Source: Microbacterium sp. LWO12-1.2 (GTDB taxonomy: Bacteria > Actinomycetota > Actinomycetes > Actinomycetales > Microbacteriaceae). Taken from it: 64,000 bases of DNA. The stretch spans positions 3,038,001-3,102,000 of the forward strand of contig NZ_JBEGII010000001.1 of assembly GCF_040675875.1 (NCBI RefSeq), in the 5' to 3' direction. The notes under the pieces were generated by a model. The model was not told the origin of the DNA. It saw only the letters and a list, made by a program, of their open reading frames with translations, and did not search any database. Position 1 is the stretch's first letter. The number at the start of each line of letters is the position of its first letter. The translations under genes were made by a program, and so were the position numbers. Of this stretch, positions 1 to 64,000 are shown piece after piece.

Positions 1-241
1 CCTCCGGCACCCACAGGCCATGCCTCTTCGCCGCTGTGACGCAACTGAGGATGACGCCGCGCGCCACCGCTCCGACGACCTGCGGGTCGGCATCGGGCAG
101 CGCCACCCACCCCTGGCGCACTGTCCGGATCGCGCCCCGCTCCTTCGCCCGTCGGAGTGAATACGCGCTCACTCCGGCCTCCCGAAGTGCGCTCAGACGC
201 GCGACTCCCCCACGACGACGCAGTTCTCCGACGGGATCCAT
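1..241 (-). CDS. AbiEi-like antitoxin-domain protein, 5' part only
   Basis: The minus strand reads an open frame of 80 codons from an ATG at 239-241 to the window edge, so the C-terminus is missing. It begins MDPVGELRRRGGVARLSALR and continues with a winged-helix-like segment (SAYSLRRAKERGAIRTVRQGW) followed by an ALPDADPQVVGAVARGVILS stretch. This is the pattern of the AbiEi-type N-terminal domain that in actinobacteria is usually fused to a DUF559 nuclease-like domain. Those proteins are often orphan genes near house-keeping operons. The role is inferred. Nothing of the expected C-terminal half can be seen. Confidence 0.6.
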   Translation of the reverse strand, partial: MDPVGELRRRGGVARLSALREAGVSAYSLRRAKERGAIRTVRQGWVALPDADPQVVGAVARGVILSCVTAAKRHGLWVPE

Positions 242-470
242 CGAACGATGATGGCGCGGCGACGAGGGGTGACCGATCCTCGACGCGGTGAGTGTGCAGA
301 AGTGCTCCCAGCACTCTGAGGTGCAGGCGAACTGGCATCCGTGATTCCCTCGCACGACATGACGGAGAACGCTCGAGATGAAGGAGCGATTTCGGCAATG
401 TGCCCTTCATCCGCAGAGATCTCCGTCGTACCGCGAGCCGCACGCCGCGGCGCCGCACCCCCGGGTACGC

Positions 471-506
471 GAAAGGGGCGAGGATCCGAAGATCCTCGCC
501 CCTTTC
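471..506 (-). terminator. Hairpin after rpsN
   Basis: A perfect 16-bp stem (arms 471-486 and 491-506) closes on a CGAA loop 17 bp past the rpsN stop codon. No clear U-tract follows on the minus strand. It is the obvious 3' end of the rpmB-rpmG-rpsN transcript. Confidence 0.75.
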
Positions 507-522
507 GACTGTCTGCTGAGAC

Positions 523-828
523 TTACCAGCTGGACTTGGTCACGCCGGGCAGCTCGCCACGGTGTGCCATGTCACGGAAGCGGACACGCGAGATGCCGAA
601 CTTCGTGAGGACACCGCGGGGGCGGCCGTCGATGACGTCGCGCGAACGCACGCGAGCCGGCGACGCGTTGCGCGGCAGCTTCTGCAGGCCGACGCGTGCG
701 GCCTCGCGGGCCTCGTCGGTGGCGTTCGGGTCGACCAGGGTCTTCTTCAGCTCTGCGCGACGCTCTGCGTAACGCTCGACGATGACCTTGCGCTGCTCGT
801 TGCGAGCGATCTTGCTCTTCTTAGCCAT
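523..828 (-). CDS. rpsN: 30S ribosomal protein S14, zinc-independent form
   Basis: 101 aa, the usual length of the long S14. It binds 16S rRNA in the head of the small subunit. The conserved C-terminal block [20 protein letters not shown] is present. There are no cysteines, so this is the C-minus type that lacks the CxxC zinc ribbon. It is the last gene of an rpmB-rpmG-rpsN operon, 3 bp after the rpmG stop and followed by a strong hairpin. In many bacteria C-minus S14 paralogues are Zur-repressed. Here a Zur-like regulator and znuACB lie a few kb upstream, but I see no Zur box before this operon. Confidence 0.95.
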
Positions 829-831
829 TGA

Positions 832-1002
832 TCAACGCTCCTCTCGGAATTCGACGTGCTGACGGATGACCGGGTCGTACTTCTTGAGCACGAGGCGGTC
901 GGGGGTGTTGCGGCGGTTCTTCTTGGTCACGTACGTGTATCCCGTACCTGCCGTCGAACGCAGCTTGATGATCGGACGTACGTCCTGAGCCTTCTTCGCC
1001 AT
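832..1002 (-). CDS. rpmG: 50S ribosomal protein L33, zinc-independent form
   Basis: 56 aa, beginning [20 protein letters not shown] and containing [20 protein letters not shown], the standard L33 core. Both CxxC pairs of the zinc-binding form are absent, so this is the C-minus type. Its ATG overlaps the rpmB stop by one base (TAATG), which implies translational coupling. It is a small 50S subunit protein near the E site. The order L28-L33-S14 is typical of the actinobacterial C-minus cluster. Confidence 0.95.
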
Positions 1003-1238
1003 TAGAGCTTCACACCCTTCGCGAGGAGGTCCTTGACCACGTTCTCGATGCCGCGGACGTCGATCGTCTTGATGCCCTTGGCGGACACGTTGATCGTGAT
1101 CTTACGACCGAGCGACGGCACGAAATAGGTCTTCTTCTGCACGTTCGGGTCGAAGCGACGCTTCGTCCGGCGGTGCGAGTGCGAGACGTTGTGACCGAAA
1201 CCGGGAACAGCTCCGGTCACCTGGCACACTGCTGCCAT
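1002..1238 (-). CDS. rpmB: 50S ribosomal protein L28, zinc-independent form
   Basis: 78 aa starting [20 protein letters not shown], with the [14 protein letters not shown] signature of L28. The ATG at 1236-1238 is preceded by AGAAGGAGT at a good distance. A longer in-frame extension exists upstream but has no L28 similarity, so I rejected it. Only one cysteine of the usual zinc ligands remains (residue 5), so it is a C-minus form. It is first gene of the rpmB-rpmG-rpsN operon, and the 130 bp before it form strong RNA hairpins. Confidence 0.93.
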
Positions 1239-1259
1239 GATGGTGACTCCTTCTATACC

Positions 1260-1371
1260 GTGAGGCCGGACGGCCTCACCCAAGATCCCTTGTCTGCGTG
1301 CCACAGCCCCCTCGACAAGCGCGGGGACCCGACAGCACACGAACTGCGCACAGGAGTGTGCGCAGACAAGG
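1260..1371 (-). promoter_or_regulatory. Structured leader of rpmB
   Basis: Two inverted repeats lie between the preceding gene and the rpmB start. A perfect 9-bp stem with a 2-base loop (1260-1279) sits about 20 bp before the start codon. An 11-bp long-range pair CCTTGTCTGCG (1288-1298) / CGCAGACAAGG (1361-1371) encloses most of the leader. This could be a ribosomal-protein autoregulatory site, an attenuator or an operator. None of these is proven, and I see no Zur box. Confidence 0.4.
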
Positions 1372-1373
1372 AG

Positions 1374-2123
1374 TCAGTTTAGCACGGCCGCCGCACCGGG
1401 CGTGTCGCGTGCCGGAAGCGCCGCCACGGCGTCTGCCGCACCCCGCCCCCACCGGAACGGCGAGACCGTGCGGTCGCCGGGTATCCAGAAGCGCCACGGG
1501 AAGGCGTCCGTTCCGGCGATGCCCGCGACGCCGACCCGAGGTCCTGACGAGAACTCCGCCACGGGGTCGCCCAGCCACAGCTCGGCGCGCGCGCCGAGAA
1601 GCTCCTCCCCCGTGACGGCATCGATGCCGTCGTGGGTCGGATACCGCAGACCCACCGCCTGCCCCAGCCGACCGGGTCCGCGGGCGAGGTCGCGACGCGC
1701 CGTCACCCCGAGGGGCGGCACGGCTCCACGGCGCTGCGCGGCAGCATCCTCGCCGAACACCACCTCGCCCGCCCGCAGCAGCACGCCGTCACCCTGACCC
1801 TCCGGCCCGCACACCACGTTGACGCAGGAGTGGATGCCGTGGCTGAGGTACACGTACAGATGCCCCGGCTCCCCCCACATCGTCGCGTTGCGGTTCGTGC
1901 GCCCCATGCGCGCATGCGAACCGGGGTCGGCGAGCTCGCCCGTTCCCTGCCCGTGGTACGCCTCGACCTCGGTGATCCGCAGCCGCACCTCGACCGGCGC
2001 ATCGGCATCGCCGACGACGATCGTGCGCAGCTCGGCGCCCAGCAGCCGCGGGGCGACCTCGACGGCGGATCCCCTCAGATCCGCCCGGGCCGCCCGGCGC
2101 AGTGCACCGTCCGACGCCGCCAT
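1374..2123 (-). CDS. mpg: 3-methyladenine DNA glycosylase (AAG/MPG family)
   Basis: 249 aa. It excises alkylated purines (3-methyladenine, hypoxanthine) to start base-excision repair. Family motifs include LLGAELRTIV, ITEVEAYHGQGTGELADPGSH (the Glu/Tyr active-site region, near residues 52-56) and the YVYLSHGIHSCVNVVCG block that forms the DNA-intercalating fold. The C-terminal GPRVGVAGIAG is also characteristic. The gene starts 1 bp after the stop of the upstream propeller-protein gene, so it is probably read from the same transcript. Confidence 0.9.
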   Translation of the reverse strand: MAASDGALRRAARADLRGSAVEVAPRLLGAELRTIVVGDADAPVEVRLRITEVEAYHGQGTGELADPGSHARMGRTNRNATMWGEPGHLYVYLSHGIHSCVNVVCGPEGQGDGVLLRAGEVVFGEDAAAQRRGAVPPLGVTARRDLARGPGRLGQAVGLRYPTHDGIDAVTGEELLGARAELWLGDPVAEFSSGPRVGVAGIAGTDAFPWRFWIPGDRTVSPFRWGRGAADAVAALPARDTPGAAAVLN

Positions 2124-2124
2124 G

Positions 2125-4032
2125 TCAGAACCGCGGAGCCGTCTGACACCAGGACACGTCGAAGCCGGTCAGCGCGACGATCTCCTTGCCGGTACGCAGG
2201 TCGATCAGATGCGTCTCCATGTTCTGCGGCAGGGGCAGCAGCATCTCGTCGTAGGGGTTGTTCGCCAGGTCAGGGGCGATCACGACCGCCGCGTACTGGC
2301 CGCTCGGAGACGCGCACGCCTGCAGGATCGAGTCCGTGGCCGCCACCTCTACGAGAGGTTCGGCGGTGCCGTCGTCATCGACGCGGATGATCGCCTGACC
2401 GGACGGGATGCCGTTCTCGTTGCGCGCGACGACGTGCCGCAGCGTGCCACCGGGGAACGGCGTGATGGTGGTCGCTGCACCGTAGTCGGGATCGGATGCG
2501 GCGAGCGGCACCTCCGACCCATCGGTGAGGTTCAGTTCGACGACGGCTCCGTCGAGTCGCTCCACGATCGCGGTGTAGGTACCACGAGAGACGCCCTGGA
2601 TGTTGGCCGCCAGCCCGAGGGACTGCACTCCGGCGTCGCTGGAGCGGTCGACGAGCGACAGAGCACCGTCGAAGTCGATGAACAGCACCGCAGCACTGTC
2701 GGGCACGAACTGCCAGGCGAAGACGCTGGCCTCCTTGTCGGCGACCTCGATGACCTGCGGCTTGTCGTCGCCCTTCAGCGACTGGGTGACCAGCACGCTC
2801 GCGCGGCCTTCGGTATCGCTGAGTTCGCGATCGGAGTAGCTGTATCCGACGAGTCCTCCGCGTTCGGAGACCTGGACCGAACCGACGTAGCCGGTCCCGG
2901 GCAGCTCGAGCTCGCGCGGGTCCGAGCCGTCACGGTTCATCACGAGCAGTGTCGAACCGTCTTCTTCCTCGACCGCGACCACGAGCTGCGCGGACGTCGC
3001 GCGGAAGTCGTTGATCTTGTCGGCCGAGAACACGACGCTTCCCTCACCCGTGAGGTCGGTGCGGAAGACCTTGTCCTCGCCGTCGACATCACGGCGCAGC
3101 AGGAAGAAGCTCGAGGCCGGTGTCGTGATGGTGGTGGTGAGATCGGCCTTCGGTCCGCCGCCGGCGCCGACGACGTCGGACACGCGGATCTTGTACTCGG
3201 TGTCGTCGTCGAGAGGCACGGTGAAGCGGATGCCGATGCTGCGGCCGGAGGCGTCGACAGTGAACGGGGCGGCCGGTTCGACCGTGACCTGCGATGGGTC
3301 GATCGCGGCGAGCGACTGGTTCGCAGTGAGGATGACGCGGCTGCCGGACGACTCGATCGCCTGCTGAGCGTCGGACTGCACCTTCGTCACCCGCGGCCCC
3401 TGCAGCAGGCTGACGATGCCGAGGCCGGTGCCGACCAGGACCAGGATGCCGAGCACGGCGACGAGAGTCAGGACGAAGCGGCGCGACGGCAGCGTTCGCG
3501 TCGGCTGTGCGGAGCGGGGTCCCTCGGCAGAGCGGGGCCCCTCGGCGGAGCGGGGCCCCTGAGCAGAGCTGGGTCCCTGAGCTTGTCGAAGGGTGCCCTC
3601 CACGGGCGGGGATGCTTCGACAGGCTCAGCAACCCAGGTCTCCGGCTCCGCTCCCGGGGTCTCCGGCTCGGCACCCGCACCCACGACCACGGGCTCAGGG
3701 GCGAGGGGAACCGCAGGAACGGCGGTCGCCTCGACGTCCTTCCGAGCGGCAGCCTCGAAGGCGGCCATCTTCCGCGCGGCGGCCTCCTGCTCCGCGACCT
3801 CACGGTCGCCGGCCCGGCGAACAGCCTCTTCTCGCGCAGCAGCTTCGCGAGCGGCACCTTCGCCTGAAGCGGCATCCGGCTGGTCGACACCCTCTGCGGT
3901 CTGATCCGTGTGCGCGACCGCGCGGCCGATCCGCTCAGCCTCCGCCTGCTCTGCAGCTTCACGGGCAGCCCGCATCTCGGCGCGCGTCTGCGGCACCGCA
4001 GGCACGTGTGGACGTTCGTCGTCAGTACTCAT
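2125..4032 (-). CDS. Membrane-anchored beta-propeller protein with Ig-like domain
   Basis: 635 aa. The start chosen is the ATG at 4030-4032 (MSTDDERPHV), which overlaps the stop of the TIGR03943 gene by 11 bp. Residues 1-130 are Ala/Glu/Arg-rich and probably coiled coil. Residues 135-178 are a low-complexity linker made partly of a translated palindromic repeat (EPVEAS, RQAQGP, then QGPRSAE copies). One membrane helix spans about 186-210. Outside the membrane comes a Big_5-like Ig segment (about 235-310) and then repeated beta strands with MNRDGSDPREL, resembling TolB-type propellers. The function is unknown. The context (zinc genes upstream, mpg downstream) does not define one. Confidence 0.7.
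   Translation of the reverse strand: MSTDDERPHVPAVPQTRAEMRAAREAAEQAEAERIGRAVAHTDQTAEGVDQPDAASGEGAAREAAAREEAVRRAGDREVAEQEAAARKMAAFEAAARKDVEATAVPAVPLAPEPVVVGAGAEPETPGAEPETWVAEPVEASPPVEGTLRQAQGPSSAQGPRSAEGPRSAEGPRSAQPTRTLPSRRFVLTLVAVLGILVLVGTGLGIVSLLQGPRVTKVQSDAQQAIESSGSRVILTANQSLAAIDPSQVTVEPAAPFTVDASGRSIGIRFTVPLDDDTEYKIRVSDVVGAGGGPKADLTTTITTPASSFFLLRRDVDGEDKVFRTDLTGEGSVVFSADKINDFRATSAQLVVAVEEEDGSTLLVMNRDGSDPRELELPGTGYVGSVQVSERGGLVGYSYSDRELSDTEGRASVLVTQSLKGDDKPQVIEVADKEASVFAWQFVPDSAAVLFIDFDGALSLVDRSSDAGVQSLGLAANIQGVSRGTYTAIVERLDGAVVELNLTDGSEVPLAASDPDYGAATTITPFPGGTLRHVVARNENGIPSGQAIIRVDDDGTAEPLVEVAATDSILQACASPSGQYAAVVIAPDLANNPYDEMLLPLPQNMETHLIDLRTGKEIVALTGFDVSWCQTAPRF
3571..3635. repeat. CTGAGCyTGTCGAAG palindromic repeat pair inside a CDS
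   Basis: CTGAGCTTGTCGAAG (around 3577-3592) and its near-perfect inverse CTTCGACAGGCTCAG (around 3615-3629) face each other. They lie wholly inside the coding sequence of the propeller protein and are read in frame as RQAQGP and EPVEAS. Related single copies occur at 8178-8200 and 11023-11049. The same core is widely seen as a repetitive extragenic palindrome in other bacterial genomes. Confidence 0.7.
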
Positions 4033-4813
4033 ACGGGTCTCCGGGCTCGTCGATCGCGACGACGTCGGTCGGCTCGATGTGCAGTGCGCCGTCGGCATCC
4101 GCGCGCACGGTTCCGGTGATCTCGACCCACTGGCCGGTCTTGTATTCGCCGGGGTCGACCTCGACCGGAAGCGTCGCGGTCTGCGCGTCGATCACACAGT
4201 GCGTGATGACCAGGCGCGTCAGGTTCACACCGTCCGAACCTGAGCCCGGGGTCACGAAGCCGGTGAGCGTGACGTCGGCGCCGTCGTAGGCGGCGGTGTT
4301 GGTGGCGGTGGCGAACACGCTGGCCCAGTCGCCGATGCCGAAGGTCGTGGTGTCGGCGACGCCGAGCGAGACGGTGTCGGCGCCCGCGAACAGTGCGGTC
4401 GATTCACCCGCGCGCGACATCGCCAGCTCCACCGACAGCGACGCAGGCGGCAGCACGAGAGCCGCGGCGACGACACCCGTGGCGACGACTCCTCCGGTCA
4501 CCGCGCCGACCGTCGCGAGGGTGCGCCGTCGCGACACCGCCGGCGTCTCCTCGCTCGCGGCATCCGCGGCATCCCCGTGGTCGTGACCGTGGTCGCCCTC
4601 TGCCCCGATGGGCAGCGTGCACGACCAGATCGCACCCGCGAGGGTCACGACGGCAGCGGCACAGGCGAACCAGATCGACTCCGGGCTGATGTAGAGCGTG
4701 AGCCGTCCGGTGACCCCGAGACCCAGGGTGACGACGGCGATGACCGAGGCCAGGCCGACGCCCAGCCACCGGGTGCCGAGTGCGCGCGCGCGGGAGGGAG
4801 CCTGCTCAGACAA
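4022..4813 (-). CDS. TIGR03943/DUF1980 family membrane protein (YcgQ-like)
   Basis: 263 aa with a TTG start at 4811-4813 overlapping the permease stop by 8 bp. Two N-terminal membrane helices (about 15-35 and 43-65) precede a cytosolic His-rich loop (GDHGHDHGD, about 73-81), then a third helix (about 98-122) and a C-terminal soluble domain with ITHCVIDAQTATLPVEV, a conserved motif of the family. These proteins are found paired with UPF0718 permeases, as here. With a Zur-like gene in the same transcript, a role in metal (probably zinc) handling is likely but inferred. Confidence 0.8.
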   Translation of the reverse strand: MSEQAPSRARALGTRWLGVGLASVIAVVTLGLGVTGRLTLYISPESIWFACAAAVVTLAGAIWSCTLPIGAEGDHGHDHGDAADAASEETPAVSRRRTLATVGAVTGGVVATGVVAAALVLPPASLSVELAMSRAGESTALFAGADTVSLGVADTTTFGIGDWASVFATATNTAAYDGADVTLTGFVTPGSGSDGVNLTRLVITHCVIDAQTATLPVEVDPGEYKTGQWVEITGTVRADADGALHIEPTDVVAIDEPGDPYEY

Positions 4814-5861
4814 GGACGTTCACCCCGATCCCGATCGCGAAGGCCGCGGTCAGCACGATGCCCACGATTCCGGCGAGAGTGCGGGCGGTGAAGGTGGTGC
4901 GCATGAGGGCGAGCATCTTGATGTCGACCAGGGGTCCGACCAGCAGGAAGGCCACCAGCGCACCCGACGAGAACGTCGAGGCGAACGACAGCGCGAAGAA
5001 GGCGTCGACGTTCGAGCAGATGGCGACGGTCATCGCGAGCACCATCATGGTGACGATCGAGAGCACGGGGTTGGACCCGATGGCCAGCAGCATGTCGCGC
5101 GGGATGAGCACCTGTACCGCGCCCGCGAGCGCCGAACCGATCACCAGCGCCGGCATCACGGCACGCAGCTCGATCAGGAACTGCGTCAGGCTGCGCTTCA
5201 CGGGAGTGCCGTGTTCGTGCGTGACACGGTCGCAGGTCTCGACGAAGCGCTGCGTGAGCATGCCGTCGGGATCGGGGTGCCGGCTGTAGATCCAGCCGAT
5301 GAGGTTGGCGATGAGGTAGCCGCCGACGAGGCGGGCGACGAGGATGCCACCATCCCAGCCGAAGGCCGCGTGCGTGGTGAGGATCACGATCGGGTTCACG
5401 ATCGGCGCCGCGATGAGGAACGTCATCGCCTCGGCCGGAGCGAGCCCGCGCATCATGAGCCCGCGGGCGAACGGCACGTTTCCGCACTCGCACACCGGGA
5501 TCAGCATGCCGAGCAGCGACAGCACCGCTCGGCGCGCCCAGGCCCGCTTCGGCAGCCAGCGCTGGATCGCATCCGGCGGCAGCCACACCTGCACCACGAT
5601 CGACAGGATGACGCCCAGGATCACGAACGGCAGCGCCTCGATGAGCACGCTGAGCGCGAGGGTCAGACCATCCTGCGCCCTCGTCGGCAGGGAGGCCGGG
5701 AAGAGCGTCGGGAGGAACTGGTCGATCAGGAACAGCGCCGCGATGACCACTGCCCCGACCGCGACGCCGATCCAGGGCGAACGCGGAGAAGCGGTGGGAC
5801 GATGCGAATGGCCTGTGCGCGACACCCCAGGCCGGGTCCCTGAGTCTGTCCGGAGGATCAC
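4806..5861 (-). CDS. UPF0718/DUF318 permease (YcgR/ArsP-like)
   Basis: 351 aa with about eight membrane helices. The hallmark IPVCECGNVPFARGLMMRG, with its two cysteines, and the later AICSNVDAFFALS motif are present, as in ArsP/UPF0718 permeases. The start is a GTG overlapping the stop of the Fur-family gene (GTGA), and the 3' end overlaps the TIGR03943 gene. The three genes are therefore translationally coupled. The first 20 residues are coded by a degenerate copy of the CTGAGCyTGTCGAAG repeat and may not be native. The substrate is unknown, and a metal or metalloid complex is the best guess. Confidence 0.85.
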   Translation of the reverse strand: MILRTDSGTRPGVSRTGHSHRPTASPRSPWIGVAVGAVVIAALFLIDQFLPTLFPASLPTRAQDGLTLALSVLIEALPFVILGVILSIVVQVWLPPDAIQRWLPKRAWARRAVLSLLGMLIPVCECGNVPFARGLMMRGLAPAEAMTFLIAAPIVNPIVILTTHAAFGWDGGILVARLVGGYLIANLIGWIYSRHPDPDGMLTQRFVETCDRVTHEHGTPVKRSLTQFLIELRAVMPALVIGSALAGAVQVLIPRDMLLAIGSNPVLSIVTMMVLAMTVAICSNVDAFFALSFASTFSSGALVAFLLVGPLVDIKMLALMRTTFTARTLAGIVGIVLTAAFAIGIGVNVLV

Positions 5862-6274
5862 GCCGTCGCAGCCCTCTCGGCGTCACGCTTGTTGGCGCAG
5901 GGGGTGCACAGTCCGAAGATGTCGACCACGTGCGCGGCATCCGTGAATCCGTGGAGCGCCGCGGTGCGGTGCGCCCACTGCTCGACGTCCTTCGCCTCGA
6001 TCTCGACCGTCAGCCCACAGGAGCGGCAGATCAGGTGATGGTGGTGGCCCTGCGTGGTGCAGGCGCGATACAGCGCCTCCCCCTCGGGGCTCTGCAGCGA
6101 ATCGGCGTCGCCGGAGGCGGCGAGTCCGGCGAGGGCGCGGTACACCGTCGCCAGTCCGATGCCGGTGTTGTCGTCACGCAGCGAGGCATGCAGATTCTGC
6201 GCGCTCACGAAACCGCGCGCGTCGGCGAGTGCTTCGCGCACGCGTTCGCGCTGCCAGGTGTTCCGCTGAGCCAT
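5858..6274 (-). CDS. zur: Fur-family transcriptional regulator, probably Zur
   Basis: 138 aa, typical Fur length. An N-terminal winged helix (residues 5-60, with GIGLATVYRALAGLA as recognition region) is followed by the metal-binding half: HHHH at 77-80, CxxC at 83-86 and CxxC at 123-126. These are the structural zinc site and sensor ligands. Zur rather than Fur is inferred because znuACB sits directly upstream with a Zur-type box before znuA, and the gene is coupled to a UPF0718 permease. It starts about 70 bp after a four-arm repeat that separates it from znuB, so it may have its own promoter or be read through from znuACB. Confidence 0.87.
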   Translation of the reverse strand: MAQRNTWQRERVREALADARGFVSAQNLHASLRDDNTGIGLATVYRALAGLAASGDADSLQSPEGEALYRACTTQGHHHHLICRSCGLTVEIEAKDVEQWAHRTAALHGFTDAAHVVDIFGLCTPCANKRDAERAATA

Positions 6275-6344
6275 ACCGAGAGTCTAAGCGGCGGGCATTG
6301 CCGAGGGCTGGGAACGGATGGGGCGCTGGTGGGCCGATCCGTGC

Positions 6345-6426
6345 GACGGATCACGGAGTTCATGACGAATCGAGGAACGGATGCCGCAGAAAGGTCCGTG
6401 ATCCGTCCGGAGCTCCGCGATCCGTC
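6345..6426. repeat. 82-bp four-arm palindromic element, family A, copy 1
   Basis: The layout is arm 14, spacer 5, arm 14, loop 16, arm 14, spacer 5, arm 14. The arms are variants of GACGGATCACGGAG, with the last two inverted. Copies of identical length and spacing lie at 59193-59274 and 63567-63648. This copy is between znuB and the zur gene. Confidence 0.8.
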
Positions 6427-6435
6427 GGGTCGAGG

Positions 6436-7314
6436 TCACGCCGCCACGCGCCGCACGCGCGCCCGCGACCGCTGCACGAGCCAGCACACCACGTAGATCG
6501 TGAACGACAGGGTCGTGATGTAGGGGCTGACGGGGAGGGTTCCGGCGAGGGCGAGCAGGATGCCGCCGACGGCCGAGACGAAGCCGAAGAGCGCGGCCAG
6601 CAGCGGTACCGCGACCGGACCGGCGGTGACCCGCATCGCGGCGGCGGCCGGCGTCACCAACAGCGCCATCACCAGCAGCGCGCCGATGATGTGCACGCTG
6701 ACCGCGACGATGAGGCCGAGGAGCACCATGAACAGCAGGCTCACCGCGCGGGTCGGCACACCGCGCGCGGCGGCGGACTCAGGGTCGAGTGAGTCGAACC
6801 GCAGCGGGTTCCACATCACCAGCAGCCCGACCAGAACGACGCCGCTGATGCCGATCAGCCAGCCGAGATCGGGGCTCGACACCGAGACGATCTGGCCCGT
6901 GAGCAGGCTGAAGCGATTGGCGCTGCGTCCGTCATAGAGCGACAGGAACAGGATGCCGAGGCCGAGGCCGAACGGCATCAGCACACCGACGATCGAGTTG
7001 CGGTCGCGGGCTTTCGCGCCGAGCAGTCCGATCAGGATCGCCGCGACCAGGGCGCCGCCGAGCGATCCGACAACCACGCTGCCCCCGAACAGGAGCGCGG
7101 CCGCGGCACCCGCGAACGACAGCTCGCTCACGCCGTGCACTGCGAACGCGAGGTCGCGTTGCATCACGAAGACGCCGATCAGTCCGCCGACGATGCCGAG
7201 CACCGCACCGGCGACGATCGAGTTCGCGAGCAGGGCGACGAGCTCGCCGTAGTCCTGGAAGGAGAAGACGTCGCTCCAGTCGACCATCGGGACGATGCCG
7301 GTGAAGACGTTCAT
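6436..7314 (-). CDS. znuB: Zinc ABC transporter permease
   Basis: 292 aa with eight to nine membrane helices of the ABC-3 metal permease family. Conserved segments include VVGGLIGVFVMQRDLAFAVHG-type text near residues 40-60 and MALLVTPAAAAMRV near 215-230, which couples to the ATPase. Its ATG overlaps the znuC stop (ATGA). With ZnuA and ZnuC it forms a high-affinity Zn(II) importer in the cytoplasmic membrane. Mn(II) is an alternative, but the Zur-type box and His-rich partners favour zinc. Confidence 0.93.
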   Translation of the reverse strand: MNVFTGIVPMVDWSDVFSFQDYGELVALLANSIVAGAVLGIVGGLIGVFVMQRDLAFAVHGVSELSFAGAAAALLFGGSVVVGSLGGALVAAILIGLLGAKARDRNSIVGVLMPFGLGLGILFLSLYDGRSANRFSLLTGQIVSVSSPDLGWLIGISGVVLVGLLVMWNPLRFDSLDPESAAARGVPTRAVSLLFMVLLGLIVAVSVHIIGALLVMALLVTPAAAAMRVTAGPVAVPLLAALFGFVSAVGGILLALAGTLPVSPYITTLSFTIYVVCWLVQRSRARVRRVAA

Positions 7315-8210
7315 GCGGCACCTCCGTGGTCGTGGTCGTCGTCATGGAAGTGGTGGGGCTCGGCATCCGGCACACCCACGACCACCAGCCGGTCGCCGGC
7401 GCGGAGCACGAAGACCGGGGTGCCGTACAGCTCGGTGAGCACCCGCGTCTGCAGCACCTCGTCCGGCGTGCCCAGCAGGAAGCGGCCACCCGCGATGTAG
7501 AGGATGCGGTCGACGCGGCCCAGGATCGGGTTGATGTCGTGCGTCACGAACAGCACCGCTGCCCCGCGCTCACGGCGCTGGCGGTCGATGATGTCGGTCA
7601 CTCCGACCTGGTTGGCGAGGTCGAGGTTCGACAGGGGCTCATCGCACAACAGCAGCGAGGGCTCGTCGGCGAGGGCTTGTCCGACCCGCAGCCGCTGCTG
7701 CTCGCCGCCCGACAGCATCCCGACCCGACGCTCGGCATAGTGCGCGGCCCCGACGGCCTCGAGCAGCCGGTCGACCTTGGCGCGGTCGCCGCGGTGGGGG
7801 ATCGGGAAGCCGAAGCGGCTGCCCTGCACACCGAGAGCCACGAGGTCGCGGGCCCGCATGCTGGTGTCGGGGGCGAGCGAGCGCTGCTGTGGGATGTAGC
7901 CGATGCGCGAGTTGCCTCGGTGCACGGGCTCACCGGCGACGCGGATCGTGCCGGACGACAGCGGCTGCAGGCCCAGGATGCTGCGCAGCAGTGTGGTCTT
8001 GCCGGAGCCGGACGGCCCGAGCACGGCGATGAACTCTCCTGGATGCACCGTGAGGTCGAGCCCCGACCAGAGCTCGCGGTCGTCGCGGTGCAGCGACGCG
8101 TTCGCGATCTCGAGCACGGGGCTCGCCGCGGATCCTTCGCCGCGACCTTCGCTGGGTCCCTGTGGCCGACCTTCGCTGGGTCCCTGAGCCTGTCGAAGGG
8201 CCCCGCTCAC
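7311..8210 (-). CDS. znuC: Zinc ABC transporter ATP-binding protein
   Basis: 299 aa. Walker A is GPSGSGKTT (about 65-73), the signature is LSGGEQQRLRVGQAL, and Walker B is LLLCDEPLS. The C-terminus is His-rich (HHFHDDDHDHGG), common in zinc ABC ATPases. The GTG start overlaps the znuA stop (GTGA). Residues 1-29 are a non-conserved extension (RQAQGPSEGRPQGPSEGR) created by a palindromic repeat with a duplicated unit. The true domain begins near SPVLEIANASL, so an internal start cannot be excluded, although none has a better ribosome site. Confidence 0.92.
   Translation of the reverse strand: MSGALRQAQGPSEGRPQGPSEGRGEGSAASPVLEIANASLHRDDRELWSGLDLTVHPGEFIAVLGPSGSGKTTLLRSILGLQPLSSGTIRVAGEPVHRGNSRIGYIPQQRSLAPDTSMRARDLVALGVQGSRFGFPIPHRGDRAKVDRLLEAVGAAHYAERRVGMLSGGEQQRLRVGQALADEPSLLLCDEPLSNLDLANQVGVTDIIDRQRRERGAAVLFVTHDINPILGRVDRILYIAGGRFLLGTPDEVLQTRVLTELYGTPVFVLRAGDRLVVVGVPDAEPHHFHDDDHDHGGAA
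8157..8204. repeat. CTGAGCyTGTCGAAG repeat and short tandem at znuA-znuC junction
   Basis: A CCTTCGCTGGGTCCCTG unit occurs twice in tandem, the second copy merging into CTGAGCCTGTCGAAGGG. The block forms the 5' end of znuC and is translated as RQAQGP plus two PSEGR units. It is the same family as 3571-3635 and 11023-11049. Confidence 0.65.
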
Positions 8211-9199
8211 GACTGGATCGCGGCGGCGAGGCTCTGAATCGCGTCACTCATCCACTCAGAGTACGACGATCCGTCCTCCAGCAGCTCCGTGAAGGCGACG
8301 ACGGGGATGCCGGCATCCTTCGCGGCGGCCTCGACGCGCTCGGTCTCGGAGCCACCGGTCTGCGCGTTGGTGAGCAGCGCGCCGACCTCTCCGCTGTCGA
8401 TCACGTTCAGCGCTTCGAGCAGCACGGCGGGGGCGACATCCGTTCCCTCTTCGACCGACTCGGCGAAGCCCTCGGGGGTGACATCCGTGAGACCGGCCGC
8501 GGCGGCGAGGTAGCCGGGAAGAGGCTCGGTGATGAAGACGTTCACTCCTTCGGCCTGCGCCTGCAGACCGGCGAGGTCGGCCTCGAAACCCTCCAGGTCG
8601 GCGGTGAGCGCAGCGGCGTTCGCCTCGAAGTCGGCTTTGCCGTCTGGGTCGATCTCGGTCAGCTCGGCGGCGATCGCCTCGACGACGTGGACCATCGTGT
8701 GCGGGTCGAACCAGACGTGCTCGTTGAAGCCCTCGATGTGGTTGTGGCCCTCGTGACCCTCGGCGTCTTCGGCGTGATCGTGGTCGTGCTCGGCTTCGTC
8801 GCCCTCCGCCTCATGACCCTCGTTGCCGGGGAAGTCGTGCGAGTACTCGACGGCGGTGACCAGGTGCGGGTCCTTCGCGTCTGCGAGCAGTGTGTCGATG
8901 AAGGCGTCGTAGCCGCCGCCGTTCTCGATCACGAGGTCGGCCTTCTGCACGGTCAGTCGGTCGCGCGCGGTCGCCTCGTAGGAGTGCGGATCCTGGGTCG
9001 CGGAAGCGATGATCGACGTCACGTCGACCCGGTCTCCGCCGATCTGCGCTGCGATGTCACCGTAGACGTTGGTGCTGGCCACGACCGTGATCGTGCCGTC
9101 ATCGCCGCCACCCTCTCCCGCCGCGGGGGCGGTGGAGCATCCGGCCAGCGTCAGGGCGGCGACGGATGCGAGGGCGAGGGCGATCACGGGCTTCTTCAT
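8207..9199 (-). CDS. znuA: Zinc ABC transporter substrate-binding lipoprotein
   Basis: 330 aa. A lipoprotein signal ends in the lipobox LAGC (Cys about 20), so the protein is anchored outside the membrane. Cluster A-1/TroA fold motifs follow: VVASTNVYGDIAAQIGGD near the start, DPHSYEAT and the metal ligand region NEHVWFDPHTM. Between residues 125 and 165 lies a long His/Asp/Glu-rich loop (EHDHDHAED, HEGHNH) typical of zinc-specific binding proteins. It is first gene of znuACB. A Zur-type palindrome lies 20 bp upstream of the ATG, so repression at high zinc is likely. Confidence 0.95.
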   Translation of the reverse strand: MKKPVIALALASVAALTLAGCSTAPAAGEGGGDDGTITVVASTNVYGDIAAQIGGDRVDVTSIIASATQDPHSYEATARDRLTVQKADLVIENGGGYDAFIDTLLADAKDPHLVTAVEYSHDFPGNEGHEAEGDEAEHDHDHAEDAEGHEGHNHIEGFNEHVWFDPHTMVHVVEAIAAELTEIDPDGKADFEANAAALTADLEGFEADLAGLQAQAEGVNVFITEPLPGYLAAAAGLTDVTPEGFAESVEEGTDVAPAVLLEALNVIDSGEVGALLTNAQTGGSETERVEAAAKDAGIPVVAFTELLEDGSSYSEWMSDAIQSLAAAIQS

Positions 9200-9219
9200 G
9201 CTCTCACTCTAAACGCTAA

Positions 9220-9234
9220 TGAGAACCATTATCA
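9220..9234. promoter_or_regulatory. Zur-type operator upstream of znuA
   Basis: TGAGAACCATTATCA is a near-palindrome matching the TGAnAAnnnTTnTCA pattern of bacterial Zur/Fur boxes. It sits 20 bp before the znuA start codon, where it would cover the promoter or start of transcription. It is the only site of this form I found near the zinc genes. Confidence 0.75.
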
Positions 9235-9243
9235 AGTTGGCGG

Positions 9244-9308
9244 GTAGGAGATGACGCGGGGGTAGGCCGATCCCAGCCATATCGGCCTACGCCCGCTCCA
9301 TCGCCTAC
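9244..9308. repeat. 65-bp four-arm palindromic element, family C, copy 1
   Basis: The layout is arm 9, spacer 9, arm 10, loop 9, arm 10, spacer 9, arm 9. The arms are variants of GTAGGCCGAT and its inverse ATCGGCCTAC. The second copy at 15613-15677 has exactly the same length and spacing. This copy runs over the stop codon of the adjacent GH13 gene and begins just beyond the Zur box. Confidence 0.75.
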
Positions 9309-10981
9309 GCTCGTGTGATCCACGCAGTGGCGTCGCCCGGCAGCGCGGAACCGTCCAACGCCGTGCTCGAGAGCACCACGTCTGCGGGATCAGCACCGAG
9401 GTCGAACGGCTCGGCGCCGAAGTTCGTCACGATCTGCCAGCCGTTCGGTCGCGCGAATCGCAGCACGTCCGCCCGCCCGGTCTCGATCCACTCCAGCTCC
9501 TCGCTCGCCTGCAGCAGGCGGCGAAGCCGCAACGCCTCGCGGTACAGCGACAGCGTCGACGAAGGATCAGCCGCCTCGACGTCGACTGCGGCCGATGCGA
9601 ACCAGGCCGGCTGCGGCAGGTGGGCCTCCGCGTCACCGAATCCGAACGAGACCCCCTCCGCGGTCCAGGGCAGCGGCACGCGGCATCCGTCCCTGCCGAA
9701 TCCGTCGAACTCCGCCTGGCGGAAGAACCCGGGATCCTGCCGCTGTTCCGGTGTGATCTCGGCGACTTCGTGGAGTCCCAACTCCTCGCCCTGGTAGAGG
9801 TACGCGCTGCCGGGGAGCCCGAACAGCAGCAGCGAGGCCGCCCGCGCGCGATGCAGACCCTGCTCGCGGTCGAGCTGATCCGCTGGGCCACCGGCGATGA
9901 CCCACTCCGTCCCCTGCTTGACCGGGCGTCCGTTCAACGGTGCGAGTCCGTAGCGCGTCGCGTGCCGGGTGACGTCGTGGTTCGACAGCACCCACGTCGT
10001 CGACGAGCCGGTGCGCGCCGACTGCTGCAGGTTGTCGTCGATGATGCTCCGGAACTGCGTGGCGTCGAAGTCGGCCACCAGCAGATCGAAGTTGAACGCC
10101 TGCCCCAGCCCCTCGGCGGAGGCGTAGCGAGCCCGGCGCTCCGGCGTCTCGACCCAGGCCTCAGCCACCGCCGTGCGCGGAGGGTCATAGGAGTTGAACA
10201 CCTCACGCCACTCGGCGTAGATCTCGTGCACATCGTCGCGGTCGAGCAGCGGATGCGTGCCCGAGGTGCGGTCCATCGCGTCGAGCTCCGCCCGCGAGGG
10301 CAGCGGCTCGCTGAGGTCCTTGGTGAGCATGTGGGCCACGTCGATGCGGAAGCCGTCGACACCGCGGTCCGACCAGAAGCGCAGGGTCTTCAGGAAGTCG
10401 GCACGCACCTCGGGGTGGTCCCAGTTCAGGTCGGGCTGCTCGACGGCGAAGTTGTGGAAGTACCACTGGCCGTCCTCGACGCGCTCCCAGGCGCTGCCGC
10501 CGAACACCGACACCCAGTCCGTGGGCGGCTCGGCACCGTCCGGCCCGGTGCCTTCACGGAAGATGTACCGCTCCCGTGCGGCCGAGCCGCGTCCGGCGGT
10601 GAGCGCCTCCTGGAACCACTCGTGCAGGTCCGAGGTGTGGTTCGGCACGATGTCGACGACGACCTTGATCGACCGGGCGTGCAGCGCCGTCACCATGGCG
10701 TCGAAGTCGTCGAGGGTGCCCAGGCGCGGGTCGACGTTCCGGTAGTCGGCGACGTCGTACCCGCCGTCGGCGAGCGCCGAGGGATAGAACGGGCTGAGCC
10801 ACACCGCATCGATCCCGAGCTCGGCGAGATAGTCGACACGGGACAGGATGCCGGGGATGTCGCCCAGTCCATCTCCGTTCGCATCGGCGAAGCTGCGGGG
10901 GTAGATCTGGTACACGGCGGCCTGACGCCACCATGCCGTCTTCTCGTCTTCGCGGGTCTCGGTGAGAAGCGCTTCGGTCAT
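9305..10981 (-). CDS. Alpha-glucosidase / oligo-1,6-glucosidase (GH13)
   Basis: 558 aa. It hydrolyses short alpha-glucosides in the cytoplasm. The (beta/alpha)8 barrel motifs are complete: VVVDIVPNHTS (about 107-117), nucleophile Asp214 in GFRIDVAH, acid/base Glu274 in AVAEAWV, and Asp336 in LSNHDVTRH. The N-terminal AVYQIYPRSFADANGDGLGD carries the calcium-site pattern of oligo-1,6-glucosidases. It follows two ABC permease genes and a binding-protein gene on the same strand, so it processes the imported sugar. A small palindromic repeat separates it from the permease. Confidence 0.92.
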   Translation of the reverse strand: MTEALLTETREDEKTAWWRQAAVYQIYPRSFADANGDGLGDIPGILSRVDYLAELGIDAVWLSPFYPSALADGGYDVADYRNVDPRLGTLDDFDAMVTALHARSIKVVVDIVPNHTSDLHEWFQEALTAGRGSAARERYIFREGTGPDGAEPPTDWVSVFGGSAWERVEDGQWYFHNFAVEQPDLNWDHPEVRADFLKTLRFWSDRGVDGFRIDVAHMLTKDLSEPLPSRAELDAMDRTSGTHPLLDRDDVHEIYAEWREVFNSYDPPRTAVAEAWVETPERRARYASAEGLGQAFNFDLLVADFDATQFRSIIDDNLQQSARTGSSTTWVLSNHDVTRHATRYGLAPLNGRPVKQGTEWVIAGGPADQLDREQGLHRARAASLLLFGLPGSAYLYQGEELGLHEVAEITPEQRQDPGFFRQAEFDGFGRDGCRVPLPWTAEGVSFGFGDAEAHLPQPAWFASAAVDVEAADPSSTLSLYREALRLRRLLQASEELEWIETGRADVLRFARPNGWQIVTNFGAEPFDLGADPADVVLSSTALDGSALPGDATAWITRA

Positions 10982-11022
10982 GAGGGGTGGTACTCCTTTG
11001 CGTGTTGCGGTCTGGTGCGGTT

Positions 11023-11049
11023 GGGTTGCTGAGCCTGTCGAAGCATCCC
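11023..11049. repeat. CTGAGCCTGTCGAAG repeat, single copy
   Basis: GTTGCTGAGCCTGTCGAAG, flanked by GGG and CCC, lies in the short gap between the permease stop and the GH13 start. It matches the pair at 3571-3635. Confidence 0.65.
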
Positions 11050-11927
11050 TAACCCTTGACGGCGCCCTGCGTGACGCCCTCCATGACGAAGCGCTGCGTG
11101 AACAGGTACGCCAGGATCGCCGGGGCCATCGCCATCAGGTATGAGGCGAACGACACGTTGTAGTTGTTGCTGAACTGGGTCTGGAAGAGGTTCTGCCGCA
11201 CCGGCAGCGTCTGCAGCGCCGGATCGGAGATGATCAGCGACGGCATCATGAAGTCGTTCCAGGCGTAGAGGAACGCGAAGATGCCGACCGTGGCACTCAT
11301 GGGGGCGAGCAGCGGGAAGATCAGCTGCCAGAACGTCTGCCAGGTGGTGGCGCCGTCGATGCGCGCGCTCTCCTCGAGCTCCAGCGGGATCGACCGCAGG
11401 AACGCCGTGAACAGCAGCACGCTGAAGCTGAGCTGGAACATCGTGGCGAGGATGATCACGCCGAAGGGATTGTCGAGCCCGACGCGTCCGGTGAGCTGGA
11501 TCTGCGGCAGCGCCACCACGGGGAACGGGATGAACATCGCCGCGAGCAGGTAGAAGAACGAGTAGCGGAACAGCTTCCGGTCCCAGTTGCGCACGATCGC
11601 GTAGGAGGCGAATGCCGCGAGCACGATGGTCGCGACCACGGTGCCGGCGGTGACCAGCAGCGAGATGCCCGCTCCGACCGGGAACTTGGTGAGGTTCCAG
11701 GCTTCGACGAACCCGTCGATGCTGAACGGTGCAGGGAGCGAGAAGGCGTTGCCGTCGACGGCCTGCGCCGTGGTCTTGAACGCCATCGAGATCGTCACGT
11801 ACAGCGGCAGCAGCACCGTGACGGCGCACAGGATCAGGATGATGGTGCCCGACCAGTTCACGCGCTCCATGCGGATGCGCGGCTTCTTTCCGGAGGCGGT
11901 GACGGTGGTGATGGTCTGCGTCGACAT
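11049..11927 (-). CDS. Carbohydrate ABC transporter permease (MalG type)
   Basis: 292 aa, start ATG at 11925-11927, overlapping the stop of the partner permease by one base (TGATG). Six membrane helices. The EAA loop that docks on the ATPase reads ELEESARIDGATTWQTFWQLI (about 185-205). The C-terminus GVTQGAVKG is typical of CUT1 permeases. No ATPase gene is nearby, so a shared MsiK-type ATPase elsewhere is expected, as in other actinobacteria. Confidence 0.9.
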   Translation of the reverse strand: MSTQTITTVTASGKKPRIRMERVNWSGTIILILCAVTVLLPLYVTISMAFKTTAQAVDGNAFSLPAPFSIDGFVEAWNLTKFPVGAGISLLVTAGTVVATIVLAAFASYAIVRNWDRKLFRYSFFYLLAAMFIPFPVVALPQIQLTGRVGLDNPFGVIILATMFQLSFSVLLFTAFLRSIPLELEESARIDGATTWQTFWQLIFPLLAPMSATVGIFAFLYAWNDFMMPSLIISDPALQTLPVRQNLFQTQFSNNYNVSFASYLMAMAPAILAYLFTQRFVMEGVTQGAVKG

Positions 11928-12898
11928 CAGAGTGCGTTCCTTCCGCGGGTCAGCGAGAGCTGCAGCAGGGAGATGAGCACGGCGACGATGAAGAAGATCG
12001 TCGCATTGGCCATCTGGTAGGCGTAGTCGCCGCCGTTGAAGCCCGCGATGATGGTCATCGCGACGCTGCGGGTGGAGGTTCCCGGTCCGCCGTTGGTGAG
12101 TCCGACGATGATGTCGTAGGCGTTGAGGAATCCCTTGAATCCGAGGATCACGTTGATCACCACGTAGCCGGCGACGAGCGGGAGCGTGATGCGCGTCAGC
12201 TGCTGGGTCTTGCTCGCGCCATCGATGCTCGCGGCCTCGTACACCTCGCCGGGCACCGAGAGCAGACCGGCGATGTAGATCAGCAGCGTGCCGGGCACTG
12301 CCTGCCACGCGGTCACGATCACGATCGCGATCCATGCGAGATCGGGATTGGCGAGCAGGCTCGTCGACAGCCACGGAATGCCCGTGGCTGCACCCGCCGC
12401 CGGGATCGAGTTGGAGAACAGGAAGTTGAAGACGTAGGCGATGATGATGCCCGAGATGACCATCGGGATCACGAAGATCGTGCGCAGGCCTGTCTTGAAG
12501 CGGATGCGGGAGGTCAGCCCCACCGCGAGCAGGAACGCGACCACGTTCACGACGATCACCGTGGCGATCGAGAAGCCGAACGTGAACAGGTAGCTCTGCA
12601 GGATGGCCGGATCGCTGAACATCGCGATGTAGTTCGTGAGGCCGTTGAAGTTCCACTCGCCGATGCCGATGGAATCGGTGAAGCTGAAGAAGATGCCCAT
12701 GACACCCGGCACCGTGATCGCGAGAGTGAACAGCACCAGCGTCGGCAGCAGGAACAGGTAGTAGATCGGCTCGACCCTGCGCGTACGCCGACCGAGCGTG
12801 CGCTTCCCGCCCGTGACGATCGCCGTGGTGTCGGTCGTCGGGGCGCTCGGCTTGGTGATGCGTGAGGCTGCCGGGTTCGGCAGTGCGGTGTTCGTCAT
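11927..12898 (-). CDS. Carbohydrate ABC transporter permease (MalF type)
   Basis: 323 aa. The start ATG at 12896-12898 overlaps the stop of the binding-protein gene (ATGA). After a polar N-terminus of about 45 residues come six membrane helices. The EAA loop is GEVYEAASIDGASKTQQLTR (about 220-240). LTNGGPGTSTRSVAM before the last helix is diagnostic for CUT1 MalF-like subunits. It forms the heterodimeric channel with the next gene. Confidence 0.9.
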   Translation of the reverse strand: MTNTALPNPAASRITKPSAPTTDTTAIVTGGKRTLGRRTRRVEPIYYLFLLPTLVLFTLAITVPGVMGIFFSFTDSIGIGEWNFNGLTNYIAMFSDPAILQSYLFTFGFSIATVIVVNVVAFLLAVGLTSRIRFKTGLRTIFVIPMVISGIIIAYVFNFLFSNSIPAAGAATGIPWLSTSLLANPDLAWIAIVIVTAWQAVPGTLLIYIAGLLSVPGEVYEAASIDGASKTQQLTRITLPLVAGYVVINVILGFKGFLNAYDIIVGLTNGGPGTSTRSVAMTIIAGFNGGDYAYQMANATIFFIVAVLISLLQLSLTRGRNAL

Positions 12899-14238
12899 GG
12901 CGCGGACTCCTCTGTCTCGCCGGATGCGGATGCGTCGCCCGATGCCGAATCCTGGGTCGATGGGAGCGGAGCGCGGAATGCGATCCTGGCCCAGTCGGCA
13001 TCCATGGTGCGCAGGGTGGCGGTGGTGGACGCGCCGAGCACCATCGCCTGCGCGTAGTTGAAGATCGGGAGCGTCTTGGGGACGAGCACGGACGGGCCCT
13101 GGTAGATCTGCCCGTTGTCGTAGTACTCGATCATCCCCTCGATGCGCGGGTCGTCCGGCGCGGGAGCATCTTTCGTCGGTGTGAAGCCGAGCTGCGAGGC
13201 GTTGTACTCCTCGATGTGGCCCGGCTGATACAGGTACTCGAGGAAGTCGCGGGCAGCCTCCTGGTGGCGCGAGCCCTCGGGGATCATCGCGGCGAGGTCC
13301 ATGTTGACGCGCACGCCGAGGTCGGCAGGATCGTCGGTCATGGGCAACGGGAAGGTGCCGAGTTCGAGGTCGGGTGCGGTCTTGGCGATCTCGCTGAACG
13401 CCCACGGCCCCTGCAGGTACATCGCGGCCTCGCCCTTGGCGAAGGCGAGATTGCCGTCGCCGTAGCCGCGGCTCGCGGCATCCGCATTCGTGTACTCGTC
13501 GGCGAGCAGCAGCATCCGGTCCATGGGCTCGGCGAAGTCCTTCTGGAAGGAGACCTCGGAGTCGGGGCCGACTTCTGTGCCTTCCTCGGCGAGCGCGTCG
13601 AAGAAGTCGATCACGTCGACGGAGCCGCCGGCGGTGTAGTCGTACCAGCCCTGGCCCACGGTCCAGTCATCCTTGAAGGTGCCGTAGAACGGGTCGATGC
13701 CGGCGTCCTTCAGCTGGTCGCAGACCGCGATCAGCTCGTCCCAGGTCTGCGGGACCTCGAGCCCCTGGGCGTCGAAGATCTCCTTGTTGTAGATGACGGA
13801 TGCCGCCATCACCGAGTACGGCAGCGCGCTGGTGCGTCCGGCGCAGGAACCGTACTGATCCATGAGCGGCTGCAGATCGTCGCGGATGGTCGCGGCCGCA
13901 TCCGTCCCGGACAGGTCGGTCAGCGCGCAGCGCTGCACGAAGCGGGCGATCTCGTAGTTGTAGTTGGCGAGCATGATGTCGGGCGGATTGCCCCGCACGA
14001 AGCTCGCAGAGACGACGTCGACGCCCGAGGTGTCGATCACGACCTCCACGTCGTCCTGCGACGCGTTGTACTCGGCGACGAGTTCGGTCATGAACCCGAT
14101 CGCCTCGCGCTTGCTGAAGGTGAAGCGGATGGTCTCCGCTCCGGAGCCGGCTGCGCAGCTCGTGAGGGCGGCCCCGACCAGCGTGAGCCCCAGAGCCCCG
14201 GCGACCAGTCGCACCGCGCGTACTCGATTCACAGACAC
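12895..14238 (-). CDS. Sugar ABC transporter substrate-binding lipoprotein
   Basis: 447 aa, GTG start with AAAGGACGA upstream. A lipoprotein signal has its lipobox near LTSC (Cys about 28). The mature part is a family-1 extracellular solute-binding protein with ALPYSVMAASVIYNKEIFDA near residue 145 and GEAAMYLQGPWAFSEIA near 270. It is first gene of the operon binding protein-permease-permease-GH13, with the ROK repressor gene divergent. The ligand is probably an alpha-glucoside, inferred from the GH13 enzyme. Confidence 0.9.
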   Translation of the reverse strand: MSVNRVRAVRLVAGALGLTLVGAALTSCAAGSGAETIRFTFSKREAIGFMTELVAEYNASQDDVEVVIDTSGVDVVSASFVRGNPPDIMLANYNYEIARFVQRCALTDLSGTDAAATIRDDLQPLMDQYGSCAGRTSALPYSVMAASVIYNKEIFDAQGLEVPQTWDELIAVCDQLKDAGIDPFYGTFKDDWTVGQGWYDYTAGGSVDVIDFFDALAEEGTEVGPDSEVSFQKDFAEPMDRMLLLADEYTNADAASRGYGDGNLAFAKGEAAMYLQGPWAFSEIAKTAPDLELGTFPLPMTDDPADLGVRVNMDLAAMIPEGSRHQEAARDFLEYLYQPGHIEEYNASQLGFTPTKDAPAPDDPRIEGMIEYYDNGQIYQGPSVLVPKTLPIFNYAQAMVLGASTTATLRTMDADWARIAFRAPLPSTQDSASGDASASGETEESAP

Positions 14239-14267
14239 CGTCGTCCTTTCGATATGTAGATCCGCGT

Positions 14268-14292
14268 ACTAAATCTAGTCAGCGAATTTACT
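14268..14292. promoter_or_regulatory. Putative ROK operator in the divergent promoter region
   Basis: ACTAAAT (14268-14274) and ATTTACT (14286-14292) form an AT-rich inverted repeat with one mismatch in an otherwise GC-rich gap between the binding-protein gene and the ROK gene. ROK repressors commonly bind such A/T arms. This is inferred from position and symmetry only. Confidence 0.45.
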
Positions 14293-14339
14293 CTGTCGAA
14301 CGGTACTCTCTCATTTGGACGACAGGGAGGTCAAGTGCT

Positions 14340-15560
14340 GTGACAGAAGTCTCCGCAGACCTGGGCACCGGACGCGCGAGCGTCGGCGCCGTCCTCGACT
14401 TCGCCTGGACGGCCGGCGAGTTCACCGCGACCGAGGCGATGGCGAGCACCTCGCTGACCCGCTCCACCGCGATCGACGCGATCGACACCCTGCTCGGCGC
14501 CGCGCTGCTGCGCGAGCTCCCGAACGCCCGCGCCGCCGGCAGCTACCGCTCCGGACGCCCCTCACGGCGCTTCGTGCTGTCGTCGGAACTCGGCGTGGTC
14601 GTCGGCGTCGACGCGGGAGACACCCACCTCGCCGTGACCGTCGCCGACCCGCTCGACCGCACCCTCGTGCACCACCGCACAGACCTCGAGCCCGACCAGT
14701 CGGCGTCCGCACGCCGCGCGACGATCCTCGAGCGGTTGAACGCCGCTCTGGCCGAGGCCGGCGTCACGCGAGACGACGTCTTGGCGCTGTGCGTCGGTGT
14801 GGCAGCCCCCGTGAACCGCAACGGCATCTCTCCTCCACACCCCGACGGGTTCTGGGAGCGCACCAACCCCGGTCTCGCCGAGGCTCTGAGCGGATGGGCC
14901 CCGGTCGTGCAGATCAAGAACGATGCCCAGCTCGCGGCCATCGCGGAGGGTGCGGAAGGCGCAGCGATCGGATGCCGCGACTACGTCGCCCTGCTCGCGA
15001 GCGAGCGCTTCGGCGGCGGCGTGGTGGTCGACGGCCACGTGCTGCACGGCGCGCACGGCGGTGTCGGCGAGGGCGTGGTGTTCGACCACATCATCGGCGT
15101 CGGCTCTGCGTTCGGACTCCGCTACGCGGTGCAGGACCAGGTGCGCCTCGCCGTGGATACCGGCGAGATCGCCCCCGACAGCACGGTCGGCCGGCTCGTC
15201 GACGCCGACCGGATCGACCCGCGCCTCGTGCTGACGCTCGCCGCGTCCGGGGATGCGGACGCCCTGCTCGTCACCTCACGCGTCGGAGCGACCGTGGCCC
15301 GCGTCGTCGGTGTGCTCGGCAGCATGTACGACCCGGCGCGCGTGATCGTGTGCGGAGCCGTGGCCGAGAGCATCGAGCCGGTGCTGGCCGCCGCGCGGCG
15401 CATCCTGCCGGAGGAGCTGCATCTTCCCGCTCCCGAGATCCTCGCCTCGAGCCTCGGCGCGGAGGTCGTCTCCCGCGGCGCCGTGGCCACCGCGCGTCAG
15501 GCCGCTCGCGACCACGCCGTGCCGCTGCTGGCGGAGCGGCGGTTGCGGGCGACGGCGTAG
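14340..15560 (+). CDS. ROK-family transcriptional regulator
   Basis: 406 aa, GTG start with GGGAGG 8 bp upstream. Residues 1-80 are the DNA-binding part (SLTRSTAIDAIDTLLGAALL as helix-turn-helix, then the SGRPSRRF wing). The rest is the ROK fold: VVVGVDAGDTHLAVTVAD (phosphate 1 loop), VQIKNDAQLAAIAE, and HGAHGGVGEGV near 235-245. The usual cysteine cluster after that motif is missing. The gene is divergent from the sugar ABC/GH13 operon and is most likely its sugar-responsive repressor. Confidence 0.88.
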   Translation: MTEVSADLGTGRASVGAVLDFAWTAGEFTATEAMASTSLTRSTAIDAIDTLLGAALLRELPNARAAGSYRSGRPSRRFVLSSELGVVVGVDAGDTHLAVTVADPLDRTLVHHRTDLEPDQSASARRATILERLNAALAEAGVTRDDVLALCVGVAAPVNRNGISPPHPDGFWERTNPGLAEALSGWAPVVQIKNDAQLAAIAEGAEGAAIGCRDYVALLASERFGGGVVVDGHVLHGAHGGVGEGVVFDHIIGVGSAFGLRYAVQDQVRLAVDTGEIAPDSTVGRLVDADRIDPRLVLTLAASGDADALLVTSRVGATVARVVGVLGSMYDPARVIVCGAVAESIEPVLAAARRILPEELHLPAPEILASSLGAEVVSRGAVATARQAARDHAVPLLAERRLRATA

Positions 15561-15612
15561 TCGGCATCCCCGCATCCGGAGGCGCTTGCCCCGATTCCCC
15601 CCGCATCCGGAG

Positions 15613-15677
15613 GTAGGCGATCACTCGGGCGTAGGCCGATACCTCCCCTGGCGACCTACGCCGGAGTGATCACCTAC
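15613..15677. repeat. 65-bp four-arm palindromic element, family C, copy 2
   Basis: The arm lengths and spacers match 9244-9308 exactly (9-9-10-9-10-9-9). The outer arms are GTAGGCGAT and ATCACCTAC. It lies between the ends of two convergent genes, where it may also stop transcription from both sides. Confidence 0.75.
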
Positions 15678-15704
15678 GCCGCGAAGCGGCTTCGCCTGCG
15701 CGCC

Positions 15705-17042
15705 TCAGTCGACAAGCAGCGCGGGCTCCTCGAGCACGGATGCCACGTCGGCGATGAAGCGGCTCATGCCGTCGCCGTCGATCACGCGGTGGTCGAACGA
15801 TCCGGCGACCGTGGTCACCCAGCGCGGACGCACCTCGCCGTCGACGACCCACGGCTTCTGGCTGATCGTGCCCATCGCCACGATGCCGGCCTCACCGGGG
15901 TTGATGATCGGGGTGCCGGCATCCATCCCGAACACGCCGATGTTGGTGATCGTGATGGTGCCGCCCTGCTGATCGGCCGGGCTGGTCTTGCCCTCGCGCG
16001 CGGTGAGCGTGAGGCGGTTCAGCGCGCGAGCGAGCTCCTTCATGCCGAGGTCCTGCGCGTCCTTGATGTTCGGCACCAGCAGACCGCGAGGCGTGGCAGC
16101 GGCGATGCCGAGGTTCACGTAGTGGCGCACGGCGATCTCGGCGCCGGCATCCGTCTCGATCCAGGCGGCGTTGACCATCGGCGTGCGGCGCGCAGCCCAG
16201 ATCACGGCGCGCGCCATGATCAGCAGCGGCGAGACGCGGATGTCGGCGTAGTCCGGCGAGGCCTTGAGGCGCTTGACGAGCTCCATGGTGCGGCTCGCGT
16301 CGATCTCCTTCCACACCGTCACGTGCGGCGCGGAGTACGCGCTCTGCACCATGGCCGAGGAGGTGGCCTTGCGCACGCCCTTGACCGGGATGGACTCGGT
16401 GCGGCTGTCATCGCCGAACGCGGTCGCCACCGCAGCGATTCCGCGCGCGAGTCCGACCGGGGCGCTCTGCGGTGCCGGCACGGTCTCTTCACGGACGGCG
16501 CCCCACTCGGGCGTCTCGATGTTGCGGAACACGCTCGCCTGCGAGGCGTGCTTCATCACGTCGTCGCGGGTGACCTCGCCGTCGGCACCCGTGGGCGTGA
16601 CGGTCGTGAGGTCGACGCCCAGGTCGCGGGCGAGCTTGCGGATCGGCGGTTTCGCGATCACGCCGACCGAGGAGCTCACCGGACGCCCGGCCGCGCGCTT
16701 GCGCCGCGAGGTCGCGCCACCGCCCGTCCCGTAGCCGACGAGCACCGAACCTCCGCCCTCCTCCGCCGCAGGTGCGGGAGTGGCAGGGGCTGCGGGCGCC
16801 GCATCCGTCTCAAAGGTGATGATCGGGGTGCCGACCTCGACCGTCACACCCTCCGCCACCAGCAGCTCGCCCACGACGCCGGCGTGCGGCGACGGCAGCT
16901 CGACGAGCGACTTCGCGGTCTCGATCTCGCAGATCACGTCGTTGATGGCGACGGTGTCGCCGGGGGCGACCTTCCACGTCACGATCTCGGCTTCGGTCAG
17001 GCCTTCGCCGACGTCGGGGAGGATGAAGTTCTGCGTGCTCAT
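15705..17042 (-). CDS. bkdC: Dihydrolipoamide acyltransferase, E2 of 2-oxoacid dehydrogenase
   Basis: 445 aa. Domains: one lipoyl domain (1-78, lipoylated Lys44 in ETAKSLVEL), an Ala/Pro linker, an E3/E1-binding domain ([21 protein letters not shown], about 150-180) and the catalytic acyltransferase domain ending in [10 protein letters not shown] with active-site His about 418. It transfers the acyl group from E1 to CoA. The gene follows E1alpha and E1beta. A heterodimeric E1 in an actinobacterium points to the branched-chain complex rather than pyruvate dehydrogenase, which normally uses a single-chain AceE. No E3 gene is in the cluster. Confidence 0.88.
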
Positions 17043-17067
17043 GAGCGGTCCTTTCGGAAGGTGCCTC

Positions 17068-17153
17068 GTTCACAACTCAGGAGAAGTGCGGGGCGAACCC
17101 CACTCTGACGCAGATTCACGGCCTGTGCGGCGCGATCTTCCTGAGTTGTGAAC
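17068..17153. repeat. Palindromic element, family B, copy 1 (86 bp)
   Basis: The terminal inverted repeat GTTCACAACTCAGGA is perfect over 15 bp at both ends, with about 55 bp between. It lies between the E1beta stop and the E2 start. Other copies are at 24602-24699, 37830-37926 and 46597-46694. Confidence 0.8.
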
Positions 17154-17167
17154 ATGGAACGGCGGTG

Positions 17168-18148
17168 TCAGTAGGCCAGCGAGCGATCGACGGCTTCGAG
17201 GATGCGGTCGGCATCCGGCAGATAGGAGCCCTCGAGCTTCGCGGGAGGGAACGGGGTGTCGTAGCCCGAGACGCGCAGCACCGGGGCCTCGAGCGCGTAG
17301 AACGCACGCTCCATCACGGTCGCCGCGACCTCGCTGCCGATGCTGGTGAAGCCCTGGGCCTCCTGCGCGTAGACCATGTGGCCGGTCTTGCGCACGGAGT
17401 CGAGGATCGGCGCGTAGTCGATCGGCGACAGCGAGCGCACGTCGACGACCTCGCAGCTGGTGCCTTCGGCTTCGGCGAGCGCGGCCGCCTGCAGCAGCAC
17501 GGTGACCATGGCCCCGTGACCGACGAGCGTGACGTCGGTGCCGGTGCGCACGACGCGGGAGGCATGCAGAGGCGCCGCGGAGGCGTCGAGCTCGACCTCG
17601 CCCTTCTGCCAGTAGCGGCTCTTCGGCTCCATGAAGATCACGGGGTCCTTCGAGGCGATCGACTCCTGGATCATCCAGTACGCGTCGTTCGGGGTCGACG
17701 GCGACACCACGCGCAGACCAGGGGTGTGCGCGAAGTACGCCTCCGGGCTCTCCTGGTGGTGCTCCACCGCGCCGATGTGTCCGCCGTAGGGGATGCGGAT
17801 CACGATCGGCAGGCTCAGCGCGCCCTCGTGCCGGTTGGTGAGCTTGGCGAGCTGCGTCGTGATCTGGTCGAACGCGGGGAACACGAAGCCGTCGAACTGG
17901 ATCTCGATGACCGGACGGAAGCCCGTCATCGCCATGCCGATCGCGGTGCCGACGATGCCGGATTCCGCGAGCGGAGTGTCGAGCACCCGACGATCGCCGA
18001 AGTCGCGCTGCAGGTGCTCGGTCACGCGGAAGACGCCACCGAGCTTGCCGATGTCCTCGCCCATGAGCAGGACCTTGGGGTCGTTCTCCAGCGCCCTGCG
18101 CATGCCCGCGTTCAGTGCGCGGCTGAACGTCATCGTCTCGAGGGTCAT
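17168..18148 (-). CDS. bkdB: 2-oxoacid dehydrogenase E1 component, beta subunit
   Basis: 326 aa. The start ATG at 18146-18148 overlaps the E1alpha stop (ATGA). Transketolase-type pyrimidine domain: KVLLMGEDIGKLGGVFRVTE (about 25-44), TPLAESGIVGTAIGMAMTGF (about 58-77) and the HHQESPEAYFAH region (about 130). The C-terminal transketolase domain carries DVTLVGHGAMV. With E1alpha it makes the alpha2beta2 ThDP-dependent decarboxylase. The gap to E2 holds a family B palindrome, which could tune downstream expression. Confidence 0.9.
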   Translation of the reverse strand: MTLETMTFSRALNAGMRRALENDPKVLLMGEDIGKLGGVFRVTEHLQRDFGDRRVLDTPLAESGIVGTAIGMAMTGFRPVIEIQFDGFVFPAFDQITTQLAKLTNRHEGALSLPIVIRIPYGGHIGAVEHHQESPEAYFAHTPGLRVVSPSTPNDAYWMIQESIASKDPVIFMEPKSRYWQKGEVELDASAAPLHASRVVRTGTDVTLVGHGAMVTVLLQAAALAEAEGTSCEVVDVRSLSPIDYAPILDSVRKTGHMVYAQEAQGFTSIGSEVAATVMERAFYALEAPVLRVSGYDTPFPPAKLEGSYLPDADRILEAVDRSLAY

Positions 18149-19272
18149 GCCTGGTCTCCTTCGAACGACGCCTCGTACTGCGCGCGCCACGCCTTCTGCT
18201 CGTCGATCAGCGGATGCGGTTCGCTGTAGACGTGGTCGAACATCTTGCCGGCGGGCGGCGGGCCGAGCGCGACGGTGCGGGCGCGCAGGTCCTCTGCGGC
18301 ATCTGCTCCCTCCGTCTCGACGTCGGCGAAGAAGGATGCGGAGGCACCCTTGCCTTCGAGGAACGCACGCATGCGGAGGATCGGGTCGCGCAGCGCCCAG
18401 GACTCCTCCTCGTCGCTTCCCCGGTATTTCGTGGGGTCGTCGGTGGTCGTATGTGCGCCCAGACGGTACGTGACCGCCTCGATCGCCCGCGGGCCCTTGC
18501 CACTGCGGGCCTCGTCGAGCGCGACACGCGACACGGCATAGCTGGCGAGCACGTCGTTTCCGTCGACGCGGACGCTCGGGATGCCGTAGCCCGCACTGCG
18601 CTGCACGAGCGGCACGCGCGACTGGGTCGCGACGGGCACGGAGATCGCCCACTGGTTGTTCTGCAGGAAGAAGACCGCGGGCGCCTGGTAGCTCGCAGCG
18701 AAGACCATGGCCTCGTGCACGTCACCCTGGCTGGAAGCGCCGTCGCCGTAGTAGACGATGACGGCCTCGTCGCGGTCGAGGTCGCCGCTGCCCGACCTTC
18801 CGTCGAACTCGATCCCCATCGCGTAACCGGCCGCGTGCAGTGTCTGCGAGCCGAGCACGAGCGTGTAGAGCCGCGTGTTGCCGTTCTTCGGGTCCGTAGG
18901 GTCCCATCCGCCGTGCGAGACGCCGCGCATGAGCTTGATGATGTCGACCGGGTCGACGCCCCGGATGCGCGTGACCGCGTGCTCGCGGTACGAAGGGAAG
19001 ATCGTGTCCTGCGCACGGGTGGCACGGGCGGAGCCGACCTGCGCCGCCTCCTGCCCCCGGCTCGGCGGCCACAGGGCGAGCTGCCCCTGCCGCTGCAGAT
19101 TGATGGCCTGGGTGTCGATGGCACGGATGACCACCATGTCCCGGTAGAACTGCTCCAGCTCTGCATCGCTGATCGCCTCGATCAACGGCAGGTACTGTTC
19201 GGCAGCCGGACTGGGCGCGAAGCGGCCATCCGCCTCGAGGACGCGGATGAGTTCAGTCTCTGACGAGGTCAC
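18145..19272 (-). CDS. bkdA: 2-oxoacid dehydrogenase E1 component, alpha subunit
   Basis: 375 aa, GTG start. The ThDP-binding motif GDGASSQGD followed about 24 residues later by NNQWAIS is intact. PSRGQEAAQVG and the phosphorylation-loop-like YRLGAHTTTDDPTKYR are also present. It decarboxylates a 2-oxo acid and passes the acyl group to lipoyl-E2. First gene of the three-gene cluster. Pyruvate or acetoin dehydrogenase are alternatives, but the sequence style fits branched-chain E1alpha. Confidence 0.9.
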   Translation of the reverse strand: MTSSETELIRVLEADGRFAPSPAAEQYLPLIEAISDAELEQFYRDMVVIRAIDTQAINLQRQGQLALWPPSRGQEAAQVGSARATRAQDTIFPSYREHAVTRIRGVDPVDIIKLMRGVSHGGWDPTDPKNGNTRLYTLVLGSQTLHAAGYAMGIEFDGRSGSGDLDRDEAVIVYYGDGASSQGDVHEAMVFAASYQAPAVFFLQNNQWAISVPVATQSRVPLVQRSAGYGIPSVRVDGNDVLASYAVSRVALDEARSGKGPRAIEAVTYRLGAHTTTDDPTKYRGSDEEESWALRDPILRMRAFLEGKGASASFFADVETEGADAAEDLRARTVALGPPPAGKMFDHVYSEPHPLIDEQKAWRAQYEASFEGDQA

Positions 19273-19299
19273 CGTTCCACGCTATCCGAGGTTCCGGTC

Positions 19300-20388
19300 C
19301 TAGGGCTGGAGGGTCCGCACAATGGATTCCGAAACCTGTAGGACCTTCTCCACCGACTCATGCTCTCCGACGGATATGCGGATGCCGTCGCCCGAGAACG
19401 GACGCACGATCAAGTCGGCCGCGACGAAGGCCGCAGCCGCCTCGTCGGTATCCGCTCCGGTGGGCAACCAGACGAAGTTGGCCTGGGCGTCCGGCACGTT
19501 CCAGCCCTGTGCACGGAGCCCGTCGACCAGGAGGGTGCGGCGCTCGACGATCACTGCGACGCGTTCGAGGAGTTCGGCTTCGGCGTCGAGGCTGGCGATC
19601 GCCGCGTTCTCGGCCGCGGACGTGACCGACAGCGGGATGCCCGTCGTGCGGGCGGCGTCCAGCACCTTCTCGTTGCCGATCGCATAGCCGATGCGGAGGC
19701 CGGCCAGACCGTACGCCTTGGAGAACGTGCGCAGCACGACCACGTTCGGGTGCTGCTCGAAGACGCGCTCCGCCAGACCGTCGATCGCGTCAGGCGCGGT
19801 GACGAACTCGGCATATGCCTCGTCGAGAATGATCAGGACATCGGCCGGGACGCGCTCGACGAAGGTCGCGAACTCGGCGGTCGTGATGATCGGACCGGTG
19901 GGGTTGTTGGGGGTGCAGAGGATGATCGCACGCGTACGTTCGGTCACGGCATCGGCCATCGCGTCGAGGTCGTGGCGCGATTCCGAGGTGAGCGGCACCT
20001 GCACCCCTGTCGCACCCGCGACGAGCGGAAGGCTGGGGTACGCCTCGAACGAACGCCAGGCGTAGATGACCTCGTCGCCGACCGAGGCGGTCGCGAGGAT
20101 CAGCTGGTGCAGGATCGACACGCTGCCCGCGGCGACGTGCACCTGGTCGGGCTCGACACCGTAGCGGGCACCGAGGCGCTCGCGCAGACGAGCGGCGGTC
20201 GCATCCGGGTAGCGATTGATCGGCGTCGTGTGCTGCAGCGCCGCGAGCACGGACGGCAACGGATCGAACGGGTTCTCGTTGCTGGACAGCTTGAACGCGT
20301 CCGGGCCTGCCTGCTTGCCCTGGCGATACGGCGCGAGGGCGGCGATGGTGGGACGGATGCGGGGCAGGATCGGCTCGGTCACAGTCAT
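19300..20388 (-). CDS. HisC/Pat-type PLP aminotransferase
   Basis: 362 aa, start [18 protein letters not shown] at 20388. A longer open frame upstream lacks family similarity. Class I/II aminotransferase: NNPTGP near 163, DEAYAEF near 192, and the PLP lysine in [17 protein letters not shown] (about 222). The N-terminal [15 protein letters not shown] resembles the actinobacterial aromatic (phenylalanine) aminotransferases more than true HisC, which usually reads LDTNENPY. Either histidinol phosphate or aromatic 2-oxo acids could be the substrate. Confidence 0.87.
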
Positions 20389-20505
20389 GAGTCTAGAAGT
20401 CGGGCGCGGTCGGTGACCCGAGACCCGAGGGAGTATCGCCCTTCCCTGTCGAGCCCGGGCCGAACCGCTGACATCGCACGGCGATCGTGGAAGACTGGAC
20501 GGACC

Positions 20506-20910
20506 ATGCGCTTCATCATCCGAGTCGTCGTCAATGCGTTCGCCCTGTGGGTCGTGACACTGATCCCCGCTCTGCAGGTGCAGATCACCGCGTTCCCGCC
20601 CGCCGAGACGCTGCAGCTCGTGCTGACGCTGCTCCTGGTGGCCGCGATCTTCGCGCTCGTGAACACGATCATCGGCACGGTGGTGAAGATCGTGGCGTTC
20701 CCGCTCTACATCATCACCTTGGGCCTGATCGGTTTCGTGATCAACGGCTTCCTGCTCTGGCTGACGGCATGGATCACGAGCGGTTTCGGCTGGGGCCTCA
20801 CGGTCGGCGACTTCTGGTGGGGCGTGGTCGCCGCGCTGATCATCTCGCTGATCAACGGCGTCTTCGGTTTCATCCTGCGCCCGCAGAGCAAGAAGCCCCG
20901 GCGCGACTGA
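20506..20910 (+). CDS. Phage-holin-superfamily-IV-like membrane protein
   Basis: 134 aa with four membrane helices filling almost the whole length (about 5-25, 32-55, 60-85, 100-123) and a basic tail [28 protein letters not shown] and [15 protein letters not shown] match the mycobacterial-type 4-TMS family (PF04020). Despite the name it is a chromosomal house-keeping gene in actinobacteria, and no phage genes are near. The function is unknown. It lies between an aminotransferase and, further on, the LMW phosphatase and purB. Confidence 0.8.
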
Positions 20911-20920
20911 CCCCGACCCC

Positions 20921-22198
20921 TCACTCATCGCGCTCCGCGTGGTACTCGGTCGACGTGACCTCCACCGCTCCATCGAGTTCCGACCACAGCTCGTCGAGCG
21001 CCGCCACACGGGGGTCGCCGGACGCATCGACCTGCTCCGCGGTCTCGACATAGGCATCGAGCTGGTGCGGGGCGAGCAGCAGGTCCTGCAGCCCCGCCGC
21101 GGGATCGGCCTCCCGCTCTGCGGTGAAGCTGTCGGGCGATCCGGTGCCGTCGGGTGAACCTCCGGCGGCCAGCGACGACACGACATCGTCGGTGTGGCGC
21201 AGCTGGATGAGCAGCTGGTCGTCGTCGAGAGTCGGTTCGACCGGGCTGCCCGCGGTCATCTGCACCTGCACGTCGTACTGGCTCTCCATCGCGAGGTGCG
21301 CGGCGATGACCCCGCCCTGGGAGTGGGCCACGACATCGACGCGATCCCCGGGCTGCGCCCCGGCCGCCTCCAGCGCGTCGAGCGTGGCCTGATATGACGC
21401 CGACTTCTCGCCCGTGTACAGCTGCGTGTTCGACCGCATGTCCCACGGCTCCGCCCCGCCGAACGCCACCGACTGCGACCCCTTGACGTAGGCCATGTAC
21501 CGCGTGGTCCCATCCGCCATCACGTACTGCTCTACCCTCACCTGGGCTCCCGGCGCGGTGGGGAACCTGCGGAAGGCATCAGCCAGACTCGCGGGCGGGC
21601 CGGTCGGCGTCGACGTGCGCACCGGCGTGACGGTCACCGGGTCCGCGACGCCCCGCAACGTCATCTCCGGGCGCACCGTGCCCAGACCGAGCATGATGCC
21701 CGCGAGCGGCCCGCCCCAGAACAGCGGTGCCACCAGCCCGCCGAGGTCGTACTGGTCCCCCAACCCCTCGAACCGACCCTCCTTCCATCCCGCCACGAGC
21801 TGATCCGCCATCGTCGCGATCCGCTCGTCAGAGGCGGTCAGTCGGTCGATCCGCCGCTGCAGCGCCGCCGCTGTGACGGTGTCGGCCAGTCCCATCGCCT
21901 GCGCCTGCGCGCGCAGCTCGACGAGCTCGAATGCATCGGCCATGAGCAGTGTGCCGGCCGCGGCGTCCGCGCACTCGTCACCCAGCGCCACGGCGCACCC
22001 CCCGGACGTCGCCAGCGCAACCGCATCGACGCTCGCGAGCCCGGGGTCCGCGGTGACCGCCCCATGGGCCCGCGCGATCGCCGCGCGCGCGTCGTCGAAC
22101 CGCACTCCCACAGCCGCGAGGCGCATGCCGACATCGCGGAGAGCGGCGGTGTCGACCGCGATGGCGCCGCCGTGGTGGATGTCGAGGTCGCCACTCAC
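20921..22198 (-). CDS. Alpha/beta-hydrolase-fold protein with WXG-like helical N-terminus
   Basis: 425 aa from a GTG at 22196-22198 that overlaps the stop of the upstream gene (GTGA). Residues 1-150 are predicted helical and resemble ESX/WXG-type regions ([20 protein letters not shown]). A hydrophobic Gly-rich stretch near 160-180 ([15 protein letters not shown]) follows. The C-terminal half has a lipase-like nucleophile elbow [13 protein letters not shown]. There is no signal peptide. The pairing with a small helical protein suggests a type VII-like substrate or toxin pair, which is inference. Confidence 0.7.
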
Positions 22199-22458
22199 GA
22201 CGCGCCTGCCCGCGTGATCTCCCACTCACGCACCCGCAGCTCGGCGATCACGGCCTCGGCCCGCGCTCGGAGTTCCACGAGCAGCATGTGCAGCGCGCGC
22301 ACACCCTGCGCCTGCCAGTCGGCATCGGCCGCGAGCTGGTGAAGACTGACCGCGGCGTCTTCGACCGCATCGAGCGCGGCACGGGTCTCACGGTCGGCGA
22401 CGAACCAGAACCAGAACGCCTCGGAAGTCCAGGATTCAGCAGGTGTGAAGGAGTACAT
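22195..22458 (-). CDS. Small helical protein, WXG100-like
   Basis: 87 aa starting MYSFTPAESWTSEAFWFWFV. The ATG at 22456-22458 is the last reasonable start before the helical core. The second half is one long amphipathic helix with DWQAQGVRALHMLLVELRAR, reminiscent of WXG100 proteins, although Gly is shifted by two. It overlaps the hydrolase gene by 4 bp, so the two are made together. There is no recognised family. Confidence 0.65.
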   Translation of the reverse strand: MYSFTPAESWTSEAFWFWFVADRETRAALDAVEDAAVSLHQLAADADWQAQGVRALHMLLVELRARAEAVIAELRVREWEITRAGAS

Positions 22459-22595
22459 GCGTCCAGCATCCGCCCCGGCGGCACCCGTCGATCGACGGGT
22501 TCGCGGCCGCTGTGGAGCCACCGATATCGCTCCGGGCCGTGCAGGAACAGTTACCAGAACTGTGCAGGATCGGTCGGTAGAGGCAGAATAGGTGA

Positions 22596-23108
22596 GTGAC
22601 ATCCCCGGATCCCTTCCGCGTGATCTTCGTCTGCACGGGGAACATCTGCCGCTCGCCCATGGCCGAGGTGGTGTTCCGCGATCTCGCCGAAAGGCAGGGA
22701 CTCGGCTCGCGCATCATCTCGCGCAGCGCCGGCACCGGCGACTGGCACCTCGGTGAACGTGCCGACCACCGGACGATCGATTCACTGTCACGCCGCGGCT
22801 ACGACGGCTCACAGCACCGCGCCAAGCAGTTCACTCTGGCCTCCTTCGCCGACAACGACCTGATCGTCGCGCTCGACCGCACGCACGAACGCATCCTGCG
22901 GGAATGGGCGAGCGACGAAGACCAGGAGGGCAAGGTCACGCTCCTGCTCGCCTTCGACCCCGACGCCTCCACGCACGACGTGCCCGACCCCTACTACGCC
23001 GGCACCGACATGTTCGATTCGGTGCTCGGTATGATTGAGACGGCGACGCGGGGCCTGTTCCGCCAGCTCGAGCCCGCTCTTCGTCTCCCCCGCACGCCCC
23101 GCATCTGA
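22596..23108 (+). CDS. Low-molecular-weight protein-tyrosine phosphatase
   Basis: 170 aa, GTG start. The P-loop CTGNICRSPMAE lies at residues 13-24 (CX5R signature), and the general acid is in VPDPYYAGTDMF (about 129). It dephosphorylates tyrosine on proteins in the cytosol. A CAGAAT hexamer ends about 6 bp before the GTG, so the message could be leaderless. It is followed by purB with a short gap. Confidence 0.92.
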   Translation: MTSPDPFRVIFVCTGNICRSPMAEVVFRDLAERQGLGSRIISRSAGTGDWHLGERADHRTIDSLSRRGYDGSQHRAKQFTLASFADNDLIVALDRTHERILREWASDEDQEGKVTLLLAFDPDASTHDVPDPYYAGTDMFDSVLGMIETATRGLFRQLEPALRLPRTPRI

Positions 23109-23119
23109 GGGGCCCGATC

Positions 23120-23126
23120 AGGAGGA
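23120..23126 (+). promoter_or_regulatory. Shine-Dalgarno site that fixes the purB start
   Basis: AGGAGGA ends 5 bp before the CTG at 23132. There is no ATG, GTG or TTG in frame between this site and the conserved SPLDGRY motif of PurB. The site therefore argues for a CTG initiation codon. Confidence 0.6.
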
Positions 23127-23131
23127 CTCCC

Positions 23132-24514
23132 CTGACTTTCCAGCCTTCGCTTCCGCCGCAGCCCCTGAGCCCCCTCGACGGTCGCTACCGCGCCGCCGTG
23201 TCCGGACTCGCCGACTTCCTCTCGGAGGCCGGACTCAACCGGGCCCGGGTCGAGGTGGAGGTGGAGTGGCTGATCGCCCTCACCGACCGGTCGCTGTTCG
23301 AGACATCGCCGCTGTCGGATGCCGACAAGGAGCGCCTTCGCGCGCTCTACCGCGACTTCGGACAGAACGAGATCGACTGGCTCGCCGAGAAGGAAGCCGT
23401 CACCCGTCATGACGTCAAGGCCATCGAGTACCTCGTGCGCGACCGCCTCTCGACGCTCGGACTCGACGCGATCTCCGAGCTCACGCACTTCGCCTGCACC
23501 AGCGAGGACATCAACTCCGTCTCGTACGCCCTCACCGTGAAGCGTGCGGTCGAGAGCGTCTGGCTGCCCGCGCTCGACGGCGTGATCGCCAAGCTGCGCG
23601 AACTCGCCGTGGAGCACGCGGACGCTGCCATGCTCTCGCGCACCCACGGACAGCCGGCGACGCCGTCGACCATGGGCAAGGAGATCGCCGTGTTCGCGTG
23701 GCGCCTCGAGCGTGTGCGCGACCAGATCGCCGCATCCGACTACCTGGCCAAGTTCTCCGGCGCGACCGGCACCTGGTCGGCGCACCTGTCGGCGGACCCC
23801 GACGCCGACTGGCCGACCATCGCCCGCGAGTACGTCGAGGGGCTGGGCCTGGGCTTCAACATCCTCACCACACAGATCGAGTCACACGACTGGCAGGTCG
23901 AGCTCTACGACCGCGTGCGTCACGCCGGCGGCATCCTGCACAACCTCGCCACCGACATCTGGACCTACATCTCGCTCGGCTACTTCGCGCAGATCCCGGT
24001 CGCCGGTGCGACGGGCTCGTCGACCATGCCGCACAAGATCAACCCGATCCGGTTCGAGAACGCCGAGGCGAACCTCGAGCTCTCCGGCGCCCTGCTCGGC
24101 TCGCTGTCGCAGACGCTCGTGACGAGCCGCCTGCAGCGCGACCTGACCGACTCGACAACGCAGCGCAACATCGGCGTCGCGTTCGGGCACTCGCTGCTCG
24201 CTCTCGACAACCTGCGCCGAGGCCTCAACGAGATCTCGCTCTCGCGCGACGTGCTGCTCGCCGACCTCGACGTGAACTGGGAGGTGCTCGCCGAGGCCAT
24301 CCAGACCGTGATCCGCGCCGAGGTCGTCGCCGGACGCTCCTCGATCACCGACCCGTACGCACTGCTCAAGGAGCTCACCCGCGGACACCGCGTGGGCGCG
24401 GCCGACCTCGCGGAGTTCGTGCAGGGCCTGGAGATCGGCGACGCGGCCAAGCAGCGCCTGCTCGCCCTCACGCCGGCGACCTACACCGGTATCGCCGAGC
24501 GTCTGGCCCGCTAG
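23132..24514 (+). CDS. purB: Adenylosuccinate lyase
   Basis: 460 aa if started at CTG 23132. The first conventional start (GTG 23198) would remove QPLSPLDGRYRAAV, the conserved first element of the family, so I chose the upstream CTG behind AGGAGGA. It cleaves SAICAR and adenylosuccinate in purine synthesis. The superfamily signature GSSTMPHKINP is present (about residue 290-300), as are TSEDINS (about 123) and the HGQPATPSTMGKE active-site loop (about 170). A good terminator follows. Confidence 0.95.
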   Translation: MTFQPSLPPQPLSPLDGRYRAAVSGLADFLSEAGLNRARVEVEVEWLIALTDRSLFETSPLSDADKERLRALYRDFGQNEIDWLAEKEAVTRHDVKAIEYLVRDRLSTLGLDAISELTHFACTSEDINSVSYALTVKRAVESVWLPALDGVIAKLRELAVEHADAAMLSRTHGQPATPSTMGKEIAVFAWRLERVRDQIAASDYLAKFSGATGTWSAHLSADPDADWPTIAREYVEGLGLGFNILTTQIESHDWQVELYDRVRHAGGILHNLATDIWTYISLGYFAQIPVAGATGSSTMPHKINPIRFENAEANLELSGALLGSLSQTLVTSRLQRDLTDSTTQRNIGVAFGHSLLALDNLRRGLNEISLSRDVLLADLDVNWEVLAEAIQTVIRAEVVAGRSSITDPYALLKELTRGHRVGAADLAEFVQGLEIGDAAKQRLLALTPATYTGIAERLAR

Positions 24515-24529
24515 ACCTCACCCGCAGAA

Positions 24530-24570
24530 CAGAAACGCACCTCGCGCCGACCGCGCAGGTGCGTTTTCTG
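24530..24570 (+). terminator. Rho-independent terminator of purB
   Basis: CAGAAACGCACCT (24530-24542) pairs with AGGTGCGTTTTCTG (24557-24570) with one bulged base and a 14-base loop. The right arm holds a T-run. It lies 15 bp after the purB stop. Confidence 0.75.
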
Positions 24571-24601
24571 TATGTCCAGGCCTCCGGCGCTCGCTTCGGC
24601 C

Positions 24602-24699
24602 GTTCATAACTCCTCAGAAGCCGTGCACGTCGAGCACCCCGCTCGAGGCATGACGCGGAGCCCGTCCGCGCCGACCGTGATTCTTGAAGAGTTGTGAAC
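24602..24699. repeat. Palindromic element, family B, copy 2 (98 bp)
   Basis: The ends are GTTCATAACTCCTCAGAAG and its imperfect inverse finishing GAGTTGTGAAC. It lies between purB and a convergent membrane-protein gene, just after the purB terminator. Confidence 0.8.
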
Positions 24700-24728
24700 G
24701 CGAGCCGCGGCTGACCACGGCTCCGGAA

Positions 24729-25091
24729 TCAGTCCGTGCGACCGGTCCCGGCGTCGCCGGAGGGTGCGGTACCCGCGTCACCCTCGGGCTCGGGGTCGTA
24801 GAGCACCGGCCGGTCGACGGTCTTGGTCACGTCGGCCGGATCGACGGCCAGGATCAGCATGGCCAGGATCAGCAGCGTGGCGATGAACGCCCCGCCTCCG
24901 ACCACGAGTCCGAGCACGACCGGGGTCAGTCCGTCGTAGGTGCCGTTCGCGATCGCGGTGTTGACGCGCGAGGTGAAGGCACCGGTCGAGACCAGCGTCA
25001 CGATCATCGCGAACACGCCACAAGCGAGCGCGATGCCCAGCAGGTGCAGCGGGCGCAGGATGTCTCGCCGGGTCGGTTTCTCGTCGCTCAT
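24729..25091 (-). CDS. Small membrane protein of unknown function
   Basis: 120 aa. The start ATG overlaps the upstream stop (ATGA). Two membrane helices (about 16-38 and 57-82) flank an extracellular loop. The C-terminus is acidic and Gly/Ala-rich (DPEPEGDAGTAPSGDAGTG). I recognise no family. Coupling with the HdeD-like gene suggests a shared envelope role. Confidence 0.7.
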   Translation of the reverse strand: MSDEKPTRRDILRPLHLLGIALACGVFAMIVTLVSTGAFTSRVNTAIANGTYDGLTPVVLGLVVGGGAFIATLLILAMLILAVDPADVTKTVDRPVLYDPEPEGDAGTAPSGDAGTGRTD

Positions 25092-25762
25092 CGGTCTCCT
25101 CCGAGCTCAGCCGACGTCGGAGTCGCGTGCTGTGCAGTATCAGGGGCGTCGGCATCCGAGGTGGAGTCCGCCACGGGTTCGGCGCGACGCGGGGTCAGGC
25201 CGGCGATGCCGAGGAAGACCGCGACGATCGCCGCGTATCCGCCGAACAGCCCTACGCCGAGGATGATGCCGGACAGCAGGAAGGTGCCGGCCTTGTCGAT
25301 CGTGTACTCCTGGAGGAAGCCGGCGGGGATGAGCAGCAACGCACCCGCGAGCAGGATGCCGAAGGCACCGACGGTGATCGCATCGCGGGCGAGCGGGTCC
25401 GCCGTGCGGCGAGCGCGGATACCGGCGAGCAGCTCGATCCCACCGGTGAGCAGCGCCCATGTGATCACGACGAAGAAGAACAGATCATCCGTGCGCCACA
25501 TCGGGATGCCGCTGACCATGCCGGCGATGAGTCCGAACGCGGCCTGGAGGATCGAGGACCAGCGGGCGCCCGCAGGCAGCACGAGCCAGGCGGCCAGGAT
25601 CTGCACCAGCGCGGTCACGAACACGAAGCCGCTGAACACGGCCAGCCCGACCGGAGCCGAGTGGTCGGAAGAGAAGGTGATCATCAGCGCCGCGGCGGCT
25701 GCGATCAGCGCGCGCAACAGCTGGATGTGACGCACGGTGAACGCGCGGGCAGGGGCAGACAT
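25088..25762 (-). CDS. HdeD/DUF308-like multi-spanning membrane protein
   Basis: 224 aa from the ATG at 25760-25762. Seven to eight short helices in pairs. FSGFVFVTALVQILAAWLVL and WALLTGGIELLAGIRARR follow the DUF308 repeat pattern (two helices with a conserved G-x-x-E/Q). Such proteins are sometimes mislabelled acyl-CoA synthetases. The C-terminal 35 residues are polar and disordered. It is first gene of a two-gene operon. Confidence 0.72.
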   Translation of the reverse strand: MSAPARAFTVRHIQLLRALIAAAAALMITFSSDHSAPVGLAVFSGFVFVTALVQILAAWLVLPAGARWSSILQAAFGLIAGMVSGIPMWRTDDLFFFVVITWALLTGGIELLAGIRARRTADPLARDAITVGAFGILLAGALLLIPAGFLQEYTIDKAGTFLLSGIILGVGLFGGYAAIVAVFLGIAGLTPRRAEPVADSTSDADAPDTAQHATPTSAELGGDR

Positions 25763-25864
25763 GACGATGCAGAGTCCTCCGGGATGTTCCCCCCAGTCTA
25801 CGCGGGGGTACGGAGCGCATCCGCCGGGCGCGGAACCGAGCCGCGGAGCGCCGGGCAGCAGCTG

Positions 25865-25915
25865 TTCGTGAGGCCCGGCTGATCTCTCCCCAGATAGATC
25901 GCCGGGCCTCACGAA
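25865..25915. repeat. Perfect 15-bp inverted repeat
   Basis: TTCGTGAGGCCCGGC (25865-25879) and its exact inverse (25901-25915) flank a 21-base spacer. The RNA stem would be very stable. I found no second copy in the window. It could be a terminator without a U-tract or an isolated repeat element. Confidence 0.6.
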
Positions 25916-26020
25916 ATACGCAGCAAGGGGGGCGTCACTGCGTCAGACTGATCGTTCGCAAGGTCGGGCACCCTGCCTGCGTCGAGTCAGCCCAGTGACC
26001 CCACACCTTCACCCCGTCCC

Positions 26021-26048
26021 TTGAGGTGCACGTGTGCGGTCGTAAGCT
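26021..26048 (+). promoter_or_regulatory. Putative promoter of the HTH gene
   Basis: TTGAGG and TAAGCT are 16 bp apart, 43 bp before the ATG at 26091. The match is fair, not strong. Confidence 0.35.
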
Positions 26049-26090
26049 CACTCTAGAGATGTCGTCTTCACATACCGGAGGGGGTCTGTG

Positions 26091-27002
26091 ATGAGTATCG
26101 GAAGTGACGCGAAGGAGTCCGGCGCCGACGCCTTCGCCGGCGCGCTCAGGGACGCCATCAACGCGAAGCGGATGACGCTGTCGAGGCTGCAGGAGAGGCT
26201 GCGCGCGCGGGGGAACCGGGTCTCACTCGCGACGCTCAGCTACTGGCGATCGGGGGCGCGGCGGCCCGAGGGGGCGCAGTCACTCGCGGCCGTGGCCGAC
26301 CTCGAGGATCTGCTCGACCTCGATCAGGGTTCCCTGACGGGGTTCCTCGGCCCGACGAACCGGACAGGACCGCTCGGACCGATCCAGTTCCCGATCGACG
26401 AACAGGCCATCGAACGTGCGGTGCGCGAGGCCTATGCCGCGCTCGGCGCCCCGTACCCCGACATGTCGCGCGAGGTGACGACGCACTCGGTGACGGATGT
26501 GGGCGCCGACGGCAATGTGGCGTTCTGCATCACGCGCAGCATCGTGCAGTCCACGAGCGGAACCATCACCGCGACGCCGTTCCTCGAACTCACACCCGGC
26601 GTGAACACCCCGGCGCCCCTCATCTCGGCGGTGTCGGGCGGCAGGATCACCGAGCGGTACTCGCACCCCAACGGCGAGGTGCACGGGGTGCTGTTCGAGT
26701 TCGATACACCGGTGACGGCTCCGAACACGACCGTGGTGGAGTGGTCGATCTCGTATCCGCCCGGCTATCCGACGATGCGCGAGACGGGCCACGCGGTGGC
26801 GCGCCAGTGCCGCGAGCTGCTGGTGTGGACCCGCTTCCACCCCGACGCGCTGCCGGACTGGTGCGAGGAGCGCATCGAGACCCCGACGGGCACGACGGTC
26901 GCGGGAGTGACGCTCGACGGCGGCACCTCGGTGCATCAGGTGCGGCGGGCCTTCGGCCCCGGCGCGATCGAGCTGACGTGGGGCTACGGCCCCCGGGAGT
27001 GA
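26091..27002 (+). CDS. XRE-like helix-turn-helix regulator with large C-terminal domain
   Basis: 303 aa. A GTG directly precedes the ATG at 26091. The GGAGGGGG site is best spaced for the ATG. The N-terminus (15-75) is a helix-turn-helix (MTLSRLQERLRARGNRVSLA, then TLSYWRSGARRPEG). The remaining 220 residues are beta-rich (TPFLELTPGVNTPAPLI, VVEWSISYPPGYP) without recognised motif and may sense a ligand. The target is unknown. It ends 12 bp before a convergent rhodanese gene. Confidence 0.7.
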   Translation: MSIGSDAKESGADAFAGALRDAINAKRMTLSRLQERLRARGNRVSLATLSYWRSGARRPEGAQSLAAVADLEDLLDLDQGSLTGFLGPTNRTGPLGPIQFPIDEQAIERAVREAYAALGAPYPDMSREVTTHSVTDVGADGNVAFCITRSIVQSTSGTITATPFLELTPGVNTPAPLISAVSGGRITERYSHPNGEVHGVLFEFDTPVTAPNTTVVEWSISYPPGYPTMRETGHAVARQCRELLVWTRFHPDALPDWCEERIETPTGTTVAGVTLDGGTSVHQVRRAFGPGAIELTWGYGPRE

Positions 27003-27014
27003 GCCCCGCTACGC

Positions 27015-27851
27015 TCAGCCGGGCTGGTCGCCGGTCGCGACCGGGCGTCCTGGCGTGTTCGACCACTGGCTCCAGGAACCGGGGAAGACCTGGGCGTCGA
27101 TGCCGACCTCGTCGAGGATGAGCACCGTGTGCGCCGCCGTGATGCCGGAGCCGCAGTAGGCCGCGACCGAAGACCCAGGGGTCACACCGACGCTCGCGAA
27201 CGTCTTCAGCACCGTGGTGCGGTCGAGGATCTTGCCCTCCGGGTCGAGGTGCAATCCGGTGGGCAGGTTCACCGCGCCCGGGATGTGCCCCGCCACCGGG
27301 TCGAGCGGCTCCGTCTCCCCGCTGTACCGCTCGGGGGCGCGGACGTCGAGCAGCACACCGGATGCCGGGAACGCGGCGGCTTCGTCGATCGTCAACGCCT
27401 CGCCGCCGATCTCGTCGAGCACCACGTCGCCGACTTCGGGGGTCACGTCGTCGGTGTCGACCGGCAGTCCCGCCGCGGTCCACGCCCGGATGCCGCCCGC
27501 GAGCACGCGCACATCGACACCCCCCTGTCGGAGCAGCCACCAGGCCCGCGCCGCCGCGAGACCCTTCGCGTCGTCGTATGCCACGACGATGTCGCCCTGA
27601 CGGACGCCCCAGCGACGCGCCGCCGTCTGCAGCGTCTCGGTCGACGGCAGCGGGTGACGTCCTTCCGAGGGCTCGCCGTGCGTGGCCAGCTCGGCGTGCA
27701 GGGGCACGTACACGGCTCCGGGGATGTGCCCTGCCAGGTACTCCGCGTGGCCGTCGGGGCGATCGAGCCGCCACCGTACGTCGAGCACACGCACGGATGC
27801 GCCCTCGGTCAGCAGTGCGTTCAGCTCATCGACGGTCGTGAAGTTGCTCAT
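27015..27851 (-). CDS. Two-domain sulfurtransferase (rhodanese)
   Basis: 278 aa, two tandem rhodanese domains (about 5-128 and 150-270). The C-terminal one keeps the active-site loop CGSGITAA with Cys233, the thiosulfate (S) or mercaptopyruvate (G) variant. In the N-terminal domain the corresponding position is Asp (VVAYDDAKG), as in all two-domain members. It transfers sulfane sulfur to cyanide or thiols. Conserved GHIPGAVYVP and GHIPGAVNLP occur in both halves. Confidence 0.92.
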   Translation of the reverse strand: MSNFTTVDELNALLTEGASVRVLDVRWRLDRPDGHAEYLAGHIPGAVYVPLHAELATHGEPSEGRHPLPSTETLQTAARRWGVRQGDIVVAYDDAKGLAAARAWWLLRQGGVDVRVLAGGIRAWTAAGLPVDTDDVTPEVGDVVLDEIGGEALTIDEAAAFPASGVLLDVRAPERYSGETEPLDPVAGHIPGAVNLPTGLHLDPEGKILDRTTVLKTFASVGVTPGSSVAAYCGSGITAAHTVLILDEVGIDAQVFPGSWSQWSNTPGRPVATGDQPG

Positions 27852-27967
27852 GCTGCGAGGCTACCCAGTCGCCACCGACATCCGGCCTGCATGACCCTTT
27901 CTGACGTCGACGCGGTGTTTTCCCGGATGTAGGCTCGATCCGGCACCGTCGAGAAAGGGCCCTCTCC

Positions 27968-28858
27968 ATGCCCTCCACTCTGCGTTGGATGCGTCTGCGC
28001 CCCCAGGAGACCGCTCTCATCGCGATCACCGCGGTGTGGGGCAGCACCTTCCTGCTCGTGCACTGGGCGATGCAGCATTCCGGCCCCTGGTTCTTCGTCG
28101 GCATCCGGTTCCTCGTCGCCGGTCTCATCAGCGTCGTCATCTTCCGACGGGTGCTGCACGGCATCCGCTGGCGTGACATCGGAGCCGGCGTCGCGATCGG
28201 TGTGATGATCTATCTCGGCTACGGGTTGCAGACCGTCGGCCTGCAGACGATCGACAGCAGCACCTCCGCCTTCATCACCGCGATGTACGTGCCGCTGGTG
28301 CCGCTCGCACAGTGGGCGGTGTTCCGCAAGCGCCCACCGGCCATGGCCTTCATCGGCGCCGGGCTCGCATTCATCGGCCTGGTGCTCATCGCCGGGCCCG
28401 ACGCCCTGCTCACCCTGACGTTGGGCGCCGGCGAGATCGCGACCATGCTCAGCACTCTGCCGATCGCCGCGGAGATCATCCTGATCAGCGTGTTCGCCGG
28501 CAGGATCGACCTCGGGCGCATCACGGTCATCCAATTGCTCACGGCCGGAATGCTGGGTCTGCTCACGATGCCGGTGACCGGGGAGAGCGTGCCGGAGTTC
28601 TCCTGGATCTGGGTCGGCTGCGCGGTGGGTCTGGGTGCGGCGAGCTGCCTCATCCAGCTGACGATGAACTGGGCGCAGAAGTCGGTCTCCCCCACGCGGG
28701 CCACCATCATCTACGCGGGAGAACCGGTCTGGGCGGGCATCATCGGCCGCATCGCCGGCGAGCGGCTGCCCGCGACGGCCCTGATCGGCGGGGCGCTCGT
28801 GGTGCTCGGCATCCTCGCCAGCGAACTGAAACTCGTGCGACGGCGCGCGCGGGAGTAG
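27968..28858 (+). CDS. DMT-superfamily (EamA) transporter
   Basis: 296 aa with ten membrane helices in two five-helix repeats. EamA features include AVWGSTFLLVHWAM at the first helix and the end of each repeat (AFIGAGLAFIGLVLIA, LIGGALVVLGILASEL). It is a probable exporter of amino acids or metabolites. The substrate cannot be told. It is followed after 56 bp by the RibA-like gene on the same strand. Confidence 0.9.
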   Translation: MPSTLRWMRLRPQETALIAITAVWGSTFLLVHWAMQHSGPWFFVGIRFLVAGLISVVIFRRVLHGIRWRDIGAGVAIGVMIYLGYGLQTVGLQTIDSSTSAFITAMYVPLVPLAQWAVFRKRPPAMAFIGAGLAFIGLVLIAGPDALLTLTLGAGEIATMLSTLPIAAEIILISVFAGRIDLGRITVIQLLTAGMLGLLTMPVTGESVPEFSWIWVGCAVGLGAASCLIQLTMNWAQKSVSPTRATIIYAGEPVWAGIIGRIAGERLPATALIGGALVVLGILASELKLVRRRARE

Positions 28859-28914
28859 CTCGCGAATTCTCGCGCATCCGGGAATACTCCGGCGGATGCC
28901 GCGTTTCACCCGAC

Positions 28915-29574
28915 ATGATTGAAACTTCAACCGTTGCTCCGGTCGCCACGGAGCGCACCCGCGTCCGCGTGCCGCTGCGCTTCGGCGATGGATTCTCCAC
29001 CACGGCCGACGTCGTGACCTTCGACGGACTGGTCGACGCCCGCGAGCACCTGCTGCTCGGACTCGGCGACTGGCGCGCCGCCCTCGATCGCGCGGCGGAC
29101 GGCGGCGACGCACCCCTCGTGCGCCCCCACAGCGAGTGCCTGACCGGCGACGTCTTCGGCTCCGAGCGCTGCGACTGCGGCCCCCAGCTGCGCGAAGCCG
29201 TGGAGCGGATCGCGGCTGAGGGCGGCTTCCTGCTCTACCTCCGACAGGAGGGACGCGGCATCGGCCTGTACGCCAAGCTCGACGCGTACGCGCTGCAGGA
29301 CGCGGGCCTGGACACCTACGAGGCGAACGTCGCCCTCGGGCACGGCGAGGACGAGCGCGACTACACGGTCGCCGCGCAGATGCTGCGCGCGGTCGGCACC
29401 GACGCGATCCGCCTGCTGAGCAACAACCCCGACAAGGCCGTGCAGCTCGAGGCGCTCGGCATCCAGGTCACGGAGCGGGTGCGTACCGAGGTGCACCTGT
29501 CGGAGTCGAACTCTCGCTACCTGCAGGCCAAGCGGGACCACACGGCGCACACGCTCGACCTGTCAGCAGCGTGA
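28915..29574 (+). CDS. ribA: GTP cyclohydrolase II family protein
   Basis: 219 aa from the ATG at 28915. It opens the GTP imidazole ring to start riboflavin synthesis. The zinc ligands are in SECLTGDVFGSERCDCG (three Cys, about 63-76), and the catalytic RQEGRGIGLYAKLDAYALQD follows at about 97-116. It is a stand-alone RibA, not fused to RibB as in most riboflavin operons, and no other rib gene is near. It is directly coupled to a MarR gene, so a specialised or regulated role is possible. Confidence 0.88.
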   Translation: MIETSTVAPVATERTRVRVPLRFGDGFSTTADVVTFDGLVDAREHLLLGLGDWRAALDRAADGGDAPLVRPHSECLTGDVFGSERCDCGPQLREAVERIAAEGGFLLYLRQEGRGIGLYAKLDAYALQDAGLDTYEANVALGHGEDERDYTVAAQMLRAVGTDAIRLLSNNPDKAVQLEALGIQVTERVRTEVHLSESNSRYLQAKRDHTAHTLDLSAA

Positions 29575-29591
29575 CACTTCTGGAGGAGACC

Positions 29592-30065
29592 ATGACCGCG
29601 GAGCCGCGGCACCCGCGTCGCCTCGACGACACCGAGATGGCGACCTGGCTCCCCGTCATCCGCTTCGTCCAGCTGTTGCCCCAGGTGCTCGACCGCACGC
29701 TCAAGGACGAGGTGGGCCTGAACCACGCCCGCTACGCGATCATGGTCACCCTCGCCGGGCAGAACGACGGCGCCGTGACCATGACCGAGCTCGCCCGCAT
29801 CGCCGGGTTGAGCCGGTCGCGCCTGAGCCACGCGCTCGACTCTCTCGAGGAGCGAGGCTGGGTCAGCCGCACCTCGTGCAGCACCGACAAGCGCACGCTC
29901 TCGGCGACTCTGACACCGGAGGGCAGGGAGATGCTGCGCACGGCGGCGCCCGTGCACGTGGATCAGGTGCGCGAGCTGGTGCTCGATCCACTCAGCGCGG
30001 ACGAGCGCGACCAGCTCAGCACGATCCTCGGAAAGCTGCTGCCCGGCGTGACCGCGGCGCTGTAG
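29592..30065 (+). CDS. MarR-family transcriptional regulator
   Basis: 157 aa from the ATG behind GGAGGAG. A GTG at 29571 overlapping the ribA stop would add seven residues. Winged helix: VTMTELARIAGLSRSRLSHA as recognition region and WVSRTSCSTDKRTLSATLTP as the wing with the usual D-x-R. Acts as a dimer, usually a ligand-relieved repressor. It is coupled to the ribA-like gene and probably autoregulates the transporter-ribA-marR group. Confidence 0.85.
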   Translation: MTAEPRHPRRLDDTEMATWLPVIRFVQLLPQVLDRTLKDEVGLNHARYAIMVTLAGQNDGAVTMTELARIAGLSRSRLSHALDSLEERGWVSRTSCSTDKRTLSATLTPEGREMLRTAAPVHVDQVRELVLDPLSADERDQLSTILGKLLPGVTAAL

Positions 30066-30107
30066 GCCGTGGACCGCTCCGGAGTCTGACCGTTCTGCTC
30101 TGATTCC

Positions 30108-30136
30108 GAGGGTTTCTGCTCTGAGCAGAAACCCTC
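30108..30136. promoter_or_regulatory. 13-bp perfect palindrome before the ClgR-like gene
   Basis: GAGGGTTTCTGCT and its exact inverse are separated by CTG. TCTGCTCTGA also occurs just before. It lies 43 bp after the marR stop and 33 bp before the next start codon. It could be the marR terminator or an operator for either regulator. Confidence 0.5.
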
Positions 30137-30169
30137 GAAACCGCCGGATGGCGCGGATTATCGTGAGGC

Positions 30170-30547
<378 letters not shown>

Positions 30548-30588
30548 GCCGGGGCATCCGCTCGCTGCCTTTCGCGGGGTACTGGCGC

Positions 30589-30670
30589 GCGACCTGCAGG
30601 ACCATCGGCGACCTGCAGCACCGATCCCCGGCGAGTCTTCCTGCACGTCGCGAACCGTCCTGCAGGTCGC
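30589..30670. repeat. 82-bp four-arm palindromic element, family D, copy 1
   Basis: The layout is arm 15, spacer 4, arm 15, loop 14, arm 15, spacer 4, arm 15. The arms are variants of GCGACCTGCAGGACC. It lies between the convergent ends of the ClgR-like gene and the clpP pair. A second copy of the same length and spacing is at 32005-32086, on the other side of the pair. Confidence 0.8.
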
Positions 30671-30698
30671 GCGCGGCAGGTCGTCGAAAGGCCAGGAG

Positions 30699-31292
30699 TC
30701 AGTCCCTGCGCGCGCCGAGCACCGTGTCGATCAACCCGTACTCGCGCGCCGCCGAGGCCGTGAACACCCGGTCCCGGTCGGTGTCGGCACGCAGCTCGAC
30801 CACCGTGCGTCCGCTGTGCCTGGCGAGGATCTCCTCCATGTCGCTGCGCACCCGTACCACCTCGTCGGCCGCGAGGATCAGGTCGGGGATCGCGCCGCGC
30901 GACTGACCGGCCGGCTGGTGCAGCACGATCCGCGCGTGGGCGAGCGCCGCCCGCTCCCCCGGCGCTCCGGCCGCGACCAGCAGTGCCGCGGGTCCGATCG
31001 CCTGTCCGACACACGTCGTCGCGACGCGCGGACGGATGTGCTGCAGGGTGTCGTAGATCGCCAGCGCGGCCCCGGGATCTCCGCCTTCGCTGTTGATGTA
31101 GAACTGGATGCCGGCCTCGGGGCTGTCGGCGTCGAGGTGCAGCAGCTGCGCGATCAGCGCGTTCGCGACCCCCGCGTCGATGCCGGTGCCCAGGTAGATG
31201 ACCCGTTCGGCGAGCAGGTGCGAGTACACGTCCATGATGCGTTCCCCGCGCGGATGCTGCGCGATCACGTTCGGGATCGTGTAGCCGCTCAT
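30699..31292 (-). CDS. ClpP-like subunit lacking the catalytic serine
   Basis: 197 aa, ClpP/crotonase fold. YINSEGGDPGAALAIYD (about 65-81) and HQPAGQSRG (His125) are conserved, and an Asp is present in TDRDR (about 172-174). At the nucleophile the usual GxASxG reads CVGQAIGPAALL, so Gly100 replaces Ser. The protein is therefore probably inactive, like plastid ClpR or some actinobacterial ClpP paralogues, and should need a partner. Its ATG overlaps the stop of an intact ClpP gene, the obvious partner. Confidence 0.85.
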   Translation of the reverse strand: MSGYTIPNVIAQHPRGERIMDVYSHLLAERVIYLGTGIDAGVANALIAQLLHLDADSPEAGIQFYINSEGGDPGAALAIYDTLQHIRPRVATTCVGQAIGPAALLVAAGAPGERAALAHARIVLHQPAGQSRGAIPDLILAADEVVRVRSDMEEILARHSGRTVVELRADTDRDRVFTASAAREYGLIDTVLGARRD

Positions 31293-31903
31293 GCCCCGAC
31301 CCCCAGTCCGACGCGGGCGCGCCTGCGCGGCATGACCTCGTCGATCGAGGAGACGATCCCGTCGATGAACCCGTAGTCCTGCGCCTGGACCGCGGTGTAC
31401 CAGCGGTCGTGCAGCGAGTCCTCGAAGATGCGCTCGACAGGCTGTCCGGTGTCGGCGGCGATGAGCCCGAGCACCGTGTCGCGCATGTGGCGCAGATCAT
31501 CGGCCTGGGTCTCGATCTCGCCGGCGGAGCCGCCGATGCCCGCCGACCCCTGGTGCATCAGGATGCGGGCGTGCGGCAGCGCCCGACGCTTGTCGTGCGT
31601 GCCGGCCGACAGCAGAAACTGCCCCGCGCTGCACGCGAGCCCGAGCGCGAGGGTGGCGACGTCGTTCGGGATCAGTCGCATGATGTCGCGGATCGCGAGC
31701 ATCGACGGCACGGAGCCGCCGGGCGAGTGAATCCAGAGCGCGATGTCGGTGGCTGGATCCTCGGCCGACAGCGTGAGCAGCTGCGTCATGAGCAGCGTGC
31801 CGTTGTCGTCGTCGAGGGCGCCGTCGAGCACGAGCACCCGCTCGTGGAACAGCGCGCGGCGGGCCTCGGGCCCGAACTGCGGGATGGGGTTGTCTTCAGT
31901 CAT
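31289..31903 (-). CDS. clpP: ClpP protease subunit, accessory paralogue
   Basis: 204 aa from the ATG at 31901-31903. The upstream frame is low-complexity and non-coding. The triad is complete: Ser92 in LACSAGQFLL, His117 in ILMHQGSAG and Asp166 in LHDRWYTA. It differs from house-keeping ClpP by CSAG instead of ASMG and by SAGIGGSAGEIE in the handle. No ClpX or ClpA gene is close. It probably forms a mixed barrel with the next, serine-less subunit. The ClgR-like gene opposite is the likely regulator. Confidence 0.88.
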   Translation of the reverse strand: MTEDNPIPQFGPEARRALFHERVLVLDGALDDDNGTLLMTQLLTLSAEDPATDIALWIHSPGGSVPSMLAIRDIMRLIPNDVATLALGLACSAGQFLLSAGTHDKRRALPHARILMHQGSAGIGGSAGEIETQADDLRHMRDTVLGLIAADTGQPVERIFEDSLHDRWYTAVQAQDYGFIDGIVSSIDEVMPRRRARVGLGVGA

Positions 31904-32004
31904 GCCCTCAGCATCCGCCGCCTCGCTGGTCTGCGCGCCCGATTCTGCCCTGGGCTGCTCTGCCCGCAGCAGACGGATGCCGGCCCCTGCCCCTCCTCGC
32001 CCCC

Positions 32005-32086
32005 GCGACGTGCAGGACCGTTCGCCACGTGCAGGACGGATGCTCGGCGTGTCATCCTGCACGTCGCCATCGGTCCTGCAGTTCGC
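32005..32086. repeat. 82-bp four-arm palindromic element, family D, copy 2
   Basis: It has the same 15-4-15-14-15-4-15 spacing as 30589-30670, with arms such as GCGACGTGCAGGACC and GGTCCTGCAGTTCGC. It lies about 100 bp before the clpP start. The two copies bracket the pair. Confidence 0.8.
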
Positions 32087-32091
32087 GCAGC

Positions 32092-32168
32092 GCACCCCGC
32101 ACGCCGCACCCCGCACCCCGCACGCCGCACCCGCGCACCCCGCAACCCGCACCCCGCACCACCCGCGC
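32092..32168. repeat. Imperfect GC-rich tandem repeat
   Basis: About eight copies of a 7-9 bp unit close to CACCCCGCA, interrupted by CGCCG and CGCG. It borders family D copy 2. Confidence 0.7.
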
Positions 32169-32226
32169 ACCTCCGCGAAAACTCGTCGTAACACCGCGGA
32201 CTCACGACGCTCCTACGCTCGGGCAC

Positions 32227-32691
32227 ATGGCGAAGCAGAAGGCACCGGCGTGGTCGGAAGACGGACTCAACTTCCGCACCCGCAAGTGGGTGCGCCCCGA
32301 GGATCTCAACGCGAACGGATCGCTGTTCGGCGGCAGTCTGCTGAAGTGGATCGACGAGGAGGCGGCGATCTACGCGATCGTGCAGCTGGGCAACTACCGC
32401 GCGGTCACCAAGCACATCTCCGAGATCAACTTCGAGGCGTCTGCGGTGCAGGGCGACCTGATCGAGATCGGCCTGCAGGCCACGCACTTCGGCAACACCT
32501 CGCTCACGATGCGCGCGGTGGCGCGCAACATGATCACGCGCAAGCGCATCCTCACGATCGAGAAGATCGTCTTCGTGAGCCTCGACGAGGATGGCGTGCC
32601 CACCCCGCACGGCTACAGCGACATCACCTACAACCGTGACCGCATGCCCACCGAGCGCCTGGCGACGGGCACCATCCGCCTCCCCGGCTGA
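32227..32691 (+). CDS. Acyl-CoA thioesterase (hotdog fold)
   Basis: 154 aa from the ATG at 32227. Features of the BACH/YciA-type thioesterases: VRPEDLNANGSLFGGSLLKW (about 20-40, with the active-site Asn/Gly segment), then KHISEINFEASAVQGDLIEI (about 62-82). It hydrolyses acyl-CoA to free acid and CoA in the cytosol. Single gene with its own promoter region. Confidence 0.88.
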   Translation: MAKQKAPAWSEDGLNFRTRKWVRPEDLNANGSLFGGSLLKWIDEEAAIYAIVQLGNYRAVTKHISEINFEASAVQGDLIEIGLQATHFGNTSLTMRAVARNMITRKRILTIEKIVFVSLDEDGVPTPHGYSDITYNRDRMPTERLATGTIRLPG

Positions 32692-32721
32692 CGCGGAATC
32701 GGCGCGTCGTCGAGCGGCCCG

Positions 32722-33270
32722 TCACAGAGGCGACGGCTCCAGCGGGTGCAGTTCGTCCCCGGATGCGCTCGTCCGGCCCGCAACGCGACCGCAGATCATG
32801 AGGAGGGCCTCGCGGAGATCCGCACCCGCGCGGTGAAGCGCGTCGCCGCCCCATGACACCCAGACGGGGAACTCACCGTCTGGCGTGCGTGAGGACGTAT
32901 CCCACAGCAGGTAGTCGCCGTTCTCGCTCCACCCGAAGACTTCGAGGGAGGCGACGAGCTCCCACGAACCGTCCGGCTCGACCATCCAATCGAACTCCTC
33001 GACACGGCCGTCCTCATAGGCCTCGCGGAACCGCCGCGTCAGCACGCCGCCGCGCCCGGACAGACCATCAGCCCAGCCGGCGAGCACCGGCGGGTAGATC
33101 AACCACAGTCCGACGAGACGCGCCCAGCCCGCGTGACGAATGTATCCCCGGTACGACGGCGGGAAACCGAGTCCGTCTGAGAAGCGGAGGCCGTCGAGCT
33201 CCACGAGGTCGACATGGGAAAGCGATGGCCGCCCGGCTACGCGCAGGTCGGCGAAAGGCTGGTGGGGCAC
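32722..33270 (-). CDS. SUKH/SMI1-KNR4-like protein
   Basis: 182 aa with the start taken at GTG 33270, which has AGGG 8 bp upstream. GTG codons at 33276 and 33324 are alternatives. LGFPPSYRGYIRHAGWAR near residue 35 matches the LPxxYxxFL core of SMI1/KNR4 (SUKH) proteins, and the aromatic-rich EVFGWSENGDYLLWDTSS and FPVWVSWG blocks fit that fold. SUKH proteins are often immunity proteins to polymorphic toxins, but no toxin gene lies beside it. The call is moderate. Confidence 0.65.
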   Translation of the reverse strand: MPHQPFADLRVAGRPSLSHVDLVELDGLRFSDGLGFPPSYRGYIRHAGWARLVGLWLIYPPVLAGWADGLSGRGGVLTRRFREAYEDGRVEEFDWMVEPDGSWELVASLEVFGWSENGDYLLWDTSSRTPDGEFPVWVSWGGDALHRAGADLREALLMICGRVAGRTSASGDELHPLEPSPL

Positions 33271-33324
33271 GGTCACGACCCTAGGCGAGGTCTGCAGGGA
33301 GCAACAAGACCGCCGAACCGGCAC

Positions 33325-34542
33325 TCAGACGCGAACAGCCCCTTCCGGCATCGGGGTGCCCACGACCGCGGGCAACGTCGCGAACGCCTGCGCAAGGTCG
33401 TCGATCAGGTCGTCGACGTTCTCGAGGCCGATCGAGAGGCGCAGCACGTCAGCGGCCGGTCGCGCCTCGGGCGGCACCGGCCGGTGGGTGAGCGCCGCCG
33501 GATGCTGGATCAGCGAATCCACGCCTCCCAGCGACACGGCGTGCGTGAACAGCGTCGTCGCCGTCGTGACAGCGGATGCCGCGGCGTACCCGCCCTGCAT
33601 CCGCATCGCGATCATCGCGCCGGTCCCGCGCATCTGCCGCGCGAGGATGCCGTGCGGATCGCCGTCGAGTCCCGGATAGAACACCTCGGCGACCTCGGGC
33701 CTGTCGATCAGCCACTGCACGACCCGGCGCGCGTTCTCCTGCTGCTGGCGCATCCGCACCGGCAGCGTGGTGAGGCCCCGGTGCAGCAGGTAGGCGCCGA
33801 GCGGATGCAGCAGCCCACCCGTCACCGCCCGCACCCGGCGCAACGCCTCGGCGGTCTGCTCGCTGCACGCGACCACGCCCGCGATCACGTCGCCGTGTCC
33901 TCCCAGGTACTTGGTGGCGCTGTGCAGCGACATCGCCGCACCCAGATCGATCGGGTTCTGCAGCACCGGGGTCGCGAAGGTGTTGTCGACGACCACGGGC
34001 ACCGCGCCGGCCTGGCGCACGACGTCCGCGATGTCGGCGAGCTCGAGCGTGGGGTTGGCCGGCGTCTCCAGCACGACCAGTCCGGTGTCGGGGCGGATGC
34101 TGGCCGCAACCTCGTCCGGGTGGCAGTAGGTCGTCTCGACGCCGAGCAGACCAGAACCCAGGAGGTGATCGGTGCCCCCGTAGAGCGGGCGGACGGCCAC
34201 CACGTGCCGCAGCCCGGTCGCACCGGTGTGCGCGAGGATCACCGCGGTCATCGCCGCCATCCCCGACGCGAACGCGACCGACGCCTCGGCGTGCTCGAGC
34301 TCGGCGAGCGCCTCCTCGAACCGGGCGACGGTCGGGTTCCACAGCCGTGCGTAGACCATGCTGCCGTCTGCCGGCGGTCGCCCACCGGTCGCCATCGCCT
34401 CGTACGAGTCGCCTCCGCGCTCGATGTCCGGCAGCGGATTGGTGGTCGACAGGTCGATCGGCAGCGCGTGGACCCCCAGACCCTCGAGGTCGGAGCGGCC
34501 GCTGTGCACGGCGACGGTGTCAGGATGCAGCGGTGCAGTCAT
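33325..34542 (-). CDS. Cys/Met-metabolism PLP enzyme (cystathionine gamma-synthase type)
   Basis: 405 aa from the ATG at 34540-34542. The PLP lysine is K211 in SLHSATKYLGGHGD. YARLWNPTVARFEEALAELE (about 64-83) and VVLETPANPTLE (about 156-167) are family motifs. The cysteine typical of methionine gamma-lyase is Gly here (LYGGTDHLL), so gamma-synthase or gamma-lyase on cystathionine or homoserine esters is more likely. It is divergent from an Lrp regulator whose operator-like palindrome lies in between, so Lrp probably controls it. Confidence 0.86.
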   Translation of the reverse strand: MTAPLHPDTVAVHSGRSDLEGLGVHALPIDLSTTNPLPDIERGGDSYEAMATGGRPPADGSMVYARLWNPTVARFEEALAELEHAEASVAFASGMAAMTAVILAHTGATGLRHVVAVRPLYGGTDHLLGSGLLGVETTYCHPDEVAASIRPDTGLVVLETPANPTLELADIADVVRQAGAVPVVVDNTFATPVLQNPIDLGAAMSLHSATKYLGGHGDVIAGVVACSEQTAEALRRVRAVTGGLLHPLGAYLLHRGLTTLPVRMRQQQENARRVVQWLIDRPEVAEVFYPGLDGDPHGILARQMRGTGAMIAMRMQGGYAAASAVTTATTLFTHAVSLGGVDSLIQHPAALTHRPVPPEARPAADVLRLSIGLENVDDLIDDLAQAFATLPAVVGTPMPEGAVRV

Positions 34543-34576
34543 GCCTCCACGTTGCCGGAATCCCGGTTTCAACGCA

Positions 34577-34614
34577 GAGAATCGACAGCATCCGCCAGAG
34601 AAATCGTGATTCTC
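34577..34614. promoter_or_regulatory. Putative Lrp operator between divergent genes
   Basis: GAGAATC (34577-34583) and GATTCTC (34608-34614) form an inverted repeat 24 bp apart in the only regulatory space between the PLP enzyme and the Lrp gene. Lrp-family sites are A/T-containing palindromes of this kind. Confidence 0.45.
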
Positions 34615-34654
34615 GCTATTCTGAGCAGGATTCGGCATCCGAGGAGGGATGACA

Positions 34655-35173
34655 TTGGCGAAAGCGCAAGGCACACCGCTCGACGAGATCGACCTCGAGC
34701 TCCTGGCCGTCCTCACCCACGACGCGGACATCACGAACAAGGCGCTCGCGCACCGCCTGAACCTCGCCGAATCGACCTGCGCGCACCGCGTGAGGTCGCT
34801 GCGCGAGCGCGGCATCATCCGCGACACCCGCATCCGTCTCGATGAGGCCGCCGTCGGCTTCCCGCTGCAGGCGATCATCAAGGTGCGCCTCGCCAACCAC
34901 ACCGGGCAGAAGGTCACCGCGCTGTTCGACGCGCTCGCGAGCATCCCGCGCGTGCTGCAGGTGTTCCATGTCGCCGGGGTCGACGACTTCCTCGTGCACG
35001 TCGCGGTGCAGGATGCCACGGCGCTGCGCGACATCGTGCTCGAGCACATCACGGTGCACTCTGTCGTGCGCGGCACCGAGACGCAGCTGGTGTTCGAGCT
35101 GCGCGATGGCGTCGGCCTCCTCCCCCGCTACGTGCGGGAGGATGGACTGCACGCCAGCAAGGGAGCATCATGA
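34655..35173 (+). CDS. Lrp/AsnC-family regulator
   Basis: 172 aa if started at TTG 34655, which is 6 bp after GGAGGG. The ATG at 34649 touches that ribosome site and is less likely. N-terminal HTH (LAHRLNLAESTCAHRVRSLR, about 32-51) and a C-terminal RAM domain (LQVFHVAGVDDFLVHVAV, about 108-126). Such proteins sense amino acids. It is divergent from the PLP enzyme and overlaps the acyl-CoA synthetase gene (ATGA). Confidence 0.88.
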   Translation: MAKAQGTPLDEIDLELLAVLTHDADITNKALAHRLNLAESTCAHRVRSLRERGIIRDTRIRLDEAAVGFPLQAIIKVRLANHTGQKVTALFDALASIPRVLQVFHVAGVDDFLVHVAVQDATALRDIVLEHITVHSVVRGTETQLVFELRDGVGLLPRYVREDGLHASKGAS

Positions 35174-36885
35174 GCCGCAGTGCCACCGCCGCCACGCAGA
35201 CCATCCGTGAGATGCGCGACTTCCTGTTCGCGAACGCGACCGACTACGACGCGGCACGCGCCGGATTCGCATGGCCGCAGGTCGACGAGTTCAACTTCGC
35301 GCTCGAGTGGTTCGACGTCGTCGCCGCTGAGAACCCCGACCGTCCTGCCGTGCAGATCGTGTCGGCCGACCTCAGCCTGCAGGCCTGGACCTACGGCGAG
35401 CTCTCCGCGCGCTCCGACCAGGTCGCCGCCTGGCTGACCGGCCTCGGCATCCGCCGTGGCGATCACGTGATCGTGATGCTCGGCAACACGATCGAACTGT
35501 GGGAGGTCATGCTCGCGATCACGAAGATCGGCGCGGTGTCGATCCCGACCTCGACCCTGCTCTCAGCATCCGATCTCGCCTACCGCATCGAGCACGGCCG
35601 CGCCCGCTCCGTCGTGACGCTGGGGTCGCTGAGCGACCGGCTGGCGGGCATCGACGACGGCATCCTGCGCGTCGGCGTCGGCGACGGCATCCCCTCCGGA
35701 TGGGCACGCTTCACCGACTCGGCGAGCGCCCCGAGAGCCTTCGACCCCGATGGTCCGACCCCCGCGACCGACACCGCGCTGCTCTACTTCACCTCCGGCA
35801 CGACGAGCCGCCCCAAGCTCGTGCAGCACACGCACGTCTCCTATCCGGTCGGACACCTGTCGACCATGTGGTGGCTCGGTGTGCGACCCGACGACGTGCA
35901 CCTCAACATCTCCTCCCCCGGGTGGGCCAAGCACGCCTGGTCGAGCTTCTACTCCCCGTTCCTCGCCGAGGCGACCGTGTTCGTCTACAACTACGACCGC
36001 TTCGACGCGAACACGCTCATGCAGGTCATGGACACGCACCACGTCTCGACGTTCTGCGCCCCGCCGACCGTCTGGCGGATGCTGATCCAGGCCGACCTCG
36101 CCCACCTCACCCACCCGCCGCGCGAACTCGTGGGCGCGGGCGAGCCGCTCAACCCCGAGGTCATCGACCGCGTGCGTGACGCGTGGGGCGGCACGATCCG
36201 CGACGGGTTCGGCCAGACCGAGATGACCGCGTGCATCGGAAACTCCCCTGGGCAGACCGTGAAGGTCGGCTCGATGGGCCACCCACTGCCCGGCTATCCC
36301 GTGGTGCTGCTCGACCCGGTCACCGGAGCCGTCATCGACGGAGAGGGCGAGGGCGAGATCGCGCTCGACCTCACCGGCGCACCCCTCGGCCTCATGGCGG
36401 GGTACTACGACGACCCCGAGAAGACAGCGGAGTCCCGCGTCGGCGGCTACCACCACACCGGCGACATCGCCGCGCGCGACGCCGACGGCTATCTGACCTA
36501 CATCGGCCGCGCCGACGACGTGTTCAAGGCATCCGACTACAAGATCTCACCGTTCGAGCTCGAGTCCGTGCTGCTCGAGCACGAGCTCGTGATCGAGGCG
36601 GCCGTCATCCCGAGCCCGGACCCCACACGCCTCTCGGTGCCGAAGGCCTACGTGTGCCTGCATCCGGATGCCACCGCCGACGACGCCGACGCCGCCCGCG
36701 CGATCTTCACGTATGCCCACGACCGCCTGTCGTCGCATCTGTGGGTGCGGATCATCGAGTTCGTGCCCGAACTGCCGAAGACCATCTCGGGCAAGATCCG
36801 TCGGGTCGAACTGCGCGCCCGCGAGGCTGCTCGAGTGGAGTCCGGCGACGACGCGGGCCAGCACCGCGACCGCGACTACCGCTGA
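35170..36885 (+). CDS. Acyl-CoA synthetase (AMP-forming, medium-chain type)
   Basis: 571 aa. ANL-superfamily motifs: P-loop LLYFTSGTTSRPKLVQHTH (about 203-221), GFGQTEMTACIG (A5, about 345-356), YHHTGDIAARDADGYLTYIG (A7-A8 hinge) and the C-terminal lysine in PKTISGKIRR (about 537-546). It makes acyl-AMP and then acyl-CoA. SSPGWAKHAWSSFYSPF is characteristic of medium-chain/MACS enzymes. It is translationally coupled to the Lrp regulator, so a 2-oxo acid or short acid from amino-acid breakdown could be the fuel (inference). Confidence 0.88.
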   Translation: MSRSATAATQTIREMRDFLFANATDYDAARAGFAWPQVDEFNFALEWFDVVAAENPDRPAVQIVSADLSLQAWTYGELSARSDQVAAWLTGLGIRRGDHVIVMLGNTIELWEVMLAITKIGAVSIPTSTLLSASDLAYRIEHGRARSVVTLGSLSDRLAGIDDGILRVGVGDGIPSGWARFTDSASAPRAFDPDGPTPATDTALLYFTSGTTSRPKLVQHTHVSYPVGHLSTMWWLGVRPDDVHLNISSPGWAKHAWSSFYSPFLAEATVFVYNYDRFDANTLMQVMDTHHVSTFCAPPTVWRMLIQADLAHLTHPPRELVGAGEPLNPEVIDRVRDAWGGTIRDGFGQTEMTACIGNSPGQTVKVGSMGHPLPGYPVVLLDPVTGAVIDGEGEGEIALDLTGAPLGLMAGYYDDPEKTAESRVGGYHHTGDIAARDADGYLTYIGRADDVFKASDYKISPFELESVLLEHELVIEAAVIPSPDPTRLSVPKAYVCLHPDATADDADAARAIFTYAHDRLSSHLWVRIIEFVPELPKTISGKIRRVELRAREAARVESGDDAGQHRDRDYR

Positions 36886-36992
36886 CCGCGCTCACAACTT
36901 TTCTGCCGCACGCTGCGTCACTTCCGGGTTCCCCCCGACTCATTACCCCTGTGAAGACGATATTCGTCCGAATCGAAGGGGAGTTTGATCCG

Positions 36993-37778
36993 ATGAAGAA
37001 GAAAGACGCAGCAGTGCCGGAGGGCGGCCTGTCTCGCAGAACCGTTGTTCAGGGCGCGGCGTGGTCGTTGCCCGTGATCGCCGCCGCCGTATCCACACCG
37101 ATCGCCGCGGCATCGTTGTTGTGCACCGCAGCCATCAGCACGACCACCGCGACATACACGCGCCTGAGTGCCACGTCGGCGGTGTTCACCTGGGCCAATC
37201 TGTTCGGCGACGGCAAGGACTTCACGCTGACGCTGACGGCCGTGCCCAACGGTGCCACGAACATGACCATCAACTCCACGAACAACTTCGTTCTGGATTC
37301 CGGCACGCAAGGCGGGGAGGCCCAGCCCAGCGTGCGACTGTCGCTCGACACGGCCGACCTCCGGAACATCGGCGGCGGTGAACGGGTGACGTTCAGCTTC
37401 GCGCTCGACGGCGCTCCCGCCACGGTCGACACCCTGTCGTACAAGATCAAGGACATCGACGGTTTCCAAGCGGTGGACGGCCTCGGCGGCGCGGAGCGCG
37501 TCTACGTGTCGGAGGGCACCGGCACCTACAACACCGACTGGATCCGGGGTCAGGGGACCAGCGCCAACCCGTGGCGCCCCTTCACCGGCTCGCCGAACGT
37601 CGAAGTCATCCCCACCAGCGCCGCCGGCAATGTCACCGTCACGGCTCCGGCGGTCAGCGCGTTCGATCTCACCTTCGTCGCCAACAACTCGGGGCGCGCC
37701 GTGGGCGATCGACCGAACCAGAACATCTGGGTCGGCCCGTTCAGCTTCACCGCGCTGAATCCGGCCTGCGCGGTGTGA
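36993..37778 (+). CDS. Tat-exported protein of unknown function
   Basis: 261 aa from the ATG at 36993 with AAGGGGAG 9 bp upstream. The N-terminus MKKKDAAVPEGGLSRRTVVQ carries a twin-arginine motif followed by a hydrophobic stretch ending about residue 42 (PIAAAS). The mature part is Thr/Asn/Gly-rich, predicted all beta, with two Cys at its ends. It resembles secreted surface proteins without a known family. A strong terminator follows immediately. Confidence 0.75.
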   Translation: MKKKDAAVPEGGLSRRTVVQGAAWSLPVIAAAVSTPIAAASLLCTAAISTTTATYTRLSATSAVFTWANLFGDGKDFTLTLTAVPNGATNMTINSTNNFVLDSGTQGGEAQPSVRLSLDTADLRNIGGGERVTFSFALDGAPATVDTLSYKIKDIDGFQAVDGLGGAERVYVSEGTGTYNTDWIRGQGTSANPWRPFTGSPNVEVIPTSAAGNVTVTAPAVSAFDLTFVANNSGRAVGDRPNQNIWVGPFSFTALNPACAV

Positions 37779-37784
37779 CGCACG

Positions 37785-37819
37785 GAGAGCCCCGCAGGAC
37801 ATGCTCCTGCGGGGCTCTC
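37785..37819 (+). terminator. Hairpin terminator of the Tat-exported protein gene
   Basis: Perfect 15-bp stem (37785-37799 with 37805-37819) and a 5-base loop, starting 6 bp after the stop. Only a weak T-run follows (TCGTGT). Confidence 0.75.
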
Positions 37820-37829
37820 TCGTGTCCTC

Positions 37830-37926
37830 GTTCACAACTCCTCAAGAATCAGCGGACGGGGTCGTCCGGAGCCCGGGAACGCGGCCCGACCAGCGCCGAG
37901 GCCTGTGTCCTTGAGGAGTTGTGAAC
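37830..37926. repeat. Palindromic element, family B, copy 3 (97 bp)
   Basis: The terminal arms GTTCACAACTCCTCAAG are perfect over 17 bp. Inside is a second stem around CGGACG/CGTCCG. It lies between convergent genes, directly after a hairpin terminator. Confidence 0.85.
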
Positions 37927-37941
37927 CGAAAGCGGGAGCTC

Positions 37942-38343
37942 TCAGGGCGTCGAGACGACCGGGATCGCCGACGTCACCGGAGACGACTTCGCCGACGACA
38001 CGAGCGGCGACGTGACGGCCACCGGTGCAGTGACGGGTCGCCGCGACGGGCGTCCACCGTCGGCGACGTTCACGATCGCACGCACCACGCTCCCGAGCAC
38101 CAGCATCGCGGCGAGCGCGGCCCCCGAAGCGATCAGCGGCAGCCACTGATTCGCGAACGATGCGGTGAAACTCAGCAGCGCGAACGGGATCCACATCCCC
38201 ACAGCGCCGCCGATGAGCCCCCCGGCCCCTCGCATGATCGCGATTCCCGCAACGATCGCGCACAGTGCCGCCAGCACGGCTCCGATGACGCCGATCGGCA
38301 CCAACACTGCGGCCAATTCGTTGGCCACTCTCAATGTCGTCAT
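37942..38343 (-). CDS. Small membrane protein of unknown function
   Basis: 133 aa with three predicted helices (about 8-35, 40-62, 67-92) and a Ser/Thr/Pro/Val-rich tail of 40 residues. There is no recognised domain. The open frame, its composition and its isolated position between a family B element and a MATE gene support it as real. Confidence 0.65.
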   Translation of the reverse strand: MTTLRVANELAAVLVPIGVIGAVLAALCAIVAGIAIMRGAGGLIGGAVGMWIPFALLSFTASFANQWLPLIASGAALAAMLVLGSVVRAIVNVADGGRPSRRPVTAPVAVTSPLVSSAKSSPVTSAIPVVSTP

Positions 38344-38472
38344 GATGACCCCCCGGTCTGCGGAACATCCGCATACTTCACACTATGAAAGTGTCCGGGA
38401 TAAGCCATCCGTCTCAGGTGCGACACGCATCATCCTGCAGGAGGATCTTTTCCGCACACCCTGTTGACGGCG

Positions 38473-39969
38473 TCAGCGGCGGGCGCCGCGTTTCGGCCGG
38501 GTGAGCGCCAGACGCCGCAGGCGTGACGTGCGGATGACCGGCACGGACTGCGTGATCACGGCATCGACGACCATCGAACCGTCGGTCGGCCCCACGATCG
38601 CGATCGCCGAGGTCTCGGTCGCATCGATCGGATCCACGGGCATGCGTCCGAGCGCCCGGTGCGCGCGCACGTATGCGGGCACCAGCAGCACGATCGCCCC
38701 CACCCACGCCAGCGGATTGCTGAGCGCGACGCCGGTGAAGCCGTAGATCGCGCCGAGCACCACGGCCGCGCCCACGCGCATCACGAGCTCGATCACTCCG
38801 GTGACCGTCGGCACCAGTGTGTGGCCGAGACCCTGCAGTGCACCGCGGAGCACGAAGAGCATGCCGAGCGCCCAGTAGCCGCATCCGTTCACGATCAGCA
38901 TGAGGTGTGCGAGCTCGACGACGTCATCGGACCCCTCGCCGATGAACAGACGCACCATCGGAGCCCCGAAGGCGATGAGCAGACCACCGAGCACGACGCC
39001 CGCGATGATCGCCATCCACGTCGCCTCGACCACACCTCGACGGATGCGATCGGGCCGGCGTCCACCATGGTTCTGTGCCGCATACATCGAGACCGCGAGG
39101 CCGAGCGAGGAGAGCAGTGCGACCGCGAGGCTGTCGACGCGCGATCCCGTCGTGTAGGCGGCGACCGCGTCTGCACCCTGGGTGTTCAGCGCCACCTGCA
39201 CGGTGAGCGTGCCGATCGCGATGATCGACGCCTGGAAGCCCATGGGCAGTCCGAGGCGCAGGTGCTCGGCGAAGTCCGCGCGGGTGATGCGCCAGTCCGC
39301 GCGGCGCAGGTGCAGCATCGGGAGCCGGCGACGCACGAACTCCAGGCACAGCACCACCGACACGGCCTGCGCGATCACCGTGGCGAGGGCGGCACCGCCG
39401 ACGCCCCACTCCAGCGGGCCGACCATGAGCACCACGAGTCCGACGTTCAGTGCGCACGACACCGTCAGGAACACCAGCGGGGTGCGCGAATCGCCGATCG
39501 CACGGATGATCGCCGAGAGGTAGTTGAAGAACATCGTCGCGCCGGCGCCGAGGAAGCTGATCTGCGTGAAGACGGTGGCCTCGGCCATGAGCTCAGGAGG
39601 CGTCTGCAGCAGGGCAAGGAGCGGCTCGGCGATCAGCGGCGCACCGACCATGAGCACGACGCTCGTGATGCCGCTGAGCACGACGCCGGTCGCGACCGAG
39701 CGGCGCACCGCATCGTCATCGCGCGCGCCGAACGCCTGCGCGATCGGGATCGCGAATCCGCTGGTCAGTCCCCAGGCGAAGCCGAGCAGGAGGAAGAGCA
39801 ACGCGCCGGTCGCGCCGACCGCGGCCAGCGAATCCACACCGAGGTGGCGCCCCACGACGATGGCGTCGGCGAACTGGTACAGCTGCTGCACCACGTTGCC
39901 GAGCAGGAGTGGGATGGAGAAGGCAAGGATGACACGCCACGGGCGGCCCGTGGTGAGGGAGGTGGCCAT
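38473..39969 (-). CDS. MATE-family efflux transporter
   Basis: 498 aa with twelve membrane helices in two bundles. Start MATSLTTGRPWRVILAFSIP, then LLGNVVQQLYQFADAIVVGR, the usual first-helix signature of NorM/DinF-like exporters. Expels cationic drugs or metabolites in exchange for protons or sodium. The C-terminal 60 residues are cytosolic and basic. A hairpin at 40079-40113 ends the upstream gene, so it likely has its own promoter. Confidence 0.9.
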   Translation of the reverse strand: MATSLTTGRPWRVILAFSIPLLLGNVVQQLYQFADAIVVGRHLGVDSLAAVGATGALLFLLLGFAWGLTSGFAIPIAQAFGARDDDAVRRSVATGVVLSGITSVVLMVGAPLIAEPLLALLQTPPELMAEATVFTQISFLGAGATMFFNYLSAIIRAIGDSRTPLVFLTVSCALNVGLVVLMVGPLEWGVGGAALATVIAQAVSVVLCLEFVRRRLPMLHLRRADWRITRADFAEHLRLGLPMGFQASIIAIGTLTVQVALNTQGADAVAAYTTGSRVDSLAVALLSSLGLAVSMYAAQNHGGRRPDRIRRGVVEATWMAIIAGVVLGGLLIAFGAPMVRLFIGEGSDDVVELAHLMLIVNGCGYWALGMLFVLRGALQGLGHTLVPTVTGVIELVMRVGAAVVLGAIYGFTGVALSNPLAWVGAIVLLVPAYVRAHRALGRMPVDPIDATETSAIAIVGPTDGSMVVDAVITQSVPVIRTSRLRRLALTRPKRGARR

Positions 39970-40078
39970 GAGGAGGAGCTCGCAGGACTGGAGTGCGGAT
40001 CGGGGGAAGGCACCAAGCCTATCGAATCGATTCGGTCCCTGTCATCCATTGGTTTCCAGGCTGGGCCTTCCGGATGCG

Positions 40079-40113
40079 GAGAGGCACCCTCTCCCCACGG
40101 GAAGGTGCCTCTC
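40079..40113 (-). terminator. Hairpin between DUF2871 and MATE genes
   Basis: GAGAGGCACC pairs with GGTGCCTCTC across a 15-base loop, 24 bp past the stop of the DUF2871 gene. No U-tract is visible. Confidence 0.5.
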
Positions 40114-40137
40114 CGCGATCGGAGCGAACGGAGGCGA

Positions 40138-40578
40138 TCAGACGACGACGGCGGGGGCTGCGGCCGGGGCTGAGGCGACCAGGCGCGTGCGCAGGGCGAG
40201 GAAGAGCAGGATCATCCCGGCGGTGAGGAGTATGTGGCCGAGCCCCGCAATACCGGCGATCATCTTCGACGACTCCAGGCCGAGCACCGTGAGGCACCCG
40301 TGCCAGACCATCATCGCGGAGGTCAGTACGAGACCGGCGATGTAGGTCCAGAAGAACCAGCCGAACAGGCGGCTCTGCGACAGCGCGAACTGCTTCTCGA
40401 GCAGCAGCACGATCAGCAGCACGACGAACCCGAGCACGAGCAGGTGCGTGTGCACCAGGCCCAGCTGCGTCGAAGCCCCCTCGGGGAAGTCGTTGAGCTT
40501 GGTGAACTCCCGGTAGAAGAGTCCGGAGGCGACCCCGGCCACCATGGAGGCGAACGCGGCGTAGAACAGTCTGCGCAT
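40138..40578 (-). CDS. DUF2871 family membrane protein
   Basis: 146 aa with four membrane helices. HTHLLVLGFVVLLIVLLLEK (helix 2, with two His) and MMVWHGCLTVLGLE before helix 4 fit DUF2871, whose histidines suggest heme or metal binding. No biochemical role is known. It follows the response-regulator gene on the same strand after 94 bp. Confidence 0.78.
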   Translation of the reverse strand: MRRLFYAAFASMVAGVASGLFYREFTKLNDFPEGASTQLGLVHTHLLVLGFVVLLIVLLLEKQFALSQSRLFGWFFWTYIAGLVLTSAMMVWHGCLTVLGLESSKMIAGIAGLGHILLTAGMILLFLALRTRLVASAPAAAPAVVV

Positions 40579-40672
40579 CAGATTCCTTTCGATCTGATTC
40601 CAGCCTCGGCGTCGCGGGCAGATCCGGGATCCATCGAACGGTGGAGATGCGGATGCGGCCGGGCCGCTGCAC

Positions 40673-41296
40673 TCAGATCAGACCGGACTCACGGGCGATG
40701 GCGAGCGCGCGGGCGCGACTGTCGGCACCCAGCTTCTCGAACACGTGCACCAGGTGCGTCTTGACCGTCGCCTCGGTGACGAAGAGGGTCTTCGCGATCT
40801 CGCGGTTCGACGACCCGGTGTCGAGCAGGCGCAGCACATCGAGCTCGCGCTCGGTGAGCCGCACCCGCGGCGCCCGCATGACCTGCACGACCCGTTCACT
40901 CAGTTCCGGTGTCAGCACGAGCCCTCCCGCGGCGGCCTGCCGGATCGCGCGGACGATGTCTTCCGGAGCGATGTCCTTCAGCAGATATCCCGCCGCTCCG
41001 GCCTCGATCGCCCCCAGTATCTCCGCATCCCTGTCGAACGTCGTGAGGATGATGACGGCGGGAGCCGGGTCCTGCGCACGCAGCGCCGCGGTCGTCTGCA
41101 CCCCGTTCATCCCCTCGCCCAGGCGCAGGTCGCACAGGACGACGTCGGGGTGCAGGTGTCGGGCCAGCGCGATGGCCTCCTCGCCCGAGGCGGCTTCACC
41201 GACCACGTCGATGTCGTCACGCCGGTCGAACAACGAGCGCACGCCCGCGCGGACGATCGGATGGTCGTCGACGAGCAGCACGGTCAGCGCGGTCAT
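40673..41296 (-). CDS. NarL/LuxR-type response regulator
   Basis: 207 aa. Receiver domain (1-118) with phospho-acceptor Asp in LCDLRLGEGMNG, the DD pair in LLVDDHPIVRAG and Lys in YLLKDIAPEDI. C-terminal LuxR HTH (LTERELDVLRLLDTGSSNRE, then IAKTLFVTEATVKTHL). Start overlaps the kinase stop by 4 bp (ATGA). Likely target is the adjacent MMPL transporter (inference). Confidence 0.92.
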   Translation of the reverse strand: MTALTVLLVDDHPIVRAGVRSLFDRRDDIDVVGEAASGEEAIALARHLHPDVVLCDLRLGEGMNGVQTTAALRAQDPAPAVIILTTFDRDAEILGAIEAGAAGYLLKDIAPEDIVRAIRQAAAGGLVLTPELSERVVQVMRAPRVRLTERELDVLRLLDTGSSNREIAKTLFVTEATVKTHLVHVFEKLGADSRARALAIARESGLI

Positions 41297-42606
41297 TCCC
41301 TGTCTCCGTCCGCAACGGCCCGCACGGTCGGGATACCGCCGAGCGGGAGATGCGCCGAAAGCGCGGTCCCGTCACCCGGAGCGCTCTCGACATCGAGTCC
41401 CCCGCCGAGCTCGCGCAGCCGCGCCCGCATCGAGCGCAGTCCATAGCCGCCGCCATCCGATCCGAGGCCACCGTGTGCGGCCCATCGGGTGGCGTCGAAG
41501 CCCCTCCCGTCATCGACGATGTCGAGCCGGACCGTCTCCCCGGCATCGGCCAGCGTGACGACCACCCGCGATGCGCCCGCATGGGACCGCACGTTCGCCA
41601 GCGCCGACTGCGCCGTGCGCAGCAGCGCGACCTCGGCGTCGAGCCCCAACGACGGCAGCTGCTCGTCCGCGTGCAGGGTCGTCTCGATCCCCGTCTCATC
41701 GGTCAGCCGTTCGAGCATCCTCCCGAGCGCATCGCCGAGAGCGGTCGCCTCGAGCTCGGCGGGCATGAGCGCGTTCACGATGCGCCGGGCATCGGCCATC
41801 CCCTCCGTGGCGAGCGCCCCGATCTGCTCGAGCGTCTTCCTCGCCGGGGAGTCTCCGCTCAGCTCGACGGCCGAACGCGCCAGCATCCCGATGGAAGACA
41901 GACTCTGCGCCACGGTGTCGTGGATGTCGCGCGACACTCGCGTGCGCTCCGCGCTCGCCCCGGATTCACGCTGCGTGCGCGCGAGCTCATCCTGCAACGC
42001 TGCCATCTCCTCCTGTGTCGCGACGAGCGACGCGATCAGGCGTCGCCGTTCGCGCCCGTCACGCACCAGCTCGAGATACCCGCGCGATATCCCGAGTGCG
42101 AAGACTCCGCCCACCAGAGGCCCGATCACATTCGCATAGCTCGTCACGCCGGTGTGCAGCAGCGGGGCGGTGATGACCACCGCGAGGATCACCGCACTGA
42201 GCGGCACCGCCCAGCGCATCCGCATCACGAAACCGGCGAGCAGCCACAGCGAGAAGGCGAGCCAGACGAACTCCGGCGAGAGTGCGACCGCTCCGAGCCA
42301 GATCGCGGTCAGCCCGAGCAACCACCAGGTCGCGAGGCGTCGATCGTCGGTGCGTTCACTCAGCAGCAGCCCTCCGCCGTACCACCCGGCGAAGACGAGC
42401 GAGACGGCGACCACGACCGGAAGAGGGATGCCGTCGGATGCCGCCCGCGCCGCCCCGATCACCACGAGCACGGCGGTGATGACGGCCTGCCCGACGCGGA
42501 TCGATCCGACCAGGCTCGCCCACGTGCGCGGGGAGCGATGCGCGACGGTCGGATCGATGCGGCCGTGCGATTCAGCCCGCGTCTGCGGAGGCGGCGACTG
42601 CGGCAT
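41293..42606 (-). CDS. Sensor histidine kinase (HisKA_3, NarL partner)
   Basis: 437 aa from the ATG at 42604-42606, with AGGAGAATACGAGG upstream. About six N-terminal membrane helices (30-175) lack a large extracellular domain, so it may sense the membrane. A short coiled coil follows, then the dimerisation box SRDIHDTVAQSLSSIGML with the phospho-His (about 238), and an ATPase domain with DDGRGFD and GGYGLRSMRARL. It overlaps the MMPL gene by 35 bp and the response regulator by 4 bp, so the three form one operon. Confidence 0.9.
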   Translation of the reverse strand: MPQSPPPQTRAESHGRIDPTVAHRSPRTWASLVGSIRVGQAVITAVLVVIGAARAASDGIPLPVVVAVSLVFAGWYGGGLLLSERTDDRRLATWWLLGLTAIWLGAVALSPEFVWLAFSLWLLAGFVMRMRWAVPLSAVILAVVITAPLLHTGVTSYANVIGPLVGGVFALGISRGYLELVRDGRERRRLIASLVATQEEMAALQDELARTQRESGASAERTRVSRDIHDTVAQSLSSIGMLARSAVELSGDSPARKTLEQIGALATEGMADARRIVNALMPAELEATALGDALGRMLERLTDETGIETTLHADEQLPSLGLDAEVALLRTAQSALANVRSHAGASRVVVTLADAGETVRLDIVDDGRGFDATRWAAHGGLGSDGGGYGLRSMRARLRELGGGLDVESAPGDGTALSAHLPLGGIPTVRAVADGDRE

Positions 42607-44692
42607 CCTCGTATTCTCCTCTGCTCGTCGCCATGCCACGCGGATCGGCACGACGTCGGATGCTCTTCGCCGGCCACCACATCCGATCGCCGACGATCGC
42701 GAACAGAGCGGGCACGACGAGCGTGCGGACGACGAAGGTGTCGACGATCACCCCGATCCCGACGATGAGGCCGATCTGCCCCAGCGTCACCAGCGGCAGC
42801 AGACCGAGCGCGGCGAACACGGCCGCGAGCACGACGCCCGCACTGGTGATGACCCCTCCGGTCGCCGTCACCGCGGCGACCATCCCCTCGCGCGTGCCGA
42901 GCCGGTGGGCCTCTGCCCGCGCACGATGGACGAGGAAGATCGTGTAGTCGATGCCGAGTGCGACCAGGAACAGGAACGACAGCAACGGGACCTGCAGATC
43001 GAGGGAATCCCATCCGAACAGCACTCGACTCGCCCAGGTCCCCGCACCGATCGCGGCCAGCGCGCTGAGCATGTTCACCGCGAGGAGCAGAAGAGGCGCG
43101 ATCAGCGCTCGCAGCAACACGATCAGCACCAGCAGGCTCACCCCGAGCACGAGCGGGACGAGCAGAAGCACGTCGCGCAGGTTGCCCTGCCGCGCATCCA
43201 GATCCGCAGCGACGGGGCCGCCCACCAGGGCATCGGCGTGCGGCACCGTCGCCACGGCATCGCGCACCGCCTGAACCAGATCGAGGCTCTCGGTGGTGCC
43301 GGGCGCAGGCTCACCGACGACGAGCAGACGGGTGAGCCTGCCGTCGCTGCTCTCCCCCGCCGAGGTCACCCGGAGGATGCCGTCGACGTTCTCCACGGCA
43401 GCACTCACCGCAGCGATCTCACCCGTGTCGGCGATGATCGCCATCGGCTGCGCCTCACCGGCGGGGAAGTGCTCCCCGAGCACCGTCAGCCCCGCCGCGG
43501 ATTCGGATTCCACACGGAACTTCTCCACCTGCGTGAGTCCGACGGATGCTCCGGCGAGACCGCCCGCGAGCACGCCGAGCAACGCCAGACCACCGATCAG
43601 CGGGACCCAGGGGCGGCGGGACACCCGACGCGCGACAGGACCCCAGAAGCGTCCGGTCGTCGCAGCATCGCCCACACGCGGGGCGAAGGGCCAGAAGACC
43701 CCGCGTCCGCAGACCGCAAGCGCGGGCGGCAGCACCAGCAGCACCGCGGCGAGCGCGATGAGGAGTCCCACCGCTGACGCGATGCCGAGCCCCCGAGTGC
43801 CGGGGATCAGCGCCAGGGCGAGAGTCGAGAGCGCGAGCACGACGGTCAGGTTCGAGGCCACGATCGCCGGTGCGGCGCCGCGCCAGGCAGCGACGAGCGC
43901 CCGGCGGTGGTCGGTGTCCCGGGCGAGTTCCTCGCGATAGCGGGAGATCAGCAGAAGCGCGTAGTTCGTGCCCGCGCCGAAGACGAGGACGCTCACGATG
44001 CCGGAGTCGAACTGCAGCCCCAGCGCGGTCCCGACAGCTGCGGTGGCCTTGTTCGCGAGCTGGTCGGCGAGAGCGACGACCACCAGCGGGATCAGCCACA
44101 GCACCGGCGAGCGATACGTGACGATGAGCAGCAGCGCCACGATTCCGAGCGTCACCATCAACAGTGTGAAGTCGGCGCCGTCGAACGCCGACGCGACATC
44201 CACCCCGAAGGCGGGGCCACCGGTGACCTGCACGGACACCCCCTCGATCGGATGCTCCGCGAGGCGGTCGCGCAGGCCGTGCACCACCTCCGCAGCCGCG
44301 TCATCATCCGGCAGGACGAGTGTCACCGGGATGACAGCGGCCCTGCCGTCCTCGCTGGCGATCGGCTCGCGCGGAGACACCCCGGTCTCCGACTCGATGT
44401 CAGCGGTGAGCGCGGCGATCGCCGCTGTCTCTTCCGATGTCAACCGGGCCCCATCATCGCGGGCGGCGACCACGAGCACGGTCTGCTCGTCGGCATCAGG
44501 GAAGTCCGCCGCGAGCGCGGCGGCACGGGAGGATTCCGAATCAGGAGGAGCGACATCGTTCCCCGCGGGGAGAGAGGCCCTCCCCAGCGTTCCGAGAAGA
44601 GCGACGAGCGCCAGGGAAGCGATGACGAGGGCAACCCATGCGCCCCGCCGGGACGTGAGCCGGAGGGGAAGGGAGCGCAGTGTGCGAAGCAT
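42572..44692 (-). CDS. MMPL/RND-family transporter
   Basis: 706 aa from MLRTLRSLPLRLTSRRGAWV. An ATG at 44758 would add 22 residues without similarity. Twelve helices in the 1+5, 1+5 layout of MMPL proteins, with two large extracytoplasmic domains (about 40-175 and 395-525). GAGTNYALLLISRYREEL and ALGIDYTIFLVHRARAEAHR are the proton-relay motifs of the two halves. It probably exports lipids or drugs. It is first gene of an operon with a histidine kinase and response regulator, suggesting an envelope-stress-responsive exporter. Confidence 0.9.
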   Translation of the reverse strand: MLRTLRSLPLRLTSRRGAWVALVIASLALVALLGTLGRASLPAGNDVAPPDSESSRAAALAADFPDADEQTVLVVAARDDGARLTSEETAAIAALTADIESETGVSPREPIASEDGRAAVIPVTLVLPDDDAAAEVVHGLRDRLAEHPIEGVSVQVTGGPAFGVDVASAFDGADFTLLMVTLGIVALLLIVTYRSPVLWLIPLVVVALADQLANKATAAVGTALGLQFDSGIVSVLVFGAGTNYALLLISRYREELARDTDHRRALVAAWRGAAPAIVASNLTVVLALSTLALALIPGTRGLGIASAVGLLIALAAVLLVLPPALAVCGRGVFWPFAPRVGDAATTGRFWGPVARRVSRRPWVPLIGGLALLGVLAGGLAGASVGLTQVEKFRVESESAAGLTVLGEHFPAGEAQPMAIIADTGEIAAVSAAVENVDGILRVTSAGESSDGRLTRLLVVGEPAPGTTESLDLVQAVRDAVATVPHADALVGGPVAADLDARQGNLRDVLLLVPLVLGVSLLVLIVLLRALIAPLLLLAVNMLSALAAIGAGTWASRVLFGWDSLDLQVPLLSFLFLVALGIDYTIFLVHRARAEAHRLGTREGMVAAVTATGGVITSAGVVLAAVFAALGLLPLVTLGQIGLIVGIGVIVDTFVVRTLVVPALFAIVGDRMWWPAKSIRRRADPRGMATSRGEYEDAAVAASADAG

Positions 44693-44860
44693 GCGTCCAG
44701 TCCATTCCCCCGAGCTCCTGCGCGGATCGGGCGACGGGCTGACACCCGTCTCCACCATTCGATGGATCCGGATACGCGCATCTGCGGTCTGAGGGGTTTC
44801 GCCAGGCCCTCCCTCATCGGGGCGCGGGTGTGTAGCGTCTATCGCAAAGCCGTCGGATGA

Positions 44861-45880
<1,020 letters not shown>

Positions 45881-45909
45881 GCTGAAACGGACTGGATATC
45901 CTGAGGCGG

Positions 45910-46563
45910 ATGACCTCCGCCCGCACGTACCCCGCGACGATCGCGGCCTCGGTCGAGCACGAGATCAGCATCCGCAAGTCGCGCTTCCTCACACGCATCG
46001 AGCCTGTCGGCTCGGTCGAGGAGGCGGAGGCGGTGATCGCCGGCATCCGCAAACGCGCCTGGGACGCGAACCACAACTGCACCGCCATGGTCACCGGGCT
46101 GCTCGGCGATCAGGCCCGGTCCTCGGATGACGGCGAGCCCTCGGGCACGGCGGGTGTGCCGATGCTCGAGGTGCTGCGACGACGCGAACTGACCGACGTC
46201 GTCGCGGTGGTCACGCGGTACTTCGGCGGGGTGAAGCTCGGCGCCGGCGGGCTCGTGCGGGCATACTCCTCGGCGGTCTCCGAGACGCTCGACCTCGCCG
46301 CCCTCGTGCGGCGGGCGGCGCTCACACAGGTGCGCATCGAGGTGGCGCATGCGGATGCCGGTCGCTACGACAACCTCCTGCGCGACTGGGCCACACACCA
46401 CGACGCGACACTCGGAGAGCCGCAGTACGCCGCCCTCGCCACTCTCGAGCTGTGGGTGCCCGAGGCGGAGATCGCGCGGCTGACGGATGAGCTTGCCGCA
46501 GCCTCCGCCGGAGCGGTCACACCCGTGATCGGCGTCGAGCGCATCGTCGACGTGCCGGACTGA
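45910..46563 (+). CDS. IMPACT/YigZ (UPF0029) family protein
   Basis: 217 aa. The UPF0029 signature VVAVVTRYFGGVKLGAGGLV (about 98-117) and SSDDGEPSGTAGVPMLEVL (about 71-89) are complete. The C-terminal third is the DUF1949 ferredoxin-like domain. Likely associates with ribosomes or translation regulation. The bacterial role is poorly defined. Confidence 0.9.
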   Translation: MTSARTYPATIAASVEHEISIRKSRFLTRIEPVGSVEEAEAVIAGIRKRAWDANHNCTAMVTGLLGDQARSSDDGEPSGTAGVPMLEVLRRRELTDVVAVVTRYFGGVKLGAGGLVRAYSSAVSETLDLAALVRRAALTQVRIEVAHADAGRYDNLLRDWATHHDATLGEPQYAALATLELWVPEAEIARLTDELAAASAGAVTPVIGVERIVDVPD

Positions 46564-46596
46564 GCCCGACCCGTCGCCGCGGCAGCCGCGGTCGCC

Positions 46597-46694
46597 GTTC
46601 ACAACTCAGGAAGAACTGTCGCCCCCGCGACCGGCGACCCCGGAATGACGCGGGTCCGCGCTGCCGATGCCTCGGTTCTTGCGGAGTTATGAAC
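46597..46694. repeat. Palindromic element, family B, copy 4 (98 bp)
   Basis: The ends are GTTCACAACTCAGGAAGAAC and the inverse of GTTCATAACTCCGCAAGAAC. It lies between two genes on the plus strand, 67 bp before the J-domain start codon, so it is probably transcribed or overlaps a promoter. Confidence 0.8.
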
Positions 46695-46761
46695 ACCCGC
46701 CTCCGGCGAACCCACAAGCCACGGCGGATATCCTGGATGCCGCGAACCTGGAAGGAGAGCG

Positions 46762-47676
46762 ATGTTCGACAGTCCGCTCTCCGCCTCGGCGTACGAGATC
46801 CTCGGCGTGGAAGCCACGGTCGACGACGCCGAGCTGCGGCGCGCGTATCGGCTTCGCCTCCGGCAGACGCACCCCGACACGGGTGGCGACGCCGCCGTGT
46901 TCATCCAGGTGCAGCGCGCCTGGGAGCTGGTCGGCACCCCCGACGACCGCGCGGCCTACGACCGGCGCACCGGCGTGGCCACCGACACCACGTGGAGCGG
47001 ATGGCGGCCGCCGACCGCGCGCGCCGACACCCGACCCCGCGCCCGCTCCTACGGCCACCCCGGCGGCTGGCGGCGCGAGCGCTACCTGGTGCTCATCCGC
47101 GAGTGGGCCGGCCGCGGCGTCGAGGTCCCCGACCCGTACGACCCCGCCCTGGTGCGCTCGGCACCGCGCGAGCTGCGTCGCATGCTGGCTGACGCTCTGG
47201 CCGAGGAGTCCACCGCCCGCACGGTCTCGGATCTCGGCATGGGGTTCACGGTGTGGCACGACGTGGATGCGGGCAAGGATGCCGACGACAAGCTCGACCA
47301 CGTGGTGCTGAGCCCTTCCGGCCTGTACGGAATCATGTCCGAGGACTTCGGCGGCGTCGTGGGCTTCCGTCGCGGCGAGATCACCGGCCCGAGCCTCGGT
47401 ACGCGCGCCCCGGTCACCGGCACGCTCTCGCGCATGCGCGCCGTGGCCCGCGCCGCCCGCGTGCGCTTCGGCGGCGCGATCATCGTGCTCCCCGACGACG
47501 ACCTCGCCCAGGCAGTGACCCCGCTCGGCACCAGCCGCGGTGTACCCGTCGTCGTGGTGCGCCGCAGCGCGCTGGCGATGGTGCTGCGCCAGGGCGTTCC
47601 CGGCGCGCGGGCCATCGGCGGCAACGAGCTCTTCGACGTGCGCACCCGGCTGCAGCAGACCGTCCGATTCGTCTGA
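46762..47676 (+). CDS. J-domain protein with NERD-like C-terminal domain
   Basis: 304 aa. The first 70 residues are a J domain (AYEILGVEATVDDAELRRAY) with the HPDTGGD motif that stimulates DnaK. After a linker, residues 160-240 read KLDHVVLSPSGLYGIMSEDF, the pattern of NERD nuclease-related domains (D-x-V-x-x-x-x-G-x-x-x-I). The tail is beta/alpha with VVVVRRSALAMVLRQ. There is no zinc finger, so it is not DnaJ. It may link a chaperone to DNA or nuclease work. The NERD assignment is inference from motif. Confidence 0.75.
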   Translation: MFDSPLSASAYEILGVEATVDDAELRRAYRLRLRQTHPDTGGDAAVFIQVQRAWELVGTPDDRAAYDRRTGVATDTTWSGWRPPTARADTRPRARSYGHPGGWRRERYLVLIREWAGRGVEVPDPYDPALVRSAPRELRRMLADALAEESTARTVSDLGMGFTVWHDVDAGKDADDKLDHVVLSPSGLYGIMSEDFGGVVGFRRGEITGPSLGTRAPVTGTLSRMRAVARAARVRFGGAIIVLPDDDLAQAVTPLGTSRGVPVVVVRRSALAMVLRQGVPGARAIGGNELFDVRTRLQQTVRFV

Positions 47677-47849
47677 CCGTCTCTCGCTTCCCCGGTCGCG
47701 GCACCTACGCCTGCGCCACCGCCGCCCCGGACCCGACCCCTGAACCGGGGACAGACGTCAAGGTGAACACCTCCCTATACTCCGAGATGACACCGCCGCC
47801 ACCGCGACGAAGAGCAACGTCGCTGGCGCCAGCATCCGGGAGAGATCGC

Positions 47850-48389
47850 ATGACGGGCACCCGCAGACTCGTACCGCTCTCGGGTGGCGCACTGATCTCA
47901 CTGGGCGGGCTGACGATCGCGGCAAGTGTTGCGCTCTACCTCATGTCTTACTTCTGGGCGTTTTTCGCGATCCAGGGATGCGGCTTCTTGCTTCTCCTCG
48001 TGGGATCGGGCCTCTCCTTCCGGTGGTTTTCGCAACCACGAACGTGGATACTCCTCGTCGCAGGGAGTAGTGGGTGGTTCATCTGCTGGTCGTGGCCCTT
48101 CACTTTCGGGCTGCTGATCCCCATCCCGCTCGTCTTCTGGGCAGCGCTATCCTCGATCGCATACCTGGTCGGCACCTTTTTCGCCGTCGAGAGCGGGAAG
48201 GCCTCGCAGTGGGCGGCGCTCAGCGTGCTGACGATCGGTTCCTTCGCCTCCACCATCGTCATGGCTTCAGATCGCCTCTATGCGTCGGACTGGACCTATG
48301 TCCCGGTGGGCCTCGGTGCGGCTGCGGCCGGCATCTTCCTCGGTGTGGGATCGCTGCGTTCGCAGCCAACAGCTCTCGCTTCCCCCTAG
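47850..48389 (+). CDS. Multi-spanning membrane protein, unknown
   Basis: 179 aa from the ATG at 47850 with GGGAGAG upstream. An in-frame ATG at 47787 has a poor site. Six predicted helices: SGGALISLGGLTIAASVALY, then tryptophan-rich segments (FWAFFAIQG, WFICWSWPFTFGLL). There is no known family. Base composition is a little lower in GC than its neighbours. The stop codon overlaps that of the convergent caspase-like gene. Confidence 0.65.
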   Translation: MTGTRRLVPLSGGALISLGGLTIAASVALYLMSYFWAFFAIQGCGFLLLLVGSGLSFRWFSQPRTWILLVAGSSGWFICWSWPFTFGLLIPIPLVFWAALSSIAYLVGTFFAVESGKASQWAALSVLTIGSFASTIVMASDRLYASDWTYVPVGLGAAAAGIFLGVGSLRSQPTALASP

Positions 48390-49786
48390 ATGATCGCCGG
48401 GATGTGCACCGTCGGATCACCGAGCAGCACCACGGCCTGACGATCCCATGCGGTCAGTCGCAGTCGCACCATGCCGCGCGCCGCCGCATCCGGATCGGCG
48501 GTGCCTGGGTCGTCGTACTTCGCCGCCTGATCAGCCCAGTCGCGCAGGATGGGCCCGATCCCGGCGTAGTAGTCGGCGAGGATCAGCCCGAGCGGTCGCC
48601 CCGAATGGAGGTGATCGGTCAGCCCCGCCACGATGTCGTGCGTGAATCGCTGCTTCGTCGCAGGGTCCCGCAGCGTGACGTCGAAGGTCGGCTCGACGTG
48701 GGCGAGCACGCCCCGCACCGGCTTCTCCCTGGCCAGCAGCTGCGCCGGGCCGGGAGCGACGATCGATCCTTGCAGCGCCACCGCGTCCACGATCGACCGC
48801 GCCATCGTCCCCTCCTCGAGCAGGTCGCTGTAGCTGCTCTGCCCGTCCGCACCGGCCGAGCAGCAGGCCTGCGAGAACCAGACCGCGCCGGACGGCATCT
48901 CGGCCACCAGGTCGTCGATCGGGAGCGTGTTCTTGTCGCGATCCACAGGCAGCCCGAGGGTGCGGGTCATCTCGGCCTGATCGAGCGGCGTGGCGCCGTG
49001 GCTCGAAGTCACGACCAGCGTCGGGCGGGCGCGCAAGGCCTTCAGCAACAGGTCGCCGGTGGCGTCGGCATCCTTCAGGCTCTGCACCTTCATGCGCGGG
49101 TCGGTGAGATCCGCGACCAGCGGCTCGGCGAGGGCTGTCTTCATGAGCCGGGTGATGTCGCGGGATCCGTGGTCGACCGCCCAGACCGCCGCCGTTCCAC
49201 CGGCAGGTGGCGCCGCATCCCATCCGTCAGGTCCATCCAGCATCGCGTCGACGTAGCGCGCGAAGTCGTCTCCGGCGAACGGCAGGCGCCCGACCGCGTG
49301 GCGCAGCGCGAAGGCGTACTGCACCTCCCACGGGATCGCCGAGGGAGGAGCCGCGATCAGCACGTAACGCGGCAGCCTCTCGATCCCGGTCCCGAACGAC
49401 GTGAGGCCGATCCGCAGATCGCTCGCACGTCCGTCCGGGTAGTAGCGCCGCACCCTGGTGGCGCCGTGCGCGGGTCGCCAGCGCAGCACGACCGTGTTCT
49501 TCCTGGCAGAGAGCAGGCGACGCAGCGAGGGGGCGAGGTCGGCGCCGGTCACCTTCGCCTTCGTCCACTCGCCGGCATCGTCATCCGGAACGAGGATGCC
49601 GTAGCCGACGTCCTCATGCGCCCACTGCGTCGGGTCCGCCGGTGCCTCCAGATCGAGCGGTTCCTGCGCCCCTCCGAGCGGCGCCGCCCCCCACGCGAGT
49701 CCCCCCTCGGCGATGCGCCCGCTCGCACGCTTCCCCGCCCACGCATCGATCTGGATGCTGCGCGGGAGAGCCACGTGGGAGGTCAT
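48386..49786 (-). CDS. Caspase/gingipain-like (clan CD) protease-fold protein
   Basis: 466 aa from the ATG at 49784-49786, overlapping the CHAT gene stop (ATGA). The His-Cys dyad of clan CD is visible: His263 in VVTSSHGATPLD and Cys308 or Cys309 in VWFSQACCSAG. Before it lies an N-terminal region of about 190 residues with IAAPPSAIPWEVQ, then AVWAVDHGSRDITRLMK. The C-terminal 130 residues include VVLLGDPTVHIP, the typical end of gingipain/CHAT-like domains. It is last of four coupled genes. Substrate and activator are unknown. A toxin-like or signalling protease is the best reading. Confidence 0.75.
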   Translation of the reverse strand: MTSHVALPRSIQIDAWAGKRASGRIAEGGLAWGAAPLGGAQEPLDLEAPADPTQWAHEDVGYGILVPDDDAGEWTKAKVTGADLAPSLRRLLSARKNTVVLRWRPAHGATRVRRYYPDGRASDLRIGLTSFGTGIERLPRYVLIAAPPSAIPWEVQYAFALRHAVGRLPFAGDDFARYVDAMLDGPDGWDAAPPAGGTAAVWAVDHGSRDITRLMKTALAEPLVADLTDPRMKVQSLKDADATGDLLLKALRARPTLVVTSSHGATPLDQAEMTRTLGLPVDRDKNTLPIDDLVAEMPSGAVWFSQACCSAGADGQSSYSDLLEEGTMARSIVDAVALQGSIVAPGPAQLLAREKPVRGVLAHVEPTFDVTLRDPATKQRFTHDIVAGLTDHLHSGRPLGLILADYYAGIGPILRDWADQAAKYDDPGTADPDAAARGMVRLRLTAWDRQAVVLLGDPTVHIPAII

Positions 49787-51081
49787 GCCTCCACCTCGCT
49801 GAGCGCCTTCCGCAGTCGCGTGATCTCCTTCGTCACGGTCACGATGATCTCCTTCGGCGTCGACCGCGGATCCAGGGTCTTCGCGAACAGCTCGTACTCC
49901 GCCAGCCGATCCCGCAGGGCCGCGCGCTCTCGCGCGTGCGAGTCGACTGCCGCCGGCGTGTACACGAGCAGGTGTTCCTGCAGCACGTACAGCACCGGAT
50001 CCGACCAGCCGTCCTCGCGAGCAGGAGCACCCCCTGCAGCAGCCAGGCGCGGCGCGGTCAACGCCGGCGCCCACTCGATCCGGTGATGCGAAGAGCCGTC
50101 GGCGGCCGCCGCGGCGGCGACCATGGCCAGCAGCTCCGGATACACCCGCGCGCAGAACGCATCGGTCGCCGAGAGGTCGACGACGCGGCGCATGCCGATG
50201 ACGGCGGGAACGCCGCTGTTGACGAGCTCGTGCGCGATCGAGGGTGCGGCCGCGGCGTTCGCGGTCTCGCACGCCGCCAGCACGACGAGCCAGGGGTCCT
50301 CGCTCTTCAGCGCTGCCGCCACCATGTCGACCGACACCGCGACCCTGCCCGTCTTCGCCCGTGACAGGAAGTCCCTGCGGGTGGCGAACGAGAGCCCCAT
50401 GACACCGGGCGCTGCATAGCCGCCGTGGCACAGCACATGGAGCAGGTGAGGTCGGGCGGCCGCGATCTGCCGAACGACCGCGACCGGATCGGTGGCGATC
50501 GTCTCGACCGTGATCCCCGGATCGGCGAGCTCCTTCACACGCGCAGCGACCGCCGGATCGCCGGTGATCACATGCACGCCCACCTGCAGCCCCTGAACGC
50601 GCGCCGCGACGATCGCGGTCGCGAGCGCATCGAGCTGCGGCACGCCGTCACGCTCGGCGGCCGAGAGCACCGCGACGATGCGGAACGGTGGCTCGAAGGT
50701 CCGCTGACCGACCTCGTGCACACGGCGGGCGACGCGCGCGATCGGCCAGCGTGCGTCGAGAGCGACGAAGCCGCGCGGTTCGACGTACAACTGCTCCCAC
50801 GGCAGCGCGTCGGCGGCCGGCGACGCGAGGCGGAAGTAGATGGTCGAGGGCTCGGTGTCGGCATCCACTCCGAGGGCCTGATCGATCGCCTGCTTCGTCG
50901 GACGGTGCCGGCCGAGCAGCCGGGCCAGTTCCTCACCCCTCGCCTTCGCGTCGGCTCCCTGCAGTGGCTTGATGACCACTCGTCTGGGCACATCCATGTC
51001 TTCGATCTCCACCGACGATTTGAACAACGAGACCATCGCCGAGGCCTTGTCCACCGGGTTGAACGCGACGATCATGCCCAT
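49783..51081 (-). CDS. CHAT-domain protease
   Basis: 432 aa. Catalytic His219 is in LLHVLCHGGY and Cys271 in WLVVLAACETANA, the signature of CHAT (caspase HetF associated with TPRs) domains. HELVNSGVPAVIGMRRVV (about 284-301) follows as usual. The N-terminal part has LPWEQLYVEPRGFVALD (about 93-109), typical just before the protease core. The C-terminal 50 residues form a coiled coil. No TPRs are present. Start overlaps the upstream stop by one base (TGATG). Confidence 0.85.
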   Translation of the reverse strand: MGMIVAFNPVDKASAMVSLFKSSVEIEDMDVPRRVVIKPLQGADAKARGEELARLLGRHRPTKQAIDQALGVDADTEPSTIYFRLASPAADALPWEQLYVEPRGFVALDARWPIARVARRVHEVGQRTFEPPFRIVAVLSAAERDGVPQLDALATAIVAARVQGLQVGVHVITGDPAVAARVKELADPGITVETIATDPVAVVRQIAAARPHLLHVLCHGGYAAPGVMGLSFATRRDFLSRAKTGRVAVSVDMVAAALKSEDPWLVVLAACETANAAAAPSIAHELVNSGVPAVIGMRRVVDLSATDAFCARVYPELLAMVAAAAAADGSSHHRIEWAPALTAPRLAAAGGAPAREDGWSDPVLYVLQEHLLVYTPAAVDSHARERAALRDRLAEYELFAKTLDPRSTPKEIIVTVTKEITRLRKALSEVEA

Positions 51082-52529
51082 CAGGTGCCTCCGAGGTGCC
51101 GCTGCACCAGGCTCTGGATGTCGGCGAGCGCCTGGCCGGTCGCAGTCTCGTGCGTCTGCGCGGCCGGGGTCTCCTCCGACGATGCGCGGGAGATCATCTC
51201 AGCCTGACGCGTCTCGATGAACCGCGATGCCGACGCCGCCCAGCGCGGCACCTCCACGAGCTCCTCGTAGGATCCGGACCCTGCCAGTTCCGGGAGCGAG
51301 GTCGAGGGCGGCGGAAGGGGCGGTGGCATCCGGGAGGCGGATGCCGCCGGCACCCCAGGAAGCAGGATCGCCCGCAGCAGCGGCGCCTCCGCCCCGGCCT
51401 GGTCGGGCTCAGCAGTCGGTGCGTCCAGCGCATCGACGATCGCCTCAGGTTGCAGGTAACCGAACCACGACGGATCGCTGGGCAGCTGCCGCTCCTCCCT
51501 GCTCGCAAGGAACGAATGGATGTCGGCGAGCGCCGTGGCGTCGGGGTCCTGACGGATCGAGCTGAACAGGGTCGGCCCCGGCCGCAGCTGCCCGAGGCGG
51601 TCGGCCACCATCCGCGCGCCCACGTCGACACGACGCGGCTCCGGGGAGGCGACCGACACAGTCGAGGCCCCGAGCATGTCGGCCAGGAACCAGAGGTCGT
51701 CCGCATCGACGGAACCGCGGAGGTCGACCGCATCCGGTCCCGGATGCCCCGCAACGGCGAGCATCGAGCGCTCGGCGCTGGCGATCCCGACCGCGGCCAC
51801 GTGCACCGCCGAGACGGCGCGGTCGGCGAGCTCTCCGGTGATCCACTCCATCCAGAGCAACCGAGGATCCTCATCCGACTCGAGGGAACGCAGGCCCGGC
51901 ACCGAGCGCGGACCCCGCGTGATGCGCACGGCCGTCGTCGGCGCATGTGCCGGATCATGGAGTGTGACGGATGCCGGCAGCCGCTCGTCCCGCAGAAGTA
52001 CAGCGGCGCTCGCATCCGGGAAGAGCTCGATCGCGACGCCGGGGATGCGCTCGTCGAGAGCCTGCGCCAGCGCCCGCGCGTGCGCAGCACCCCACCGTGC
52101 ACGCGGCGGCTGGGTCACGATCACCGCGATGCGATGCATCCGCCCCAGCCGCACCGACACCGGCAGATGGTCAGGAACACGGATGACGGGGATGCGGATG
52201 CGTTCACCCAGCTGCTCCCAGGGCGCTGCGCCGAGGTAACCGTAGGGCGGTTCGAGACGCAGCCACAGCGCCGATTCGGCCCGCAGCTCCGCCCCCATCG
52301 TGTCCTCCACCGCGCGGCTCAGCGCCGACGGCATCCGCAGGCGCCCCTGCACGTCGGCCGAGACATCCAGGCCGAAGTCCTCCAGGCGATCTGTGCGCTC
52401 CCAGAAGGTCTGCTCCTGCCCATCGATGAACCCGGCGAGCCGCGACCGCACCTGCGGGGTACGCTCGCTCAGGTCGAGTGCGACGTGGAGTGCCGCGAGC
52501 TTCCATTTCCACATGATCTGGTCGGCCAC
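51081..52529 (-). CDS. Degenerate CHAT-like protein
   Basis: 482 aa, GTG start. APWEQLGERIRIPVIRV (about 104-120) mirrors the LPWEQL segment of the CHAT neighbour, and the order of strands is similar (VSAVHVAAVGIASAERSMLA in place of the His motif, GASTVSVASPEP in place of the Cys motif). Neither catalytic residue is present, so it is probably a non-catalytic paralogue. The C-terminal 90 residues are Pro/Ala-rich then helical. It is second of four genes and likely a scaffold or sensor. The homology is by eye and needs profile comparison. Confidence 0.65.
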   Translation of the reverse strand: MADQIMWKWKLAALHVALDLSERTPQVRSRLAGFIDGQEQTFWERTDRLEDFGLDVSADVQGRLRMPSALSRAVEDTMGAELRAESALWLRLEPPYGYLGAAPWEQLGERIRIPVIRVPDHLPVSVRLGRMHRIAVIVTQPPRARWGAAHARALAQALDERIPGVAIELFPDASAAVLLRDERLPASVTLHDPAHAPTTAVRITRGPRSVPGLRSLESDEDPRLLWMEWITGELADRAVSAVHVAAVGIASAERSMLAVAGHPGPDAVDLRGSVDADDLWFLADMLGASTVSVASPEPRRVDVGARMVADRLGQLRPGPTLFSSIRQDPDATALADIHSFLASREERQLPSDPSWFGYLQPEAIVDALDAPTAEPDQAGAEAPLLRAILLPGVPAASASRMPPPLPPPSTSLPELAGSGSYEELVEVPRWAASASRFIETRQAEMISRASSEETPAAQTHETATGQALADIQSLVQRHLGGT

Positions 52530-52539
52530 GGCTGTTGCC

Positions 52540-53853
52540 TCATCTCGCGGTAAGCGTGTGCAGCAGCCACCAGGTGATCGGCTTGTTCACGTCGCCGTGG
52601 CCGCCGATGGCTTTCTCCCCGTCGACCACGCCTCCCCCGTCGACCGCCACGATCCCGCCGTCGAGCTCATACCGTTCCCCTGCGGCGAGCGCGGGCCTCG
52701 TGGCGAACGCGACCCCCTTCGGCCCGTAGCCGCCGAGCGCACCGTAGGTGTCGGTATCGCCGATGGCCGCCGCGTTGAACTCACCCAGGTTGTCGCCGCG
52801 GACGAAGAGGTGGAACACCTCGTGCAGGGGAAAGTCGTGGCGTGAGAAGGTGTGCATGATCGGACGCTCGACCCGCTCCGGCACGTTCGCGTATCCCCCC
52901 TTCCGGCCGGTCTCGGCCACCTTCTTCGCGAAGCACCAGCGGTTCACGGCGGGCTGCAGCAGGAGAAGCGAATGCACGGATCTGCTGAGCTTCGTCCGAG
53001 CGATCGCGGAGAGCAGCACCCGGGCGCCGTAGGAATGGCCGATGAGGTGCAACCGCGCCGTGCTCTCGAGCAGGTCGGCCAGCACAGGCCCGACGCCGTG
53101 TCTGCCGACCAGGCCGGCGCGGGACTTGATCTTCCACACGCTCGCCAAGCGGAGGATCGTGCGTGGGTCGAAGCCACCCCCGGCGATCACGAATCGCTCC
53201 CCATCGCTGTCGGGTGCGTTCTCGTCGATGACCCCGGCGATGCCGTCATCGTCATACGGTTCGACGTTGCCGTCGAGCGCTGCCCACGCCATCAGGATCT
53301 GATTCAGATCGGGCGGTCCCATCGATGTCTCGTCCCGATCCTTCCAGAGACCGGACACGAGACCCGCCGCCTGACGAGCCTCGCTCTCATCGAGCAGCTC
53401 GACACCGTCGAGGAGCTCCGTCAGCGCGGCGCGGTTCTCGGCAGGGAGCGAGTCGCCGACCTCGTCGAGGAGTACCTCGATACTCCCCTCAGCCATATCG
53501 TCGGCCCCCTCGGTCGCCGCGATCACGGGCCCTTCCTCAGACTGCTTCACGAACCATGTCGATGGCCAGATGATGCCGATCAGCACGGGGCGGTAGTCAT
53601 CGGGCACCGGGATCCCGAGCTCCTCGCGCTGAGCGATGTAGCCCTGGATGAACTTCGTGTACTCCCTCTTCGCATCGGCGAACACGTTGTTCCAGCCGTG
53701 CGAGAACACGTACACGTCGGTCGCACTCCGCGCGCGCTCGACAGCCATCGCCGCGGTCTGTCGACTGAGCAACGTGCCGTCCTTGCTGAACCGCAGCAGA
53801 AACAGGTCGACGTTGCTGCCATCAGGCAGCTCGATCTGGACAGGACCGATCAT
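52540..53853 (-). CDS. Alpha/beta hydrolase of the CHAT operon
   Basis: 437 aa from the ATG at 53851-53853. The upstream frame is unrelated. VYVFSHGWNN (about 47-56, oxyanion side) and the nucleophile elbow LIGHSYGARVLL with Ser274 define a lipase/esterase-like fold of DUF900 type. An insertion of about 120 acidic residues (110-230) lies between. A conserved His is likely in DNLGEF or HGDVNKPITWWLLH near the end. First gene of the operon. Possible effector acting on lipids, by analogy only. Confidence 0.78.
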   Translation of the reverse strand: MIGPVQIELPDGSNVDLFLLRFSKDGTLLSRQTAAMAVERARSATDVYVFSHGWNNVFADAKREYTKFIQGYIAQREELGIPVPDDYRPVLIGIIWPSTWFVKQSEEGPVIAATEGADDMAEGSIEVLLDEVGDSLPAENRAALTELLDGVELLDESEARQAAGLVSGLWKDRDETSMGPPDLNQILMAWAALDGNVEPYDDDGIAGVIDENAPDSDGERFVIAGGGFDPRTILRLASVWKIKSRAGLVGRHGVGPVLADLLESTARLHLIGHSYGARVLLSAIARTKLSRSVHSLLLLQPAVNRWCFAKKVAETGRKGGYANVPERVERPIMHTFSRHDFPLHEVFHLFVRGDNLGEFNAAAIGDTDTYGALGGYGPKGVAFATRPALAAGERYELDGGIVAVDGGGVVDGEKAIGGHGDVNKPITWWLLHTLTAR

Positions 53854-53996
53854 GGCAATCCCCGTTTCTGAGGCGCGTGACCCCAGCGTCACACCCCAAT
53901 GCGACAAGTGTCGACCCTCTGGGGGCCGCTGTCCAGACCATGTTTTGGGCGCACGAGAAGCAGCACGTCGACGGGCACCCGCGATGGGGGTTGACG

Positions 53997-54031
53997 TCCC
54001 CCAGGATGCCCAGTCCCCTACACCTGGGGGA
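53997..54031. promoter_or_regulatory. Inverted repeat between the CHAT operon and lacI-type gene
   Basis: TCCCCCAGG (53997-54005) and CCTGGGGGA (54023-54031) are exact inverses with a 17-base spacer. It lies in the 270-bp gap shared by two divergent operons and could bind a regulator of either one. Confidence 0.4.
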
Positions 54032-54045
54032 CCTCGGCAACCCCA

Positions 54046-54074
54046 TTGACTTCCGCTATCAAACCGGTTTACGC
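54046..54074 (+). promoter_or_regulatory. Promoter and LacI-type operator of the GH130 operon
   Basis: TTGACT (54046-54051) and TTACGC (54069-54074) are 17 bp apart. Within the spacer lies AAACCGGTTT (54061-54070), a perfect CG-centred palindrome of the LacI/GalR operator type. The repressor is the first gene of the operon, which fits autoregulation. Confidence 0.6.
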
Positions 54075-54123
54075 TCGCTGCCGTACCCCCGCTCTGAACG
54101 GGGTCTTTCCACGAGGAGGTGGC

Positions 54124-55155
54124 ATGAGCCGCACGACGATCGCCGATGTCGCTCGCGAGGCCGGCGTGACCAAGGCCACGGTCTCGCACGCGCTGAGCGG
54201 CAATCGCCCCATCTCGGAAGAGACAAGGGCGAAGGTGCTGGCTGCGGCCGCGAAGCTGAACTGGGTGCCGAGTCAGAGCGCCAGAGCCCTCGCCACCCGC
54301 CGTGCCAACGCGGTCGCCGTCGTACTCGCTCGAGATCCCGAGGTCATCGCCAACGACTCGTTCTTCCCCGCCTTCATCGCCGGGGTCGAGTCGGTGCTGT
54401 CCGAGACCGAGACCGCGCTGATCCTGCAGGTCGTGCCCGACAGGGATGCCGAGGAGCGCGCCTACCGCGCACTCACCCATGGCCGCGCCGACGGTGCCCT
54501 GCTGCTCGACCTGCGCGACGACGACTGGCGCGTGCCGTTCCTCGACGATCTCGCTCTTCCGACCGTGCTGGTCGGTGCATACGAGCAGCCCACCGCGTTC
54601 TCGTGCGTCCGCACCGATGACGCCGCGCCGGTCCGCGAGATCATCGCGCACCTGCGTGCCGCGGGCCATGAACGAATCGCCCACGTCTCCGGCCCCCTCG
54701 ACTACGTGCACTCCCGCGCACGCGCCGACGCCTACATCGACACGATCGGCGACGACACTCTGCTGCGCGAGGGCGACTTCACTGCCGCCAGCGGTCGCGC
54801 CCTCACCGAGGAGCTGCTCGCCCTCCCCCAGCGTCCGACCGCCATCGTCTACTCGAACGACACCATGGCGATCGCCGGCCTCTCGTTCGCCCGCTCGCAG
54901 GGCCTCGTCATCCCCGACGACCTCGCGATCTCCGGATTCGACGACGATCACCTGTCGGCGCATCTGTCCCCGGCGCTCACCAGCGTCTCATCCGACCCCG
55001 CGGCCCGAGGCCGCGCCGCCGCCCGCCTGCTGCGGGCAGACATCCTCGGAGCGCACCCGCGCACCGAGATCGTCGACTGCAACGTCGTGCACTTCCGCGA
55101 GAGCACGGCCGCACCGTCGGCCGCATCACCCACTGTGTCGAGGAGGACACCATGA
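54124..55155 (+). CDS. LacI-family transcriptional regulator
   Basis: 343 aa from the ATG at 54124 behind GAGGAGGT. HTH TTIADVAREAGVTKATVSHA (4-23) with the hinge PSQSARALATRRANAVAVVL, then a periplasmic-binding-protein-like sensor domain ending ISGFDDDHLSAHLSPALTSV. Its last codons overlap the binding-protein start (ATGA), so repressor and transporter are made from one transcript. Presumably senses the imported glycan. Confidence 0.92.
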   Translation: MSRTTIADVAREAGVTKATVSHALSGNRPISEETRAKVLAAAAKLNWVPSQSARALATRRANAVAVVLARDPEVIANDSFFPAFIAGVESVLSETETALILQVVPDRDAEERAYRALTHGRADGALLLDLRDDDWRVPFLDDLALPTVLVGAYEQPTAFSCVRTDDAAPVREIIAHLRAAGHERIAHVSGPLDYVHSRARADAYIDTIGDDTLLREGDFTAASGRALTEELLALPQRPTAIVYSNDTMAIAGLSFARSQGLVIPDDLAISGFDDDHLSAHLSPALTSVSSDPAARGRAAARLLRADILGAHPRTEIVDCNVVHFRESTAAPSAASPTVSRRTP

Positions 55156-56423
55156 AGAAGATCCGTGCAGCCGCGCTCATCGGCGCCGTCGCGCTCGTCG
55201 CCACCGGATGCTCCGCCGGAGGCGGTGGAGAAGGTGACACCGGTGCCGCCGAAGGCACCGGCCCCATCAACGTCTGGCTCTCCAACAACGAGCAGGAGGT
55301 CGCCTGGGGCACCGCCGTCGTCGAGGCGTGGAACGCCGAGCACCCCGACGAGAAGGTGACCGCGCAGGAGATCCCCGCCGGCTCCTCATCGGAGGAGGCC
55401 ATCACCGCCGCCATCACCGCCGGCACCGCACCGTGCCTGGTCTACAACGTGGCTCCGGCCGCCGTCTCCGGCTGGGTCAAGCAGGGCGGGCTCGTCGACC
55501 TCAGCACCTTCGAGGGCGGCAGCGACTACATCACCGAACGCAGCGGCTCGGTCGACGCCTACGCGACAGACAAGAGCTTCTACCAGCTGCCGTGGAAGTC
55601 GAACCCCGTCATGGTCATGTACAACAAGGCCCTGTTCGAGGCGGCGGGCATCGACCCCGAAGACCCGCAGATGAACACCTACGACGCGTTCCTCGAGGGC
55701 TCCCGCGCCATCGTCGAGTCCGGCGTGCAGAGCGCGATCTGGCCGGCACCGACCAGCGAGTTCTACCAGCCCTGGTTCGACTTCTACCCGCTCTACCTGG
55801 CCGAGACCGACGGCACCATGCTCGTGGAAGATGGAAAGTCGACGTTCGACTCGGATGCCGGCCGCGAGGTCGCCGAGTTCTGGAAGACGTTCTACGACGA
55901 GAAGCTCGCGCCGAACGAAGCATCGACGGACGACGCGATGTCGGCCGGCACCACTGCCATGCAGCTCGCCGGCCCCTGGGCGATCCCGTCGTACGCCGAC
56001 ACGGTCGACGTCGGCTTCATGCCGGTGCCGACGAGTGACGGCCGCGAGAACCCGATCACGTTCGCGGACTCCAAGAGCGTCTCGATGTTCACGGCCTGCG
56101 AGAACCAGGCCACGGCGTGGGAGTTCCTGCAGTTCTCGACGAGCGTCGAGAGCGACGGCGAACTGCTCGAGCAGACCGGACAGATGCCGATGCGCACCGA
56201 CCTGACCGAGACCTACGGCGACTACTTCGACGCGAACCCGAACTACGTCGCGTTCGCGGAGCAGGCCGAGGCGACCGCCGATGTGCCCAGCATCCCCAAC
56301 TCGGTCGAAGCCTGGCAGGCCTTCCGCGACGAGTACTCCGCCGCGGTGATCTTCGGCAAGAACTCGATCGACGACTTCCTCGCGAACGCGGCGGAGAAGA
56401 TCGACAAGCTCGTCGCCGAGTGA
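55152..56423 (+). CDS. Sugar ABC transporter substrate-binding lipoprotein
   Basis: 423 aa. Lipobox VATGC (Cys about 20), then a Gly-rich linker. Family-1 solute-binding protein: YQLPWKSNPVMVMYNKALFE near residue 145 and TTAMQLAGPWAIPSYAD near 270. Second gene of the LacI-controlled operon. Ligand inferred as a beta-mannoside-type oligosaccharide because GH130 is encoded downstream. Confidence 0.9.
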   Translation: MKKIRAAALIGAVALVATGCSAGGGGEGDTGAAEGTGPINVWLSNNEQEVAWGTAVVEAWNAEHPDEKVTAQEIPAGSSSEEAITAAITAGTAPCLVYNVAPAAVSGWVKQGGLVDLSTFEGGSDYITERSGSVDAYATDKSFYQLPWKSNPVMVMYNKALFEAAGIDPEDPQMNTYDAFLEGSRAIVESGVQSAIWPAPTSEFYQPWFDFYPLYLAETDGTMLVEDGKSTFDSDAGREVAEFWKTFYDEKLAPNEASTDDAMSAGTTAMQLAGPWAIPSYADTVDVGFMPVPTSDGRENPITFADSKSVSMFTACENQATAWEFLQFSTSVESDGELLEQTGQMPMRTDLTETYGDYFDANPNYVAFAEQAEATADVPSIPNSVEAWQAFRDEYSAAVIFGKNSIDDFLANAAEKIDKLVAE

Positions 56424-56427
56424 CGCC

Positions 56428-57324
56428 GTGACCGACAACCGGCGGTTGCGCACCCGATGGCTGGGTGCGCAACCGATCGGCGGCCTCTTCACGCTGCCGT
56501 ACTTCGTGTTCGTGATCGCGATCTTCGCCTACCCGCTCGCGTTCGCGGTCTACATCGCCTTCCACGACTACTTCTTCACGGCACCCAACGTCGAGGTCGA
56601 CCGCCCATTCGTGGGCTTCGACAACTTCGTCACGGTGCTCACGGACCCGCGGGTGCTGGACGCGTTCCGCAACACCCTCGTGTTCCTCGTGATCAACGTG
56701 CCGCTCACCGCGGTGCTGTCTCTCGTGCTCGCCGCCGCGCTGAACACCGGCATCCGCTGGGTCGCCGCGTACCGCGTGGCGTTCTACGTGCCGTACCTGA
56801 CTGCGAGCGTCTCGCTCGTGGGCGTGTGGATGCTGCTGTTCTCGGGCAACGGCCTGATCAACACCGTTCTCGGTCCACTGGCTCCCGACCCCTCGTGGCT
56901 CGTGAACAGCGGACTGGCGATGCCGATGATCGCGCTGTACGTGACCTGGAAGCAGCTGGGGTTCTACATCCTGCTGTACCTGGCCGCGCTGCAGAACGTG
57001 CCCAAGGAGCTCTACGAGTCGGCCGAGACCGACGGCGCAGGCGCCCTCAAGCGCTTCCTGCACGTCACCATCCCCGGGGTGCGCAACGCGACCACGCTCG
57101 TGCTGATCCTCTCGATCATCACCGGAGCCAATCTCTTCACCGAGCCGTACCTGCTCACCAACGGCGGCGGCCCCGATGGCGCCTCCTCCACCCCGGTGCT
57201 GCTCATCTACCAGCTGGGCATCCAGCAGCAGAACCCCGACACGGCCGCGGCGATCGGCATGATCCTCGTGATCCTGGTCGGGATGCTGTCGCTGGCCGCC
57301 AACCGCGCAACCAGGGAGCGATGA
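56428..57324 (+). CDS. Sugar ABC transporter permease (MalF type)
   Basis: 298 aa, GTG start 4 bp after the binding-protein stop. Six helices. The EAA loop is PKELYESAETDGAGALKRFL (about 192-211), and LLTNGGPDGASSTPVL-like text precedes the last helix. No ATPase gene is present, so it should share a general ATPase. Confidence 0.9.
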   Translation: MTDNRRLRTRWLGAQPIGGLFTLPYFVFVIAIFAYPLAFAVYIAFHDYFFTAPNVEVDRPFVGFDNFVTVLTDPRVLDAFRNTLVFLVINVPLTAVLSLVLAAALNTGIRWVAAYRVAFYVPYLTASVSLVGVWMLLFSGNGLINTVLGPLAPDPSWLVNSGLAMPMIALYVTWKQLGFYILLYLAALQNVPKELYESAETDGAGALKRFLHVTIPGVRNATTLVLILSIITGANLFTEPYLLTNGGGPDGASSTPVLLIYQLGIQQQNPDTAAAIGMILVILVGMLSLAANRATRER

Positions 57325-58163
57325 TGAAACGCCGACGTTCACTGCCCCGCATCCTGAGCATCATCCTGCTCACGGTCGCGGCGATCGGGTTCGCCTTCCC
57401 GTTCTACTTCATGCTGGTCGGAGCGTTCCAGGAGAACCCGACGAACTCGCCGAGCGAACTGCTGCCCACCGGCGGCTGGACGGTCGACAACTTCATCGCG
57501 ATCGATTCGCGCATCGACCTGATGGGCTCGCTGCTCAACTCGCTGATCTTCACGGCGGGCGTCCTGCTGGGCACGGTCGTGTTCGGACTGCTGGCCGGCT
57601 ATGCGATCGCCCGCCTCGACTTCCGCGGACGCGGCGTGGTGTGGGTGCTCATGCTGCTCGTGCAGATGGTGCCGTTCCAGCTGCTGATGATCCCGCTCTA
57701 CGTGCAGATCACCCGCAACTACGGCCTGGGCGACTCGTACATGGGCATGATCCTGCCGTTCCTGATCAACACGACGGCGGTGTTCATCTTCGTGCAGTTC
57801 TTCAAGGCCCTGCCCGTGGAGATCTTCGAGGCCGCCCGCATCGACGGGGCGGGCGAGATCCGTCTGCTCACCTCGGTGGCCATCCCGCTGATCCGTCCCG
57901 TGCTGGTGACGGTGGTGCTGGTCACCTTCATCGGCCCCTGGAACGAGTTCCTGTGGCCGTTCCTGATCACGAAGGATGCGACGCTGCAACCGCTCGCCGT
58001 CTCCCTCGCGAACTACATCTCCAACGTCGCGCAGTCCACCGCGAACCCCAACGGGGCGATCCTCGCGGGTGCCACAGCGCTCGCGTTCCCCGTCGTCATC
58101 CTGTTCGTCGTCTTCCAGCGCTTCTTCACCGCCACCGACCTCGGCGCGGCCGTCAAAGGCTGA
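57324..58163 (+). CDS. Sugar ABC transporter permease (MalG type)
   Basis: 279 aa from the second of two adjacent ATG codons, which is better spaced from GGGAG. The first at 57321 overlaps the upstream stop (ATGA). Six helices. The EAA loop is PVEIFEAARIDGAGEIRLLT (about 168-187). The C-terminus DLGAAVKG is the CUT1 ending. Confidence 0.9.
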   Translation: MKRRRSLPRILSIILLTVAAIGFAFPFYFMLVGAFQENPTNSPSELLPTGGWTVDNFIAIDSRIDLMGSLLNSLIFTAGVLLGTVVFGLLAGYAIARLDFRGRGVVWVLMLLVQMVPFQLLMIPLYVQITRNYGLGDSYMGMILPFLINTTAVFIFVQFFKALPVEIFEAARIDGAGEIRLLTSVAIPLIRPVLVTVVLVTFIGPWNEFLWPFLITKDATLQPLAVSLANYISNVAQSTANPNGAILAGATALAFPVVILFVVFQRFFTATDLGAAVKG

Positions 58164-58193
58164 TCGCACACCGTCTAGCCAGAAAGGGCATCC

Positions 58194-59183
58194 ATGTTCA
58201 CCGGAGCATCCTTCCCCCTCGGACCGTTCACGCCCCACGAGGGCAACCCGATCCTGCGCCCCCGTGGCGCGAGCTGGGAGTCCGCGAACCTCTACAACCC
58301 CGCCGCGATCGTCGACGGCGACGAGGTCGTGCTCCTCTTCCGCGCCCACGCGGAGGACATCATCTCGCACATCGGCATCGCCCGATCGCGGGACGGCGTC
58401 ACCTTCACCCGCGAGGATGCACCGATCCTCTCCCCCTCGGAGGACTACGAGCGGTTCGGCTGCGAAGACCCGCGCATCGCCCTGATCGACGGCACCTACT
58501 ACCTCACCTACACGGGCTGGGACCGCCGCAGCGCACAGCTGTGCCTGGCCACCTCGACCGACCTGCGCACCTGGACCAAGCACGGTCCGCTGTTCGACGA
58601 CTTCGACACGTTCAAGACCATGGATCCGCGCGGGTTCAACTGGTCGAAGGCCGGGGTCATCGTGCCGCAGCAGATGCACGGCAAATGGTGGATGTACTTC
58701 GGAGAGGGCGCGATCTACTGGGCCACCAGCGACGACCTCATCCACTGGACGCCGGGCACCCCCGACACCGAGCCGATGTACACACCGACGCAGGGCACCT
58801 GGGACGAGGCCCTGGTCGAGATCGGCACCTCACCCGTCGTGACCGACAACGGGCTCCTGCTCTTCCTCACCAACGGCGCCACCCGCGTGGTGCACGACGA
58901 CGGCACCGTAGACGTCGACTACCGCTGCGGACAGATCGCGATCGATCCGGATGAGCCCACCAGGGTGATCGCCCGGATGCAGGAGCCGTGGCTGCGCCCG
59001 CAGAGCTTCGAGGACATGCACGGTCTGGTCTCCAACGTGACCTTCGTGGAGGGTCTCGTGAAGTTCCAGGACAAGTGGTTCGCGTACTACGGGCAGTCCG
59101 ACACGACCCTGGCCGTCGCCATCCACGATCCGGCCGAGCCGTGGGGTCGCGCGCTGCGCGAGTCCGGTTCCTCCGGCGACTGA
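58194..59183 (+). CDS. GH130-type mannoside phosphorylase or glycosidase
   Basis: 329 aa, five-bladed propeller family GH130/GH43. NLYNPAAIVDGDEVVLLFRA (about 32-51), the catalytic-region FGCEDPRIA (about 88-96) and the late KWFAYYGQSD (about 300-309) are characteristic of GH130. No signal peptide, so it acts on imported sugar in the cytosol, typically phosphorolysis of beta-1,4- or beta-1,2-mannosides. Exact linkage cannot be read. Confidence 0.85.
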   Translation: MFTGASFPLGPFTPHEGNPILRPRGASWESANLYNPAAIVDGDEVVLLFRAHAEDIISHIGIARSRDGVTFTREDAPILSPSEDYERFGCEDPRIALIDGTYYLTYTGWDRRSAQLCLATSTDLRTWTKHGPLFDDFDTFKTMDPRGFNWSKAGVIVPQQMHGKWWMYFGEGAIYWATSDDLIHWTPGTPDTEPMYTPTQGTWDEALVEIGTSPVVTDNGLLLFLTNGATRVVHDDGTVDVDYRCGQIAIDPDEPTRVIARMQEPWLRPQSFEDMHGLVSNVTFVEGLVKFQDKWFAYYGQSDTTLAVAIHDPAEPWGRALRESGSSGD

Positions 59184-59192
59184 CCCCGGCCC

Positions 59193-59274
59193 GACGGATC
59201 ACGGAGGCTTGGACGGTTCGCGGAGGAATCACCGTGCTCTCCTCCGTGATCCGTCATCCGTTCCGCGATCCGTC
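59193..59274. repeat. 82-bp four-arm palindromic element, family A, copy 2
   Basis: Same 14-5-14-16-14-5-14 spacing as 6345-6426. It starts 10 bp after the GH130 stop and lies before the secreted-protein gene on the same strand, so it may separate or weaken transcription into that gene. Confidence 0.85.
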
Positions 59275-59343
59275 GCGTCGACACCCACCCACCCCACCCC
59301 CACATCCACCTCTGATCCACCGACCGCACGAAGAAGTGACGAC

Positions 59344-61383
59344 ATGGACACCTCACGACGCTCATTCCTGACCATCGCGGCGACGGCATCCGCCCTCGCC
59401 CTCCTCCCCGTCGACGCCGCCGTCGGCGCGACGACCGCCGCCCCCGGCGTGCCCGGTGCACTGCCTCTCGAGGCATCCCGGCGCGCTCGTCTGACGAACC
59501 TCGCGCACCTGCGCTTCCTCCTGACGGAGGTGCCCGTCGCGCCGAGCGACACGCACACGACGTTCGGCATCGACACCCGGCCGACCGTGCGCGCACCCTG
59601 GACCTACGCAGACACGGATGGGGCCGGCGGCTTCCGTCCCGTCGGCGGCGGCACCCGCGATGCGGTGACCGGGTACTGGACCCAGGGCGCCTACAACGCC
59701 GATGACATCGCCCGTGCGGCGATCGTGTTCCTGCGCGACTGGAAGGCGAGCGGCGAGACGCAGAGCCGCGATGAGGCGCGCGACGTGCTGCGTTCGCTCG
59801 CGTTCCTGCAGACCACGACCGGTCCGAACGCCGGACGCGTCGTCCTGTGGCAGCAGGAAGACGGCACCCTGAACCCGAGCGCGATCCCCGTCGAGCTGCC
59901 CGACCCCTCCGACTCCGCCGAGTCGTACTGGCTCGCCCGCAGCGTGTGGGCGTTCGGCGAAGGGTATGCCGCATTCCGGCGCGAGGATGCCGAGTTCGCG
60001 AAGTTCCTGCTCACCCGCCTGCACCTGTGCCTCGACGCCCTCGGCAAGGAATCGCTCTCGCGAGCGGGTCAGTGGGTGCGCAGCGACGGCCGGAAGCTCC
60101 CCGCCTGGCTGATCGCCGGAGGAGCGGATGCCACGGCTGAGGCCATGCTCGGCCTGGCCGCTGCGGCAGAAGCCGGTGACTCCCGCAGTCGTGGTGCGCT
60201 GCAGACCTACGGCGAGGGTGTGGCCGCGATGGCCACGGATCCTTCGAAGGGCTGGCCGTTCGGCGCCGTGCTGCCGTGGACCGGTTCGCTCGGCTTCTGG
60301 CACGCATGGGGCGCAGCCGCGCCGGAGGCCCTCGCCCGCGCCGGCTCGCTGCTGCGCCGCCGCGACTGGACCGCCTCCGCGATCGCCGATGCCGGACGCT
60401 TCACGCCGCAGGTGCTCGCCTCTGGTGGTCCGCACAACGCGTGGGCTCCGCTGCCTGCCGAGGCGCAGATCGCCTACGGCGCGCACGGCCGCGTGGCCGG
60501 AGCACTGCAGGCCGCCGCCGTGGGTGGCGAAGGTCTGCGCGCGCTGGCGGGTCTCGCCGCCGGCTGGTTCTTCGGCGCGAACACCGCGGGCGTCCCCGTG
60601 TACGACCCGGCGACCGGCGTCACCTTCGACGGCGTCGAGACCGACGGACGCGTGAACCGGAACTCCGGCGCGGAGTCCACGATCCACGGACTCCTCACGA
60701 TGCTGCTGCTCGACGCCCACCGCGACGTCGCCGACATCGCGACCTCGATCACCGGACTCCAGTCGTTCTCGGGACTGCGGGTGATCGATGCCGAGACCGC
60801 GCGCCGATCGACCGGTGCCGTGGTCGAGACCCCGGCGGGTGGCGCCTGGACCGGCGAGGGCAACCTCTCCGGCGGCGCATACGTGCGTCTGGCGAAGGGC
60901 GAGTGGGTCGAGTTCGACGTCACCGAAGCCGGTGGCATTCTGCACGGACTCATCTGGCGTCAGGCCGCGGATGCCGGAGACGCGGTGTGGGAAGTGTTCC
61001 GCGGCCGCCGCAAGGTCTGGAGCACGAAGACCCCGGCCGGCGGCACGGGCGATCGAGGATTGACCGAGGCTGACGGGATGCTGGCGCCCCAGTTGCTCGG
61101 CGGCGACCTGCCGGATTCCGCGGTGACCGTGCGCTGCACGAGCCGGGGCGACGTGCGGCTCGATGCACTCGTCATCCAGCCCCGCATCGTGAACGCGGTG
61201 TACACGACCACGGCGGGAACGGCGGTGCTCTATGCCAACGGCACGCGAGCCGAACAGCGGGTTCCGGCACTCGGCCGCGGGAACGGTCGGGCCTACGACG
61301 CCGACGGTTCCCCGCGGGGCCAGGCCGTGCAGGGCGGCAAGGTGCGGGTGCGCGGAACGGGCTTCACGATCACCCGGGGCTGA
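59344..61383 (+). CDS. Tat-exported six-hairpin glycoside-hydrolase-like protein
   Basis: 679 aa from the ATG at 59344. Twin-arginine signal SRRSFLTIAATASALALLPV, cleavage about residue 29. Residues 45-500 are helical repeats of (alpha/alpha)6 type (YNADDIARAAIVFLRDWKAS, then SYWLARSVWAFGEGYAAFRR). From about 500 on the protein is beta-rich (WVEFDVTEAGGILHGLIWRQ) and resembles a carbohydrate-binding module. Family not recognised with certainty. As neighbour of a GH130/ABC operon it probably releases oligosaccharides outside the cell. A family A element separates it from GH130. Confidence 0.7.
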   Translation: MDTSRRSFLTIAATASALALLPVDAAVGATTAAPGVPGALPLEASRRARLTNLAHLRFLLTEVPVAPSDTHTTFGIDTRPTVRAPWTYADTDGAGGFRPVGGGTRDAVTGYWTQGAYNADDIARAAIVFLRDWKASGETQSRDEARDVLRSLAFLQTTTGPNAGRVVLWQQEDGTLNPSAIPVELPDPSDSAESYWLARSVWAFGEGYAAFRREDAEFAKFLLTRLHLCLDALGKESLSRAGQWVRSDGRKLPAWLIAGGADATAEAMLGLAAAAEAGDSRSRGALQTYGEGVAAMATDPSKGWPFGAVLPWTGSLGFWHAWGAAAPEALARAGSLLRRRDWTASAIADAGRFTPQVLASGGPHNAWAPLPAEAQIAYGAHGRVAGALQAAAVGGEGLRALAGLAAGWFFGANTAGVPVYDPATGVTFDGVETDGRVNRNSGAESTIHGLLTMLLLDAHRDVADIATSITGLQSFSGLRVIDAETARRSTGAVVETPAGGAWTGEGNLSGGAYVRLAKGEWVEFDVTEAGGILHGLIWRQAADAGDAVWEVFRGRRKVWSTKTPAGGTGDRGLTEADGMLAPQLLGGDLPDSAVTVRCTSRGDVRLDALVIQPRIVNAVYTTTAGTAVLYANGTRAEQRVPALGRGNGRAYDADGSPRGQAVQGGKVRVRGTGFTITRG

Positions 61384-61403
61384 GGCCGGTCACGACGACG
61401 GGC

Positions 61404-61769
61404 TCACGGCGCGATCACCAGGTCGTCGATGAGCCCGTCGCGCAGCGTGAAGCGGTACCGGAGTTCGACGATGCCCCCGGGGAAGTCTCCCTCCAAGCGG
61501 GCGACGACGACCCATCGGTCGGCACCCTCGTGACGCTGCCCGATGAAGGTCGTCGTGTAGGTGAACTCCGATGCGACGGTGGTGAGCCATGCGCGGATGG
61601 CGTCACTTCCCCGATAGTCGATGCCGTCGTCACGGACGTGCGCCTCGGAGCCGAAGACCTCGATCGCGGACGCACGCCGGAGGCGATCGTCCTGTGCGCT
61701 CAGATAGCCGGCGATGGCCGACGGGAGCTCGGCGAGCTGGAACGGGCTGAGGTCGTGGGATTCGGTCAT
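61404..61769 (-). CDS. SnoaL/NTF2-like protein
   Basis: 121 aa. NTF2 fold pattern: helical N-terminus, FGSEAHVRDDGIDYRGSDAI (about 39-58), then paired strands VVVARLEGDFPGG and LRYRFTLRDGLIDDL. These are small polyketide-cyclase-like or binding proteins. It follows the SDR gene in a merR-SDR-NTF2 arrangement and is likely co-regulated. Confidence 0.82.
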   Translation of the reverse strand: MTESHDLSPFQLAELPSAIAGYLSAQDDRLRRASAIEVFGSEAHVRDDGIDYRGSDAIRAWLTTVASEFTYTTTFIGQRHEGADRWVVVARLEGDFPGGIVELRYRFTLRDGLIDDLVIAP

Positions 61770-61828
61770 GGTGTTCTCCTTCTTCTGGGTGATGGTTCGG
61801 CTGGGGAGGATGGTTCGGATGAGTCGGT

Positions 61829-62653
61829 TCAGACGGTCTTGATGGTTCCGCCGTCCACGACGAGCTCGGTCCCGACGATCGACGCCGCAGCATCCGAGAC
61901 CAGGAACCCGACCGCCTCGGCGATCTCATCGGGGTCGGCGAAGCGTCCGAGGGGCACTCCGCCCAGCAGGTCGAAGATCTTCTGCTCGCCTTCTTCCGGC
62001 GAGAGGCCCTCCGCCTGAGCCAGCCGCAGTGCGAGAGCGGACTTGCTCTCGTTCTCGATGCCGCCCGGCGAGACCATGTTGACGCGCACTCCACGCGGAG
62101 CGAGTTCGTTCGCGAGTCCCTTGCTGTACGTGCGAAGCGCCGCCTTGGCTGCGGCATACGCGAGCGTGCCGTCGTGGATCGGCATCCGCGCCTGGATCGA
62201 ACCCACATGCACGATCGCTCCCCGGTCTGTGGCTGCGCTCAATGCGGGGACCAGCGCACGGTCGATACGGACCGCCGTGAGGAGGTTGATCTCGAGCTCC
62301 CTCTGCCAGTCCGCATCCGTCAGCGCGGCATGACCTCCGGCGGGCGCGCTGGAGCCACCGACGACGTGCACGAGAATGTCCAGTCCGCCGGCCTCGGCGA
62401 CAGCGTCGGCGAGGAGGCCAGGTGCCTCCGCTGCGGTGGCGTCGAGGAGGAGGAGACGAGCAGGCAGTGCTGTCGGAGGCGCCGAGCGCCCCGCTGCCCA
62501 GACGTCCGCACCGGCAGCGGCGAGCCGTCGCACGACGGCAGCGCCGAGCCCGCGAGTGCCGCCGACGACGAGGGCGCGGGAGCCGACGAGTGCGAGGGCG
62601 GGAGGGTAACCGGCCCCTGGGTCCGGTCGTGAAGGGGGTGTGTTCTCCTGCAT
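61829..62653 (-). CDS. Short-chain dehydrogenase/reductase
   Basis: 274 aa. NAD(P)-binding VVGGTRGLGAAV (about 29-40), catalytic Ser in VHVGSIQARM, and Tyr/Lys in LAYAAAKAALRTY. VSPGGIENESKS and the C-terminal IVGTELVVDGGTIKTV are standard classical-SDR elements. A MerR-type promoter ends 7 bp before the ATG, so the message may be leaderless. Confidence 0.92.
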   Translation of the reverse strand: MQENTPPSRPDPGAGYPPALALVGSRALVVGGTRGLGAAVVRRLAAAGADVWAAGRSAPPTALPARLLLLDATAAEAPGLLADAVAEAGGLDILVHVVGGSSAPAGGHAALTDADWQRELEINLLTAVRIDRALVPALSAATDRGAIVHVGSIQARMPIHDGTLAYAAAKAALRTYSKGLANELAPRGVRVNMVSPGGIENESKSALALRLAQAEGLSPEEGEQKIFDLLGGVPLGRFADPDEIAEAVGFLVSDAAASIVGTELVVDGGTIKTV

Positions 62654-62659
62654 GCCTCC

Positions 62660-62690
62660 ACACTGAGCCTTCCCCTCGGGGGAAGGTCAA
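62660..62690 (-). promoter_or_regulatory. MerR-type promoter/operator of the SDR operon
   Basis: On the minus strand TTGACC (62690-62685) and CAGTGT (62665-62660) are 19 bp apart. The spacer holds a perfect 8-bp inverted repeat CCTTCCCC/GGGGAAGG (62668-62686). A 19-bp spacer with a palindrome over it is the hallmark of MerR-activated promoters. The merR gene is directly upstream. Confidence 0.75.
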
Positions 62691-62706
62691 GCGGTGACGG
62701 CATCCG

Positions 62707-63534
62707 TCATCGGAACACGCGGAAGATCGGCCATCCGATGTCGATGACGCAGTGCTGATCGATGCCGGGGAAGCCCTGGATGTAGGTCTCACGCACGGGA
62801 GCATCGATGCGGAGTTCGTGCCGCGCGACGTGCGCGCCCAGCGCCGCGTAGACCTGAGGGACCAGCGCGTCGGACCCTTCGTGCCGTGCGACCGCGAGTT
62901 CGACGGCCGGAAGGACCAGCACCTCTGCACCGGAGCGGAGGGCGTGCTCATCGAAGCCGTTCTGGATCGCGAAGTACAGGGTCGCGGTTCCTCGGCCGTC
63001 GACGAGCAGGTCATCCGGCCATACGCCGCCGAACGAACCGATCGCGTCAGGGTCGGCGCTGTCGGCGATGCCCTGCAGTGTCGACACGGATCGGCGGAAC
63101 CACGTGCCGAGGTCGCGCAGGTCGATGCACTCGCGGATCGCCACCACACGGGTCTCCGCGACGCTGCGATGGACGATCTCCGGTTGAGGACGAGGCCGCT
63201 CCAGCATCGCTCTCAGGCTCTCGACGGCCGCTCTGGTCTCTTCGAGCTTGTCCTCCATCCGCGCGAGATGATCCGAGATCAGCTCGGCGCGCAGCTCGAC
63301 GTCGGGCGTCGAGACCACCTCGCGGATCACCTCGACCGGCACATCTAGGGTGCGCAGGGTGCGCACCGTCTGAGCATCCGGGATCTGTTCCGGGGTGTAC
63401 AGCCGGTAGCCGTTGTGGTCGTCGACATGGGCAGGCACGAGCACACCGTTGCGGTGATAGAAGCGGAGCGCCTTGGCGGTCAGGCGCACGGCTCGCGAGA
63501 AGTCGCCGATCGTCATCAGGGAAGCCACAGTCAC
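62707..63534 (-). CDS. MerR-family regulator with GyrI-like effector domain
   Basis: 275 aa from a GTG at 63532-63534. GTG 63528 and ATG 63516 are possible too, and none has a good ribosome site. N-terminal MerR HTH: TIGDFSRAVRLTAKALRFYH (about 8-27) and NGYRLYTPEQI wing. Coiled coil about 80-115, then an AraC/GyrI-like ligand domain (VVAIRECIDLRDLGTWFR and ETYIQGFPG). A MerR-type promoter lies just after its stop, before the SDR gene. Confidence 0.88.
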   Translation of the reverse strand: MTVASLMTIGDFSRAVRLTAKALRFYHRNGVLVPAHVDDHNGYRLYTPEQIPDAQTVRTLRTLDVPVEVIREVVSTPDVELRAELISDHLARMEDKLEETRAAVESLRAMLERPRPQPEIVHRSVAETRVVAIRECIDLRDLGTWFRRSVSTLQGIADSADPDAIGSFGGVWPDDLLVDGRGTATLYFAIQNGFDEHALRSGAEVLVLPAVELAVARHEGSDALVPQVYAALGAHVARHELRIDAPVRETYIQGFPGIDQHCVIDIGWPIFRVFR

Positions 63535-63566
63535 GATTATGTCGTCCGTGGAAGGTGCCGGGCCCG

Positions 63567-63648
63567 GACGGATCGCGGAGGTCGTGACGGATCGCGGAGA
63601 GATCGCCGCAGATTCTTCCGCGATCCGTCATCCTCTCCGTGATTCGTC
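63567..63648. repeat. 82-bp four-arm palindromic element, family A, copy 3
   Basis: Same spacing as the other two copies, with outer arms GACGGATCGCGGAG and CTCCGTGATTCGTC. It lies between the divergent merR and fur-type genes. Confidence 0.85.
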
Positions 63649-63711
63649 ACCGGATCCCGGGCCGGATGACGGGAAGGATGACGGCGGATGACACGCCCAC
63701 CGGCATCCTTC

Positions 63712-63728
63712 TTTTGAATCACTCAAAA
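63712..63728. promoter_or_regulatory. Fur/PerR-type box before the last gene
   Basis: TTTTGAATCACTCAAAA is an inverted repeat TTTTGA-N5-TCAAAA in a GC-rich region, 19 bp before the ATG of a Fur-family gene. Autoregulation is likely. Confidence 0.65.
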
Positions 63729-63747
63729 CAACAGGTAGGGTCGAGGC

Positions 63748-64000
63748 ATGGAGACAGAACTCGACTCGGCGCTTCGCGGCGCCGGGCTGCGCGCGACCGC
63801 GGGCCGCGTCGCCGTGCTCGAGGCGCTGACCTCCATGGCCCATACGGATGCGGAGCGGCTCTACCGCGCCGTGTCCGAAGTGCTGCCGACCACGTCGATC
63901 CAGTCGGTGCACAACATCCTCGCGGACCTGACGACGGCGGGACTCATCCGCCGGATCGAACCGGCAGGCTCCGCAGCCCTCTATGAGCGGCGCATCGGCG
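63748..64000 (+). CDS. Fur-family regulator, 5' part only
   Basis: 84 codons from the ATG at 63748 to the window edge. LRGAGLRATAGRVAVLEALT and SIQSVHNILADLTTAGLIRR form the Fur winged helix. The metal-binding half lies outside the window. Peroxide- or iron-responsive FurA/PerR types are more likely than Zur, because a Zur-like gene already exists at 5858-6274 and the box differs from the znuA box. Confidence 0.85.
   Translation, partial: METELDSALRGAGLRATAGRVAVLEALTSMAHTDAERLYRAVSEVLPTTSIQSVHNILADLTTAGLIRRIEPAGSAALYERRIG

Follow-up and report, generated by a model that had tools for sequence, protein, structure and literature searches.

A mobile cassette of a serine hydrolase, a CHAT/pseudo-CHAT pair and a gingipain-like protease, a candidate conflict module found in Microbacterium

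Described protease systems and the cassette

There are several described systems with which the locus invites comparison. In the available text of Kaur et al. (2020, PMC7159879), an alpha/beta hydrolase gene invariably neighbors the VMAP systems of the caspase type, and the VMAP MoxR-vWA ternary conflict systems include inactive enzymes among their components. The cassette described here resembles them, to the extent that this text covers them, in placing a clan CD protease beside an alpha/beta hydrolase and in including an inactive enzyme. However, no MoxR or vWA is found among its four genes, which stand alone; three of the encoded proteins belong to clan CD, two of them being the CHAT/pseudo-CHAT pair and the third a gingipain-like protease. 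Canu systems, in the portion of their description at hand (PMC12799240), rely on pro-effectors that are activated by a protease, and they share with the cassette the form of a small operon containing a protease, a partner and an enzyme, the Canu enzyme being proteolytically activated. The Canu pair consists of an MBL-fold nuclease effector and a MALT1-like caspase, whereas in the cassette the hydrolase is a serine enzyme and the proteases are of the CHAT and C25-like kinds. Indeed, Pfam searches of the four proteins found neither an MBL-fold pro-nuclease nor a C14-type caspase, with no C14 match at an E value of ≤1.

Three further groups are related by fold or sequence. The SAVED-CHAT protein of type III CRISPR (8tl0; PMC11417357, available in part) is the nearest solved sequence relative of the active CHAT protein, C (1.6e-7), but a Pfam search found no SAVED domain in C, the PADLOC SAVED_CHAT match spans residues 205 to 356, its CHAT part, and none of the four cassette genes is a CRISPR gene. 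The TPR-CHAT protein Csx29 of Craspase, and separase, have CHAT/separase-type clan CD folds that match the predicted structures of B and D; in contrast to TPR-CHAT, the A to D proteins give no TPR match and have no gRAMP/Cas7-11 partner. The gingipains RgpB and Kgp have their catalytic fold in common with the predicted structure of D, but D is only ∼12% identical to them, has no Pfam C25 match and has CHAT operon partners; nor was a hydrophobic N terminus seen in D, as judged by a hydropathy scan alone. The initial annotation knew of no system with this exact four-part set, which holds for the literature searched: we found no description of the set there, although hydrolase-caspase pairs are described as components (PMC7159879, available text).

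The four proteins and their catalytic residues

The window, a stretch of 64,000 nucleotides from Microbacterium sp. LWO12-1.2, carries the A-B-C-D cassette on the minus strand from 53853 to 48386, with the following features.

52540-53853, minus strand: gene A, alpha/beta hydrolase, 437 amino acids, ORF with ATG start
53032-53034, 52834-52836 and 52597-52599, minus strand: Ser274, Asp340 and His419 of A, respectively
53128-53562, minus strand: insertion in A, residues 98 to 242 (∼145 residues), from alignment
51081-52529, minus strand: gene B, apparent pseudo-CHAT protein, 482 amino acids, ORF with GTG start
49783-51081, minus strand: gene C, putative CHAT protease, 432 amino acids, ORF with ATG start
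50425-50427 and 50269-50271, minus strand: His219 and Cys271 of C, respectively
48386-49786, minus strand: gene D, predicted gingipain-like (C25-fold) clan CD cysteine protease, 466 amino acids, ORF with ATG start
48998-49000 and 48863-48865, minus strand: His263 and Cys308 of D, respectively

The tight packing reported previously was found again in the open reading frames, with 10 bp between A and B, a TGATG common to B and C and an ATGA common to C and D. Pfam searches of the four proteins detected neither an NTPase nor a nucleotide cyclase, nor anything plainly sensor-like that would account for a trigger, which counts against the conflict reading proposed below.

Protein A matches alpha/beta hydrolase families in Pfam and falls just below the DUF900 cutoff (20.1 versus 20.5 bits). 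The GHSYG motif with Ser274, noticed in the initial annotation, was confirmed, and the triad of Ser274, Asp340 and His419 is present in 42 of 42 aligned relatives and holds without exception in a wider alignment of 12 rows; an HGW motif lies at residues 52 to 54. Residues 98 to 242 form an insertion that follows the WP strand and precedes the nucleophile elbow, and over the 42 rows the segment from 97 to 243 has a mean length of 146.8 (standard deviation, 6.5; range, 136 to 164). Within it, residues 171 to 224 are acidic (D/E fraction, 0.21; K/R fraction, 0.05), weakly conserved and variable in length, ending at a conserved Ala-Gly (Ala224 in 41 and Gly225 in 38 of the 42 rows). The gating insertions of Canu likewise carry conserved glycines, according to the part of that work available. 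We take the insertion in A to be a candidate gate or lid, and our guess, made on grounds of variability, would put a cut site in its acidic part.

Proteins B and C were previously proposed to be CHAT relatives, one with a His219/Cys271 dyad and one lacking both residues, and both proposals held. C matches CHAT (PF12770) at 5.3e-13 and 49.5 bits against a cutoff of 24, with only a weak C25 match besides at an E value of ≤1, and both dyad residues occur in 39 of 39 rows; it looks like an active CHAT protease. For B, no member of the family (0/48) has a Pfam match at an E value of ≤0.01, and the CHAT fold is indicated by predicted structure and by profile similarity, with C-terminal helices at about residues 429 to 480. 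In a profile alignment, Val247 and Pro296 of B stand opposite His219 and Cys271 of C, and across the B family the catalytic columns hold Cys in 1 and His in 14 of 48 rows and never both (0/48). B is thus apparently a dead CHAT, or pseudo-CHAT, protein, although the His kept in 14 rows counts against the reading proposed below.

The label "caspase-like" given earlier to D was right as to a clan CD protease fold with His263 and Cys308, but not as to a likeness to caspase C14. The predicted structure of D is closer to gingipain, with the gingipain catalytic fold of peptidase family C25. Cys308, the first of a Cys308-Cys309 pair, is kept in 56 of 56 rows and His263 in 55 of 56. No Pfam family matches D at an E value of ≤1, and PF01364 (C25) matches none of its 56 family members at an E value of ≤0.01. 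Searches of PDB sequences with the A, B and D profiles found no convincing relative. The hydropathy maximum of D, in the hydropathy scan mentioned above, lies at residue 332, away from the N terminus. We put at about even the chance that the cassette is a mobile, self-contained conflict module with hydrolase A as its output and proteolysis as its switch.

Distribution, mobility and partner exchange

A search for D across the genomes of 84,980 species yielded 62 loci, of which 45 carry A-B-C-D complete, in the same order and with gaps near zero, in four phyla; 4 of these 45 include a broken ORF (draft assembly). Confinement of the set to this strain, a case raised in the initial annotation, is therefore rejected. 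Median gaps are 9 bp for A-B (42 loci), −4 for B-C (42 loci) and −4 for C-D (41 loci). Distances among A, B, C and D covary over 40 loci with correlations of 0.73 to 0.81, species history not being removed, and 0 of 2,000 permutations reached such values. The tree of D represents one locus (L054) by a 612-residue D-like neighbor, its 937-residue A-D fusion having been excluded by a length filter, and that long branch is to be disregarded.

In the source genus, the cassette is an accessory insertion between genes that are adjacent in relatives.

47678-54060: accessory insertion, ends approximate, containing the cassette and a 179-residue gene, from comparison with relatives
47850-48389: the 179-residue gene inside the insertion
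ending at 47676: DnaJ-domain gene, one border of the insertion
about 54124-55155: LacI-type regulator gene, the other border

The DnaJ and LacI genes adjoin without the cassette in three of four relatives' regions, the remaining region showing no LacI gene, and no match to A, B, C or D was found in any of the four. D is patchy, occurring in 2 of 249 genomes of the family and 3 of 396 of the phylum, the source genome counted in both. Intact cassettes lie on one conjugative plasmid and one other plasmid; Bradyrhizobium barranii has a plasmid-borne cassette, and Streptomyces/Embleya cassettes are also among those found. Phage records and viral contigs contained no relative, a point against the conflict module. 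The cassette is accessory and mobile.

The neighbors speak less clearly. Within two genes per side and 110 to 900 residues, 176 neighbors were listed, two loci (L046 and L053) being skipped because their flanks copy those of L060, and 129 were scanned. Some short neighbors and those of L025, L026, L045, L055 to L059, L061, L062, L065, L066 and others fell outside the scan, which leans against a defense reading because conflict-like neighbors of L045, L057, L058 and L059 were left out. At an E value of ≤1e-10, 44 PADLOC families were matched; each of the 25 listed occurs in one or two proteins, with mad3 in two and mad6, PD-T4-6, WYL, IetA and MkoA among those in one. Pfam found CHAT in two proteins, Peptidase_C14 in two, no family in more than two and mostly metabolic functions. 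As to the defense-island surroundings envisaged earlier, these 129 neighbors, all from cassette flanks with no control loci, gave scattered PADLOC matches amid mostly ordinary metabolism, which demonstrates neither an enrichment nor the lack of one. No flanking family is conserved, none being found in more than five loci. In the source genome, the scanned flanks comprise DnaJ, LacI, SBP, GH130, UPF0029 and one protein without a match, and a sugar-uptake operon adjoins the cassette. The metabolic neighbors and this operon would suit a peptide- or lipid-turnover module for stress or nutrient housekeeping, in which cellular proteins would be the substrates of the proteases and an ester or peptide product that of A, with no part in conflict. 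We consider that improbable: the patchiness, the empty site in relatives, the plasmid copies, the partner swaps and the dead CHAT paralog all fit a conflict module better than housekeeping.

Five loci carry A-D without B-C and five carry B-C-D without A, so no strict mutual dependence binds the four parts, which speaks against a single module. Physical links of A with proteases are provided by the A-D fusion and by a C14 caspase fused to A (L025). Where A is missing, a papain-like protein takes its place in two loci (L043 and L065), an Endonuclease_NS gene follows D in a third (L057), and two loci show no obvious substitute (L038 and L039, the contig of the latter stopping after D). On plasmids, we sampled seven neighborhoods of A homologs without a close D: an S8 peptidase is immediately upstream in four, C25+CHAT+CHAT and CHAT-nSTAND1 occur in one each, and a distant homolog (L116) has no recognized protease beside it. 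The A hydrolase family is thus seen with four kinds of protease, C25-like, CHAT, C14 and subtilase. Such varied, unrelated company could also be explained by a general activator, and together with the loci lacking A it could reflect reversed control: as an esterase or thioesterase, A would turn on the proteases by taking off an acyl group, and the proteases would do the killing. This is quite unlikely, in our estimation, as the protease or nuclease gene in three of the five loci without A suits an effector slot, and Canu runs from protease to effector (PMC12799240, available text). A conserved multiprotease system with a hydrolase is well supported, the fusions and swaps agreeing with it.

Two loci also touch the VMAP network. 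In one (L045), the genes for D, an LCAT-like lipase, a caspase-VMAP-C protein and an AAA ATPase form a run, and in the other the A-D fusion (L054) adjoins a CHAT-VMAP-C gene; the AAA ATPases of both give bpMoxR matches under the cutoff. These contacts, and the constant hydrolase neighbor of caspase-type VMAP noted above, suggest that the cassette could be a stand-alone effector-and-protease arm of the VMAP (MoxR-vWA) network, its NTPase switch lying elsewhere or lost. However, no vWA match was reported in the large partner proteins of these loci, and no NTPase occurs among the recurrent neighbors of the cassette loci. The source genome has no VMAP-C match, in a search that was positive in 7 of 10 cassette-bearing genomes, and 13 VMAP-C neighborhoods of cassette-bearing genomes contain no relative of A, B, C or D at an E value of ≤0.1. 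On these two grounds, we reject VMAP membership for this cassette, and we rate the reading of it as such a stand-alone arm as unlikely, if slightly less so than turnover.

A proposed death module

The best reading of the cassette as a conflict module is abortive infection or programmed death, with the CHAT/pseudo-CHAT pair and D controlling the hydrolase. We infer a defense role, a B-C unit and, in what follows, the trigger, cleavage order, cut site and lipid substrate. B and C would form the initiating unit, C as the active CHAT protease and B as its catalytically dead partner, holding or sensing as pseudo-caspases do, while D, a probably cytosolic gingipain-like protease, would make up the executing pair with A. 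The proteases would be set off by a trigger, most likely an infecting phage or other element, and D, C or both would cleave A, the probable site being the long acidic insertion. The freed A may then hydrolyze an ester, for which a membrane lipid is the likeliest candidate, and the cell would stop or die.

A bolder version, which we hold only tentatively, is an animal-like death cascade in which a CHAT initiator and its pseudo-CHAT partner act through a gingipain-like executioner to free a pro-hydrolase, the hydrolase family being a general protease-gated effector. Caspase-8 and its dead paralog are a parallel for the CHAT/pseudo-CHAT pair, and the onward cascade of SAVED-CHAT, in which a CHAT protease passes the signal to other proteases, is a precedent.

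If the proposal is true, it would add an unannotated, cross-phylum proteolytic module, in which D represents a probably cytosolic gingipain-fold family without a matching Pfam entry and B-C a conserved pair of active and dead CHAT proteins. Protease-activated effectors would be extended to serine hydrolases, and the cassette would offer a compact four-gene system for direct tests of how a dead protease regulates, an executioner cleaves and an effector is released.

The operon and its catalytic residues

The cassette lies on the minus strand (53853-48386) and encodes, in order, an alpha/beta hydrolase (A), a pseudo-CHAT protein (B), a CHAT protease (C), and a gingipain-like (C25-fold) clan CD cysteine protease (D). 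The ORF call bore out the initial annotation in the four open reading frames and their lengths, in the 10-bp spacing of the first pair, and in the TGATG and ATGA overlaps of the next two pairs. C was assigned to CHAT by Pfam (49.5 bits versus a cutoff of 24), and A gave a weak match to an alpha/beta hydrolase family, DUF900 (20.1 bits versus a cutoff of 20.5). The window's B and D had no Pfam match at an E value of ≤1. The family alignments, which include the window's copies, comprise 48 rows for B and 56 for D, all of them without a Pfam match at ≤0.01. A stronger second CHAT match (93.1 bits, in a 957-amino-acid open frame) is found in the same genome far from the operon, at G000:C1 positions 3430766-3431437, outside the window.

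Ser274, Asp340, and His419 of A, together with His52 and Trp54, were present in all 42 alignment rows, and His219 and Cys271 of C were kept in 39 of 39. Of the two candidate nucleophiles of D, Cys308 is the invariant one (56 of 56 rows); Cys309 and His263 each occur in 55 of 56, the exception for both being L055, a draft copy in which A is also broken. Cys308 agrees with the QAC-type motif, whereas in a weak profile alignment of D with C, Cys309 is the paired residue. In B, the Cys column holds Cys in 1 of 48 rows and Pro in 36, the His column holds His in 14, and no row has both, on which grounds B is a predicted pseudo-protease that is conserved as such, with the His retained in some rows.

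Insertion site, mobility, and distribution

We compared the locus with the corresponding regions in four relatives of the window's genome (L106 to L109). The DnaJ-domain gene adjoins the LacI gene, without the cassette, in L106 (∼140 bp apart), L108, and L109; a LacI match was absent from the L107 region. None of the four regions had a match to A, B, C, or D. These comparisons indicate that ∼6.4 kb (47678-54060), including a 179-amino-acid gene, is an accessory insertion. Two features accompany the cassette in or beside it:

47850-48389, convergent with D, within the same insertion: 179-amino-acid gene, no Pfam match, unmatched in the regions of all four relatives, G+C of 0.63 versus 0.70 for the cassette
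54124-59183, beside the insertion: genes for a LacI regulator, a solute-binding protein, two permeases, and a GH130-type phosphorylase, resembling an ordinary sugar-use operon and found in three of the four relatives' regions

D was found on 6 of 72,556 plasmid records. Three were examined: Bradyrhizobium barranii plasmid pBb323S2c, which is conjugative, and Gemmobacter fulvus plasmid p2 carry intact A-B-C-D, and a conjugative Sinorhizobium terangae plasmid carries A-D. No relative was found in viral contigs and 50,697 phage records. D is rare within the family (2 of 249 genomes) and the phylum (3 of 396, one a partial match), the window's genome being counted in both.

A pattern scan built on the D alignment and run on 84,980 genomes, one per species, returned 62 loci; relatives without both scanned motifs can escape it. 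Scoring all ORFs of these loci with four profiles gave A-B-C-D in order in 45, of which 38 are clean. The 45 include L007, L034, and L047, odd by stop-to-stop ends and in order by gene calls, and L011, L028, L055, and L062, each with a broken ORF. Five loci have A-D only (L030, L037, L044, L056, and L059), five have B-C-D without A (L038, L039, L043, L057, and L065), and seven have other layouts: cut or fragmentary (L026, L064, and L066), D alone (L045), or rearranged (L054, L058, and L061). The complete cassettes come from Actinomycetota, Pseudomonadota, Chloroflexota (L034), and Gemmatimonadota (L063). Within the cassette, gaps are near zero, and among 642 flanking proteins no family occurred in more than five loci; by eye, the recurring families resembled ordinary regulators and transporters or were flanks common to related species. 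For the four proteins, correlations between distances range from 0.73 to 0.81 over 40 loci (0 of 2,000 permutations), values that still include shared species history and agree with common descent of the unit. Scattered matches were obtained with PADLOC and Pfam on 129 of 176 listed neighbors, a scan with no control set in which conflict-like loci are underrepresented, and they neither support nor exclude a defense-island setting.

In a D tree of 59 rows made by a quick method, phyla clustered, not cleanly: the Gemmatimonadota row fell inside a Pseudomonadota clade (support, 99), and alpha- and betaproteobacteria were intermixed. Mycetocola (Microbacteriaceae), which we infer to belong to the window's own family because the scores of L004 (the locus in a genome of that family) and L048 are identical, was not adjacent to the window's D. 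Three A-D-only loci each pair with a complete one (L044 with L041, support 89; L037 with L014, support 92; L030 with L032, support 95), suggesting that B and C were probably lost, or gained, together more than once.

Fusions and exchange of partners

A and D are joined in a single 937-amino-acid protein in L054, and in L025 one 1,064-amino-acid protein combines a C14 caspase domain, hydrophobic stretches (by eye), and A. In L043 and L065, A's place ahead of B-C-D is occupied by a protein of 348 or 331 amino acids, respectively, the former papain-like by Pfam and the latter a near copy by eye. In L057 (11415-13114), D is followed by a 285-amino-acid protein without a Pfam match and then, overlapping it by 4 bp, a DNA/RNA nonspecific endonuclease (Endonuclease_NS), possibly a nuclease variant of the cassette. 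L045 runs from D through an LCAT-like lipase, C14-VMAP-C, and an AAA ATPase (bpMoxR match below cutoff) to a 1,799-amino-acid GAF/response-regulator protein (C14 match below cutoff), and near the L054 fusion lie CHAT-VMAP-C, an AAA ATPase (bpMoxR below cutoff), and a TPR-CHAT protein. Neither locus had a reported vWA match, so both are classed as VMAP-C loci and not as complete ternary systems. In L058 and L059, from Chloroflexales, A-D lies near CHAT, a TPR protein (NB-ARC subthreshold), or a clostripain-family gene.

A matched 26 plasmid records, 6 of them also with D; neighborhoods were examined in 7 of the 20 without it. A protease gene stood beside the hydrolase in six of the seven, in three arrangements. 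In L114, L118, L119, and L120, three of which are Rhizobiaceae and hence not independent, an S8 peptidase lies 9 to 12 bp upstream of the A-like hydrolase (Pfam-checked in L114 and L118, as annotated in the others). This subtilase gene, directly before the hydrolase on rhizobial and Rhodococcus plasmids, may form with it a second, simpler protease-hydrolase system. In L115 (Nostoc), C25 and then two annotated CHAT proteins lie beside the A homolog, and on the Planktothrix plasmid L117 (7286-9823) a CHAT-nSTAND1 fusion directly downstream gives an arrangement that, by analogy, looks inflammasome-like. Nothing was recognized beside the homolog in L116 (Rhodococcus rhodochrous). The wider A alignment kept the triad in all of its 12 rows, as well as a long segment (129 to 163 residues) ahead of the nucleophile.

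Proposed function

No description of the four-gene set was found in open-license PubMed Central, and the data of Kaur et al. (PMC7159879) may list some of the loci. That paper describes an alpha/beta hydrolase gene as always neighboring caspase-type VMAP systems; hydrolase-protease pairing is therefore known in kind. Protease-activated pro-nucleases have gating insertions with conserved glycines, according to PMC12799240, and the variable acidic insertion ahead of a conserved Ala-Gly in A offers a lead by its likeness to them. A lipid substrate is proposed for A because PMC8195603 assigns membrane lipid hydrolysis to alpha/beta-hydrolase effectors fused to death-like domains. The cassette may act as a proteolytically gated effector module, a reading that fits the repeated pairing of a single hydrolase family with proteases that can be swapped, the fusions, the dead CHAT partner, and a distribution that is accessory, plasmid-borne, and patchy.
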